A stretch of DNA of 64,000 nt from Rhizophagus irregularis (taxonomy: Eukaryota; Glomeromycota; Glomeromycetes; Glomerales; Glomeraceae), in assembly GCF_026210795.1 (NCBI RefSeq), contig NC_089450.1:2728001-2792000 (forward strand), given 5' to 3'. The stretch's first letter is position 1. Every line of letters begins with the position of its first letter. Made by a program: the position numbers and the translations under genes. Of the stretch, positions 1 to 64,000 are shown piece by piece. The notes beneath the pieces were generated by a model. The model searched no databases. It was not told the DNA's origin and saw only the letters and a program-made list of their open reading frames with translations.

Positions 1-508
1 TGTTGGGTATAAAGAGGAGAAACTACCACCAGATATAAGTGTAAGGTATTTACTTGAGCCAAGTAATCTGAAAGGTGGAAGACGTCGAGCAGGAGATATG
101 AATTGGTCACCTATATCCTAAGGTTGCTTGCCGAAATCCAAGGGTTTAGGCAAGATGGCATTTTGCCGAAAAGCGAAATTCTGCTGAAACTATATTAAAG
201 TTATATTAAAAAACTGGCGAAACTTTGGAGAAAGGCGAAATAAACTGCCAAAACTTATTATAAATGCTGAAACTGCCGAAACTCTGCCGAAACTATAATA
301 AATCTATAGTAAAATTTTGACGAAACTAATTGTAGGATTTTGAAGAGGTTTAGACAAGCAACCTTACTATATCCATATGTCTTTAACACAGAAAAATCAA
401 CCAGTTTTGTACTGGCTTATTGATGATGATGGCAAAGAATCAGAGAGATCCTTTGTGAGGAAAGAACTTTTGGTTATACCAGATGATACAGAACTTCCAC
501 CACAATAG
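1..508 (+). pseudogene. Unrecognised gene fragment interrupted by a MITE
   Basis: From base 2 an open frame reads ...YLLEPSNLKGGRRRAGDM and reaches NWSPIS just before a 248-bp MITE at 119-366. After the MITE, an ATG at 377 opens 43 codons (MSLTQKNQPVLYWLIDDD... ending DDTELPPQ) with TAG at 506-508. Removing the insert and one copy of its 8-bp duplication leaves the two halves out of frame by one base, so either a small indel or an intron is missing from my model. The 5' end lies outside the window. I do not recognise the family. It is convergent with the minus-strand ORF ending at 513, only 4 bases away. Confidence 0.45.
119..366. mobile_element. hAT-type MITE, family 1 (248 bp)
   Basis: The terminal inverted repeats are TAAGGTTGCTTGCC at the left and a matching CAAGCAACCTTA at the right. 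They are flanked by a perfect 8-bp target duplication CTATATCC at 111-118 and 367-374. An 8-bp duplication is the hAT signature. The interior is made of short 'GCCGAAAC' and 'TTTTGGC' type repeats and has no ORF. A second copy of the same family, in the opposite orientation, lies at 24567-26824. Once its nested insert is removed it is about 244 bp long. Confidence 0.88.
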
Positions 509-512
509 GTGC

Positions 513-887
513 TTATGAATTAAGATAGTCTTCTACCTCATCATCTGCTTGGGAGTCTGTGAGAAAGTAGTCTTTTGCCAATTCGTAGTATAACCTGTAT
601 AGCTTATTAATAGCAGACAAAAGTTTTGGCTTTCTGCTATACCAGGTCTTGTAATTTTCCAAGATTTGCTGATACTTTGTCTCATTAGGTAGAATAAATT
701 GTGCTGTTTCAAGAACAAAATTTTCTGGTTCTTCTACTTGATGCAAGTTAGTTATCCTTTGTTTGTAACATAACATGAATTTACTATCCTTTGGTTTCTT
801 GTAAAGAATGCCTGCTTTAATTATAGCAATTAGAGCTGATTTAATTTCACGGTATGTTGGCTTAGCTGGTATAGCTTGGGTAGACAT
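513..887 (-). CDS. Hypothetical protein, 124 aa
   Basis: A single open frame starts at the ATG at 887 and ends at 513. The protein begins MSTQAIPAKPTYREIKSAL and ends in an acidic tail (DSQADDEVEDYLNS). It is rich in Lys, Tyr and Leu, looks soluble, and shows no signal peptide, membrane segment or known catalytic motif. Its start is divergent from the 943-1143 ORF with only 55 bp between the two ATGs, so a shared promoter is possible. I do not recognise the family. It could be a terminal piece of a larger mobile-element gene. Confidence 0.45.
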   Translation of the reverse strand: MSTQAIPAKPTYREIKSALIAIIKAGILYKKPKDSKFMLCYKQRITNLHQVEEPENFVLETAQFILPNETKYQQILENYKTWYSRKPKLLSAINKLYRLYYELAKDYFLTDSQADDEVEDYLNS

Positions 888-942
888 AATTTTTATATCA
901 TGTAAAGTTTTTTTTAATTTAACTTATTTATACTTAATAAAT

Positions 943-1143
943 ATGATCAGAGAATATACTTGTGAATATTTACATAATACAGGAAAGCCTTGTGGTCGTC
1001 CTTGTGTGAGGCCAGAAAGTTGTCGTATTCATTGGAAGACAAAATCACATTTTCCTTGTGCTGTATGTGGTAAACCTACAGGTTCATCTAGTGGTCAATG
1101 TCAATCTCATATTGGGAGCAAATCTGCCGATCTGCAGAATTAA
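943..1143 (+). CDS. Small Cys/His-rich protein, 66 aa
   Basis: The frame is open from 808, but the ATG at 943 gives a compact protein with all the Cys residues and a clean divergent promoter with the 513-887 gene. Visible motifs are YTCEYLHNTGKPCGRPC, then PESCRIHW, then FPCAVCGKPTGSSSGQC and SHI. Seven Cys and three spaced His suggest two small zinc-binding knuckles of the C-x3-C / C-x2-H and C-x2-C / C-x3-H kind. Short Cys/His proteins of this look occur in many eukaryotes and in large DNA viruses. No specific relationship can be claimed from the sequence alone. Confidence 0.5.
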   Translation: MIREYTCEYLHNTGKPCGRPCVRPESCRIHWKTKSHFPCAVCGKPTGSSSGQCQSHIGSKSADLQN

Positions 1144-2639
1144 CAAAATTCGTCTAAATTAAGGAATTTGACAATAATTTAATAAAAATTAGGTAATTAA
1201 GTTTCACAAAAATGATCACACTTGTGCTACATGATCATATGACAGATATTAAGAAATTACTTCAATAAAAAGTTGCGTTAAAAAAATTTTTTTCTTTCAT
1301 AAACTCCCTATTAAACACCCCATCAATTCTCCCATCAACTTTTCAACCGTTTTTACATCAAATAAGTTGAGAAATTTTGCAAGTATATTAGTAATTATTT
1401 TACATTAGACACAACTTGGAACTGTTTTTTTTATTTTTTTTTTTATAGTTTATAAAAAAAATTTCAATAAATAAATAACTCTAAATATTAATAATGATAA
1501 TTTAGTGAAATTAAATTATGTATTGATTAGTTGTTTAATTATAATCTATTTGATATTTATTATTAATTATTTTTCAGTTAATTTTTTTTCGTTAAATCAT
1601 TAAATATTCTGGATTTTTGTAAAGTTTTTCTATAAACTAACTTTATAATATTTTTTTCCCTTTTTTTTCTAGAAACTCCTTCTACTGGCTTCGGGTTAAA
1701 GAAGTAAATAGTTTGGGAGAGACCTTAAAAGTTTTTTTTATATATTTTTGACATTTTTTCTTACGTAAGAACAGGTTTTGATCAATTTTAATCAGTACTG
1801 CACCACATAATTGATGATTGGCAAAATCGGCAGATATGCTGCATATTATAAAATATCGTCTTATACCAGATCTCTTCTAGTTTTCTCTGGCCTTGATAAT
1901 GTTGATATATTTTTTAGCATTTTTTTGCTATATAAATGACATAGGACCCCGAAGAATACATAAAAAGGTCATATTTGAGTTTACTTAAAAAGAACCTAAA
2001 TTTTTATGAAAATCTTGCCTTTTTTAGATAGTGCTGGCCTAAATTTTATTGTCCGCTTTGATACTGGCTAGCATTATCATAATTCCGGCCCTGAAAAGTT
2101 GCTTATTTTAGGCCAAAATCTTACCGATCATTTATGATTTCCATATGTATTTTTTGGGGTCCTGATGACATTAACATTATTTTATTTCTTAAATTACCGT
2201 TTCTTTTTGTTCTCTTTTACTGTTTTGAACGAAAATAATATTTTTTTTTTTAAAAGGGTTACTTCCTTCCTCATAAAAATTAAAAAGACGACTTGAAAAC
2301 AAATTGTGAGACCTTTTGAATTTTTTTCTGTTTGAACTACATTAGGATTGTCTTACGTCTTTTTTATTAATGACAACGTATTGGTAAATAATGTGGTGGG
2401 TCTTTTGGCATTTTAACCAATATGATTATTTTTTCCTATAGGGATAAGCTTGTCATTCCCATAATCTTTCCACAATTTTTAATAGTAGAAACATAAAAAC
2501 CTTTTCCGTATTGTACAAACAATCACGACCATTCTTCTAGAATGCCTTAACCTCAAAGATATTGACAAATAGACAATTTAAAGAAAACTGGAAATAATTA
2601 TTTGGGATCATTGCACGTTTTTTATTATTATTATAAGAG
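1144..2639. other. AT-rich region without a supported gene
   Basis: No ORF longer than about 60 codons with coding character was seen. The stretch holds long A/T runs and short mixed-composition islands (around 1790-2170). One is TCGGCAGATATG at about 1826, a phrase seen again near 18657. These may be remnants of older repeats. Confidence 0.5.
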
Positions 2640-2900
2640 AGTACAAGATGCTAGAAATTTGCAAGGTAAAATATTACAATCAGAACCAGATAATTTTTGT
2701 TTCTTAACAAACAATCACATGTTGAAACTAATCCTTTAGCATTATCTACCATTTAAAAGGCTAATTCTACAGTGAAACCAAAGAAGTCATTTAGCAAATA
2801 CAAATATGGAAAGATGGTAATTGAATGTAAACGTAAACGTGATAAAGATGCGATGGATAATATATTTGGTGCTAGGCATAAACAAGTATACGTTGTCTAG
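2640..2900 (+). pseudogene. 3' fragment of a C2H2/'KYKYGEIVIEW' family gene
   Basis: This is a degraded paralogue of the C-terminal region at 8876-9109. The frame S-K-Y-K-Y-G-K-M-V-I-E-C-K-R-K-R-D-K-D-A-M-D is followed by a junction that lacks the segment corresponding to 'FIYFHFF' in the other copy. It ends VYVV with TAG at 2898-2900. Similarity continues into 3' flanking DNA up to about 3010 (versus about 9235), so a block was duplicated rather than a spliced copy. An upstream piece near 2660-2690 corresponds to the 'GIKYYNQNQ' region at 5655-5685. There is no start codon and the middle is missing. Confidence 0.6.
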
Positions 2901-3029
2901 TTTTCAAATACATAGATCTTTAGAATAAAAACTCAATTGCATCAATAAAGAGAATAGAAAAATAAGAAAGAAAAAAGAATTGCAAGTATGTGTGTGATCT
3001 GTTAGGATCATTTTGAATATCATTACACC

Positions 3030-4028
3030 TTAATGCGTGAATTGCCTCTTGAAATTTGCGTATCCAAGCTTGTCAATTTCTCACCAAGATTTCCCATGTC
3101 TAAAGAAAAAGAGAAACGAACAATTAGTATAAATGATCGTTAAAACTAAATAAAAGAAAGTTGAAAAAAAAAATAATTTTTTTTTTACTTGACGGCTTCT
3201 CTATCCAGAAACTTGAAAAACCGCCTAAAAAACAATGAACAGATAGTAACGTTTGTCAAATTAAAACCAAAAATTTTTTTTCTGTATTCTATATGTAACC
3301 GCCATGCTTTAATGTAACCCCAAGAGCAACACCTGCCTTATGTTTTTTCCTGTTAGTTTGTAGAGCACTCTCACATTGAATAACATTTTGAACAAAACCT
3401 ATATTAACCAAGTATTACTTGCTTTCAGTAATACAAATCAGTTCCTCAAGTGATATTTATTGTATAATCAACACGACCACAATTTTCATCACCCATGATT
3501 TGAAGTTGAGGAAGCAAACTAATTTCTTTATCAGTTTCTCTCCTGTTGCAGCGTGAAGAATTGCCAAAATATAATTATTACGCGTTGCCTCGTTACTATC
3601 AGGAATTAAAGTTCCCAAGTTGTGCAACTTACGTTTTATATCATTCATACATTGTTGCAATTCATCATCATCATCGGCGAGTGATAAGGAAGACGGTGTG
3701 AATTGAGAAACGGCGGATAAACTGCTACCATAAATATTAAACTTATTTAGGACACTCTTTAAGTCTGTTAAAGTCTTGTACGAAGAAAACGGTCTTTTCT
3801 TTTTTTCCATAAAATCTTTAGCAAACTCTACGAAAATCTTTGCTGGTCCTCCTTTCAACCCATAACTTCGATATGTTTCTTCTGTTATTTTGAAAAAGGT
3901 ACTACCGGTTATTTCTTGATCGCGAAGAATATCAAAATATTCTTCTTTAATTTGGATATTGTTGTTTCTTAAAAATTTGATGAGAGATTTAGTATAATAT
4001 CATCTAAGTTTTCTTCAAAAGTGGACAT
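3030..4028 (-). pseudogene. SAM-like domain family gene, frameshifted
   Basis: Minus-strand frames read in order: MSTFEENLDDI from the ATG at 4028; then, after a one-base shift, LIKFLRNNNIQIKEEYF and ITGSTFFKITEETYRSYGLK; then GGPAKIFVEFAKDF, a linker with SLADDDDELQQ, and ILAILHAATG. After another shift come ISLLPQLQIMGDENCGRVDY, LEELICITESK, GFVQNVIQCESALQTN and, past a probable intron, DMGNLGEKLTSLDTQIS. The N-terminal helical block with its 'YG(L)KGGPA' ending is the SAM-like region of a large Glomeromycotina family of unknown function. Its middle part has the IS..PQL.I.G.E..GRVDY pattern. At least two frameshifts make this a pseudogene. The longest intact piece is 3457-3858. Confidence 0.75.
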
Positions 4029-4249
4029 AGTGGAAACATGCACAAAAGCACTGCAAAAACCCCTAGTGTTGCCAAATTATAATCTGTTTGTTACACCATA
4101 TTTGGCTTGTTCAAAATCCAGTTTATTTATTTTTGATTGGGCTGATAAGTGACACAAAATTTTTTTTTGTAATTATAACGTGTAATGCAATCTGAATAAA
4201 TGATAAAAGAAAGTACGATAGTAATGAAGATGATGGATGACTAGTTAGT

Positions 4250-4990
4250 TTAATTATGGAAATGAAGCTAACAAAATCCTTCTTTCAAAAGTTCTTACCC
4301 CTTTTAAAGAGTGATATTGATCTTATACCTAACGTCATGTGGATTTGATGTTTACGTATTGTTGAAACTATTGGAAGAGCTCTTATCAATAGAATGGGCG
4401 TCCTTAAAATATAATAAAAAACATTAATAAATTAAAAAAACCTTTCCTTCTCCATTACTTACCTAAAGTCCTGATTGTAAAGCAACTCTAGCACCTACAA
4501 GTAGAAGAAACATCTCTTGTAATTAACAAACAGCAAAGAGTTATGCAGCTGTTTACTGAAGAAGAGCCAAAGAAAAAAAATTTGAGAAACCCTCCCATGG
4601 AAGCTAGCGAAAATTTAATTTCTTGGTGGGTATATATAAATTCTCTTTTCCTTTAAGAAAATTCTCTCTGGTGATTTCTTGGAATGTACTTGCATGGGTT
4701 AGTTTCAGAGATTTTTTTTATCTTTATAGAATGTGATAATCAAATATTTTTTATTTTAAGATCATCTTTTTGATTTGAAAAATAAATAATAAAGAAATAC
4801 AGAATAAAGACAAGAAAGGAATGAGAAAATAAAGATGATGATGAGAGGGAAAGATGATGATAAGAAGGATTGAGAACGAAAAGAATAAAAAAAACAAAGA
4901 TAAAATAAAATAGTAAAAAAAGAAGAAAAAGAAAAGAATTGATTAATAGGTTTCAAAAGCAATAATAATGGTAAATAAAAAAGAAAATCC
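4250..4990 (+). repeat. Arm A of a ~750 bp dispersed inverted repeat
   Basis: This block is the reverse complement, with many changes, of 17230-18000. Matching landmarks are TCTTATCAATAGAATGGGCG (about 4382) against its complement near 17914, the TATATATAAATTCTC box near 4632, the 'GTGATTTCTTGGAATGTACT' phrase near 4671, the GATGATGATG purine run near 4833 and TTAATAGGTTTCAAAAGCAA near 4944. It has no coding capacity. It contains a TATATAAA box and could be a promoter-bearing terminal repeat of a large element or two independent copies of one repeat. Confidence 0.55.
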
Positions 4991-5244
4991 TACCTCAGTA
5001 AGCTTCCATAATTGAAACTTTTTCAACTTATTTGGGTTTTACTTTATGAATATGATTGCTATAAACTTTTGATGCGTCCTTATTTCTGAACCACGAAAAC
5101 ATGTGACAAACTGATGATCATTACATAATATCACATTTAAATAATTCTGTCTTGTTAAAGTTTTGCGTCAGTTAATCTGCAGTTCTTAATTAAAATTCTG
5201 TATTATTATTAAAAAGGAACTATAATAGTTAACGCAGTAGCAAG

Positions 5245-5710
5245 ATGCAAACTCTTTCACCTCCAACTATGCCTCCATCCACAAATACAAACGAATACAA
5301 GTGTAGTGTATGTAAAAAAATTTTTAAAAATAAAGCTGGCTTAACATGTCATAATACTGTTATTCGAAAATATAATACCCTTTGAAAGGGATTGCCAGTA
5401 GTGCCAACAAATCTTACAGAATTGTTTAAAAATGACTTAATTTACTTTATCCATCATCGACTACCAAATGGTTTCAAAATGCTGGGAAGAAAATGGTTTC
5501 AATACCATGCAGTGAAAGTCAATTTCATGCAATTTTTGAAAATCATATATACTTTTACTCCAAGAAATCTGGTGTTTATAAATGTTGGTTTCGTGGAAAA
5601 GAAGGAGAGGAGAAGTTAAATCAAATATTTGGGAATACAGACTGGGGAATAAAATACTACAATCAGAATCAGATGACCTTTGTCGTCTTCATCAGCAAGT
5701 TTTAAAAGTG
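5245..5710 (+). pseudogene. 5' part of a C2H2 zinc-finger gene (split by an insertion)
   Basis: The ATG at 5245 opens MQTLSPPTMPPSTNTNEYKC; the finger is YKCSVCKKIFKNKAGLTCHN, a C2H2-like knuckle. A TGA follows TVIRKYNTL. The same frame continues to LPNGFKMLGRK and then shifts to VSIPCSESQFHAIFENHIYF, KKSGVYKCWFRG and NTDWGIKYYNQNQ. In Glomeromycotina this family has an N-terminal finger, a central '...GIKYY...' region and a C-terminal 'KYKYGEIVIEW' region; here that C-terminus is at 8876-9109, beyond a 3.1 kb insert. One nonsense codon, one frameshift and the insertion make it non-functional. Confidence 0.7.
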
Positions 5711-6540
5711 TTGCTTTACATAATTTTAGTGTTAATTAACATTAAGAAGTTGTTTAATACGATATATCCTATTGTTTAATACTGTATACTGTAATGATTA
5801 ACACTGAATGCTGTTATATATGTATAATTTTACAAGTTTTTTTATGTTGTTTGATGTATAATATAGTTCAATATGATATGCAATGTAGTTTAATGCCATC
5901 AATCAATGTAAACAAACACAAAATGTTGTTTCATTAAAATTTAGTATAAAAATACACTAGTTGTTATCGCTATTTATTAACACTATACATATTTTTTAAC
6001 ACAAAATGTAGTTTAACATATTGTTAAATGCCAATAAGCGATATATATAAATACGAAGTTTGTTATACTGCAATTTAGTATAGAAATACACCCATTTTTA
6101 TTAGTGTTTTTTAACATTATACATATTTTTTAATACTAAGTGTAGTTTATTGTGTTGTTCAATATTAATAATTAATGTGTATAAATACACATGAAACCTT
6201 ACTACTGAAGACTCCCTCTTTTTATAACTATAAAACAGGCGGAGGGAGCAGCAATAGCTCTCCCCCCATAGGTATTTTATAACCTCTACCTATTTATAGA
6301 GGAGGGGCTTTTCGTAAAGTATTAAAGTTAATAGATATATATATATGTATATATAAGCACATATATACATCTATTAAAAAGTTATAAAAGAAAATTTCGA
6401 AGTTCGGGGAAAGGCCCTATTTATAAATTTTTATACATCACGTGTATCACGTGATACTGAATTAATAATTACAGCAGCTTCAACTGCGCCTGCTGCAGTA
6501 TAGAGAAAAAAAAATTAAGCTTTTTTTAGCAAAGCTTATT

Positions 6541-6759
6541 TTTTTTTTCTCACGGCCTTTATTTTCCCTTCCCTCTTTCGCTTCTCTTTCCCCTTCTCCT
6601 TTCCTTTCGCCCTTCCCCTTCCCCTTTCCCTTTCATTCTACCCTTTCCTTTTCGCTCTCCCATTACCCTTTCGTTTTCCTATTTCCCATTTCATTTTCCC
6701 ATTTCATTTCCCCATTCTTTTTCACTCTCCCCTTCCCTTTTTGTTCTCCCTTTTCCCAA
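6541..6759 (+). repeat. Polypyrimidine tract upstream of the array
   Basis: About 220 bases are nearly pure C/T (runs such as CCCTTCCCCTTCCCCTTTCC). It ends directly at the AAATG|GTAAGT that starts the mini-exon array. It is preceded by an AAGCTTTTTTTAGCAAAGCTT hairpin near 6516. A related tract in the opposite orientation sits at 47470-47610. Such mirror-like pyrimidine runs can form triplex DNA or act as a fungal CT-rich core promoter; the function here is inferred only. Confidence 0.6.
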
Positions 6760-8539
6760 ATGGTAAGTTTCAAAAGCGTTCGTTTTGAAACTTTTTTATA
6801 AAATTTAATTTCTTTTTTATGTGGGAATGTTTCTAACGTTCCTTTGTTTTTTTTTGTAGGACATTCATTATTGTACTTTCAGAGCGAAATTGTAAGTTTC
6901 AACGCAAAAGTTTCGAACCTTTTTTTTTAAGATTATTTTTTTTTAATTAGGAAACATTACTAACGTTTCCTATATTTTTTTTTTGTGTAGGATCTTTGGC
7001 TCGTTTTCAGTTCAGAATATTGAAAACGGTAAGTCTCAAAGCGTTCACTTTGAAACTTTAAATTTATTTTTTTTTTTTTGCATTCAATTTAATCATTAAT
7101 TTACACAATAGCGTTTTTTCACGAACATTTGCAGTTTTGAAATATCCTTCCCAGCATTTAAAAGCTAAACGCACGTGCTGTGGCTGCATTGATCATTTTA
7201 GAAAACTAACGTTTCCTATAATTTTTTTTAGGACTCGGCATATTCGACTTGGAAAACGAAAGGGTAAGTTTTGAAGCGTGTACCTCGAAACTTTTTAAAA
7301 TTTTTTTTTTCTTTTTAGGAAACATTACTAACGTTTCCTATACTTTCTTTTTTATAAATGTTCAACTTCGGATCTTGGAAATGGTAGTGGATATGGTAAG
7401 CTTCGAAGAGTTAACTTTCTCTTCGAAACTTAAAATCAATTTTTTTTAAAAAAAATTTTATTAGGAAACATTTTCTAACGTCTTCTTTATCCTTTTTGTT
7501 GTAGGATCGGTGTTCGGAATGGACAAACGGTGTGGTAAGTTTCGTTTCATTACGAAACTTAAATAATAAATTTAAAAAAATTTTTTTTTATTAGGAAATG
7601 TTCTATTAACTGAACGTCTCCTTTATTTTTTGTAGGTTCGAATATCCAGTATTGGATACGAGTCCTGAAATGGTAAGTTTCATATTTTTCGTTATGAAAC
7701 TTCCATTGTTTTTTTATTCTTTTTTTTTAGATTAGGAAATGTTTACTAACATTTCCTTTTTCTTTATTTTATTTAGGTATACAATAGAATTCATTCCAAT
7801 TTTGAAACCAGGATCCTGGATGGTAAGTTTCGAAGAGTTTCACTTCGAAACTTTAAAATCAATTTTTTTTAATTTTTATTTAAACTTTTTATTAGGAAAT
7901 ATTCTAACTGAACGTCTCCTTTATTTTTGTAGGTTCAAGAATATCTGTATTGGATACAGGTCCTGAAATGGTAAGTTTCATACATTTCATTACGAAACTT
8001 CCGTTATTTTTTATTTTTTTAATTAGGAAATGTTTACTAACATTTCCTTTTCTTTTTCTTTTATTTAGACTTCAGAATATTTTTGATTCTGGATGGTTAT
8101 GGGTAAGTTTCGCAAATGTTGTGAAACTTATCATGTATATTTTTTTTAATAGAAACGTTTTCTAACGTTTCCTTTTCATTCTTTTAGGTTCCAGGAGTTC
8201 AAGTCACTGGGAATTTGTAATTGGTAAGTTTTATTCATCATGGAACTTTCTTTTGATTTTTTTAGGAAATTTTTATTACATTTTCCTTTCTCTTATTTTA
8301 TAGGTACCGTCCGATGTTTAATTTTGTGGAAACGGCAGGTTTTGCAACAACTTTCGTTGTGAAACTTATTTTTTCAAATTTTTTGTTTTAGTGACTTAGC
8401 AAAAATGGACCAGTTTCGGTATGTGAAAGGAGTTAAAGAGAAAAAAAGGAATAGAAAACCAAAGTGGATGGAAAGATGTCCGGGTGATACAAAATTATCG
8501 GAGATACGCAAAATGTATAGCTATTCAGCGTACTCATAA
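6760..8539 (+). CDS. Gene model: array of ~11 mini-exons and hairpin introns
   Basis: The array starts ATG|GTAAGT at 6760. Candidate exons are 6860-6891, 6991-7028, 7232-7263, 7505-7534, 7636-7672, 7777-7822, 7933-7970, 8069-8102, 8188-8223, 8304-8338 and a last exon from 8392 to the TAA at 8537-8539. Lengths of internal exons are 30-46 nt. Nearly every intron starts GTAAGTTTC followed by a complementary GAAACTT, and has a second hairpin AGGAAA...TTTCCT whose loop holds (A)CTAAC, then a T-rich run and TAG. The last exon encodes ...LAKMDQFRYVKGVKEKKRN and ends EIRKMYSYSAYS. One unit near 7340-7394 lacks a clear acceptor. The translation frame through all exons was not closed by hand, so it may be a decayed gene or a repeat built from exon/intron units. 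Confidence 0.5.
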
Positions 8540-8875
8540 TTTATTTTACAGTTTTACATTAGACATTAGATAGAAATTAAAATATTTAAATAATACGAAT
8601 TTATTTAGTGTTAATAAAATAATAAAACAATACATTTATTTTCGCGTTAATATACACATTGTTTATTGAGTTTATTAATAAAAAATTATATTGTACAATA
8701 TAAATAAACTAACACATGATACGTGTTGGTTAACATTAATTTGCCATTTTTTTACGCGTATTTTGATAGTGTTGGTCATTATAGGGTTAGTTTTTCTACG
8801 TTTTTAAGACGTTAAACAACACTAGTGTCAATTGGCGTTAACTAACACTAGTATACACTGCCCAAAATCTTACTG

Positions 8876-9109
8876 ATGTTAACAGATAATCACATATTAC
8901 ATCAAAAAACTGAAACTAATTCTTTAGCATTAGCTACCATCAAAAAGGCCAGTTCTGCAGTGAAACCAAAAAAGTCATTTAGCAAATACAAATATGGAGA
9001 GATAGTAATTGAATGGAAACGTAAACGTGATAAAGATGCAATGGGTAATATATGTAGTGCTGGGTTCATTTATTTTCATTTTTTCACAAAACAAGCATAC
9101 ATTATCTAG
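8876..9109 (+). pseudogene. 3' part of the split C2H2 family gene
   Basis: This open frame reads TIKKASSAVKPKKSF, SKYKYGEIVIEWKRKRDKDA and GFIYFHFFTKQAYII. It is the conserved C-terminal module of the family whose N-terminal half lies at 5245-5710. The first in-frame ATG at 8876 is incidental; the reading frame would enter from upstream of the insertion. The same module is present as a deleted copy at 2640-2900. Confidence 0.65.
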
Positions 9110-9825
9110 TTTTCAAATTAATAAAAAAATATATAGAATATAAAAACTAAATTACATCATAATAAATAGTAGGATAGTAAGGAGAATAGAAAAATAAGAA
9201 ATAAAATTGCAAGTATATGTGTGACCTGTTAGAACTCATTTGAGCTATCTAACAGCTAAGGGTAAGAAGTATCACCACACTCAAATCACGTACTTTTATC
9301 ATATCTCACAGGAAGGTACATAGCGATCATCATCTCCAATGAAAGCAGACCTGATCATAGATTGCGATAAAAGTATACATACTTAAAAAAAATGTGATTT
9401 ATAAAATTCATGTAGCCAAAAAAAGTTTTCAGGCAAAACCCATTGAGATTTTTAAACACTTATTCTAGTGTTTAAATTGGTGATAACTGATGATACGTGT
9501 TAATGATTTTGCAGCAAAATATTTCATCCAATCATAATGTTTTAATCTATTTGACGCAAAATCCATTTTTTAAAAATAAAGGAACATGATTAAAAATGTT
9601 TCTAAAAACCCCGCATCCAAATATACCTTTATATTTTCACGAGACTAAAGTCTCCCAAGGCCAAAATCTACAAAAAAAAAGAAAGTAAAGAACATTAGTA
9701 AACATTCTTAAACAAAAAAAAAAGGACACCTGAAGCCTCCACTTTATACCAACGTCTATTCATAATATTTCTTTGAATAAAAGAATAAAAGACCGCTTAA
9801 TGAAAAAAAATAGAATCCAAAAAAT
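9110..9825. other. No gene seen
   Basis: The first ~130 bp are duplicated downstream of the 2640-2900 fragment. The rest is AT-rich with short mixed islands. One of them, CCCCGCATCC near 9610, resembles the terminal repeat of the neighbouring MITE and may be a relic end. No ORF or RNA gene was supported. Confidence 0.5.
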
Positions 9826-10458
9826 GAGCAGTAATCCCGCACCCATGATAAAAATAGTTTAATATTTTTACCATATATTTATAGCCTGATGTACCAGGAT
9901 TTGAAAATGTTTTTTTTCAAGTTTGAACTTGTATTTTTTTTTGTTCAAACTTAACTTTTTTCGCGTTTTTTACTCAATTGCAAGCAGAATGAAGAAGCTT
10001 ATGTATATAAAAATTTTATGTTATTAATATACTTTTTTTTAATGTTTTACTAATTATTTATAGTTTTTAATATGCAATTTTATAAAATAAAATATATAAA
10101 TATTTATATTAAAGTTTTAAAAATATTATTTTTTATTTATTATTTAAAAGAAATGCCAAAGACACTTTATTTTGTGTTTCAATTTATATTATAATATTGT
10201 GTCAAAAAAAAAATATTAAATATATAGTAAAATTAATTAACTAAAGTACTGTATTTTAAAAGAAAAAATTTTAAAAACATAATATTTTAAATATTTTAAT
10301 AAATATAAAATAAATTTTTATTACAGTAAATAGGTCTTTTCCAAAGACTTAGAATTTTTTATTTTTTATTTTTTACAAAGTTAATGCATAACAAATTAAT
10401 TTTGAGACGATGTTAAAAATAGTAAACTATTTTTATTCTGGATGCGGGATTACTGCTC
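9826..10458. mobile_element. MITE, 633 bp, ~45-bp terminal inverted repeats
   Basis: The left end GAGCAGTAATCCCGCACCCA is mirrored by GGATGCGGGATTACTGCTC at the right end. The inverted match runs about 45 bp inward, through ATAAAAATAGTTTA on both sides. There is no ORF inside. Hairpin words CAAGTTTGAACTTG and GTTCAAACTTAAC occur near 9930. The flanks show no obvious 2-, 3- or 8-bp duplication, so the superfamily is left open. Confidence 0.72.
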
Positions 10459-10710
10459 CCTAGTCCCTCTACAAAATAAATATGTTTAAAATAAAAATTT
10501 ATAAAAATAGCTATTACTTTTAATAGTCATGATAGTCATGCATATTATTACTTATTTGGCAAGTGATATTTTTATTACTATATCTGGTCTGTTCAAAAAT
10601 CCGGTTTGTTTATTTTTAATTGAGATGACTTGTAATACGCAATACAAACTAATTTGATACGATAATTTTTTTTGTTTATTATTTTTTAAACTGATTATCT
10701 TTTCAAAAAA

Positions 10711-11035
10711 ATGAATGGAAAAGAAATTTCTAATTATCCTGAAAATTCAAATATAGTATGGAAAGACAATAAATGTACTTTTTATTATAAAGTAATAAGG
10801 GCAGGCATATACCCCAAAGATATATTATGTTATACCAAAAAACCTACTTCATACTCAATTCCACATGGTTATGTAATTCAAACAACTTGGAATCGAAATA
10901 CTTGTACAGTTCAATGTTCAATAAATTATGTTAATGATAAACCTACATATGTAGTAAAATTTGGTAATAATTTTTCCAATCAAGTTGTTTCAAGTAAATC
11001 TCCTTCAGATGCGACTACATTATTTCATAACGTAA
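10711..11035 (+). pseudogene. First exon of a transposase-like family gene (orphan)
   Basis: The ATG at 10711 opens MNGKEISNYPENSNIVWKD and runs to YVNDKPTYVVKFGNNF and SSKSPSDATTLFHN. A GTAAATA donor follows the last Asn codon. The 'K(F)G.NF...SSKSPSDA' block is familiar from the N-terminus of a large Glomeromycotina family related to the genes at 11220 and 15533. No matching second exon follows before the next start at 11220. It is therefore probably an orphan exon, truncated by the following gene. Confidence 0.45.
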
Positions 11036-11219
11036 ATATATTATTTTATTATTTATTCACTATCTAGTTTTAATTTAATTCGTGATCCGCCTGTGAAACA
11101 TAAAAAATTTGATAAATTTATTAATGATCGGCGGTGATAATTGTTATATGAAAATTTGCTTCGCGTCTGAATCTCTCATTTCTTAAAATTACTAGCCTTT
11201 AAAAACCGCGTTTATAACA

Positions 11220-14200
11220 ATGAACAAGTGTAAAAAATATGATGTTTCATTGATAAAAGTAGGAAAACTAGATGAAGAACTACATTTTGGAGCATTTGGA
11301 CGTTTCTGGTGGAAGTCACGTGACAATATATTATATCCTATACGCTTAGAAATGAAAACCCTTGTCACACTTAATAAAACTCACTTTATAATTACTGTAG
11401 TTAAAGGAACTTCAGTTGCTGCCTTTCAACCTGGTTATATTTGTGAAGCAAATGGCATTACAAGTTCTGTTTACGATACTCCCTCTGGTGCGATTAACTT
11501 TTTATACCACATATTATTCAGTTCAAAAACAAGATTTTCTGGTCCGTTAATATGTGGTTTTAATGATAAGGAAATTAACAAACGAATTTTGGATGATATT
11601 CCTTTTCAACCATTTACAATAATGGTCGGTAATTTACAAATATTTATTGGAATGATTGGAGTTTCAGATCAGGAGAATTTGGGATATGTAGGTCCGGGAT
11701 ATTTGTCTTCTTTCATTTATAGAGTTGGTGAAGAAAAAATTCGAACATTATTTGTACAGCAAATTCATCAGCGACATTGTTCTGTGGCTTTATACCAAGA
11801 TGAGCGAATTAAATTAAAATATAGCGGAAAAAATCCAGTTGAAGTCTGGAAAGAAGTTTGGAAAAAAATTGAAGTGCTACAAAATTGGGATGGAAAAACT
11901 TTATTTGGTATTAATCATGAAAAGACTCAAAATCTAGTGAATATTCTTCGAACGCCTTCTTGTACAATTAATGAATGGAACAATGAAATTATGATGACAC
12001 AATTATATAAACAACATTTATATAAGTTTACCCCTGCCAGCATCCCTTGGTATGAATTTTTACTTAACTGGAAAGAGTATAAATGCAATATAATAGAACT
12101 ATATAGCGCTCTTGAAAATATATATCCAGAAGAATATCAATTTAAAGAAAGAGAATTTCGTGCTTGGAAAGCACTACTACGTAGCGTTGGATGTACTAAT
12201 ATTACACCATTTGATAAAGATAAATCGGATGTGAGTTATGTAATTGCTTTGGAAAAAAATTTTTTTTTATTTTATTAATAACGAAATAATTTTTTAGAAG
12301 GAATTTTGGACTAAAGCTGAAAATCCAATTGATGATAAGCATGTTCTTATCTATTTGTATGAGAATAATTTTCTTGATATGTCTCTCCCAGATGACAATC
12401 CTAATCCTATTGTGAATAAATTTTGGTCTTGTTTTAACGAATCTTTAAAAGTGAACAAAAAAGGGATTGATGGAAAAAGAAGAATTCTATCAATAATTGC
12501 GGATGATTTTTCATATGAAGAAATTAGGACAAACTTACTGGTTAGTTTATTGATTTACCCAGTTATTTTTTTTTTGTTACAATTTTACTTATCAATTTCC
12601 AATATAGGTCGCTCCTACTACAATTTTTGATGCTCGCAAATATGCTAGATTAAATGGTCCAGGCGCTAAGCAAATTGAGAAACCTATAAGAACAGTAGCT
12701 AAATTATCGCAAGAAAAACTGGAACAATTTAGCATTTTTTTTGAAGACAAAGCAAACGTTATTATGTCATCTTACAAATCAGATGCCAAAACTCAATTAC
12801 CTGTTCTTTATCTAAAAAACACAAAAAAAGCACTTTGGGAGAAATTTCAGGAAACATATCCAAATGGTTTAAAAAGAACGACCTTTTATTGTCAGTTGGA
12901 AGGAAATCGCTACCAATATCGTGAAGATATGGGAGGACTTTGTGCAATTTGTAATACTTATGGTTACGAAGTATTTGGATATTTGAAAAACCTAATTCAA
13001 AAAGAAGTTAGTTTGATGGAAATTCAGGTAAAGTTAGATTAATAATTGATATACAAAACAAACAACTTATTAACTAAATAATTTTAGAATAATTTCATTC
13101 AACGCGCTGAGAACTTACAACGTTACCTTAAAAAATCATATGAACAAAAGTTCACAATATCAGAAAATGGTACAACCAGATATGATCCTTGCATTAATCA
13201 TTGCTTGCTATACGCTTTTGGAACGTGTGATAAATTACATACTCAAATATGTAATGAATGTTAAGAGTTATTTACTTTCTTTAATGATCTCAAAAAAATT
13301 ATTGGCTTGGATTCTCTTGACGATTTGAAAATATATGAAGAAAAGCTAATCTACTACCTATCACATCAAACAAGAAAAGTTTACTTGAATTCTCAATTCA
13401 ATGCAACAATATTAGAATTAGATGAAAAGGGGGCAATTTTCTTAGTAGATTATAAAATGAAAATCTTACCACAAACTGCAAGAGAAACAAAGCAAGATTT
13501 TTATGGTAAAAAAGGGTGGTCTTTGCATTCTGTTCTAGTTTATACAAAATCCAGTAACAGCCAAATCCATATTGAAGCTTTTGATCACTGGTCGTGTGAT
13601 GCAAAGCAGGACGCGTGGTTTACTGCTTCATCTTTACATGGGGTAATAGAAGTTCTTGATAAGAAGCCTGAATGGATAAGCATCATTTCGGACAATGGTC
13701 CCCATTATCACAATTCTGAATTGATGATAATATTGAGTTATTGGAAAGAATGGTACGATATAAAAGTAAATAAATGGGTATTTCTAGAAGCAGGAGAGGC
13801 GAAAACCTCTATCGATTCCCATCATGCACAGGTATATAAAAGTTCTAAATTTATTCAAAATTTTCTTACTTTATTAATTGTTGAATTAAATAGATCTCAC
13901 AATCAATCAAAAGGCGTGTTAAATTGGGATTTGAAATAAGGAATGGTGAAAATATTCAAGAAGCAATTGAAGATATTGCTGGAATTCGTGTAGCACATTT
14001 AGAACCTGATAGAGATAATGGTAAATAATTTTTTTGTTAGAGAATTGATTTTATGCATAATTTAACGCACTATTTGAAATAATAAAGAAAATAAAGAAAA
14101 TAAAGTAAAAACAATTCCTGGAATTTCGAATTATTTTGAATGGAGGTGGCCAGAAGAAGAAGGATTAGATGGGTGTATACAAGCGAGAGCCTTACCTCAC

Positions 14201-15037
14201 ATTGGCGAATGGAAAACCTTTACTCCAAATCAAATATCCAATTGGGCGAAAGCTGGAATGCACATGCCGCAACCTCAAATTTCCTTGCACACGACATCAA
14301 AATCCTCTTGGAAGATACCAATGCCACATAGTTCAAGTAAGTGTCTTGATTACATTATACAAATAAAATCAGATAATTGATAAATCAAATTTATTTACCA
14401 GATATTGGTGTAAAGCGACTAAAGGTAAAACAACTGCAAGAGGAATTGGAAAATCGAGGAATAATGACAAATGAAAAAGAAAATCGTGCAGGAATGATTG
14501 AAATTTTAGAAAATGAAATAGCTAAAGAAATGCAAACCAAAAAAATTGGTAAGTTTAAAAAGTCAATTGTATAAAAGCGCCTAATAACAAGAATCTATTA
14601 TAGATAACGAAGGGGAATCTTAGGTAATATAACCAATACGTCATATGACAGGTAAAATAAAAAATTATAAAATATTCAATATCGCTTAAGAAGAAAAGTC
14701 TGATATTTGTAAATCAAACAGCAACGTAAGTGCATTTCCTTTGCTATGTGGTTGGGCACTAAAGCATAATCAAAAATATGGTAAAAAGGGTTCAGGAAAA
14801 AGAATTGCACCTCAAGTTATAGCTTTATTAGAACGGTTCTTCTTGGATGGTAATGTTCACAAAAACAGAAGAATGAATGGGTATAATATGCGAGATAAAC
14901 TAGTTGAAAAACAAGAAAACGGAGAATTAGCACGAGACATTGAAATTCCAGAAGTAACTTCTATTAATAATTGGATAGCAAGATTTGCCGCAAAGTCCAA
15001 AAAGGACTTATCTGAACAAGCTATAGCTGGTTTTTAA
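11220..15037 (+). pseudogene. Multi-exon DDE/RNase-H-like transposase-family gene with SAP-like domain
   Basis: Exons fit by frame and splice signals: 11220-12230, 12298-12540, 12608-13027, 13088-13831, 13894-14020, 14106-14336, 14402-14548, then 14741-15037 for the C-terminus (joining exon unclear). Order of parts: N-terminal region (YDTPSGAINFLY), helix-rich middle, a Cys/His cluster (CINHCLLYAFGTC...HTQICNEC), an RNase-H-like core (FLVDYKMKILP..., IISDNGPHYHNSEL, FLEAGEAKTSIDSHHAQ) with candidate acidic residues, then a SAP-like helix pair (LKVKQLQEELENRGI). An in-frame TAA at 13262-13264 directly follows the last Cys of the zinc cluster; the reading frame is otherwise preserved for over 1,000 codons, so inactivation looks recent. 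The probable role is DNA transposition or integrase-like activity, from the D...DNG...E layout. The exact superfamily is not certain. Confidence 0.68.
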
Positions 15038-15532
15038 GTAGTTTGAGGCAAAAATTGTCGTTTTTCGTCATTCTTAATAATCAATAAAATACCTGGAATC
15101 TCACATTCCGGGAAGGCAAAGTCAAAAAATTTTTTTTAAATCGTTTCGATTAAATTCATAAAATAAAAATTCAGGATTTGTCACATTATAATAAGGAGTT
15201 TTTTTTTTGTATTACGCATTTAAGTCGTACTCATAACATGATCAATTTTTACAATTTGGAATCTTTTATTATATGATCGACATAAAATTCACCAAATTTG
15301 TCTAATTAATTTTTATGGTTTATTGGCGGATCACGAATTAATTATTAAATAATCTTTTTGCACAATTTTAAAGCAAATCAATCAAGGAGTTAATATATGA
15401 ACCTCAGGAGTACTTCTGTTTGGGCTTCATTTAGAATCTATACATCAATATTGAATTAAACCACATAAAAAACGTATTTTAAAACCAGTAAATGAAGCTT
15501 CCCATTCAACTCTTACTAAATGAGCTAAATCT
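15038..15532. other. No gene seen between two transposase-like genes
   Basis: AT-rich spacer with long T/A runs and no ORF of note. GCGGATCACGAATTAA near 15325 is the approximate reverse complement of TTAATTCGTGATCCGCC near 11076. Together the two bracket the 11220-15037 gene and might mark the ends of one element. Confidence 0.4.
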
Positions 15533-17199
15533 ATGACCAAGCAAGTGCTTGATGATTTTACAAATATATCAAAAAATCATTACAATTCTGTAGATAAACC
15601 TATTTTGGAAAAAGTTCAATTTTTTGTGAATAATTATAAATTTAAGGTAAATGTAAATGAAAATTTGATAACAAAAGAATGTAAGAATGAAGCAATGGTG
15701 ATGGTGGTTGATAATGGACAAATTTCTCGAGATGCCTACAGAAAATTAACTACAATTGAAGATGAATTACCACGTGAATGGACAATTGCTGAGAAACGAA
15801 CACAAATTAATATACGGATGAATGATAGAATTAAGATAAACACAGTTATAATGCCACAACATATGGATATAAATTCAAATGAAAGTTCTGACATTTTTGA
15901 TCCAGAGGTTATTGAAGAAGTAACAACGTCAGTTGGAAAAGGTGGTAAAAGAAGTGTAAAAGATGTATTAAAATTTATAGTACCAAACTTAATAAAGAGA
16001 GGTGTTCTTAATCTTCACAAACCAATTATTAGCATAAGAATCTCTGGAGATGGTAGAAATGTTGGAAAAAAAGTAAAACATGTTATGATCACTTTTGTGA
16101 TCTTAGAAGACATTGAAAATATACATAATCCTAATTATCACTATACAGTAGTATTGTACCCTGGTTTAGAAAATTATGAATCCTTAGATATATTAACAAT
16201 TTCATTTCGAGAAGAATTACAAGAATTGAAAGAAATAGGAATAAACATTAATGGAGTTAATTGGACGATTAACATGTATTTTAGCTCAGACTGGAAATTT
16301 CTTACAATTTGCTTAGGTTTTAATTCAGCAAATAGCTTATTTTTTTGCCCGTGATGTACAATAACCAAAAAAGAAATATCAGATATCAAAAAAGAATGGC
16401 TAATATCAAAGCAAATAGACAATATAAATCAATATAATGGTCATCATTCAACACCATTATTTAATATGATATCGTTAGAAAATTGGATCCCTGATAAGCT
16501 CTACATTATGTTACGTATAACTGATAGACTTTGGAGTTTATTATTGCATGAAATTGAAGAAACTGGTTACTTTAACGATGTTGTTAGAGAAATTATAGTT
16601 AAAGAAATGAATAGAATCAAAGTAAATTTTCATTTTTGGCAGGAAAAAGAATGTCAATTTTGGAGTTTCACTTCACTTATGGGCCAAGACAAGTTAAAAG
16701 TATTGCAATTTTTTGATCTTAATAAAGTTTTACCACCAATACGTGCAAATGTAATAAGAAATTTATGGAATGGATTTTTTGACCTATATACTGCCATATG
16801 GGATCCAAACACTGATCCTAAAATATTTAAAAGAGATGCAAAAATGTGGTTAAAAATTTTTCTTACACCTTCTACTGGAATACCTAATAGTGACAATTTT
16901 GTTCAAGGTTTATATAGACCAAACGATGTCACTCCTTATATGCACGTTCTTGTTTTTCACATTTACGAATTTATTGAAAAACATAAAAAGTGGGATTGAA
17001 ATCTTTCTCATGTGCACTAGTTGAGAATAAAAACCATCAACAAGTAACTCAGTTTTTTTGCAAAACTTTAAGAAATGGAGGTAATGGTATAAACAGAAAA
17101 TCAGCTATACTTCAAATCCTTGAATTTGAAAATAGGAAACTTTATTACATTTGTAATGATTCTCATAACATTCCTAATACAATAAAACTTCAAATTTAA
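15533..17199 (+). pseudogene. Transposase-like family gene with 'CPWC'-type motif, broken
   Basis: One frame runs from MTKQVLDDFTNISKNHYN through ISRDAYRKLTTIEDELPRE, KRSVKDVLKFIVPNL, IRISGDGRNVGKKVKHVM, YFSSDWKFLTICLGFNSANS to FFCP. There a TGA (16352-16354) stands where the family normally has Trp of a CPWC knuckle. The same frame resumes and continues to LRITDRLWSLL, NRIKVNFHFWQEKECQFWSF, LYRPNDVTPYMHVLVFH and KKW. A one-base loss near 16997 then shifts the last part (LKSFSCALVENKNHQQVTQF...). The Asp residues in SGDGRN and SSDWKF and the Cys knuckle resemble a DDE transposase core, but that is inference. The 5' exon(s) are missing. Confidence 0.65.
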
Positions 17200-17229
17200 A
17201 ATACTTTATGTCTTTACGAAAGCTTTGCT

Positions 17230-18000
17230 GATGTAGGTCTTTCTTTTTTATGATTTTATTATTTTTTATTATTATTTTTTTGCTTTTGAAACTTATTAAT
17301 CTTTTCTTTTTCTTTTGAAGATAAAGATATTAATTATTTTGAATATAGCGAATTTTAGCAAATTTAAAAAAATTAGAGAATTTTGGTGTTAAGAAACTAA
17401 TGAAAAAAGTAAGTTGCAGTAAACATTCTCATCAAAATTTTGTGGAGATAAGAATTGTAATTAAATTAATTATAATGTATTATGTCGTTTCTCATCATCA
17501 TCTTTATTTCCACATTCCTTCTCATCCTCACTATTTTCCATTCTTGTCTTTATCCCATTTCTTTATAATTTGTTTCCAAGATCAAAAAAACAGCCCTAAC
17601 TAAAAGAAAATTTTGATTAGTCATATTCTATAAAGAACTTTAAAAACACCTCCGAAACTCACTCATACAAGTACGTTCTAAGAAATCGCCAAAGAGATTT
17701 TTCTAAAAGAAAAAATTTATATCCGCCCCTCTGGTATATATTGTATATCAAAGTTAAATTTTCACTAGCTTGAGTTTCTCATTTTTTATTTGATTTTTTT
17801 TTATTTACTAATAATGGCATAATTAAAATATTCTATTATTTGTAGGTGCTAGAGTCCAGGACTTTAGGTAGATGGAAAGTTTTTCTTTTAATTTACTATT
17901 TTAAGGATGCCCATTCTATTGATTAGAGTTCCACCAAAGCTTTAATGATACACAGACATCAAAATCCACATGACGTTGATAATAAGTTCGTTTAAAAGAA
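17230..18000 (-). repeat. Arm B of the ~750 bp inverted repeat
   Basis: Partner of 4250-4990 in reverse orientation. Shared landmarks are TTTGCTTTTGAAAC near 17279, TCATCATCATCTTTAT near 17491, AAGTACGTTCTAAGAAATCG near 17670 and GCCCATTCTATTGAT near 17909. The two arms bracket 13 kb that contains the split C2H2 gene and the two transposase-like pseudogenes. No gene is seen within the arm. Confidence 0.55.
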
Positions 18001-18730
18001 AAAAATTATTAACAATATATTGATATAACAAATATATTAATTATAAATACTTACTGAAATATATGTCATAATTAATAAAATTATGACTTTTTTGTACACT
18101 TCTAATTTTATTTTCCCAATAAAAATATCTTTGTTCTTTAATAAATCTATAATCAGCACGCTTTATTTAGTAAATGTATTAATTACATGTGAAATATTAC
18201 GGTTAACAATAATATACATATAAAATTGCACATTTTCCTACTTTTACAATAAAAAAAATTAACTATATTCTTTACGCTCAAAATAAAGGTGCATATCTCT
18301 TAGAACCATTTTTTATATAAAAACAATCCTTTTTATCCTATTAATTACCCGAATTTCTTTTTTACAAATATTATAGATGTTAAAATTAATATTCTTGCTT
18401 AAAATTTTTGTTTCTTTATTAATTAACAGATTAAATAATAAAAAAGTGCAAACTCTTAGTTTGGTAACTTGAAAAGTAATGGGGAAGTTGATGGGGAGTA
18501 ACAGAAGAAAGTATATTTATTATCGCGGTTTTTTATAAGTTTTTTTTTTTGTAATTATGCATAATATGACGTTAATGCAATATTGTGAAACTTGAGTAAC
18601 AAAAATAATTTTAAAAAAAATTTTTTTTTTTTTTAATTTTTGACTAATTCCGAGGATCGGCAGATATGTTACTAAAATCGGTATGAAAATAGGCTTCGTC
18701 AAAGAATCAGAGCAATTTATGATTAGGGTT
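18001..18730. other. No gene seen
   Basis: AT-rich spacer with A and T homopolymers. A TCGGCAGATATG phrase at about 18657 also occurs near 1826. No coding or RNA signal was seen. Confidence 0.5.
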
Positions 18731-19050
18731 AAATTTTGGTTAGACTTTATTGTCCCAGATTTTTTTGTATAACAGGGAAAGTTTTACAATATGTCTAGTT
18801 GACTACCTGCTATATATTTTTTGGTTAGACCTTGGTCAGATTTTTGGTTAGACTTTTGGTTAGACCTGTTGTCCCAGATTTTTTTGTATAACAGGAAAAG
18901 CTTTACAATATGTCTAGTTACCTTCCTGCTATACATTTTGGTTAGATCTGGGTCAGATTTTTGGTTAGACTTTTGGTTAGACCTGTTGTCCCAGATTTTT
19001 TCGTATAGCAGGAAAAGCTTTACAATATGTCTAGTTGCCTTCCTGTTAAA
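18731..19050 (+). repeat. ~118-bp tandem repeat, three copies, spanning a 5' gene end
   Basis: TGTCCCAGATTTTTT recurs at 18751, 18870 and 18987 (spacings 119 and 117). Each copy carries a TTTGGTTAGACTTTTGGTTAGACC stutter, a 'GTATAACAGGAAAAGCTTTACA' leader-like segment (first copy variant) and an ATGTCTAGT start. In the first two copies the frame after ATGTCTAGT soon meets a stop. Only the third leads into an ORF of 59 codons. It looks like amplification of a promoter/first-exon unit. Confidence 0.75.
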
Positions 19051-19206
19051 AATTTTTGGTTAGAGCATGAATGGCTTAAATTATCAAATGAATCCCTTTT
19101 AGAGTATCATAAAAATAGTATGCCACAATGGATTGCTGAATCGTGCTATCAGTATTACAGCCACTTTGTGTCCTTCATACCTTTAGCACTTATAAAGGCA
19201 ATCTGA
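19027..19206 (+). CDS. Small ORF, 59 aa, downstream of the repeated leader
   Basis: The ATG at 19027 begins MSSCLPVKNFWLEHEWLKLS and the frame continues to MPQWIAESCYQYYSHFVSF and IPLALIKAI with TGA at 19204-19206. Aromatic residues and Leu are frequent, and the C-terminal part is hydrophobic but too short to call a membrane helix. It shares its ATG context with two upstream tandem copies that stop early. I do not recognise it. It may be the first exon of a longer gene that has lost the remainder. Confidence 0.4.
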   Translation: MSSCLPVKNFWLEHEWLKLSNESLLEYHKNSMPQWIAESCYQYYSHFVSFIPLALIKAI

Positions 19207-19329
19207 TATAGCATAAAATCATGATACCCTGGAAAGGATTCATGCGTGGTAAGAAAACCTAGGAATATATGATCTTAATCTTATCTACAACGCTTAAGGG
19301 GTTCTTTTTAGCTATCAAGTAATAATATA

Positions 19330-19425
19330 TCGGAAATCAAGGTGAGGTGGTCTGGGGATAGAAAAACAGGTATAGTGTTATCATATCAGAAAATAAGGTG
19401 AGGTGGTCTGGGGATACCCTAAATT
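19330..19425. repeat. Two-copy direct repeat
   Basis: The phrase AAGGTGAGGTGGTCTGGGGA occurs twice, near 19339 and 19394, each after TATC(G/A)GAAA. The second is followed by TACCCTAAATTATGGTTAGACC, which rejoins the vocabulary of the 118-bp repeat. There is no gene between 19207 and about 19590. Confidence 0.6.
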
Positions 19426-20034
19426 ATGGTTAGACCTATGTGATAGCTGCTATCCCAGAACCCCCAAGTTTGTTCTACTGTGTCTTTATTTACGTGTCTT
19501 TTTTTTCTTTCTGCTAAAAGTAAAATGGTAGTTATTGGCAACAAGAAAAATAAAAAACACACAATCATTTACCACAAAAGAAACGAAGACAATGGAATGT
19601 AAGGGAAAAATTAATGATAGTGCATTATTATGAAAATAATAATAGAAGTATACGTGGAACTGCTAAAATATTTGATATTCAGCTTAAACAATTGCATAAT
19701 TGGAAAAATAAAAAAGGAACTTTGTTAACGACTGCTCCTCATGTGGCTAAACTTCATCAAGATAAACCTGCCAGATATCCAAAATTAGAAGATGATTTAT
19801 TTGCATGGATAAGTAAAAAAAGAGCCAATGGAAATGCTGTTATTCAAAAATTAATTATTAATAAAGCCATTTCCTTATCCAAAAGTCCAGAATCATTAGC
19901 AAATAATCTGGATATTGTTAGGTTCAAATTTTCTAATAAATGGCTTGATGGATTTCTAGGAAGATATGACCTTACTTAGTAAGCATCGTAGAATAACAGT
20001 AGCACAACAACTAGTGTTCTGAACGGGTTGGATC

Positions 20035-20855
20035 TAGAGCTCCGAACAGGTCAGCCAAATTCAGGTAACCTGACTTGACCTGACCTGAAATTCAGATCAG
20101 GTATGAGATTTTTTAAAAAAATTCAGGTCAGGTATGAAGATTGACCTGACCTGATTGACCTGTTGACCTAAAACTATTGATTCTACTATATAATAAAAGT
20201 GAGTTGCAATACCGCAACTCACTTTTTTTATATAGAATTTATATAAAAAAGTAAATCGCAATACCGCAACTCACTTTTTTTATATAGAATTTATATAAAA
20301 AAGTGAATCGCAATACTGCAACTCACTTTTTTTATATAGAATCTATATAAAAAAGTGAATCGCAATACCGCAACTCACTTTTATTATATAGAATCTATAT
20401 AAAAAAGTGAATCGCAATACCGCAACTCACTTTTTTTATATAGATTCTATATAAAAAAGTGAATCGCAATACCGCAACTCACTTTTTTTATACAAAATCA
20501 ATATAAAAATGTTGAATCGCAATATTTCGAGAAAAAACGTTGCGAAAACGTTTTTTCATAATATTATATTAAAAAAATGTTTCGTAACGTTTTTTTTTTT
20601 GATATTTCAATAATAATGTTGCAAAAACATTTTTTTCATAATGTTATATTAAAAAAAACATTTTGCAATATTTTTTTTCAATATTTTAATAAAAAACGTT
20701 GCAAAAACGTTTTTTTCATAATATTATATTAAAAAAAAAAGTTTTGTACCATTTTTTTTCAATACTTTAATAAAAATTTTTCAGGTTTCAGGTCAGGTCA
20801 GGTCAAACAGACAACCTGATATAACCTGACCTGACCTGACCCATTCGGAGCTCTA
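20035..20855. mobile_element. Nested hAT-type MITE, 821 bp
   Basis: The terminal repeats TAGAGCTCCGAA and TTCGGAGCTCTA are perfect 12-bp inverses. They are flanked by a perfect 8-bp duplication GTTGGATC at 20027-20034 and 20856-20863. The subterminal zones are rich in CAGGTCAGG / CCTGACCTG. The centre is a palindromic minisatellite (20190-20520) followed by ACGTTGCAAAAACGT-like units. There is no ORF. Confidence 0.9.
20190..20520. repeat. Palindromic minisatellite, about six ~53-bp units
   Basis: Each unit contains GTGA(A/G)T(C/T)GC-AATACC-GCAACTCAC, a self-complementary hairpin of about nine pairs, separated by TTTTTTTATATAGAATCTATATAAAAAA, which is itself self-complementary. The array is therefore a string of hairpins inside the nested MITE. 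Confidence 0.8.
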
Positions 20856-21009
20856 GTTGGATCAATTCAGGTGACCCGTCGTCAGGTTGACCCGAAAATT
20901 TTGGGTCAGGTCATCAAATTTATGACCCAACCTTGGGTCAGATCACAGTTTGACCCGACCCATTGACCATTTGACCTGACATAATATTTCTGGTCAGATG
21001 GGTCAAATA

Positions 21010-21800
21010 TGTAAAAAAAACGCTGAAAACATTTTTTTTTGTATTACTATTAAGAAAAAACGTTTCAGCGTTTTTTCATATAAAATTATTAGAAAAAAAA
21101 TGCCAAAACGTTTTTTTTTGCATTATTATTAAGAAAAAACGTTTCAGCATTTTTTCATATAAAATTATTAAAAAAAAAATGCTGAAACGTTTTTTTTTTG
21201 CATTATTATTAAGAAAAACGTTTCAGCGTTTTTCATATAAAATTATTAGAAAAAAAATGCCAAAACGTTTTTTTTGTATTAATTATTACAGAAAAAACGT
21301 TTTGGCGTTTTTTCATATAAAATTATTAAAATAACATGAAACATTTTTTTTTTTGCATTATTATTGAGAAAAAATGTTTTGGCGTTTTTTCATATAAAAT
21401 TATTAGAAAAAAATGCCGAAATGTTTTTTTTTATATTAATTATTACAGAAAAAACGTTTTGGCATTTTTTCATATAAAATTATTTAAAAAAAATGCTGAA
21501 ATGTTTTTTTTTTGCATTATTATTAAGAAAAAACATTTTGGTGTTTTTCATATAAAATTATTAAAAAAAATGCTGAAACGTTTTTTTTTTGCATTATTAT
21601 TAAGAAAAAATGCTGAAAATGTTTTTTTTTGTATTAGTTGTTAAGAAAAAATGTTTTGGTGTTTTTTCATATAATAATATCAAAAAAAAATGCTGAAAAC
21701 ATTTTTTTATTGCAATACTATTAAGAAAAAACGTTTCGGTGTTTTTTCATATAATAAATATTAAAAAAATGCCAAAACATTACTTTTTAACAGAAAAATG
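21010..21800. repeat. Palindromic minisatellite, ~76-bp units
   Basis: About ten alternating units of AAAACGTTTCAGCGTTTTTTC and AAATGC(C/T)(A/G)AAACGTTTTTTT, separated by ATATAAAATTATTA and GCATTATTATTAAG, form repeated inverted pairs. Apparent ORFs through it have low-complexity Phe/Lys/Asn translations and are not genes. Confidence 0.75.
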
Positions 21801-23183
21801 TCAAGTTTGGCATTTTTTGTTTTTTTTAACTATAAAACGTCAGATTTGACGTTTTTCATTAAAAAAAAAACTTTTCTTTAACTAAAAACATCGGGTTTGA
21901 CGTTTTCAATTAAAAAACCCATGTTTTTTTTTATTTTTTGTCATTTTTGATACACAGGTCAAACGGGTCAATGGGTTTGGTCAGGTAAGATGGGTTACCC
22001 GATTTGATCTGACCTGATTTTTTTTGTCAGGTCGGGTAAGACAGATTACCCGATCTGATCCGACCCGTTCAGAATGCTAACAGCAACTTCTATCAGATTT
22101 AATTGAATAGCAAAATATTTTTTTGAGTTATATTATGTACCTAAGAATTCACAATAAATATGAATTAAAATATATGGGCAATATGGATGAAACGCCCATG
22201 TGGTTTGACTTGCCAAGTAATACAACTATAAACTAAAAAGGAGCAAAAATGGTAAATATTTGTACAACTGGTTATGAATGATCATTATTTACAGTTATAC
22301 TTGCATGTATGGCTGACAGTACGAAACTTCTTGCAGTTTGCATTTTCAAACTGAAAAATATTTTGAAAGAAAAATTTCCACACGGTATTTACATAAGAGC
22401 TAACGAAAAAGGGTGGGTTAATAAATAGGAAATGTTGTGGTGGGTTGAGAATGTTTGGACTTCAAGGAACCGTTTTGGAAATCCACGTTCTATGTTAGTA
22501 TTAGATTCTTTTCGTAGGTATATAGTAAATTCTGTCAAAAATCGATTAGTGAAAAAAAATACAAATATTGCCATGATTCCTGGCAGTTGTACATCCAAAT
22601 TGCAACCATTAGACGTTGCAATTAATAAGAGTTTTAAATCTAAGGTAATATTATTTAACCTTTTTCTTCAATTTTATATTAGTTACTAATATTAGTGAAA
22701 TTATAGGTTAAAGATCGGTATAATAATTGGATGATATCAAATATTCATGCCTTTACTCCAGCGGGAAAGATTAAAAGACCTTCTTATTCAACAGTCGCAA
22801 CATGGATTAAAGAGTTGTAGGATGAAGTTGATGAAAATCTTATTCAAAGATCTTTTAAAAGTTGTGAAATTTCAACAAATATTAATGGCTCAGAAGATGA
22901 TTGTATTTTTGATCATGATAGTTTATTGAATAGAGATAACGAAGTGTTAGAAAATTTGGATAACTCAACTGATGAAAATTATGAAGAAGAATATTCTGAA
23001 GAAACTAATTATGAGAATAAATGGGACGTTAAAGTTGTTATTGAAGTTGGTCATCAGAAAGAAGATAATGATGAAAGTGAAAGTGAGAAAGAGGAAGATG
23101 ATGGTAATTATGATTATCAAGATTCTGATGATCAAGAAGAAATGCGCCATAGACTAAATGAATTAAAAAAATATATAAGGTAA

Positions 23184-24237
23184 AAATTTTTTTTTTTATA
23201 TTATTTTATTCTATTTATTGCTAATTATTAAACTTGCATTATAATTAGAAATAAAGGACTGATTAAGGAGTATATTACTATAAATATATTTGTATAATGA
23301 ATAATAAACAAAGTTAATAAATATTAAATAATACTCCATTTAATAAATAAAGTTGTATCCAGAATATTATATTATAAATAAGTATTTATACCCTGGGTAT
23401 TTTACAAATTCTAAGATTTTGAATTGAAAATTTCTATGTAAAGTATCTGGGTACTTTAAAATTCTGATAAATTTTTTTAAAGGGGTACTGTACATAGGGG
23501 AGGTACTGTGGCCCGCAATATACGGTAATAAATTTGCAATATGTAAATCAATTATATAATACTTAAATAAAATAAATCGATTAAAATATTAATCATGCTT
23601 TAACAATAAAATTGGTTAAATAGATAAAATCTTAAAATAGCAACTTTGCTAATTTTTCTTTGTAACAACTCTCTTTCACACTTTCTGCTTATTGTACTAA
23701 TAAACTCTATAATACCTCCAAAATGTGCAAATAGTTCCATTGAATTTTTACACACATCAAAATGTTTGGCAAGAGATATTATAGATGAACAAGAACTACA
23801 AATTATACCAAAAACTGCAAATAAAACCAGTTGGGTGTGGGATTACTTTGTAGAGAAAACAGATGAGCATGTGTATCAATATATATTATAAATAAATAAT
23901 ACGAAAGTATAAAACTGCATAAAATTTATATAATCTTACTAATAAAATACTAATTATTTATGTCATTTAATTGATTAATTGTTGGATTAATTGTTCAATT
24001 TTATTAGATTGAGTGTGCTTAATTAAACTTTAATCAATAGTCTACTTCAGAATTGATTGATCGTGATTTTTGATTGGTTACACTAAAAATTATGACCAAT
24101 AAATTTTAACTGTAGAACGATCAACTAACTGATTAATATGAACCACCAAAAATATAGGTCGGTTTGATCAAAACAATACAAAGTGCTAACACGTATCTTC
24201 TGACGTGTTTTCTTTGCTCATTTAAATTTCTTTAACC
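23184..24237. other. No intact gene; short BED-finger-like fragment at 23770-23891
   Basis: Mostly AT-rich. One frame at 23770-23891 reads RDIIDEQELQIIPKTANKTS then WVWDYFVEKTDEHVYQYIL. It resembles the tryptophan-rich start of a hAT BED finger but lacks the Cys/His half. The rest has no supported feature. Confidence 0.4.
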
Positions 24238-24786
24238 ATGGAACTTCCAAATTATTCTTTAAAAAACACTTAAGCAAACTTAACTAATAAAACAACTGTT
24301 TTATAGTACCTAGACCTAAAAAAAATTTTTACATTTCACAGAGAAATGTTAATACAATTTCTGGAGAGTTTACTTATCAAAATCCTTTACTAAGTCTACT
24401 TTTAGAACAAAATTTTACTACTCCTAACTATTTTCTATATAATGAAAGTGCCGTTAGAGATTTTCCTGGAGTTTCTGGAGTTAATTATTTTGATCTTGAA
24501 AGAGAAGCTACAAAGTTAAGAGTGTTAGAAAAAGAATAAAATCCTAATGCTGATAAAGCTTCTAATTAAGGTTACTTGTCTAAACCTTTTCAAAATCCTA
24601 CAATTAGTTTCGTCAAAATTTTACTATAGATTTATTATAGTTTTGGCAGAGTTTTAGCAGTTTTGGCATTTATAATAAGTTTTGGCAGTTTCACTTTTCT
24701 CCAAAGTTTCACCAGTTTTTTAATATAACTTTAATATAGTTTCGGCAGAATTTTACTTTTCAGTGAAACGCCATCTTGCCTAAACC

Positions 24787-26792
24787 TAGGGCTCTAATCG
24801 GTTCAGTTCAGTACGGTTTTTGCCAAAACTGAAACCGAACTGAATTGATCGGTAACGGTATTGCTAATTACCGAAACCGATCAGTTTCAGTAATCATAAA
24901 TACTGTTACCAACCGGTAATTACTGAAAACTGAACCGATTTACTGATTCATTATCAGATCAGTTTTAAAAACATTTCGCAACGTTTTTATTAAATTATCA
25001 TAAAAATGTTACGAAACGTTTTTTTAAATAAATTAATTGCCAATCTGCATGGGTGCGGCTGTTCAATGTATCACACACTTGATTGGCTGATCTATATATA
25101 ATTACGGAAAATTTTTTTTAAAAAAAAAAATTCTTTTTTTTCATTCTTGGAAATGGAGACGGGTAAGTGTCTCCAAAATTAATTTTTTTTTGTTTTTTTT
25201 ATGTAAGAACGCTTATTAACGTTCTTTTACTTCCTTTTTTTATAGATTTCAGCCGAAACTTGGAAATGGAGACCGGTGAGTATTTTTAAAAGGAGGAAGC
25301 GAGTTTTTTTTAGGGGTTTCTCATGTAAGAACGTTTATTAATGTTCTTTTACTTTTTTCCATTTTGTAGATTTCAGTCTGGGAGCTTGAAAATGAGGATC
25401 AGTAAGTTTTTTTAAAGGGAAAGCAGAGGAGGTTTTTTTTGTTTTTCTTTATGTAAGAACGTTTATTAATGTTCTTTTACTTTTTTTTGTAGATTTCGGC
25501 CTAGAGACTGGTGGTGAGTATTTTCAAAGGGGGAAGCGGACTTTTTAATCTTTCTTTATGTAAAAACATTTATTAACGTTCTTTTATTTCTATTTTTTTG
25601 TAGATTTCAGCCCGAAACTCAAATGGGGACTGGTGAATATTTTTAAAAAAGGGAAGTTGAGATTTTTTTTATTTTATTTATGCAAGAACGTTTATTAATG
25701 TTTTTTTACTACTTTTTTTTATAGATTTTAGCCCGGAATTTGGAAATAGAGATCGGTGGTGAGTATTTTCAAAGGGGAGAAGCGATTTTTTAATTTTTCT
25801 TTATGTAAGAACGTTTATTAACATTCTTTTATTTCTATTTTTTTTGTAGATTTCGGCCCAGAACTCAAATGGGGACCGGTGAGTATTTTTAAAAAGGAGA
25901 AATGGGTTTTTTTATTTTATTTATGCAAGAACATTTATTAACGTTCTTTTACTACTTTTTTTGTAGATTTTAGCCCAGAATTTGGAAATAGAGACCGGTG
26001 GTAAGTATTTTCAAAAGGGAGAAGCGATTTTTTAATTTTCTTTATGTAAGAATGCTTATTAACGTTCTTTTATTTCTATTTTTTTTGTAGATTTCAACCT
26101 GGAACTCAAATAGGGACTGGTGAGTATTTTTAAAAAGAGGAAATGTAGGTTTTTTTATTTTATTTATGCAAGAATGTTTATTAATGTTCTTTTACTACTT
26201 TTTTTGTAGATTTTAGCCCAGAATCCAGAAATAGAGACCGGTGGTGAGTATTTTCAAAGGGGAGAAGTGATTTTTTAATTTTTCTTTATGTAAGAACGTT
26301 TATTAACATTCTTTTACTTTTTTTTGTAGGTCTAATTAAATTTTAATAAAATTTAATTTAATACTAATAAAAAATGGCTTTAATATATTAAAACCGTCAT
26401 AAACAAATTACACTATTTATCAAAATAAATTACGTTTATAAAAATAAATTGCCTGTCAAAATATATTCACAACGTGAAAAGTTTGGCAAATCGGTTTGGT
26501 AAATTTACTGAAATGATCAGTAAAATCTACCGAAACTGACCAGTAAAATCTTCCAAAATGATCAGTAAAATCTACCGAAATGATCAGTAAAATTTACTGA
26601 AACTGATACTGAAAGTATCAGTTTGGTAATTCAGTTTGGTAAATCGCAAAACCGATACCGAAACCAAAATTACCGAAACTGATCAGTAAATTTACTGAAA
26701 GGTTCAGTTTGGTAAATCAGAATACCGAAACTGTTCTGATACCAAAACTGATCGGTTCGGTTTGGTAATTACTGAAACTGATCGGAGCCCTA
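24787..26792 (+). mobile_element. Nested hAT-type element (2006 bp) carrying an intron/mini-exon array
   Basis: The ends are TAGGGCTCTAATCGGTTCAG and its inverse CTGATCGGAGCCCTA. They are flanked by a perfect 8-bp duplication CCTAAACC at 24779-24786 and 26793-26800. The subterminal regions are dense in GGTAATTACCGAAACTGATC type repeats in both orientations. The middle (25140-26336) is an array of about ten units with splice-signal structure. No transposase ORF is present, so it must be moved in trans. Confidence 0.9.
25140..26336 (+). repeat. ~120-bp array of intron-like units with ~30-nt mini-exons
   Basis: Each unit reads exon / GTGAGTATTTT or GTAAGT donor / purine-rich AAAGGGGGAAGCG / T run / hairpin AAGAACGTTTATTAACGTTCTT / T-rich tract / TGTAG acceptor / next exon. 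Exons start ATTTCAGCC or ATTTTAGCC and end GAGACCG or GAGACCGGTG. I count about ten. The hairpin keeps its pairing despite base changes (G-U in some copies) and its loop supplies TTAAC, a plausible branch site. Exon lengths vary (about 21-34 nt) and the exon words also tolerate substitutions. Coding ability is unproved. Confidence 0.75.
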
Positions 26793-27741
26793 CCTAAACC
26801 CCTAGGTTTTGGCAAGCAACCTTACTTTTAATGCAGAAATAAATAATAAGAAAATATTGCTGAGGTTGAACAAGAACTTTACGTAAGTAAAAATGCCTCT
26901 AATATGTTTGATTTTATTAAACTACACAACAAATTTACTTTAATTTTAGAGCAATCTTAAAAAAAAATCTGTTAAATGCAAAGTCAGTAATGATACTGAT
27001 TCTAATGTTAATTGGCAAGATCATGAAATTGATTTTTTAATCCAGGTAATTTTGATGAATATAGAAAAGGTAATAAAACTAAAATGTTTAATGAGATATC
27101 TTCAAATGTCTTAAAAAATAAAGAACCCAATGCCATTAAAAGTAAGTTAGCCAGATTGATTAAAACTTATAGTAAAGTTAAAAGCATAATGAAAAATCTA
27201 GTGAGGCAAGAAAAGATTGGGTGTGGTATGATAAAATGGATGCTATATTTGGTGTGTGCAAAAATATAGCTCCTTCTTTTATTGCAAATAGATCTATTGA
27301 TATTGAAGAGGATAAAGAACTTTTAGATAATAAATCTAAATTTTCTAAGAAACAAAAAAAAATAATGTAAATACTATTGCTATAATAAGAGAGAGAGTAT
27401 GGGATAAAAAAATTGAACTAGAACAAGAAAAAATGAACAAAAGTTATGATGTTGAAATGAAAAAGTTAGAAGTAGAAAGGCAAAAATGGAAATTTGAATG
27501 AGAAAAAATGAAATTGGAGCATGAATTGAAAATTAAAAAGTTAGAATCTAGACAGTTTAACAGTTCAAATTAAATGAAATTAAATGAAATAAAGCTAATA
27601 AATTTAATAAATTTCATATACAATAATATTATATATTTATTTTTGCATGTATAAATGTTATATACATCATTTATGCGTAAATTTATGTGTAACATTATGC
27701 ATAATTACATTTATTCAAATATTACATGTACATTTAGGAAA

Positions 27742-28966
27742 TTAAGGATCAATAATTTGATTCATTATATATTCTCTTTTTCTTTTTCTTTCTCTTTTAA
27801 TAAGTGCTATTTCATTTTGATTTTCTTCATTTTCATTATCCCTATCTTCCTCATCATTCTCATTATTCTCATTATCATCATCCTCAAATAATTCATCTAT
27901 ATTATCATCATTTAATTCTAGAAAATTATGTAAAATAATTGCACATTCAGTTAATTGCACAACATTAGAAATTTTTCTTGAATTCAATTCCTTTAAAGCT
28001 TTAAATCTGTTATTTAATTTACCAAAAGCATTTTAAACTACTACCCTATGTGAAGAATGAATTAAGTTAAATTGAATTTGTGAAGAAATTTGTGGATTTG
28101 TAAATGGTTTAATCAAAAAAAGTAGATAAGGGAAAAGCGGAATCTCCAAGTAAAAATTCATTTCCTTTTATAATTTTAAAAACATTTTGATAAAAATATG
28201 AATTTCTATAAACTTTAGCATCATGAACTGAACCAGGCCACCCAATTTCATAATCTATAAATATATCTCTATGATCTACAATTCCTTGTAATTATATGGA
28301 ATACCTTTTTTTTCAGTTCCAGTATGTTTCAGGCTGTTTAAGGAAGCATTTGCTAATCCTATATGACTTCCATCTATTGCGCCTATAACATTTTCCATTC
28401 CACCAATATTTTTAAATCCTTCATCATATTGTTTATCCTCACCTATTGGCCACTTAACTACTAATGTTTTTTTAGTGAAAGAATTGCAATCATTACTCTT
28501 TTACAATATAGATAAACAGTTCCTTCAGCTATTCCAAACCTTGAACATATTTCAAAAATGTTCTCTTTAGAACCAAATAACCAATCCTTCTTAAAAAAAT
28601 TGCAAGTTGAAACTCAACAGGAGCCTGTAAATGACAACTGTTATTATGAAAAATTTGATGAGTACTTAACCTTAACACAAGCTTTTGAAAATTAAGGGAA
28701 TCCATTCTCATTATTATTTTAAATCTATAATCATCATATTTTGGTAGAATATTATAATACCAATGTTTTGACTTCGCTACATGAAAATTTCTTTGCTCTA
28801 AATATCTTGTTCTGAGTAATGAAGTTAGTCCAAGCATTACCATCTCATTTTCTTCTTTTTCACTTGAATTTTCTTCACTTTCAAATAAGCCCTTATCTTC
28901 CATATCTTGACAAGATGTAATAACATAAAAAGATAATAATTCTTCTATATTTTTATGTTCTGACAC
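27742..28966 (-). pseudogene. PIF/Harbinger DDE nuclease, frameshifted
   Basis: From the ATG at 28966, the N-terminus (MSEHKNIEELLSFYVITSC, acidic linker, SLLRTRYLEQRNFHVAKSK, YDDYRFKIIMRMDSLNFQKL) leads to a helix-turn-helix-like block (ENIFEICSRFGIAEGTVY) reached by a frameshift near 28535. Further shifted frames give VIGAIDGSHIGLANASL (first Asp), FIDYEIGWPGS, GDSAFPLSTF (second Asp) and AFGKLNNRFKALKELN (third acidic position). The final open piece is 27742-27987 (NSRKISNVVQLTECAIILHN, FLEL, acidic and Arg/Lys-rich tail). The gene is convergent with the Myb-like partner, as usual for this superfamily. Multiple shifts show inactivation. Terminal inverted repeats of the whole element were not identified with confidence. 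Confidence 0.72.
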
Positions 28967-29676
28967 TTTGTTCAGAAAAGTATTAAAAGTAGATAAATCT
29001 TACACTCCAGCTAGTAATATATATGGCTTTTCTATGATTGACATTTTTGAAATTGAAAGTTTATTATATTTGATAGCAGAAATGCAATTGTGAGTTCAGT
29101 TCTCTAAATCTAAATATATTGTTCAAAATAATTTCCTGTAAAAAGAGTATTTAACTTGTTGCCAGATATTATGATCAAAGTGCCTGACAAATTTTTATAT
29201 CAGAAATTAAAAATTATTATTATTTTCTTATTCATTGAATAATACTTAAAATGAGTTACAAAGGATGTATTGAGTAAAGGATGTATGCAAAGGGATAGAT
29301 AAATTGATAAATTTAAATATTTAAAGCAAATCAAAGTCCTAATTGACGATTTCATCATAATGCCACATCATGTTCCCTATAAATATTAATTTGATCACTA
29401 AATTTAACTTTTTGATAAAGTATATCGAAGCTAATGATCAACAATAAAGTTGTATTTTTAATTTAGTAATACCATCAACATTTCGGACGCTCTGACGGTT
29501 CCTGCTAACTATAGCGGGCCATATCCTGTTGCACAATTAAATATATCTGAAACTAAGACCTGATCTGCATTCTGCATAGATAATATTACACAACAACTAT
29601 ATATACTCGAATAAAGGCGTTTAATTGGTATTTATACTATTTTTTTTAGAAAATATTCCAATAAAATTATTTAGTA
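28967..29676. other. Upstream region of the kinase gene; no gene seen
   Basis: AT-rich with one mixed island (about 29480-29530: CGGACGCTCTGACGG and AGCGGGCCATATCC). It presumably holds the promoter of the gene starting at 29677. No clear TATA box at a convincing distance was chosen. Confidence 0.4.
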
Positions 29677-32600
29677 ATGGGTCAAAGTAACGATAAAGGT
29701 AAAAGCATATAGCATGAATATAGTTGTCTATACAAATTGAAATTGCTCTAAATTTTTTTTCAAACCAAATTTGCAACATAATAAAACTAGTTTCAAGAAT
29801 TAAGAAAGATAAAGGTAAAAAAAATTATTTAACAGCTTGTAAATTATAAACATATAATTTAAATTTATTAAATTAATTCTAAAAATTATTTTACTATACT
29901 AGCTCGTAAGTAATAGATTATCTTATAATCGGAATGATAATTAAATTATTATTTATATAACCAAATAATTTATTTTATTATTATAGCTGGTAAGTTAATA
30001 GCTATTTTCTTTTATTGCATTTTACATGATATTTAAATAACTAAATTCTCAATTAATATAATTGTTTAGATAATTACGGTACTAATATTATAGAAAGTAA
30101 GTATTTAATTTTATATTAATCTAAAAGTATTATATATAATTTAAACTAATAATATTTATTTAAATTAGATTGTAAGTTACAGTATATACTTAATTTTATA
30201 TACAATTATAATATTTTATCTAATTAATTATAATTACTTTACTTTATAATTATTATTAATTAATAATGCTACAGGGTGTAAGTTATTTATTTAATATATT
30301 ATATTTAAATAATACTTACACATAATTTAAACTAAATTAATTCTTTATTTAAAAAATTGTTTTGTAATTCTTATAGTTGGTAAGTTATAAGTCATTTATT
30401 TAATTCTATTATATTTATATAATATTTACAAACTAAATTCTTTACTTAAAAAATTATTTATTTAATAATATAGGGAGTATATTATTCATTTAATTCTATT
30501 ATATTTATATAATATTACATATAATTTAAACTAACTAAATTCTTTATTTAAAAAATCATTCAAATATTTTAGAACGTAAGTAATTCTATTATATTTATAT
30601 AATATTTACATATAATTTAAACTAACTAAATTCTTTATTTAAAAAATTATTTTGTAATTTCTTTCAGTTGGTAAATTATAAGTCATTTATTTAATTCTAT
30701 TATATCTATATAATATTTACATATAATTTAAACTAACTAAATTCTTTATTTAAAAAATTATTCAAATATTTTAGAAAGTAAGTAATTCTATTATATTTAT
30801 AATATTTACATGTAATTTAAACTAACTAAATTCTTTATTTAAAAAATTATTCAAATATTTTAGAATGTAAGTAATTCTATTATATTTAAATAATATTTAC
30901 ATATAATTTAAACTAACTAAATTCTTTATTTAAAAAATTATTTATTTAATAATATAGGGAGTATGTTATTTATTTAATTCTATTACATTTATATAATATT
31001 TACATATAATTTAAACTAACTAAATTCTTTATTTAAAAAATTATTCAAATATCTTATATATTAGAACGTAAGTAATTCTATTATATTTATATAATATTTA
31101 CATATAATTTAAACTAGTAACTAAATTCTATTATTCAAATATTTTAGAATGTAAGTAATTCTATTATAATTATATAATATTTACATATATAATTTAAACT
31201 AACTAAATTCTTTATTTAAAAATTATTTATTTAATAATATAGGGGGTATGTTATAAGTTATATTTAATTCTATTATATAATATTTACATATAATTTAAAC
31301 TAACTAAATTATTTATTTAAAAAATTATTCAAATACTTTAGAATGTAAGTAAGTCAATTATATTTATATATTATTTACATATAATTTAACTAACTAAATT
31401 CTTTATTTAAAAAATTATTTATTTAATAATATAGCGAGTATGTTATAAGTTATATTTAATTCTATTATATAATATTTTACATATAATTTAAACTAACTAA
31501 ATTCTTTATTTAAAAAATCATTTTGTAATTTCTTTAAGTTGGTAAGTTATAAGTTATTTATTTAATTCTATTATATTAATATAATATTTACATATAATTT
31601 ATAACTAAATTCTTTATTTAAAAAATCATTCAAATATTTTAGAACGTAAGTAATTCTATTATATTTATATAATATTTACACTAACTAAATTCTTTACTTA
31701 AAAAATTATTTATTTAATAATATAGGGAGTATGTTATTCATTTAATTCTATTATATTAATATAATATTACATATAATTTAAACTAATTAAATTCTTAATT
31801 TAAAAAATTATTCAAATATCTTATATATTAGAACGTAAGTAATCCTATTATATTTATATAATATTTACATATATTTAAACTAACTAAATTCTTTATTTAA
31901 AAAATTATTTATTTAATAATATAGGAAGTATGTTATAAGTTATATTTAATTCTATTATATAATATTTACAAATAATTTAACTAACTAAATCCTTTATTTA
32001 AAAAATAATTTTGTAATTTCTTTTAGTTGGTAAGTTTTAAGTCATTTATTTAATTCCATTATATCTATATAATATTTACAATAACTGAATTCTTTGCTTA
32101 AAAAATTATTCAAATATTTTAGAACGTAAGTAATTCTATTATATTTATATAATATTTACATATAATTTAAACTAACTAAATTCTTTATTTAAAAAATAAT
32201 TTTGTAATTTCTTTCAGTTGGTAAGTTATAAGTTATTTATTTAATTCTATTATATTTATATAATATTTACACTAACTAAATTCTTTACTTAAAAAATTAT
32301 TTATTTAATAATATAGGAAGTATGTTATAAGTTATATTTAATTCTATTATATAATATTTACAAATAATTTAACTAACTAAATCCTTTATTTAAAAAATAA
32401 TTTTGTAATTTCTTTTAGTTGGTAAGTTTTAAGTCATTTATTTAATTCCATTATATCTATATAATATTTACAATAACTGAATTCTTTGCTTAAAAAATTA
32501 TTCAAATATTTTAGAACGTAAGTAATTCTATTATATTTATATAATATTTACATATAATTTAAACTAACTAAATTCTTTATTTAAAAAATAATTTTGTAAT

Positions 32601-35600
32601 TTCTTTCAGTTGGTAAGTTATAAGTTATTTATTTAATTCTATTATATTTATATAATATTTACACTAACTAAATTCTTTACTTAAAAAATCATTCAAATAT
32701 TTTAGAACGTAAGTAATTCTATTATATTTATATAATATTACATATAATTTAAACTAACTAAATTCTTTATTTAAAAAATAATTTTGTAATTTCTTTCAGT
32801 TGGTAAGTTATAAGTAATTCTATTATATTTATATATAATTTAAACTAACTAAATTCTTTATTTAAAAAATTATTCAAATATTTTAGAACGTAAGTAATTC
32901 TATTATATTTATATAATATTTACATATAATTTTAACTAACTAAATTCTTTGTTTAAAAAATTATTTTGTAATTTCTTTTAGTTGGTAAGTTATAAGTCAT
33001 TTATTTAATTCTATTATATTTATATAATATTTACAATAACTAAATCTTTATTTAAAAATTATTCAAATATTTTAGAACGTAAGTAATTCTATTAATATTT
33101 ACATATTATTTACATACAATTTAAATTAACTAAATTCATTATTTAAAAAATCATTCAAATATTTCAGAACGTAAGTAATTCTATTATATTTATATAATAT
33201 TTACATATAATTTAAACTAACTAAATTCTTTATTTAAAAAATAATTTTGTACTTTCTTTTAGTTGGTAAGTTTTAAGTCATTTATTTAATTCCATTATAT
33301 CTATATAATATTTACACTAACTAAATTCTTTACTTAAAAAATCATTCAAATATTTTAGAACGTAAGTAATTCTATTATATTTATATAATATTTACATATA
33401 ATATAAACTAACTAAATTCTTTATTTAAAAAATCATTCAAATATTTTAGAACGTAAGTAATTCTATTATATTTATATAATATTTACATATAATTTAAACT
33501 AACTAAATTCTTTATTTAAAAATCATTCAAATATTTTAGAACGTAAGTAATTCTATTATATTTAAATAATATTTACATATAATTTAAACTAACTAAATTC
33601 TTTATTTAAAAAATCATTCAAATATTTTAGAACGTAAGTAATTCTATTATATTTATATAATATTTACATACAATTTAAACTAACTAACTTCTTTATTTAA
33701 AAAATTATTTTGTAATTTCTTTCAGTTGGTAAATTATAAGTCATTTATTTAATTCTATTATATTTATATAATATTTACATATAATTTAAACTAACTAAAC
33801 TAAATTCTTTATTTAAAAAATAATTTTGTACTTTCTTTTAGTTGGTAAGTTTTAAGTCATTTATTTGATTCCATTATATCTATATAATATTTACACTAAT
33901 TAAATTCTTTACTTAAAAAATCATTCAAATATTTTAGAACGTAAGTAATTTTATTATATTTAAATAATATTTACATATAATTTAAACTAACTAAATTCTT
34001 TATTTAAAAAATAATTTTGTAATTTCTTTCAGTTGGTAAGTTATAAGTAATTCTATTATATTTATATAATATTTACATATAATTTAAACTAACTAAATTC
34101 TTTATTTAAAAAATAATTTTGTAATTTCTTTCAGTTGGTAAGTTATAAGTAATTCTATTATATTTATATAATATTTACATATAATTTAAACTAACTAAAT
34201 TCTTTATTTAAAAAATAATTTTGTAATTTCTTTCAGTTGGTAAGTTATAAGTAATTCTATTATATTTATATAATATTTACATACAATTTAAACTAACTAA
34301 ATTCTTTATTTAAAAAATTATTTTGTAATTTCTTTCAGTTGGTAAATTATAAGTCATTTATTTAATTCTATTATATTTATATAATATTTACATATAATTT
34401 AAACTAACTAAACTAAATTCTTTATTTAAAAAATAATTTTGTACTTTCTTTTAGTTGGTAAGTTTTAAGTCATTTATTTAATTCCATTATATCTATATAA
34501 TATTTACACTAATTAAATTCTTTACTTAAAAAATCATTCAAATATTTTAGAACGTAAGTAATTCTATTATATTTATATAATATTTACATATAATATAAAC
34601 TAACTAAATTCTTTATTTAAAAAATCATTCAAATATTTTAGAACGTAAGTAATTCTATTATATTTATATAATATTTACATATAATTTAAACTAACTAAAT
34701 TCTTTATTTAAAAAATCATTCAAATATTTTAGAACGTAAGTAATTCTATTATATTTAAATAATATTTACATATAATTTAAACTAACTAAATTCTTTATTT
34801 AAAAAATAATTTTGTAATTTCTTTCAGTTGGTAAGTTATAAGTAATTCTATTATATTTATATAATATTTACATACAATTTAAACTAACTAAATTCTTTAT
34901 TTAAACAATTATTTATTTATTAATATAGGGAGTATGTTATTCATTTAATTCTATTATATTTATATAATATTTACATGTAATTTAAAACTAACTAAATTAT
35001 TTAAAAAATTATTTTATAATTTCTTTTAGTTGGTAAGTTATAAGTCATTTATTTAATTCTATTATATTTATATAATATTTACATGTGATTTAAACTGACT
35101 AAATTCTTTAATTAAATAATTATTCAAATATTTTAGAACGTAAGTAATTCTATTACTGATATTTATATAATATTTACATATAATTTAAACTAACTAAATT
35201 CTTTATTTAAAAAATCATCCAAATATTTTAGAACGTAAGTAATTCTATTATATTTATATAATATTTTGCATATAATTTAAACTAACTAAATTCTTTATTT
35301 AAAAAATCATCCAAATATTTTAGAACGTAAGTAATTCTATTATATTTATATAATATTTTACATATAATTTAAACTAACTAAATTCTTTATTTAAAAAATC
35401 ATTTTGTAATTTCTTTAAGTTGGTAAGTTATAAGTTATTTATTTAATTCTATTATATTAATATAATATTTACATATAATTTAAACTAACTAAATTCTTTA
35501 TTTAAAAAATCATTCAAATATTTTAGAACGTAAGTAATTCTATTATATTTATATAATATTTACATGTAATTTAAAACTAACTAAATTATTTAAAAAATTA

Positions 35601-38600
35601 TTTTATAATTTCTTTTAGTTGGTAAGTTATAAGTCATTTATTTAATTCTATTATATTTATATAATATTTACATGTGATTTAAACTAACTAAATTCTTTAT
35701 TTAAATAATTATTCAAATATTTTAGAACGTAAGTAATTCTATTACTGATATTTATATAATATTTACATATAATTTAAACTAACTAAATTCTTTATTTAAA
35801 AAATCATCCAAATATTTTAGAACGTAAGTAATTCTATTATATTTATATAATATTTTACATATAATTTAAACTAACTAAATTCTTTATTTAAAAAATCATT
35901 TTGTAATTTCTTTAAGTTGGTAAGTTATAAGTTATTTATTTAATTCTATTATATTTATATAATATTTACACTAACTAAATTCTTTACTTAAAAAATCATT
36001 CAAATATTTTAGAACGTAAGTAATTCTATTATATTTATATAATATTACATATAATTTAAACTAACTAAATTCTTTATTTAAAAAATCATTTTGTAATTTC
36101 TTTAAGTTGGTAAGTTATAAGTTATTTATTTAATTCTATTATATTTATATAATATTTACATATAATTTAAACTAACTAAATTCTTTATTTAAAAAATCAT
36201 TCAAATATTTTAGAACGTAAGTAATTCTATTATATTTATATAATATTTACACTAACTAAATTCTTTACTTAAAAAATTATTTATTTAATAATATAGGGAG
36301 TATGTTATTCATTTAATTCTATTATATTTATATAATATTACATATAATTTAAACTAACTAAATTCTTAATTTAAAAAATTATTCAAATATTTTAGAACGT
36401 AAGTAATTCTATTATATTTATATAATATTTACATATATTTAAACTAACTAAATTCTTTATTTAAAAAATTATTTATTTAATAATATAGGAAGTATGTTAT
36501 AAGTTATATTTAATTCTATTATATAATATTTACAAATAATTTAACTAACTAAATCCTTTATTTAAAAAATAATTTTGTAATTTCTTTTAGTTGGTAAGTT
36601 TTAAGTCATTTATTTAATTCCATTATATCTATATAATATTTACAATAACTGAATTCTTTGCTTAAAAAATTATTCAAATATTTTAGAACGTAAGTAATTC
36701 TATTATATTTATATAATATTTACATATAATTTAAACTAACTAAATTCTTTATTTAAAAAATAATTTTGTAATTTCTTTCAGTTGGTAAGTTATAAGTTAT
36801 TTATTTAATTCTATTATATTTATATAATATTTACACTAACTAAATTCTTTACTTAAAAAATCATTCAAATATTTTAGAACGTAAGTAATTCTATTATATT
36901 TATATAATATTACATATAATTTAAACTAACTAAATTCTTTATTTAAAAAATCATTTTGTAATTTCTTTAAGTTGGTAAGTTATAAGTTATTTATTTAATT
37001 CTATTATATTTATATAATATTTACATATAATTTAAACTAACTAAATTCTTTATTTAAAAAATCATTCAAATATTTTAGAACGTAAGTAATTCTATTATAT
37101 TTATATAATATTTACACTAACTAAATTCTTTACTTAAAAAATTATTTATTTAATAATATAGGGAGTATGTTATTCATTTAATTCTATTATATTTATATAA
37201 TATTACATATAATTTAAACTAACTAAATTCTTAATTTAAAAAATTATTCAAATATTTTAGAACGTAAGTAATTCTATTATATTTATATAATATTTACATA
37301 TATTTAAACTAACTAAATTCTTTATTTAAAAAATTATTTATTTAATAATATAGGAAGTATGTTATAAGTTATATTTAATTCTATTATATAATATTTACAA
37401 ATAATTTAACTAACTAAATCCTTTATTTAAAAAATAATTTTGTAATTTCTTTTAGTTGGTAAGTTTTAAGTCATTTATTTAATTCCATTATATCTATATA
37501 ATATTTACAATAACTGAATTCTTTGCTTAAAAAATTATTCAAATATTTTAGAACGTAAGTAATTCTATTATATTTATATAATATTTACATATAATTTAAA
37601 CTAACTAAATTCTTTATTTAAAAAATAATTTTGTAATTTCTTTCAGTTGGTAAGTTATAAGTTATTTATTTAATTCTATTATATTTATATAATATTTACA
37701 CTAACTAAATTCTTTACTTAAAAAATCATTCAAATATTTTAGAACGTAAGTAATTCTATTATATTTATATAATATTACATATAATTTAAACTAACTAAAT
37801 TCTTTATTTAAAAAATAATTTTGTAATTTCTTTCAGTTGGTAAGTTATAAGTAATTCTATTATATTTATATATAATTTAAACTAACTAAATTCTTTATTT
37901 AAAAAATTATTCAAATATTTTAGAACGTAAGTAATTCTATTATATTTATATAATATTTACATATAATTTTAACTAACTAAATTCTTTATTTAAAAAATTA
38001 TTTTGTAATTTCTTTTAGTTGGTAAGTTATAAGTCATTTATTTAATTCTATTATATTTATATAATATTTACAATAACTAAATCTTTATTTAAAAATTATT
38101 CAAATATTTTAGAACGTAAGTAATTCTATTAATATTTACATATTATTTACATACAATTTAAATTAACTAAATTCATTATTTAAAAAATTATTCAAATATT
38201 TCAGAACGTAAGTAATTCTATTATATTTATATAATATTTACATATAATTTAACTAACTAAATTCTTTATTTAAAAAATAATTTTGTACTTTCTTTTAGTT
38301 GGTAAGTTTTAAGTCATTTATTTAATTCCATTATATCTATATAATATTTACACTAATTAAATTCTTTACTTAAAAAATCATTCAAATATTTTAGAACGTA
38401 AGTAATTCTATTATATTTATATAATATTTACATATAATATAAACTAACTAAATTCTTTATTTAAAAAATCATTCAAATATTTTAGAACGTAAGTAATTCT
38501 ATTATATTTATATAATATTTACATACAATTTAAACTAACTAAATTCTTTATTTAAAAAATCATTCAAATATTTTAGAACGTAAGTAATTCTATTATATTT

Positions 38601-41600
38601 AAATAATATTTACATATAATTTAAACTAACTAAACTAAATTCTTTATTTAAAAAATAATTTTGTACTTTCTTTTAGTTGGTAAGTTTTAAGTCATTTATT
38701 TAATTCCATTATATCTATATAATATTTACACTAATTAAATTCTTTACTTAAAAAATCATTCAAATATTTTAGAACGTAAGTAATTCTATTATATTTATAT
38801 AATATTTACATATAATATAAACTAACTAAATTCTTTATTTAAAAAATCATTCAAATATTTTAGAACGTAAGTAATTCTATTATATTTATATAATATTTAC
38901 ATATAATATAAACTAACTAAATTCTTTATTTAAAAAATCATTCAAATATTTTAGAACGTAAGTAATTCTATTATATTTATATAATATTTACATACAATTT
39001 AAACTAACTAAATTCTTTATTTAAAAAATCATTCAAATATTTTAGAACGTAAGTAATTCTATTATATTTAAATAATATTTACATATAATTTAAACTAACT
39101 AAACTAAATTCTTTATTTAAAAAATAATTTTGTACTTTCTTTTAGTTGGTAAGTTTTAAGTCATTTATTTAATTCCATTATATCTATATAATATTTACAC
39201 TAATTAAATTCTTTACTTAAAAAATCATTCAAATATTTTAGAACGTAAGTAATTCTATTATATTTATATAATATTTACATATAATATAAACTAACTAAAT
39301 TCTTTATTTAAAAAATCATTCAAATATTTTAGAACGTAAGTAATTCTATTATATTTAAATAATATTTACATATAATTTAAACTAACTAAATTCTTTATTT
39401 AAAAAATCATTCAAATATTTTAGAACGTAAGTAATTCTATTATATTTATATAATATTTACATATAATTTAAACTAACTAAATTCTTTATTTAAAAAATAA
39501 TTTTGTAATTTCTTTCAGTTGGTAAGTTATAAGTTATTTATTTAATTCTATTATATTTATATAATATTTACATATAATTTAAACTAAATTCTTTATTTAA
39601 AAAATAATTTTGTACTTTCTTTTAGTTGGTAAGTTTTAAGTCATTTATTTAATTCCATTATATCTATATAATATTTACACTAACTAAATTCTTTACTTAA
39701 AAAATCATTCAAATATTTTAGAACGTAAGTAATTCTATTATATTTATATAATATTTACATATAATATAAACTAACTAAATTCTTTATTTAAAAAATCATT
39801 CAAATATTTTAGAACGTAAGTAATTCTATTATATTTATATAATATTTACATACAATTTAAACTAACTAAATTCTTTATTTAAAAAATCATTCAAATATTT
39901 TAGAACGTAAGTAATTCTATTATATTTAAATAATATTTACATACAATTTAAACTAACTAAATTCTTTATTTAAACAATTATTTATTTAATAATATAGGGA
40001 GTATGTTATTCATTTAATTCTATTATATTTATATAATATTTACATGTAATTTAAAACTAACTAAATTATTTAAAAAATTATTTTATAATTTCTTTTAGTT
40101 GGTAAGTTATAAGTCATTTATTTAATTCTATTATATTTATATAATATTTACATGTGATTTAAACTAACTAAATTCTTTATTTAAATAATTATTCAAATAT
40201 TTTAGAACGTAAATAATTCTATTACTGATATTTATATAATATTTACATATAATTTAAACTAACTAAATTCTTTATTTAAAAAATCATCCAAATATTTTAG
40301 AACGTAAGCAATTCTATTATATTTATATAATATTTTACATATAATTTAAACTAACTAAATTCTTTATTTAAAAAATCATTTTGTAATTTCTTTAAGTTAT
40401 AAGTTATTTATTTAATTCTATTATATTAATATTTAATTCTATTATATTAATATAATATTTACATATAATTTAAACTAACTAAATTCTTTATTTAAAAAAT
40501 CATTCAAATATTTTAGAACGTAAGTAATTCTATTATATTTATATAATATTTACACTAACTAAATTCTTTACTTAAAAAATTATTTATTTAATAATATAGG
40601 GAGTATGTTATTCATTTAATTCTATTATATTTATATAATATTACATATAATTTAAACTAACTAAATTCTTAATTTAAAAAATTATTCAAATATTTTAGAA
40701 CGTAAGTAATCCTATTATATTTATATAATATTTACATATATTTAAACTAACTAAATTCTTTATTTAAAAAATTATTTATTTAATAATATAGGAAGTATGT
40801 TATAAGTTATATTTAATTCTATTATATAATATTTACAAATAATTTAACTAACTAAATCCTTTATTTAAAAAATAATTTTGTAATTTCTTTTAGTTGGTAA
40901 GTTTTAAGTCATTTATTTAATTCCATTATATCTATATAATATTTACAATAACTGAATTCTTTGCTTAAAAAATTATTCAAATATTTTAGAACGTAAGTAA
41001 TTCTATTATATTTATATAATATTTACATATAATTTAAACTAACTAAATTCTTTATTTAAAAAATAATTTTGTAATTTCTTTCAGTTGGTAAGTTATAAGT
41101 TATTTATTTAATTCTATTATATTTATATAATATTTACATATAATTTAAACTAAATTCTTTATTTAAAAAATTATTTTGTAATTTCTTTTAGTTGGTAAGT
41201 TATAAGTCATTTATTTAATTCTATTATATCTATATAATATTTACACCAACTAAATCTTTATTTAAAAAATTATTCAAATATTTTAGAACGTAAGAAATTC
41301 TATTATATTTATATAATATTTACATATAATTTAAACTAACTAAATTATTAAAAAATCATTTAAAATATTTTAGCCTGTAAGTACTTTAATTATGATAATT
41401 CTATATTTTTTATATTTAATTTATTATAATTATATAAAATTTACTCATTAAATTTTTTTAAAAATTTTGCTAATTTTTTTAGTTGGTAAGTTATAAGTTA
41501 TTATATGCTATTTATTTTAAATTTAAATTAATTAATTATTTTTTACATTAAAATCTTATAATTTCATTTAGAGTAAGTATGATAAGTATTATTTAATATT

Positions 41601-44245
41601 TAAATTTTTAATTGTAAATTTTATTTTAAATTTTAAATTTTAATTTAATTTCATTTTTATATTTAAAGATTTGGTACTAGTGAAAGTAAAATTGTGGATC
41701 AATTTATTTCTAAAAATAAATTAAAATGGGTTCCTTATAATAAATTTAAAAATATTGAATATATTGATAAAGGAGGATTTGGTACTATATATAAAGCTAA
41801 ATATAAAAGTATTGAAGTAATTTTTAAATATTTTGATTATCTTAATAATTCAGATGAAAGTTTGAATGAACTTTTAAATGAAGTATGATTAAATATTATT
41901 ATTTTTTTTTTAATATTATAATTTATTTATATTAATTAATTAATTATAATTTTTTTATAGTGGAAAATTATTAATTCATGTGGAATTATTAAAATATATG
42001 GATTTACGAAAGATCCAGTTACTTTGAATTATGTATTAATAATGGAATATATCAATAAGGGTAGTTTAAAAAGATGTTTAACAAAAATAACAAAAAATTG
42101 GAAACAAAAATTATTTTATTTATATCAAATTATTAAGGGTCTTAATGATATTCATGAAAAAGATCTTATTCATTATAGCTTACATAATGGTAATATTTTA
42201 TGTAACAAATATGAATGTAAAGAGGATATATATGGAATTTTTATTAGTGATTATTTAGGATTATATCAACTTGCCAAATCTTTTTTAAAAGAAAATGATA
42301 TCTATGGAGTTTTACCATTTATAGCACCTGAAATTTTAAGAGGTCAACCTTATACTCAAGCTAGTGATATATATTGTTTTTCAATAATTATGTGGGAATT
42401 TACATCTAAAATTCTACCATTTAATGATAAAGCACATGATCTTCAACTTGCTTTAAGTATTTGTAAAGGTGAACGTCCTGAAATTATTGAAAATATTCCA
42501 CAATGTTATATAGATTTAATGAAAAAATGCTGGGATGAAGATCCATTAAAAAGGCCATCTTCTAAAGAAGTTTTAAATATCATTGAAAATTGGATTTTTC
42601 GTCCTGAGAATAAGAAAATTGAAGATATTAATGAAGAATTAAAAAGCAATATTATGGAATTTATAAATGCACCAATTAAGCATAATAATCTAATTGTAAA
42701 ATCTCATCCAAAAGCATGCTATACGAGTCATTTACTTGATTTTACCAGTGAAGAATTAAATGAAATTCTGGAACTAGAAGATTCTCAAGGATTTCTTAAA
42801 TTTTTGGAACAAAAATATCAAAGTTCTCAAAATGAGTTTGATTATCACTCCATAAAACCGAAAATAAAGTGGGTTTCATATTCACAAATTAAAAATTTAA
42901 AAAAAATAGCAGAAGGAGGATTTGGTATTGTTTATAAAGCTTTAATTAATGGAGACATTGTTGCTATAAAAAAAGTTTTATATTCTCAAGAACCAAATAA
43001 ATATTTTTTAAATGAGGTAATTAATTTTTAAATTTATTTTTTTTAAAAATATTTAATATACTAATTTAAATTATAAAATTTTAGTTCAAATCACTTTATC
43101 AATGTTATGATAGTAAATTTGAATATATTATTAAATGTCATGGTATCACAAAAGATCCTATAACAAAAGAATTTATGTTTATAATGAAATATGCAAATGG
43201 AGGAGATTTACATAATTATTTACAAAAAAATTTTGCAGAGATTACATGGAAGAAAAAATTGCACATTTTGTGGCGAATTTCAGATGGGTATTTATAAATT
43301 AATGTTAATTAATAATGATTTTAAAATTATTTAAATAAAATTTTATTAATAACCAATTTTTTATTTTAGACTTCAAACTATTCATGAAAAAGATTTCGTA
43401 CATCGAGATTTTCATAGTGGAAATATATTGGTTGAAATAATTGAAAATGATTCATGCAAAATAGATCAATATCTAATTGGAGATTTAGGATTATCACAGC
43501 CTGCAAATGAAATTCCACATGATAGTAGTATATATGGAGTAATACCTTATATTGCACCAGAAATATTTAAAGGCGTCAAATTTTCTAAATCATCTGATAT
43601 TTATTGTATGGGCATGATTATGTGGGAATTAACAACTGGCTGTAAACCTTTTGCTAATGTTGAACATGATGTTGATTTAATTTATAAAATTATTGATGGA
43701 AAACGGCCTAATATTACTGACGACACTCCCGAAGATTTTGCTAATTTAATGAAAAAATGTTGGAATCCTGATCCTAAAAAGAGACCTTCAGCAACGGATG
43801 TTTGTGAAATTTTTAATTCTTGGTCAAATATGGAAATGGATGCTGAATATTTTAAACAAGCTGAAGAAATAAGATTAGAATTAATAAAATCAAAAATGCT
43901 TGGACCAGATTTTAATGAAAAACCTCATCCAAAAGCAATTTATACAAGTAGATCATTAAGTTCTTTAACTGGTTCACCTTCAATTATAACGTTAAATACG
44001 AAATCAAGTATGTAAACATTATTTTTTATACAAATTTGGACAATACTTACAACATTTTAACATTTAATAATTATTATCATCTTAGATAATAAACTTATTG
44101 AAGAATCTGAAGAATCAATCAACAATGAAGGTATTAAGTTATTTTTTAATTATAATAATCAGTACATAAAGGAATTTATTAATTACTTGATTCCTTTTCT
44201 TTAGAATATATTACAACAGAATATGAGTTTGATATATATAAATGA
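29677..44245 (+). CDS. Tandem pseudokinase-kinase with a 5' micro-exon array
   Basis: The kinase exons are 41669-41882, 41961-43016, 43085-43287, 43370-44007, 44086-44130 and 44205-44245; together they are 2197 nt, frame-consistent and end in TGA. Domain 1 has KGGFGTIYKA (41769-41798) and a retained Lys in VIFK, but its catalytic loop reads HYS (42171-42179) where HRD is expected and DYLG replaces DFG, so it is a predicted pseudokinase. Domain 2 has GGFGIVYKA, VAIKK, HRDFHSGN (from 43401) and DLG (43482), with YIAPE and KRPSA, so it should be active. The HPKA(C/I)YTS motif after each domain is typical of Glomeromycotina TKL-like kinases. Upstream, candidate exons 29677-29698 (MGQSNDK) and 29791-29814 plus about 120 3-nt microexons and a 1-nt exon at 41572 give a continuous frame. 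The kinase part is solid; the 5' part is a model. Confidence 0.7.
29903..41572 (+). repeat. 11.7 kb array of ~120 introns with 3-nt microexons
   Basis: Every unit has the form ...TAG-NNN-GTAAGT... The dominant junctions are TTTTAG-AAC-GTAAGTAATTC, TTTC(A)AG-TTG-GTAAGTTATAAG and ATATAG-GGA(or GAA)-GTATGTTAT. Divergent edge units have CTC (29903-29905), CTG (29987), AAA (30094), ATT (30169), GGT (30275) and CCT (41374). Introns are roughly 70-110 nt (88 in the commonest type). Most carry a hairpin TATTATA-TTTA-TATAATA near the donor and an ACTAACTAAA branch-site word, then a T-rich acceptor. I counted about 120 junctions by hand, with one broken unit near 40394. The last junction (41570-41574) leaves a single A. 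Higher-order duplications of 865 bp and about 5.04 kb are visible. It may be a true micro-exon region, a set of recursive-splice points within one long intron, or a satellite derived from an intron; the conserved 3-nt spacing favours the first two. Confidence 0.85.
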
Positions 44246-45074
44246 AATCTAAAGGTACAATTGAAATTTTTCTATTATTGCTTTTTAATAATTGTTTTGG
44301 CATATTCAGTATCAAGATAAGATTTCAGAAGTAATCAAATAAATCCAAGGAAACAAGATGCAACTGAAGATTTTACCAAATAAATTTTTTTATCATTTTT
44401 ATTTTATTTTATTTTATTTTATTTTTTTTAATGCATATTAAAGTTAGTAACAATGCTAACACAGAATCTTATGAATAGAAACTTTTGTAATCATGTTCTG
44501 CTTTTATTTAAGTTATTTATTTATTTTTCTTTTTTTATAGAAAATTTATTTATTATTACAAAATAAAGATTATAACTAGTCAAAATTGTAAATTTTAAAA
44601 TTCTCACTAGTTGCTATAATTTTAACATCATATTATTTATTATCATTACCCCATGTGTTTAGCTACAAAAATTTATTGCAATTCTAGGAAAATTTTCAAA
44701 TTTGATTTTTATTTACTGCATTTATATGTTTGATAAAGAGCCAATATCTCAAAATAGATTACATCAACAAAAAACTATGTATTAAACAATTATATGGACA
44801 TATAAAAGAAATTTTTTAATTTTATTAATAAGAATATGAATACATAGCTTAAATATTATTATTTTAATATTTTCATCATTTTTATCTAAGCTATTTTCTT
44901 CATCATATATAACAATTACTAAAGAAAGTGATTTTTGTGGTACACGATTATGAAAAGGACTCTAATTCTTCCAGAAGTAAATTAAATCGTATGGTAAATA
45001 TATGATATAATATTAGTTCATTAATATTTTGTTAATATTTTATAACCGTTTCTAATGCTTACTTTTCGCTCCAC
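44246..45074. other. 3' flank of the kinase gene; no gene seen
   Basis: AT-rich, with a TTTTATTTTATTTTATTTTA run at about 44400 and AATAAA-like words suited to polyadenylation near 44560. No ORF was supported. Confidence 0.5.
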
Positions 45075-46187
45075 TGGTTAAAATCAAAAAAATCAGACAT
45101 ATGGAAAATTGGCCAAAAATCAGACCAAAATCGACTAACATTACAAATCAGCACATCAGTAGTAGGAGAATATATATTCTGGAACAAAGGTGCATCTACT
45201 AAAGCCAAGCATTATCCTTTCAAAACTCCTATCTTTGCGCTTAAAGCAGGCCCAGGTATTACTTCCCTATTAATGTCGTATCTAATTTTTAAGGGTATAA
45301 ATTCCCATATTCTGAGAGATATGATCATAATGTTACCATTAGCGTTCCCCTCAGAACAATTTTACCAGCGCACCCATTTCTTGGGATCATTTGTAAATAA
45401 TACACCCACTTTGGCTAATACTGTTGGATTCTTACCAGAAGAACGACATGTACTCACTCAAGAACTTCTAAATAGATGACGTGCAGAAGATGCTACAGAT
45501 GCGCGTTAATCAGCACTTCTCTCAACATTATCATCGCCGGAAATACCAAGTCAATAAATTAACTACAATGAGCACACATCACTACAAACAAATGGATCAG
45601 TTTAAATACCGTTTTCAAATATTAACCTATGCGAAAATACGAGCACGTCTTGACTCTTGAATAACAATTTAATGACTTCACAAATAATTATATTGATAAT
45701 TTTAATGAAAAAATAATGAAGACCGTTCTGTTAAACTCCATGAAGATGAATACCATTTGGATACCAAAACTGAAAATTCAGTATATTTGTGCTCTTGAAA
45801 AGTCTCTAAGGCTTTAGAATTTGAGAATTGAAAAGGGTAAGTTTTGTAACTTTTGTTATGAAACTTTCGATTTATAGGTTTGATACTTCTGAAAAAACAT
45901 GAGAATTAGAACATCGTCCTCATAAAAGAACAGCTAACAACAATCATAATCTCAATAATCCACAATTATTACATTTATCAAAGAAAACCTGTGCAGTACC
46001 TAGTTCTTCCGATACGGTAGATGAGGTACAAGAAATCGAAATAGATTTGTTTCCTGACCTATACAATTCCAATAGTTGCTCAAATTTTTACAGAGAACCT
46101 TCACTTCCTTCAAGTGAAAAATTGCGTCTAGCTTTTGATACTACCACAATGGACTCAACAAATACTGGACCTTTATCTAAACCATAG
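45075..46187 (+). pseudogene. Unrecognised two-exon gene remnant
   Basis: The first open block (about 45075-45479) reads TLQISTSVVGEYIFWNKGA, PFKTPIFALKAGPGITSLL, SEQFYQRTHFLGSFVNNTP and LPEERHVLTQELLNR, then TGA. After a gap with stops, a 41-nt intron-like piece (45837-45877, GTAAGTTTTG...TTATAG) precedes FDTSEKT, a TGA, then ELEHRPHKRTANNNHNLNN, EIEIDLFPDLYNSNS and REPSLPSSEKLRLAF to the TAG at 46185-46187. Codon use looks like real protein, but nonsense codons in both blocks indicate decay. I do not recognise the family. Confidence 0.5.
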
Positions 46188-48242
46188 TTTATAACAATTT
46201 TCGAGTCCACAATACCCTTTAGATTATTCAATTACATTTATATTATACCCTACTAAACAACTTAAATTAGTTGAATCATTTTACCTCTTACAGTATAAGT
46301 AACGCCTCTGGGTGAAAGAAAAATACGGGTCTGGCGGTCTTCGGTCTCCCGGATTGTTTTTTTTATTTAATTTTCTCAGTAGCATAGTTTTACTGTGAAA
46401 ATAGTGTTATCCGAAGGGTAAGGTCCTGGCATTGGGATGAATACTTAGTTCTTAATATCAGATAGTTCACTTACATAGCAGAAACTTATGATTTTAAGAC
46501 AACACTTTCACTATGATGTAACATCATGGCTGTAATAACGTGACAATGCATTATATGTTAACGCAAAGTTACAATACACTTATAATGCTGTGACAGTATT
46601 GTTATAGTATCGTAAATGATACTGTGAATTTAAATTTTTCAATATTAAAAAATGGTAAACTATTTTTTATATTAATAAATTTCAGAGTTGTCAAAAACGT
46701 AATTATAATACTTGTAATTGCAATATTGCATAGTGATAACATTAAAACAGTGTTGAAACTATACTAAATGATCGTCAAATAATTATTAGTAACATTGAAT
46801 ATTCCGTATGTAAAATAATCTATTTTTGTTGTAAATCTTGTAAATCGTTTCATATGTAAAAGCGAATTTATTATGATTGATCCAAATGAAAAATAAAAGT
46901 TAAATATCTATATTAAATTGAAGTACATGGTCTAAATGTAAAATGAGACCAATTTGGACAACAATATATGGTCGTAATTTATCCATTTTACGATATATAG
47001 AATCATAAACTTCGTGGCCACGCTCAATTAAGGCAATGTATTACTAAACCTACACTAAAGATAACTTTAGCAAGGCTTTCTTTTGTGAAATAAAAGAAAA
47101 TTCATACACTTTGCCAGCTGGTGGAATAGCTTATGACCTTTAACCTCAAGTCAATTTATACTTCAGTTTGTCTAAAAATAAAGTGCATAACTACACCAAG
47201 TCTAAAGAGTTAAGAACCAACCATCTGAAAAAAGAAAGATGATGGATATTAGTACTATTCATTATTAAAAGAAAAATTAAAGAAAAGAAGTTAAATAACT
47301 TATGAACAAAGATATCCAAGAAGATCAAAGAGCCAGATGCCTAAAAAAAATAAAGGAAAAAAAGAATAAAAAATTAAACAAGTTTTGTTAATTCAAGAAA
47401 AATTATTGAAATACCCACCGATATTTCATATCCAAGGAGATTCAAATAAGTGGTCACTAAAAAAAATAAAAGAAAAAATCATGGGAAAGGGAAAAGAAAG
47501 AATGAGGAAAGGACGAGAAAAACAAAGGTAAAGAAAGAAGAAAAGGAAAGAGGAAAGAACGAAGGGAAAAGAGTGGGAGAGAGGAAATGGAAAAGAGGAA
47601 TTATGAATGGAAAGTAAGCTAATGAAAAAAAAATTTTTAAAAGCTTAAAAAAGCTTAGTCTGTTTATTTCGTATTAAAAATCATCTAATTATTAATATAA
47701 TGTTTATTTATTAACAAATAGTAATGAACATTATATTATATGTTTTATGTATGATGCGGGTAATATGAAGTCAAAAAAATTTTTTACATTCTTCACTTAA
47801 TCCATAAACATTTTCAATTTATTTTATAATATAGTACTAATACGAAGCCAAAAAAAATAAATAAACTTTTTTTTACTTGGAATAATAATATATGGTACTT
47901 TTAGTGAGAAATTGTTATCACATTTATATGGTACATAAATGATAATAATCAAATTTATTTTGAACGAAGCATAGTACAATGTGTAATTGATGTGAAGAAA
48001 AATTCTATACTAAATATATACTAGACTGTTAATCCAACACGATAAGATCTCAAATTATATTTTGCGAAATTGCATATCATGTATATCACGTGAAATATTA
48101 CTAATATTCTTTTTTAACTTTTTTTTAACTTTTTTTAATTTTAAAAATGCAAAAATAATTTTCCAAGAAGAAAAAAAAAATAAAGTTTACCAAAAATATA
48201 GAAAATCAGAGGCTTTTCAAACTGAAGACAGCCAGGTGGATG
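46188..48242. other. No gene seen; polypurine tract at 47470-47610
   Basis: AT-rich sequence. A short mixed island at 46300-46440 (GGGTCTGGCGGTCTTCGGTC) is of unknown nature. The purine tract GGGAAAGGGAAAAGAAAGAA... is related, in reverse orientation, to the pyrimidine tract at 6541-6759. It too is bordered by AAGCTTAAAAAAGCTTA (about 47641). The end of this stretch (48150-48242) reads FQEEKKNKVYQKYRKSEAF in one frame and is cut by the hAT insertion. Confidence 0.45.
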
Positions 48243-50149
48243 TAGTGTTGTTAAGTTCAAGTTGGACTGGACCAGACCGAACCGGACCGATGGTGTCAAT
48301 TCGGTTTGACTTCAAGATTTGAAGTTGATCGGTTTAGCTCAACTTGAAGAAATTCAAGTTGCGGTTTGGTCCGACTTGAAGGAGCCAAGCCGATGGGGTC
48401 AATGGGACCGATGTAGCTGATTGGCTGACTTTTTTTTTATTTGGCGATCACAATAAGAATTTTCATTTTTTTTATTTTTTTTCATTTTGTTTCGTTACAT
48501 TATCGGATTATTTGAACTTTGAAAACCCAGAATTCAACACAAAAAAAAAGAAAATGTTAGATTTTTTTTTAAAATATAAACAAATATCCGCCCCAGTCCC
48601 TTCCTTCTCTTTATCTTTCAAGACCCGGATTCAAAGCCACGCACCATGCTCACCTAAAAAAGAGAGAAAGTAAACAGTAGTTTTCTTTAAAATATAAACG
48701 AAAAATATCTACTCACTTTCCCTTTACTTCAAAAAACCTGGAATTCAAAGATTCCTTCCTGAGTTCCTGTTTTTTCCTGTTCTTGTGCTGAATAGATAAG
48801 TTTCAGTCTTGAATCTTAATATAAACAGTACCTATTGATCATTAACAACTATACATTTTAGCAGTTTTTCTAGTTGCTTTTCTTATTCTGCAGTTCTTTG
48901 AAAGTTACTTTCACATTCACCTAAAAATAAAGAGAAATTTAATTATTAATTTTCTTTAAAATATAGATTATCATAAATATTTTTTCCTTTTCAAATAGTT
49001 TAAACAAAATATATTTTCCCTTCTCTTTTACCTTTGAAGAGCAAAGCGCATTCCTAAAAAAAAAATAGAGTTATAGAAGGATAAAATTGTTAGTAATTTT
49101 TTTTATTTATAAAAAAATTCAATCAATTACTCTTACCGAAAATTTACTTCGTAATATCTGGTAAATATCGTAAAATAAAAAAAGGGAAATTGACCGGATT
49201 TTTGATTATTATGATACGCAATAAAATCAATAATCTTTTTTTTAAGCAAAGGCAGAATGATTTTTTGTGTATTAAATTTGTTTTTTTTTCGAAATAGGAA
49301 AAAATCAAAAATAATTTCATCATGAGTACTCTAATAGGACATGATGAAACTGAAATGGATCCAATAGTTAATTTAGAATTGACTATTCCAATAATTGATG
49401 ATGATGATAAGAAAACCGATTATGAGATATCATTAAGTTCAGAGAAAAAAAAATCAGCAAATTTACCTCCAGTTCATACACCAAGTACTGTTTAGCAACA
49501 TTACAAAAAAGTTGATGATAATGGCGTTCATGTATATACAAAATGTAAATATTGTGATAAGAGATATAGTAAAAATTGTTCCACAACTACACTCAATGAT
49601 CATCGGAAAAGAAAACATCTAAAAATTCAACCTGGTGGAGTAGGTTCGATCGAAGCAGCGTTTAACAATGCAAGCAATACTCAATCACAAGCTGAAGATC
49701 ATGCAGATATTCTGGATAAACTAGTCAATTGGGTGATTGATGATTGCCAACCATTTAAAGTGGTAGATGGCGTTCTTTTTTGAGAATTTATTGCTAGTCT
49801 TAATTCTAAGTTTCGTGTTCCTTCATGGCAAACCCCTCGTAACAAAATTGATAACAAATATACACATTATAAAAATAATATTATAAAATTATTTCAGGTA
49901 AAATTTATAAATTAAATTTTTTAATTAATTATTAAATTTTATAAATTATTTGATTATTAATAAAATACATTTTATTACAGGAAAATAATTCAAAAATCGC
50001 TTTCACATCTGACATGTGGACATCAGATACTGGTGCTCCCTATATGGTTCTTACAGCACACTGGATTAACAATGAGTGGAACTTAAAGCATGCAATAATT
50101 GCCTTTCAAAGGTTTCCTCACCACATACACAGGTCGAAAAGTGTCAAAT

Positions 50150-50545
50150 CAGTCACCAATCAGTCACCAATCGGGTGCCTGATTGATGCCTGATTGATGC
50201 CTGATTTCCGCCAAAATCCGACACCAATCAGTCACCTATCAGGCTGCCTGATTGTTGACAGATAGGTGACAGATTTATGACAGATTGGTAACCGATTGGT
50301 AACAGATTGGTGACAGATTGATGACAGATTGGTGACAGATTGGTGACCGATTGGTGACAAATGATAGTTAATTTTATGGTCAATCGATGGTCAATTTATA
50401 GTCAATCAATGGTAAATTAATGGTCAATTTATAGTTAATTTATGGTTAATTTATGGTCAATTTATGGTCAATTTATGGTCAATTTTATGGTCAATTTTAT
50501 GGTCAATTTATGGTCAATTTATAGGTCAATTTATGGTCAAATAAC
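50150..50545. repeat. Short tandem repeats: GATTGGTGACA and TTTATGGTCAA
   Basis: First about ten copies of an 11-15 bp GATTGGTGACA(G) word, then about a dozen copies of an 11-12 bp TTTATGGTCAA word. Related words recur in opposite orientation at 53540-53620 and 54580-54930, making the subterminal repeats of the host insertion. Confidence 0.75.
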
Positions 50546-51349
50546 CAATTGGTAAAATTTTCTAGTAGTAATCATATAACCAATAATAAAATTTATTACA
50601 GCACATAATAATATTTATTAAAATTATAAACTCTACAAATAATAAAATACATAGTGTCTTTATTTATTTATATTAATAAGTAGTGTAAATAAACATAAAT
50701 AATTAATATTTAAAATAAAAACCATTCATAATCTTTTTTAAAAACAGATGTTAGTATATAACTGATAAAGTTAGTAATATTTAATAAATAGTAAAGAGTA
50801 AATATAAAAAGTTAGTAACCGTAGTAAAGTACAAATAAATAATAAATACAGTTAGTATTATGAAGAGTTTGATAAAATATATAAAAAAAAGAAAAATACA
50901 TGATGATGTTAGTAAAAATAAAGAAATATAACATTACATTAGTAATATTAAAAAGTGATAAAGTTAATATTATAAAATAAAATATAGTCAGTACAATAAA
51001 TTTAATGACAAAAATACAATAATTAATATACCTGTAAAATGTAAAGAGAATAAGAAAAAAACAAAACAGAAAAGAAAGAGCGTGTATATTTTTTGAAAAA
51101 TAAACAAACTCGAGTTTGGTAATTTATATGCATGTTAAGATCAGGTCACGTGCATAAAGATCAGACCGAATTTTAATTGGTTAATAATAGATAAATATCA
51201 CATCTCCAGAAAAAATTTCAATTTTTACCGTCTCTCACTTTTAAATTTGTATTAAAATTTACCTTAGACTTTCGGAGACCTAAATTTTTTTTAAAATTGT
51301 TTAATTTATTTAATGTAAATTTAATAAAAAGTATATTGTTTTTTAATTA
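50546..51349. other. No gene seen (internal part of the insertion)
   Basis: AT-rich filler without ORFs, with scattered TTAGTAATATT / AAAGTTAGTA words. An island AGATCAGGTCACGTGCATAA near 51138 contains a CACGTG box. Confidence 0.45.
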
Positions 51350-53050
51350 ATGGTATGAATTCTAAAAAATTCTCTATTAAAAATATCTCATACAAATTCT
51401 TAGAAAATTTCAAAAAAAAATTCTCTATTTCCTATACGAATCTTAGAAAATCTCAAAAAAAAAAAAATTTCCATCAAAAACACCCTAAAAAATTTTACAA
51501 AAAAGAAATCTCTATCAATCAAAGATATCCCATATGAACCCTTCCTATACGAACTCTTAGAAAATCTCTTAAAAAATTTTCTATCAAGGAATCTCATACG
51601 AATTCTTCCTATACAAACTCTTAGAAAATCTTTATCAAAATATTCCATATGAACTCTTTCCATACAAACACGTAGAAATCTAAAAAAAAAAAAATCTCTA
51701 TTTATCAAAAATATCTTATACGAATCTTGGGAAATTTCTCAAAAAATTTTCTATTAGATATCCCATATGAACCCTTCCCATATGAACTCTTAGAAAATCT
51801 CTTAAAAAATTTTCTATCAAAGAATCTCATACGAATTCTTTCTATACAAACTCTTAGAAAATCTTTATCAAAATATTCCATATGAACTCTTTCCATACAA
51901 ACACGTGGAAATCTCAAAAAAAAAAAAAATCTCTATTTATCAAAATATCCTATACGAATCTTAGGAAATTTCTCAAAAAAATTTTCTATCAGATATCCCA
52001 TACGAACCCTTCCCATATGAACTCTTAGAAAAACTCTTAAAAATATTTTCTATCAGATATCCCATACGAACCCTTCCCATACGACCTCTTAGAAAATCTC
52101 TTAAAAAAATTTTCTATCAAAGAATCTTATACGAATTCTTCCCATATGAATCTACGAATCTAATGTATAGTTAAAATAAATTGGTCAAATAAGAAAGTGA
52201 AAAAGAGAGAAATATATTACCATATTTGAAATTAACAGAGAAAAAAATTTTTTTAATTTTTTTTTATCAATCCTTTTTTATACTGTATGCTGCATTAGTA
52301 TCACGAAAAATTTTCCGATTTTTGATGATCTTTACATAGTTCTTAGAAAAATTTTCTATCAGATATCCCATACGAACCCTTCCCATACGAACTCTTAGAA
52401 AATCTCTTAAAAAATTTTCTATCAAAGAATCTCATACGAATTCTTTCTATACAAACTCTTAGAAAATCTTTATCAAAATATTCCATATGAACTCTTTCCA
52501 TACAAACACGTAGAAATCTCAAAAAAAAAAAAAAATCTCTATTTATCAAAATATCCTATACGAATCTTAGGAAATTTCTCAAAAAAATTTTCTATCAGAT
52601 ATCCCATATGAACCCTTCCCATATAAACTCTTAGAAAATCTCTTAAAAAAATTTTCTATCAGATATCCCATACGAACCCTTCCCATATGAACTCTTAGAA
52701 AAACTCTTAAAATATTTTCTATCAGATATCCCATACGAACCCTTCCCATACGACCTCTTAGAAAATCTCTTAAAAAAATTTTCTCTCAGATATCCCATAC
52801 AAACTCCTTCCATACGAACTCTTAGAAAATCTCTTAAAAAATTTTCTATCAAAGAATCTCATACAAATTCTTCCTATACAAACTCTTAGAAAATCTTTCA
52901 AAATATTCCATACGAACTCTTCCCATACAAATGCGTAGAAATCAAAAAAAAAAAAAAAAAAATCTCTATTTATCAAAAATATCCTATACAAATCTTAGGA
53001 AATTTCTGAAAAAAAATTTTCTATCAGATATCTCATACGAACCCTTCCAA
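51350..53050. repeat. Minisatellite of CATACGAACCCTTCC / AGAAAATCTC units
   Basis: Long blocks built from ~55-65 bp sub-units (TATCCCATACGAACCCTTCC, ATACGAACTCTTAGAAAATC, TCTTAAAAAATTTTCTATCA) are arranged into ~190 bp higher-order units, with a unique gap at about 52150-52340. Minus-strand ORFs repeatedly give RKFFKRFSKSSYGKGSYGI-like peptides because the unit length is often a multiple of three. They have no start context or conserved domain and are not taken as genes. Confidence 0.8.
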
Positions 53051-53534
53051 TAGCAACACTACAAAAAAGAAAAAAATATATTTAAAAAAAAAAGAAAAAC
53101 CTTCTCCCTCGCTCAGCCCTCCCTTACCTCAATTCTCAAAGTCTGGCAATTTTTTTCGTCCATAAAAAAGAATTTTTTTTTTTCAAATCGGATAATGATC
53201 TAGATTACGGATCACATCTCACTCAATTCAGAGGTACACAAATTGCAGGAAAAGAAGTTGATCAGCAATATTGTTAACCAATTGCTACCCGATTGCTGAC
53301 TATTTGACTTATCAATTTACCGACTATGAACAGGTTTTCGGACGAATAATACGATCCGGAAATAATTTTTTTTCTCAATATTTACAATTAAAAAATTTGT
53401 AAATCGGAATGCTGTTTATCTTTATTAAATGAATGTTTTTTTAAGCCAATCAGTCACTAATTGGCTATTCATTTGGTAGCCAATTTTCATATTAAAGAAT
53501 AAATAAAAATCCTAAATTCTTGAAAACTATCAGA

Positions 53535-53649
53535 TATTGCAAACCAATCAGTAACCAATCAGTCACCAATCGGTTATGTCAGATTGGTGACCGATTGGTG
53601 ACTGATTGTCAATAGTAAATTTAATATATTTATCAAAACAAACTCAAAA
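53535..53649. repeat. Direct repeat with 54575-54690, split by a MITE
   Basis: The block beginning CCAATCAGTAACCAATCAGT near 53545 and continuing to ATTTATCAAAACAAACTCAAAA is repeated almost exactly at 54587-54702. The sequence after the MITE (54499-54570) is likewise repeated at 54695-54775. So a ~195-bp tandem duplication existed before the MITE inserted into its first copy. Confidence 0.75.
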
Positions 53650-54498
53650 TAGAGATGCGATCCAGATGAAATTTTACAATCCGTGATATCATAGGATTAA
53701 ATTCGGATAATCCAGATTAACTTCAAATTTTGGGTATCTCGGCATCCAACGATCGTACAGGGATGTACTATAGCTCATTCGAATCGTTGCATTGAGACGA
53801 TTCGAATGAGCTATAGTACATCTCTGTACGATCACTAGATGCCGAGATAATTGGCAAAACGTGAAACATCGGCATTTTTATTTTACGATCATGCAAAATT
53901 TTACGTTTTGCCGAATATCTCGGCATCTAGTGATCGTACAGAGATGCATAATAGCTCATTCGAATCGTCTAAGTGCAACGATTCGAATGAGCTATTGTGC
54001 ATCCCTGTACGATCGTTTGATGCCGAGATATTCGGCAAACCGTCAAAAATCGGTAGTATCGTAAATAAAAAATGCTGATTTTTGACGGTTTGCCGAATAT
54101 CTGTGCATCCAGTGATCGTACAGAGATGCACAATAGCTCATTCAAATCGTCTCATTACGACGATTCGAATGAGCTATTGTGCATCCCTGTACGATCGTTT
54201 GATGCCGAGATATTCGGCAAACCGTCAAAAATCGGTAGTATCGTAAATAAAAAATGCTGATTTTTGACGGTTTGCCGAATATCTGTGCATCCAGTGATCG
54301 TACAGAGATGCACAATAGCTCATTCAAATCGTCTCATTACGACGATTTGAATGAGCTATTGTGCATCTCTGTACGATCGTTGGATGCTGTTTCAGATTAA
54401 AACGGATATCCTTAATCCATCCGGATGCATCCATTATCCGTTCGGATCGGATGGATAGGCGGATGATCCGAATTTTCGGATTTCAGATCGCATCTCTA
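53650..54498. mobile_element. hAT-type MITE made of large palindromes, 849 bp
   Basis: The terminal repeats TAGAGATGCGATC and GATCGCATCTCTA are perfect 13-bp inverses. They are flanked by a perfect 8-bp duplication ACTCAAAA at 53642-53649 and 54499-54506. The interior has four long near-perfect palindromes (53736-53849, 53906-54040, 54081-54223, 54267-54390), each centred on GAGCTATTGTGCAT / TCATTCGAATCGT arms, with a 182-bp direct period in the second half. The ORFs in both strands here are by-products of the palindromes. Confidence 0.88.
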
Positions 54499-56593
54499 AC
54501 TCAAAAGCTCAGATTAAGCATAACTTGACTTGCTTTATAAAGCTATAATACTAATTTTTTGACTTTAATATAAAAATCAGATATTGTAAACCAATCAGTA
54601 ACCAATCAGTCACCAATCGGTTATGTCAGATTGGTGACCGATTGGTGACTGATTGTCAATAATAAACTTAATATATTTATCAAAATAAACTCAAAAGTTC
54701 AGATTAAGTATAATTTAACTTGCTTTATAAGACTATAATGCTAATTTTTTAACTTTAATATGTAAATCAAATATTGTAAACAAATCGGCAATCAATTAGT
54801 CACCAATCGGTCATATGACCGATTGGTGACTGATTGACAATCTATGCCTGGTTGGTGACCGATAGGTAACAGATTGAAAGAATCGGTCACTAATAGGTAA
54901 CCAATCAGTCACCAATCAGTCATATGACCGATTGATAACTGATTTTTCATATTTTGACCTGTGATACTGGATTACAGATTCAAAAAGCAATCTATAAAAT
55001 CTTTCAAGACTTCTCTATTACAACTAAAGCTTTAGCAATTACTATTGATAATGGTGCAAATCAAGTTGCTGCAATGAGATTGCTTTCAACTACACTTTCA
55101 GATGAGTTGCAAATTGATTTTAAAATTATTAGATGTGGTGCTCACTCAATTGCTCTTGTAGTTAATGCTGGTTTGGGAAAATTTAAACCTATTATTGATA
55201 AAGTACGAGCTTTTATTATAGAAGTATGCAAATCACCAAAAAAGGAACAGGAATTAATTACTTTTGCAACAAATTTAAATGTCAAATATAAAAAATTAAT
55301 TAGAGATGTCAAGACTAGATGGAATAGTACGTTTTTAATGTTAGAATCCTTTCTTAACAATAAAGCAGTAATTGTTTCATTAATTTCTATTGGTAGTAAT
55401 TTTGCAAAATTAGATTTAAATGATGATGAATGGAAAGAACTCCAACTTTTTTGTGATTTTTTAAAACCATTTTTTGAATTTACTGAAGAAATGTCAGGCT
55501 CTAAATATCCTACTTTTGGAACTTTACTTCTTTTATTAGATTATTTATTGGAACATATAACAATAATTAAAAATGATACATCTATACCAAAATGGATAAA
55601 AGGAATTGCTAAAGAAATGCAAGAGAAATTTCGTTGTATTTCAGTTAATCTTTACAATTCAACAGCTACTTTAGCTTTAGTATTGGATCCTCGATATAAA
55701 ACACAAATTCTTCCTAATAGTGTAAGTGTAGAAGATGCAAAGCAATTACTTTTAGAAAAATTCAATAGTTATCAAAATATGGAACAAACTCTTATTGCTG
55801 ATGATGAAAATGAAATTAAAGAAGATAATGTAGAAGATAAGAGAAAAACATCAGGAATCTTAAGCCGTATGATTCAAAAAAAAAGAAAGTTTAATAATTT
55901 ACAATCTCGAAATGAAATAATGGAATATTTGGCAATTCCTGTAGAACCTATAGATATAGATCCATGTGAATGGTGGAAACACCATAAAGTGCAATATCCA
56001 CTTCTAGAGAAGATAGCACGTGATTATATTTGTATTCCAGCTACTTCTGTTTCAAGTGAACAAGCCTTTTCAAAATCAGGTGAATTGGTTAGTAAAAAAA
56101 GAAATAGATTAGGTGATCGTGCAATTGAAGCTTGCATGTGTTTAAATTCATGGATAAAGTTGTTGAATAATTAGGTTTAATATTTTTTTCTATTTCTATC
56201 TTTTAAATATAATAATATGTATAAATATAGGTATATAACTAATAAAATTAATATAAAAATATAAATCTAAAATTAAAATACATAAAAAATATAATAAATT
56301 TATTATCAACCCCATCAGTCCCATCAGCTTCGTGGTTCGGTTTGACTTGAGTTAAGCTGTTGACCCCATTGACCCCATTGACTCCATCGGTTCCATCAGC
56401 TTCACGGTTTGGTTTGGTTTGGTTTGACTTGAACTTTTAAGTTGATGGAGTCCGGTTCGGTTTGGCTTGACTTTTTATTAATCCAGCTTGACTTGAGTTT
56501 TAAGTCGGACCAAACTGGACCGTTAGCATCACTAGGTGGATGTTCATTTTTCCTGTTACTTTACTGCTAATATTATTAACATCTTTCTTTTTT

Positions 56594-57888
56594 TAGGTTT
56601 TATTTCATTTTGGAGGCTCTTGTGAAATTGGAGGTAGTACTTTTTTTTATTATTTTGTTGTATTTTTTTTTCGTTTGTGGTGTTAACGTTAAATTTTCTT
56701 TTCTTTTTAGATTTTTTATTTGTTTCAGCTTTTGAATTTGTTAGATTTTGGTAGGAGAGGGTTCTTTTTAATTTTAACGAACATTTTTTAATGTTTCATT
56801 CATTCTTATTTATTAGACGGGTAAGTCAGAACTCAGCAATTTTGATCTGAAGCTTTATCTTCTGTAAGATTTTTCTTAATCTTTATTTAACAAAATTTTT
56901 TACATTTTCTTTTTTTTTAGGAGACCGGTTCTTCTGAACTTTAGGCGCCTGGAATTTCACATGTGGGTTTTTTCTTTAATTCTTTATTTAATGAAACATT
57001 TTATTAACATTTTGTTCGTTTTTTTTTTTAGGCTTTTTTTAGGATTCTGACTCCAATCTCTGGAGAAACTGAATATTCTGGTACTAAGTTATTGTACCAA
57101 TAACTTCTTATTATTAAAGAATTTAATTATTATTTCTATTTTGTAGAAACTCCACCTTTGATTTTTGGGTTATGGATGGATTTCTTAATAAGTTTTAGAT
57201 CACTTTCGAAATTTCTTTCAAAAAAATTTATTAACTACTACTTGGCTCTGATTTATCACCAGTTGAATCCTTGGAAATAGCTTCAAAAAAACTTATTTTA
57301 ATTTTATAAAAACTTGGCTCTACTGGAACCTAAGTAAGTTTTCAGAAACTTTTTGAAACTATTTTAAAAGTGCTAAGTTTGACTTTTTTTAATTTTTGTA
57401 GGATTCATACTTCTATTTTTGGGTTACGAGCAGATCTGATAAGTCTAGTATTAGATCATACTGCATAGGGGTTGAAATATTAGACAGCCGGACCAATACA
57501 TGGTAAGATTTGGTCTCTTTTAATCTTTTAATCTACTTTCAAAATTTATTTTTGTAATGATAACGTATCTATTTTTTTTTGTAGGCTTCTAGGTTTCAGA
57601 TTTGACGGGACATTAGATGGTAAGTTTCAAAATTAACCTTTATTTTTTGATTTTTATTTTTGTTTTATTGGGAACGTGTTTAACTACATTCTATTATTTT
57701 CTATCTTATAGGTTCTGGCTGGTTTCAAACTTGTACCTAGTAAAAATTGAAATGGTAAGTTTTGCATAATATAACCTACCATTTACATTTTAATTACTAC
57801 AAATATTAATGTTCCTTTTATTTTTCTTTTTATAGGTCCCAATCTTTTTAAATTGCTTCGTTTGAATACTATTTCTTTAATGAGATGT
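56594..57888 (+). repeat. Array of ~35-nt mini-exons and introns (third type)
   Basis: Candidate exon/intron alternation: TTTTTAG-GTTTTATTTCATTTTGG...-GTAGTAC; CTTTTTAG-ATTTTTTATTTG...-GTAGGAG; TATTAG-ACGG-GTAAGTC; TTTTAG-GAGACCGGTTC...; TTTTAG-GCTTTTTTTAGG...-GTACTAAG; TTTTGTAG-AAACTCC...; TTTTTGTAG-GATTCATAC...; TTTTGTAG-GCTTCTAGG...GATG-GTAAGTTTC; TTATAG-GTTCTGGC...ATG-GTAAGTTTTG; TTTATAG-GTCCC. Several introns again carry a paired GAACATTTTTTAATGTTTC-like hairpin with TTAAC in its loop. The degree of decay is greater than in the 6.8-8.4 kb array. No continuous translation was derived. Confidence 0.55.
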
Positions 57889-58929
57889 TGTGACGGGCTG
57901 TTCACCACCGCAAGATGCTGCCACCATCTTGGTCACAAGGGTAAAGGTTAGTAGGGTTAATAATACATATACCAAAGGAAAAATAGATTTGAGCTTGGTT
58001 TAGTGGGTTTGGTTATAGTAAACTATAGCTGTAAATATTCGAGCATAGTTTCCCGTTCGATTGAGATTCAATATTTATATTAGTTCGTTTAATGTTCGAT
58101 AGAGATATTAACATTATAGATTTAATGTTAAAGTTTGAGTCTTATAATAAGACATTTAAGTTTGGTATTATATAAGTTTGGTTTTCTTATCTTAAGATAA
58201 TACACTGTTCGTATACTTTATTGTTCGATGTTTATGTAAGTTCGTAAAGTTCAATATTATGGTTCGATATTAACATAGGTTCGTTTGTTTTATATTATCA
58301 ACATACTTCAAATTTTATAAGTTCGTTATCATTATTTATTGTTCGTCATTTATACATATAACATATAGTTACAAAGTTCGGTGCATAGTTTCCTTACGCA
58401 CTTAATTTATTTCAGTATTAAATTTTTAACTTTATTATTTTTCTTAGAAAAATACATAAAGAATTCAGTTCGTTACGAGACTAAATTTCTAAGTGTTGAA
58501 ACTCGGAAAAAGTCTTCCCTAAAATCAAGAGGAAAATTTGAGTTATTTTATACCAGTTGGGGTTTCACTAATTTCTATGTGATACTAAAATATTATTGGT
58601 ATTTCTAAGTTACAATTGTTTATGCTTCACTAAATGTTTATCTATGACTCATATTCTTGACTGTACTACTATTCAGTTAAATGATCTTCTTGTATTACTA
58701 TCTGGTTAATTGATTGTCAAGTCAGATGATTTCCATGCTGATCGTTAGGTCCTTGATTGATCGTCTGGTCGGGTACTTCTTGTCGATCATCCGGTTAAAT
58801 GATTATCCTGTTTATGTAATCGTTATTATTATTTGAAGTCACATGATTGTTACTTCTTCATTAGTTCGGTTTTGGTTTGCCTACCACTTTTGTGGTTAAT
58901 TATACGTTAAGGTGTATTCTGGCACTACA
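57889..58929. mobile_element. Candidate solo LTR, 1041 bp
   Basis: The segment begins TGTGACGGGCTGTTCACC and ends GGCACTACA, giving the TG...CA ends of an LTR. It is bracketed by a 4-bp duplication ATGT (57885-57888 and 58930-58933). It has a mixed composition unlike its surroundings, with repeated GTTCG(A/T) words (GTTCGATATTAACATAGG) at 58050-58380. No internal retrotransposon genes are adjacent, so it would be a solo LTR. A 4-bp repeat can arise by chance, hence moderate confidence. Confidence 0.5.
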
Positions 58930-58933
58930 ATGT

Positions 58934-60625
58934 CAATTATTGAAACATTTACTAACTAATTTTAAATTTAGACACTTTATACATTTTACAAGGAATTTTA
59001 ACAATGTATAATTTAATAGGTGCAATGTAATATAGTAGTGTTATTTACTTTATTAAATATGTGATTAAAGTATGTTTACAACATTGTAAATAATAAATAA
59101 CTGTATTTTGACTGTATATTCGCAATAGTAAAATAAGTATAGTGAAATCGTTGTTACAGTAAATTAAAGAAGCATAGTGGCGATGCATTTTCTCACTTTT
59201 ACAATGCGTCGTATGACGTTTAATAATGACGCACAAAATGATGGCTTAATCATGTGATTTTGGTGTAGTAACAACGTTGTTTGAAAACATGATGTTTCTG
59301 CAATGTAGTGCTTTATGTATCTTATAACTTTAGTTGTATTAGGAAATAGTAACCACTCTTTAGAATAAAATAAATAAATAAATATTTTTATAATATTACA
59401 TTTTTCATCATTTTAAGTTTACACGAAAATAAATACTTTCGATAGATGATAAAAGTGCTAAGTTCAGATGCACTTATTCCATCAGCAGATACAACAAAAA
59501 AATGATACATTTAAAAAGTTTTAAGTGGAACAAATAAAAATGAAGAAATTATTTTCAAGTTATTTAAATATACGTGTAAAATAATTTTTAATAAATTAAA
59601 TTATATCAAATTATTTAATTATTTAATAGAGTCAGATATCTTCAGGATAAATTACTGGATTCTATAATGCTTGAAAATTTGTTAAAGAAATAAATCGCAC
59701 TCTATTTAAAAGAAATTATTATCTTATCAAGAAAAAAAATACCTTTTTTTTTGAAAACCAACAAAGGGAATACCAACTCACTGTGGAATAAAAAAAAACC
59801 AATAAATAATACGCATGTGTGATTATTCTATAGCAGTGATCATCACATTCCTTTGGCCGCTCCTAGAATTATTATAATTTCAGCCAGAGTTATAAATTGC
59901 AATATACATGTCATGTGATGGCCAAACGGCCTAAATTATTTCTCCCATTTTTCTAAAAACTGGGACTACGTTGAATGAATAATTGATAATATACAAGTTG
60001 GAGTATCCAAATCATACATAACAAAACAAATTAATTTTTAAACAAATAATGGATTTCAATATGGAGAATTAAAGTGTAACTTTCAAATAAATAATTAATT
60101 TCAATATTGGAAATACGATACTCACTCTTTTTTATTTTAAAATCTCATCTTATCATACAAACCGAAAAATGTTTTTATTTACTTATTACTATGCACCCAA
60201 TATTGTTAAATATTAAAAGAAAAAGTTTACTTCAGCAGTCCGGTGAAAACTATCAATTGTTATGATATTCACGTAAAATTAACGTAAATATCCAAATCAT
60301 CTAACTCACAATTACATTAGCTGGACCACAATAACCGGTCTATATCAATTTAATTTTGTAGAATAGTCCATAATCTAATTTAAATATATGTATTAATAAT
60401 TATCGTTCAGCCAAATAGGATCATGCAGATTTTCATAGACTGATATTTTTATTAGCCATAGCAATAACACAATATTGATATAATAAAGTGGAGTAAAAAA
60501 ATGGCGTAAATGAATATTCTGTAGGAAAAGTTTAAATAAAGCTTATAAAAATGAAATTTATAGAAAGCTTATTTATGATGTTATTAATTAATACATGATC
60601 AAAAATGTCAGAACGATAACACTTT
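58934..60625. other. No gene seen
   Basis: AT-rich intergenic DNA without supported ORFs. A 63-codon frame on the minus strand (59045-59236) shows no coding features. Confidence 0.5.
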
Positions 60626-60748
60626 TATTGGATGTGGGGCTATATCGGTCACAGGGCCCTTCATTGATTGGCGAAAATGGCCACTATGTGCCCATTTTCA
60701 TCCAATCATTCGGTCCTGTGACCGATATAGCTACTCTCCCATCCAATA
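60626..60748. repeat. Long hairpin / fold-back element, 123 bp
   Basis: The outer arms TATTGGATG and CATCCAATA enclose GGGGCTATATCGGTCACAGG and CCTGTGACCGATATAGCTAC, then ATTGATTGGCGAAAATGG and CCATTTTCATCCAATCAT around a short loop. Arms of about 55 nt pair with few mismatches. This would form a stable RNA or DNA hairpin and may be a tiny MITE or a small-RNA precursor. The 80-codon ORF spanning it is incidental. Confidence 0.8.
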
Positions 60749-61561
60749 ATATGTATATACAAATTCTATTCTTGCAATATATTTTAGGATTATTTTATAA
60801 ATACAATTGTTATTTGTTATATCAATCAATTTCTTAAAATCCTAATCCTGATCATCAATCAATCCGTTGACAAATTGAAACTATATAATTTCTAAATATA
60901 TCAATTTTCCTTGAAACGCCTCATCATACTTTATACTCATTAACTTCGCAAGATTTAAGATGATTTGTAAGATATTTTCTTTCTGCTGAAAATCATTTTG
61001 GATTCATGTTTATTTATTAGAAACTCTATTATTAGCCTTTTATAGTTATAAGTTATTGTGCTTTGACGGCCAAATCTTTACCAATCATCTGCTATAATTG
61101 GTTAATAATTATGATATTTATCAACGCAAAGCACAATAACGATATTATCGTGTGACCCATTGACTTTAGCTTAATTATAGTTTAACGTTAATTATAGCTT
61201 ATTTTTGTTTTTTTAAAAATAACAAAATTATCGGCAATTATATTCAGTATATGGAGCACGATAATTTTATTTATAAAAAAAAATAGTTAATAGTAATTAA
61301 TATGATAAGTAAAAGGTCGGTAATTTAAGACAATTATTATTAAGCTACTTCTTATCTTTACATCATTTTTATAATCAGTATAGTAATTAAACTTTACAGT
61401 GGCTTATAATAAACTAAATCATATAAAATAAATTACATGATCCAAATATTAGTGATTTAAAAAAACTTTATTGTTTTTTCTTATAAAGAAGGTCTACATT
61501 TAAGAAAATATTGTAAAATAGTTTATACTTGTGCAACTCAAGAAAATCAAGAAGCTCAAGG
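60749..61561. other. No gene seen; second small inverted repeat at 61052-61140
   Basis: AT-rich. GTTATTGTGCTTTG (61052-61065) is perfectly inverted as CAAAGCACAATAAC (61127-61140), with a 61-nt loop holding CCAATCATCTGCTATAATTGG. It is probably another fold-back MITE relic. No ORF was supported. Confidence 0.6.
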
Positions 61562-63757
61562 CAGGGCCGATGATATTCGGCATTTCACAGAAATTCACAT
61601 AACTCACAAAATTATGTGATAAACACATTTATTACTCCTGATCACCGCATAATATCACAAAATTCTCAGGGGTTATATATAAAATCACAAAAAAATATTT
61701 TTCGATAATCAAAATCTCTTTTTCACTTTAAAAATGTCATTTAGAAAACACACTAAAACTAATAAAGCTAATGCTGTAACAATTTATACAAGAATTAAAG
61801 AACATCCAGATGTTTTTTGTGTTGAAAATAGTCTTTTGTTTTGTAATTATTGCGACCTTTCTGTGGAATGGAGACATAAGTCAACAGTAGATTCTCATTG
61901 TTTAGGAAAAAAGCACCTAGCGCAAAAAAAAATCTATGAAGCTAATAAAAACAAAAAAAATCAGCAAAGTTTAGAAACAACTTTACTTGCAGCTGAATCC
62001 AAAAAAGAAGTTGTAGAAAGTTTAATTCAAGCATTTGCAAATGCAAATATTCCACTAGAAAAAATTAATTATCTCCTCCCTTTTTTTAAAAAATATCTTA
62101 AAGAAGGAGGAGCAATTCCTCAAGCTCCAACATTACGTCAATTGTATTTGCCTTCTGTTTTTGAAAATCATACAAAAACTCTCCTTTCAATTTTTAATTC
62201 AAAACCTGTTTGTATTATAATGGATGAGCTTAGTGATGATTGTGCACGTAGTGTTGTTAATACACTTTTTGCTTATCGACAAGATACAAAACTAATTTCT
62301 GTTAATTTTTTACAATGGGTTAACAACACAACTATTGGACAAACACTTCTACCCATTTTACATTCTTACAATATATCTCTTAATATTCCACGTTTATTTT
62401 TATCTGATTCAGCCGCGTATATGAAAAAATGTTATCGCAAAGTTTTAAAGCCAGTTATGCCTCAATTAATTCATGTGCCATGCCCAGCACATATTTTAAA
62501 TCTCATTGGGTAAGGAATTGCATAATTTTTTTAATTAAAAATGAGTTACATATTAGCGAACTTTATAATGAATATTTTTAATGTAATTAGAGAAACCTGG
62601 AGAGATTTCTCACAATTTTTACCATTAAAGACTTTTTTAGCTAAAATCAAGGAATCATTTGTCAAATCACCTGCACGAAGGAACCGTTATATAACTCATC
62701 TTAAAATGAATGGCATTAATTCTCCTCGCAAAATTCCACTTCCAAATCAAACGCGATGGAATAGTTGGTTTCGAATGGTTTTTTATGCAAAAAATCACAT
62801 CCAGTATTGGGCTGATTTTTTTAGACGCGAATATGAAGAAGAATCACGAAATGAAACAGTAAAAACTATTTACACAACATTACAAAATTTACGAGATACT
62901 GGCATCATTACAATTTATATTTACTTTATTTCAATTTTTGCCAAAGAGTTTGTACAGGATTTGGATTTTTTTCAACAACAAAACAAACCAGTTTTTCCTT
63001 TTGTTGAAGGCCGATTACAGCAACTTACAGCATTTATTGAATCAAATATTACTGCACCTTATTTTGGTTCTGAAATTGAAAACATAATTCAACAACATTT
63101 ATTTAACCCTGATGATTTTTACCCAATATTTCGTCAAGCTTTTCAAGTAGCACATGACAAATTTTCAGCTCACATTCCTAATCATCCTGCACGCTCACTT
63201 TTTAATGCATGTCAGGTTTTTAACCCACAATATATTCATTTAGGAAATATTCAAAGAAAGGATATTCGTCATTATTCAGCAATTATGGAACTTGATAATC
63301 CTTCTAACGGTCTATTATGTGAATGGGCAGTATATTGTGGGTTGGAATTTAATGAAAATTTGGATGAAACTAATTTAGGTGATTATTGGAAAAGTTTATC
63401 AGTTCGTTTGCCAATTCTTTCTAGCATTGCATTAGACTATATTTGGTTACCAATTTCAAGCTGTGCAGTGGAACGTAGTTTTTCTTTATATAATACACTT
63501 TTAGATTCTAATCGTCAAAGTTTATCTGAAGAGTCATTAAAACAACTTAATATGTTGTATTTTAATTGATCAATTACAAATAGATAAAGAAATAAATGAA
63601 ATAAATTTTTTTTCACACATAAATTCACATATTTTATTAAAATGCGCCACAAAATTACACATAATTTATAAAAATTTGGTATCACCGCAAATCACAAAAA
63701 AATTTTTTATCACACACAAAATTTACCTTTTAGCGCCGCAAAAAATCATCGGCCCTG
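61562..63757 (+). mobile_element. Apparently intact autonomous hAT element, 2196 bp
   Basis: The terminal repeats CAGGGCCGATGAT and ATCATCGGCCCTG are perfect 13-bp inverses. They are flanked by a perfect 8-bp duplication GCTCAAGG (61554-61561 and 63758-63765). Subterminal zones carry multiple TTCACA / ATCACAAAA words on both sides, likely transposase-binding sites. The single transposase gene inside is uninterrupted. Intact ends, intact duplication and an intact gene together suggest recent movement. Confidence 0.92.
61734..63569 (+). CDS. hAT transposase with BED-like zinc finger, intact, 584 aa
   Basis: Two exons: 61734-62509 and 62591-63569. The 81-nt intron (GTAAGGAATTG...TAATTAG) joins HILNLIG to ETWRDFSQFLPLKTFL in phase 2, giving 1755 nt without a stop. 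The N-terminal finger is FCNYCDLSVEWRHKSTVDSH then CLGKKH (C-x2-C...H-x5-H). A helical linker follows (KKEVVESLIQAFANANIPL). The catalytic core shows VCIIMDELSDDCAR (first Asp) and RLFLSDSAAYMKKCY (second Asp), then CPAHILNLIG and RNRYITHLK, NQTRWNSWF. The C-terminal dimerisation block is IWLPISSCAVERSFSLYN then SLSEESLKQLNMLYFN. It resembles the ZBED / CGG-binding-protein-like branch of hAT. It should bind the ends at 61562 and 63757 and cut and paste the element. Its ATG lies 172 bp inside the left end. Confidence 0.88.
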
Positions 63758-63765
63758 GCTCAAGG

Positions 63766-64000
63766 CTCGAAATTGAAACATATTTATATAACTCAAAAAT
63801 ATAACCAGGCCGTTTCTGTAACTCAAAGTCCAAAAAAATTCAAGTTACCACGAATTAGTAAAAGTGAATAATTATTTTGAATACTACATAAAATATACAT
63901 ATTAATATTATTAATCTTTATAAATTTTATACTTGTAGAATCAAATAATAAAAAATATTCTAATTTCCATTGCAAAGGGAGATTAATAAACAAAGTATTA
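63766..64000. other. No gene seen to the window end
   Basis: AT-rich flank of the hAT element. The opening CTCGAAATTGAAACATATTT continues the sequence interrupted at 61553 once the element and one GCTCAAGG are removed. Confidence 0.6.

Follow-up and report, generated by a model that had tools for sequence, protein, structure and literature searches.

Introners are dispersed across many genes, and recursive splice sites are neighboring sites that act in sequence and leave 0 nt behind. In the cited sections of the respective reports, introner-like elements are described as short introns present in numerous nearly identical copies within one fungal genome (PMC4457414), and stwintrons as arrangements in which neighboring splice sites must act in sequence (PMC8469720). 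The micro-exon genes (MEGs) of schistosomes, as presented in the cited parts of the source, carry runs of tiny exons with lengths that are mostly multiples of 3, encode variable proteins, and are easily missed by automatic annotation; they have 10–20 very short exons of 6–81 bp (3–81 bp in the abstract), mostly 15 bp, and introns of 0.1–5 kb (PMC10526429). Passages on exons of 1 or 3 nt describe a constitutively spliced 1-nt exon in Arabidopsis APC11 (PMC4674806), a spliced 1-nt exon in plant VPS55 (PMC8831610), and an alternatively spliced 3-bp exon in Drosophila homothorax (PMC7392893).

The window analyzed here is a stretch of 64,000 nucleotides of Rhizophagus irregularis (contig NC_089450.1). 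On its + strand, 120 AG-NNN-GT junctions were located between 29903 and 41485, followed by a 1-nt exon at 41572. The count of about 120 introns separated by 3-nt putative microexons, given in the initial annotation, was reproduced: 120 usable 3-nt exons with GT-AG introns of ~90 nt between them run from CTC (29903–29905) to TTG (41483–41485). The next four exons after CTC are CTG (29987), AAA (30094), ATT (30169), and GGT (30275), and these five are part of the stretch that reads A-P-E-N-W-F. The commonest triplets in the array are AAC (55), TTG (40), GGA (8), and GAA (5). Unit spacing is 83–116 nt, with one exception of 75 nt and one of 216 nt. The sequence AG-CTT-GTAAAT at 29836 was rejected as a 3-nt exon; it would need a 21-nt intron, its donor is not kept in the paralogous locus L019, and it is probably a decoy.

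The spacing between acceptor and donor was measured at all GTAAGT-like words. Between 29601 and 41700 on the + strand, the nearest AG lies exactly 3 nt before 119 of 123 such words, whereas outside the array the same spacing was found for 4 of 111 (+) and 4 of 82 (−) words, and on the minus strand of the array region for 1 of 114. The 3-nt spacing, which had been regarded as invariable, extends to the edge units, but at the last junction (41572) a 1-nt exon is the preferred reading. One unit near 40396 has lost its junction, leaving a 213-nt intron (40304–40516, +), and the unit before this intron has the donor GTAAGC (40301). The donor word was GTAAGT in 99 and GTATGT in 14 of the 121 pattern-matched junctions. 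Three unit classes with different flanks make up the array, and all of them, as well as the diverged edge units, keep AG-NNN-GT. A CTAAC branch word had been attributed to every unit; CTAA[CT] is far more frequent than in Markov-resampled controls (mean 112), but it was found in 474 of the 593 introns of 15 arrays (see below). With GT...AG ends, a GTRAGT-like donor, and a branch word before the acceptor, the introns have the features of U2-type spliceosomal introns. An exact pattern with fixed branch-to-AG spacing gave 6 matches and its control 8. The G+C content of the triplets is 0.29, 0.25, and 0.55 by position, compared with 0.084 in the intron body.

The array is an internal part of a kinase gene, between exon 2 and the first kinase exon; it had been placed upstream of a kinase, and the kinase exons do lie 3′ of it, but they belong to the same gene. 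All exons of the model are on the + strand. Exon 1, ATGGGTCAAAGTAACGATAAAG (29677–29698), has 22 nt and ends in phase 1, and its donor, GTAAAAGCATAT, has similar counterparts in the paralogs. It is followed by an ordinary intron of 92 nt (29699–29790) and by exon 2 (29791–29814; 24 nt, entered and left in phase 1), so that exons 1 and 2 lead into the array in phase 1. After the array, the 1-nt exon A (41572; TTTAG-A-GTAAGT) makes the codon G-A-A with its flanking exons and is followed by the first kinase exon (41669–41882; FGTSESKIVDQF...KWVPYNKF). The remainder of kinase domain 1 and the beginning of kinase domain 2 are in the exon at 41961–43016, and kinase domain 2 continues at 43085–43287 and, together with a C-terminal part, at 43370–44007. 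A C-terminal exon (44086–44130) and a final exon including the stop codon (44205–44245) complete the model, which has 867 open codons and two kinase domains; Pfam Pkinase and PK_Tyr_Ser-Thr matched two stretches each above the cut-off (E 1.1e-79 and 2.6e-76).

The 120 triplets of the window contain 0 stops in phase 1 and 30 in phase 2, and 161 of 20,000 shuffles of their order remained open. In this model, the frame runs on into the kinase exon at 41669 only when the 1-nt exon is included; position 41572 was taken as such because no other reading keeps the frame. If the whole array and the 1-nt exon are skipped, exons 1 and 2 no longer share a frame with the kinase exon. A TAA triplet at 41574 was rejected as the last exon, since it breaks the frame where the 1-nt exon fits. 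Reading the kinase arrays in phase 0 or in phase 2 was also rejected. Phase 0 is almost stop-free as well (1 of 629), but it does not match the flanking exons.

Paralogous arrays with the plan of the window array were found at 14 loci, giving 15 arrays and 629 three-base exons in total; L024, with 23 units, is one of the short arrays. Sixteen further array loci had been fetched, and in 14 of them the array lies on the coding strand ahead of a like kinase exon; L032 and L035 (six units in a cluster), which have no kinase-exon anchor, are outside the 15-array statistics. The array copies with checked context are tandem and in kinase-type genes, except L032. Eleven genes, the window gene and 10 paralogs, were assembled through the kinase exon, a set that does not include L023, L025, L030, and L036. 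In all 11, the length of exon 1 is 1 mod 3 (19, 22, or 31 nt); exon 2 has 24 nt in nine, i.e., wherever it was found by the scripted search, and the models of L022 and L038 are without it. Exon 1 of L025 has no ATG. The junction AG-A-GTAAGT occurs in 14 of the 15 arrays, L030 having AG-G-GTAAAT, and E-N-W in 10 (missing from L023, L025, L028, L030, and L036); among the predicted N-termini it forms part of an A-L-E-N-W-[FY] region. An open joined frame, in frame with conserved flanks and with stops selected against, is what was found for the triplets, as for protein-coding exons; the exceptions are L026 and L038, the two of the 11 genes that are not open. The stop in L026 is at the place where a GC-donor unit was omitted by the script, and in L038 a TAA arises where the last triplet, TTT, is read on through the 1-nt exon.

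Stops were then counted in the codons formed between adjacent triplets. After removal of the leading CTT ahead of CTC, 1 stop was found in 614 pairs of the 15 arrays, and this one spans an uncounted TTG unit with the donor GCAAGT. Pairing each triplet with its 2nd to 10th neighbor (lags 2–10) gave 16–28 stops, reading in reverse order gave 31, and 5,000 shuffles of triplet order gave a mean of 22.6 and a minimum of 10. When pairs across introns of >130 nt and repeated sequences were excluded and the count was stratified by array, the 492 unique adjacent pairs had 0 stops against 24.05 expected (z = −6.6; Fisher 4.5e-17). Selection against stops was seen between adjacent units only. Such adjacency-specific avoidance could not arise from triplets that are never brought together in mRNA; no explanation was seen except that they are joined in order and translated. 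The same count, an independent test of an evolutionary and indirect kind, speaks for the proposal that the array is spliced and that every unit contributes a codon.

The array is therefore best regarded as a probable coding sequence of a tandem-kinase gene, with the triplets and the final A joined in order and translated (probability about 0.87). Each unit would consist of a short U2-type intron and one 3-nt exon. The spliceosome would take out the ~120 introns, and because neighboring splice sites overlap, largely one after another; the 120 triplets and the single final A would be joined in order and read in phase 1 as a variable stretch of ~120 residues, with E-N-W near its start in most paralogs and its end at the kinase domain. 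Complete, the array of the window gene would contribute 361 nt. It is quite improbable that the array is instead removed as one long intron or by recursive steps, with AG-NNN-GT as intermediates and no triplets in the mRNA. Long introns are known to be spliced recursively, and the junctions are strong on both sides, but the frame of the kinase exon is lost when the array and the 1-nt exon are skipped, and the base composition of the triplets is sharply unlike that of the introns. A recursive ladder that retains no microexon bases, the other option put forward in the initial annotation, is disfavored because it does not predict the avoidance of stops between adjacent triplets, nor could removal as one intron yield it. 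The same avoidance makes it very improbable that the array is a satellite-like repeat whose splice-like words were inherited from one founder unit and have no function. The tandem arrangement, the unit spacing of about 91–107 nt, and many near-identical units would suit a satellite, but not the preservation of AG-NNN-GT by three classes with different flanks and by diverged edge units, nor the arrays on the coding strand ahead of a like kinase exon at 14 of 16 further loci. An assembly artifact or a collapsed or expanded repeat is extremely improbable: the copy number of an AT-rich tandem repeat in a Nanopore assembly could be wrong, but the same architecture occurs on many contigs with differing triplets and lengths, and 15 residues of the public model P0012, from another annotation, match the 3-nt exons of L025 in order.

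The origin of the units is a separate matter. Judging from the repeat structure, the arrays would gain and lose whole units of intron and codon in tandem, always keeping the frame. That introner-like insertions split an existing exon codon by codon would be compatible with translation of the triplets, but is unlikely. The canonical kinases encoded in this genome match the region NFENW-TSGN...WIPY as a single block at 150 scored places (1 with an internal TAG), so that introns were probably gained in the arrays, and where different arrays have identical 80-nt flanks, the triplet differs in 72% of 588 pairs. Within one array, however, it differs in just 16.5% of 387 pairs with identical flanks; the upstream and downstream flanks covary by class (AAC, TTG, and GGA types), which means that copying took in the triplet and both its flanks as a block, and exact one-codon spacing is not expected from insertions. 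Between arrays, the triplets differ by 0.37–0.39 per base and the outer intron positions by 0.15–0.20, which is an upper bound because indels were counted; within one array, the values are 0.13–0.15 and 0.10–0.16, with no clear excess. Strong diversifying selection on the triplets is weakened to a suggestion.

Across the genome, a pattern of three junctions in a row had 3,237 matches, compared with 22 for the reversed control. A second kinase subfamily had 0 stops in 132 adjacent pairs, consistent with the first, although stops at lagged pairs were also few (0–3 per array and lag); pairs across introns of >135 nt were excluded, as was L042 with five such junctions. A sequence-unrelated array, L044, precedes an AIG1-GTPase gene; its phase 2 has zero stops at every lag tested, and the adjacency test is therefore uninformative there. 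A tentative and rather doubtful reading is that arrays of single-codon exons form a distinct type of gene architecture and a diversity generator in R. irregularis. The 3-nt exons would number in the thousands and would occur in two or more kinase subfamilies and, with an independent origin, in a GTPase gene of the AIG1 type. On this tentative reading, gain or loss of a unit would change exactly one residue and never shift the frame, the triplets would change fast while the introns provide homology for recombination, and the kinases and GTPases would thereby acquire hypervariable N-terminal regions, which might serve as a recognition repertoire.

Among 177 retrieved public proteins (the best 120 of 174 matches and 57 others), none had the array N-terminus in phase 1, and neither the exon-1 start nor [EKQD][ND]W[FYW] was found in their first 300 residues. 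The assembled N-terminus as a protein query gave matches to the kinase exon only. P0012 is the one public model that joins 3-nt exons, in a phase 0 reading. The consulted sections of the published annotation with Nanopore cDNA make no mention of such arrays (PMC10234402); that study also used Illumina cDNA, and one of its analyses limited introns to 3,000 nt. Exons of 3 nt are in any case unlikely to be placed by ordinary spliced mapping. Literature searches found no long runs of 3-nt or 1-nt exons, and those on microexons in Rhizophagus or fungi and on the kinase family gave nothing relevant. No earlier description of a gene structure with ~120 one-codon exons was thus found; single 3-nt and 1-nt exons were already known.

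If confirmed in RNA, the spliceosome would join more than 100 consecutive single-codon exons per transcript, which is far beyond the usual view of possible neighboring splice sites. The genome is estimated to hold several thousand 3-nt exons, which the retrieved public models do not show in this form, and whole protein segments may be absent from the models of genes in arbuscular mycorrhizal fungi. Intron definition and splicing order could then be studied on the arrays as a natural system, and the arrays would be a frame-safe way to diversify proteins.

Compared with the systems described above, the window gene resembles the MEGs in its run of very small exons with a length that is a multiple of 3. 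Unlike the MEGs, with their 10–20 exons of mostly 15 bp and introns of up to 5 kb, it has 120 exons of exactly 3 nt and ~90-nt near-identical tandem introns, and it is a kinase gene. The exons of homothorax, APC11, and VPS55 show that splicing can cope with exons so small, but they are lone exons in otherwise normal genes, with no more than two small exons side by side in the cases described. Unlike introners, the copies with checked context are arranged in tandem with a single codon between them; they occur in two kinase subfamilies, and an unrelated repeat has the same arrangement in the AIG1-type gene. With recursive sites and stwintrons the array would share neighboring splice sites that act sequentially. 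In a stwintron, however, one of the splice elements of the outer intron (donor, branch point, or acceptor) is split by an inner intron, whereas acceptor and donor are both intact at the array junctions. In place of the AG-GT of a recursive site, which has no exonic base, exactly 3 nt separate the AG from 119 of the 123 GTAAGT-like words, and the 3 nt left at each junction bear coding constraint.

At positions 29903-41485 of the window, the array comprised 120 exon-like triplets, each flanked by AG on its 5' side and a donor on its 3' side, most often GTAAGT or GTATGT. Within 29601-41700, 119 of 123 donor-like words lay exactly 3 nt downstream of the nearest AG; outside the array, in the rest of the window, this spacing was found for 4 of 111 words on the forward strand and 4 of 82 on the reverse. 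The approximately 120 AG-NNN-GT junctions reported in the initial annotation were thus borne out. The constant spacing claimed there held for the 120 triplets, but the last junction is 1 nt and one junction has been lost, leaving a 213-nt intron. One donor was GTAAGC. The G+C content of triplet positions 1-3 was 0.29, 0.25, and 0.55, respectively, versus 0.084 in intron bodies, and the triplets are not intron-like in composition. Elsewhere in the window, tandem units of ~122 nt at 25163-26325 each resembled an intron with an adjoining small exon (TTTTTTGTAG ... GTGAGTATTTT), with seemingly variable exon lengths. Other tandem repeats were located at 20186-21781 and 53735-54387 (periods of 52, 79/157, and 182 nt, the last with inverted segments).

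The array had been described as upstream of a kinase; it sits instead inside the gene, with two exons 5' of it. Exon 1 (29677-29698) contains the ATG and, together with exon 2 (29791-29814), ends in phase 1, in which each codon combines the final base of a triplet with the first two bases of its successor. The next acceptor after the triplets precedes a 1-nt exon at 41572 (TTTAG-A-GTAAGT), and the kinase exon, starting at 41669, is in frame with it (...PF-E-FGTSESKIVDQF...KWVPYNKF). Without the 1-nt exon, the kinase exon was out of frame, whether the triplets were all retained or all skipped. Over the 120 triplets, there were no stops in phase 1 and 30 in phase 2; after order shuffling, the reading was open in 161 of 20,000 trials. 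The complete predicted model has 129 exons, an open reading of 867 codons, and two protein-kinase domains (Pfam).

The genome (146.7 Mb, 32 contigs) was searched with a 201-base array piece, yielding at least 430 matches. Sixteen further array loci were retrieved; a similar 1-nt exon and kinase exon followed the array in 14 of the 16, and these anchors were absent from the other two (L032 and L035). Genome-wide, each anchor was found at 21 places, with no control matches, and both were present at 19 of 23 places (counted by coordinates); the kinase-exon anchor misses diverged members, such as L030. On the minus strand of G000:C13:288500-308499 (L032 + L033), a long array of the kinase-array unit type was followed by a coiled-coil frame in place of the kinase exon, with last-exon candidates of 6 nt (TTACTA) and AGG.

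The first triplets were similar in most arrays (CTC/CTT, TTG/CTG, AAA, ATT, GGT). Near the start of the phase-1 reading, E-N-W was found in 10 of the 15 arrays (the window and 14 paralogs) and K-N-W or Q-N-W in two (L025, L023); none of these was seen in L028, L030, and L036. The last triplet was TTG in 13 of 15, and the 1-nt exon was AG-A-GTAAGT in 14 of 15, with G in L030. In all 11 assembled genes (the window and 10 paralogs), exon 1 had a length of 1 mod 3 (19, 22, or 31 nt). Exon 2 was 24 nt in the nine where the script located it; it was not found in L022 and L038, which were modeled without it. Occasional 6-nt exon candidates (AGAGTA, GGAGTA), likewise a multiple of 3 in length, were noted at ~2890 and ~3035 of L040 and ~5342 of L034, and a 12-nt candidate (ATATTTATGAAT) in L025.

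A phase-1 codon spans two triplets ~90 nt apart in the DNA and is formed only when both exons are joined. Across the 15 arrays (629 triplets), stops occurred in 1 of 614 adjacent pairs, compared with 16-28 when pairing was with the 2nd to 10th neighbour, 31 when triplet order was reversed, and a mean of 22.6 (minimum 10) in 5,000 within-array order shuffles. The stop rate was 0.16% for true neighbours, 2.7-5.9% at lags 2-30, and 1.4-3.9% at lags 31-40 (few pairs). When stratified by array and limited to non-redundant sequence pairs whose introns did not exceed 130 nt (492 pairs), 0 stops were observed against 24.05 expected (z -6.6; unstratified Fisher P 4.5e-17). After T-ending triplets, AT-starting (33 unique pairs) and GG-starting ones (41) give Tyr and Trp; AA-, AG-, and GA-starting triplets never followed, except in a single L026 pair. 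That sole adjacent stop bridges 189 nt in which a TTG unit, with a GCAAGT donor, went uncounted by the script. Two such TTG units were present in L026 (G000:C5:3420500-3430499, minus), which suggests that GC-AG introns are tolerated within arrays. Since stops were scarce only between true neighbours, the triplets appear to have been joined in order and translated over evolutionary time, with skipping scarce; we see no other explanation. A second kinase subfamily (L039, L040, L041, L043; 151 triplets) had 0 of 132 adjacent stops but adds less, because its lagged stops were few as well, at 0-3 for each array and lag.

Two of the 11 assembled genes did not stay open. In L026, a GC-donor unit was omitted by the script; in L038, the final triplet, TTT, produces TAA when read across the 1-nt exon. 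L025 no longer has the exon-1 ATG; like L038, it may be a copy in decay. Public models were searched with two queries in a set of 5.8 billion proteins, giving 177 proteins (120 listed of 174 matches, plus 57). Among these listed matches, neither the exon-1 start nor [EKQD][ND]W[FYW] was present within the first 300 residues of any of the 177, and 28 started at MDQF, internal to the kinase exon. The DAOM 181602 model P0012 starts MKKIGGNGNNNNNNNNL and lacks the first kinase exon; 15 residues from its second K match, in phase 0, L025 3-nt exons taken in order, other units being skipped. As the peptide is of low complexity, this match is only suggestive. In P0024 (Rhizophagus diaphanus), a related kinase is preceded by a similar G/M/I-rich N-terminus, which may represent a comparable array of that species read in phase 0.

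Triplets differed between arrays despite 80 identical flanking bases in 72% of 588 pairs. Under stricter controls, this excess relative to intron divergence was ~2-fold when arrays were compared with each other and indistinct within single arrays, so diversifying selection is a possibility only.

Genome-wide, three-in-a-row GTAWGT-AG-NNN gave 1,641 + 1,596 matches (control 22 + 0), and GTRAGT donors with longer gaps gave 1,211 + 1,081 (control 57 + 0). Since 637 units in the 15 arrays yielded 427 matches of the former pattern, the genome may hold roughly 4,800 units. At G000:C1:1722500-1735500 (L045 + L044 + L046), an array with units of roughly 90-123 nt (acceptor ...AATTACCAG; 3-nt exons ACC, AAT, AAC, TGA ...), with 52 chained triplets in L044 and more in L045, preceded a coiled-coil frame of 931 residues that includes an AIG1 GTPase domain (Pfam E 1.7e-17). 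Stops were found in phases 0 and 1 and none in phase 2, which, by our reading, accommodates the small exon and acceptor that come next; the gene start was not found. Because this array is sequence-unrelated to the kinase arrays, single-codon exon arrays seem to have at least two separate origins.

In canonical kinases of the same genome, NFENW-TSGN...WIPY was matched as one block at the 150 scored places; judging by this motif likeness, the expansion that produced the kinase array seems to have occurred between W and T-S-G. The introns are short (median 92 nt; 593 introns, those up to 130 nt), which permits intron definition. Since neighbouring complexes would clash across a 3-nt acceptor-donor gap, introns would have to be removed one after another, with co-transcriptional 5' to 3' removal as the simplest order. 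Gain or loss of one unit by unequal exchange would add or remove a single residue and leave the frame intact. The literature searched, which lay mostly outside subscription journals, yielded no account of single-codon exons in long runs. Single 3-nt and 1-nt exons are already known (PMC7392893; PMC4674806; PMC8831610), and schistosome micro-exon genes are described as having 10-20 very short exons of 6-81 bp (PMC10526429).
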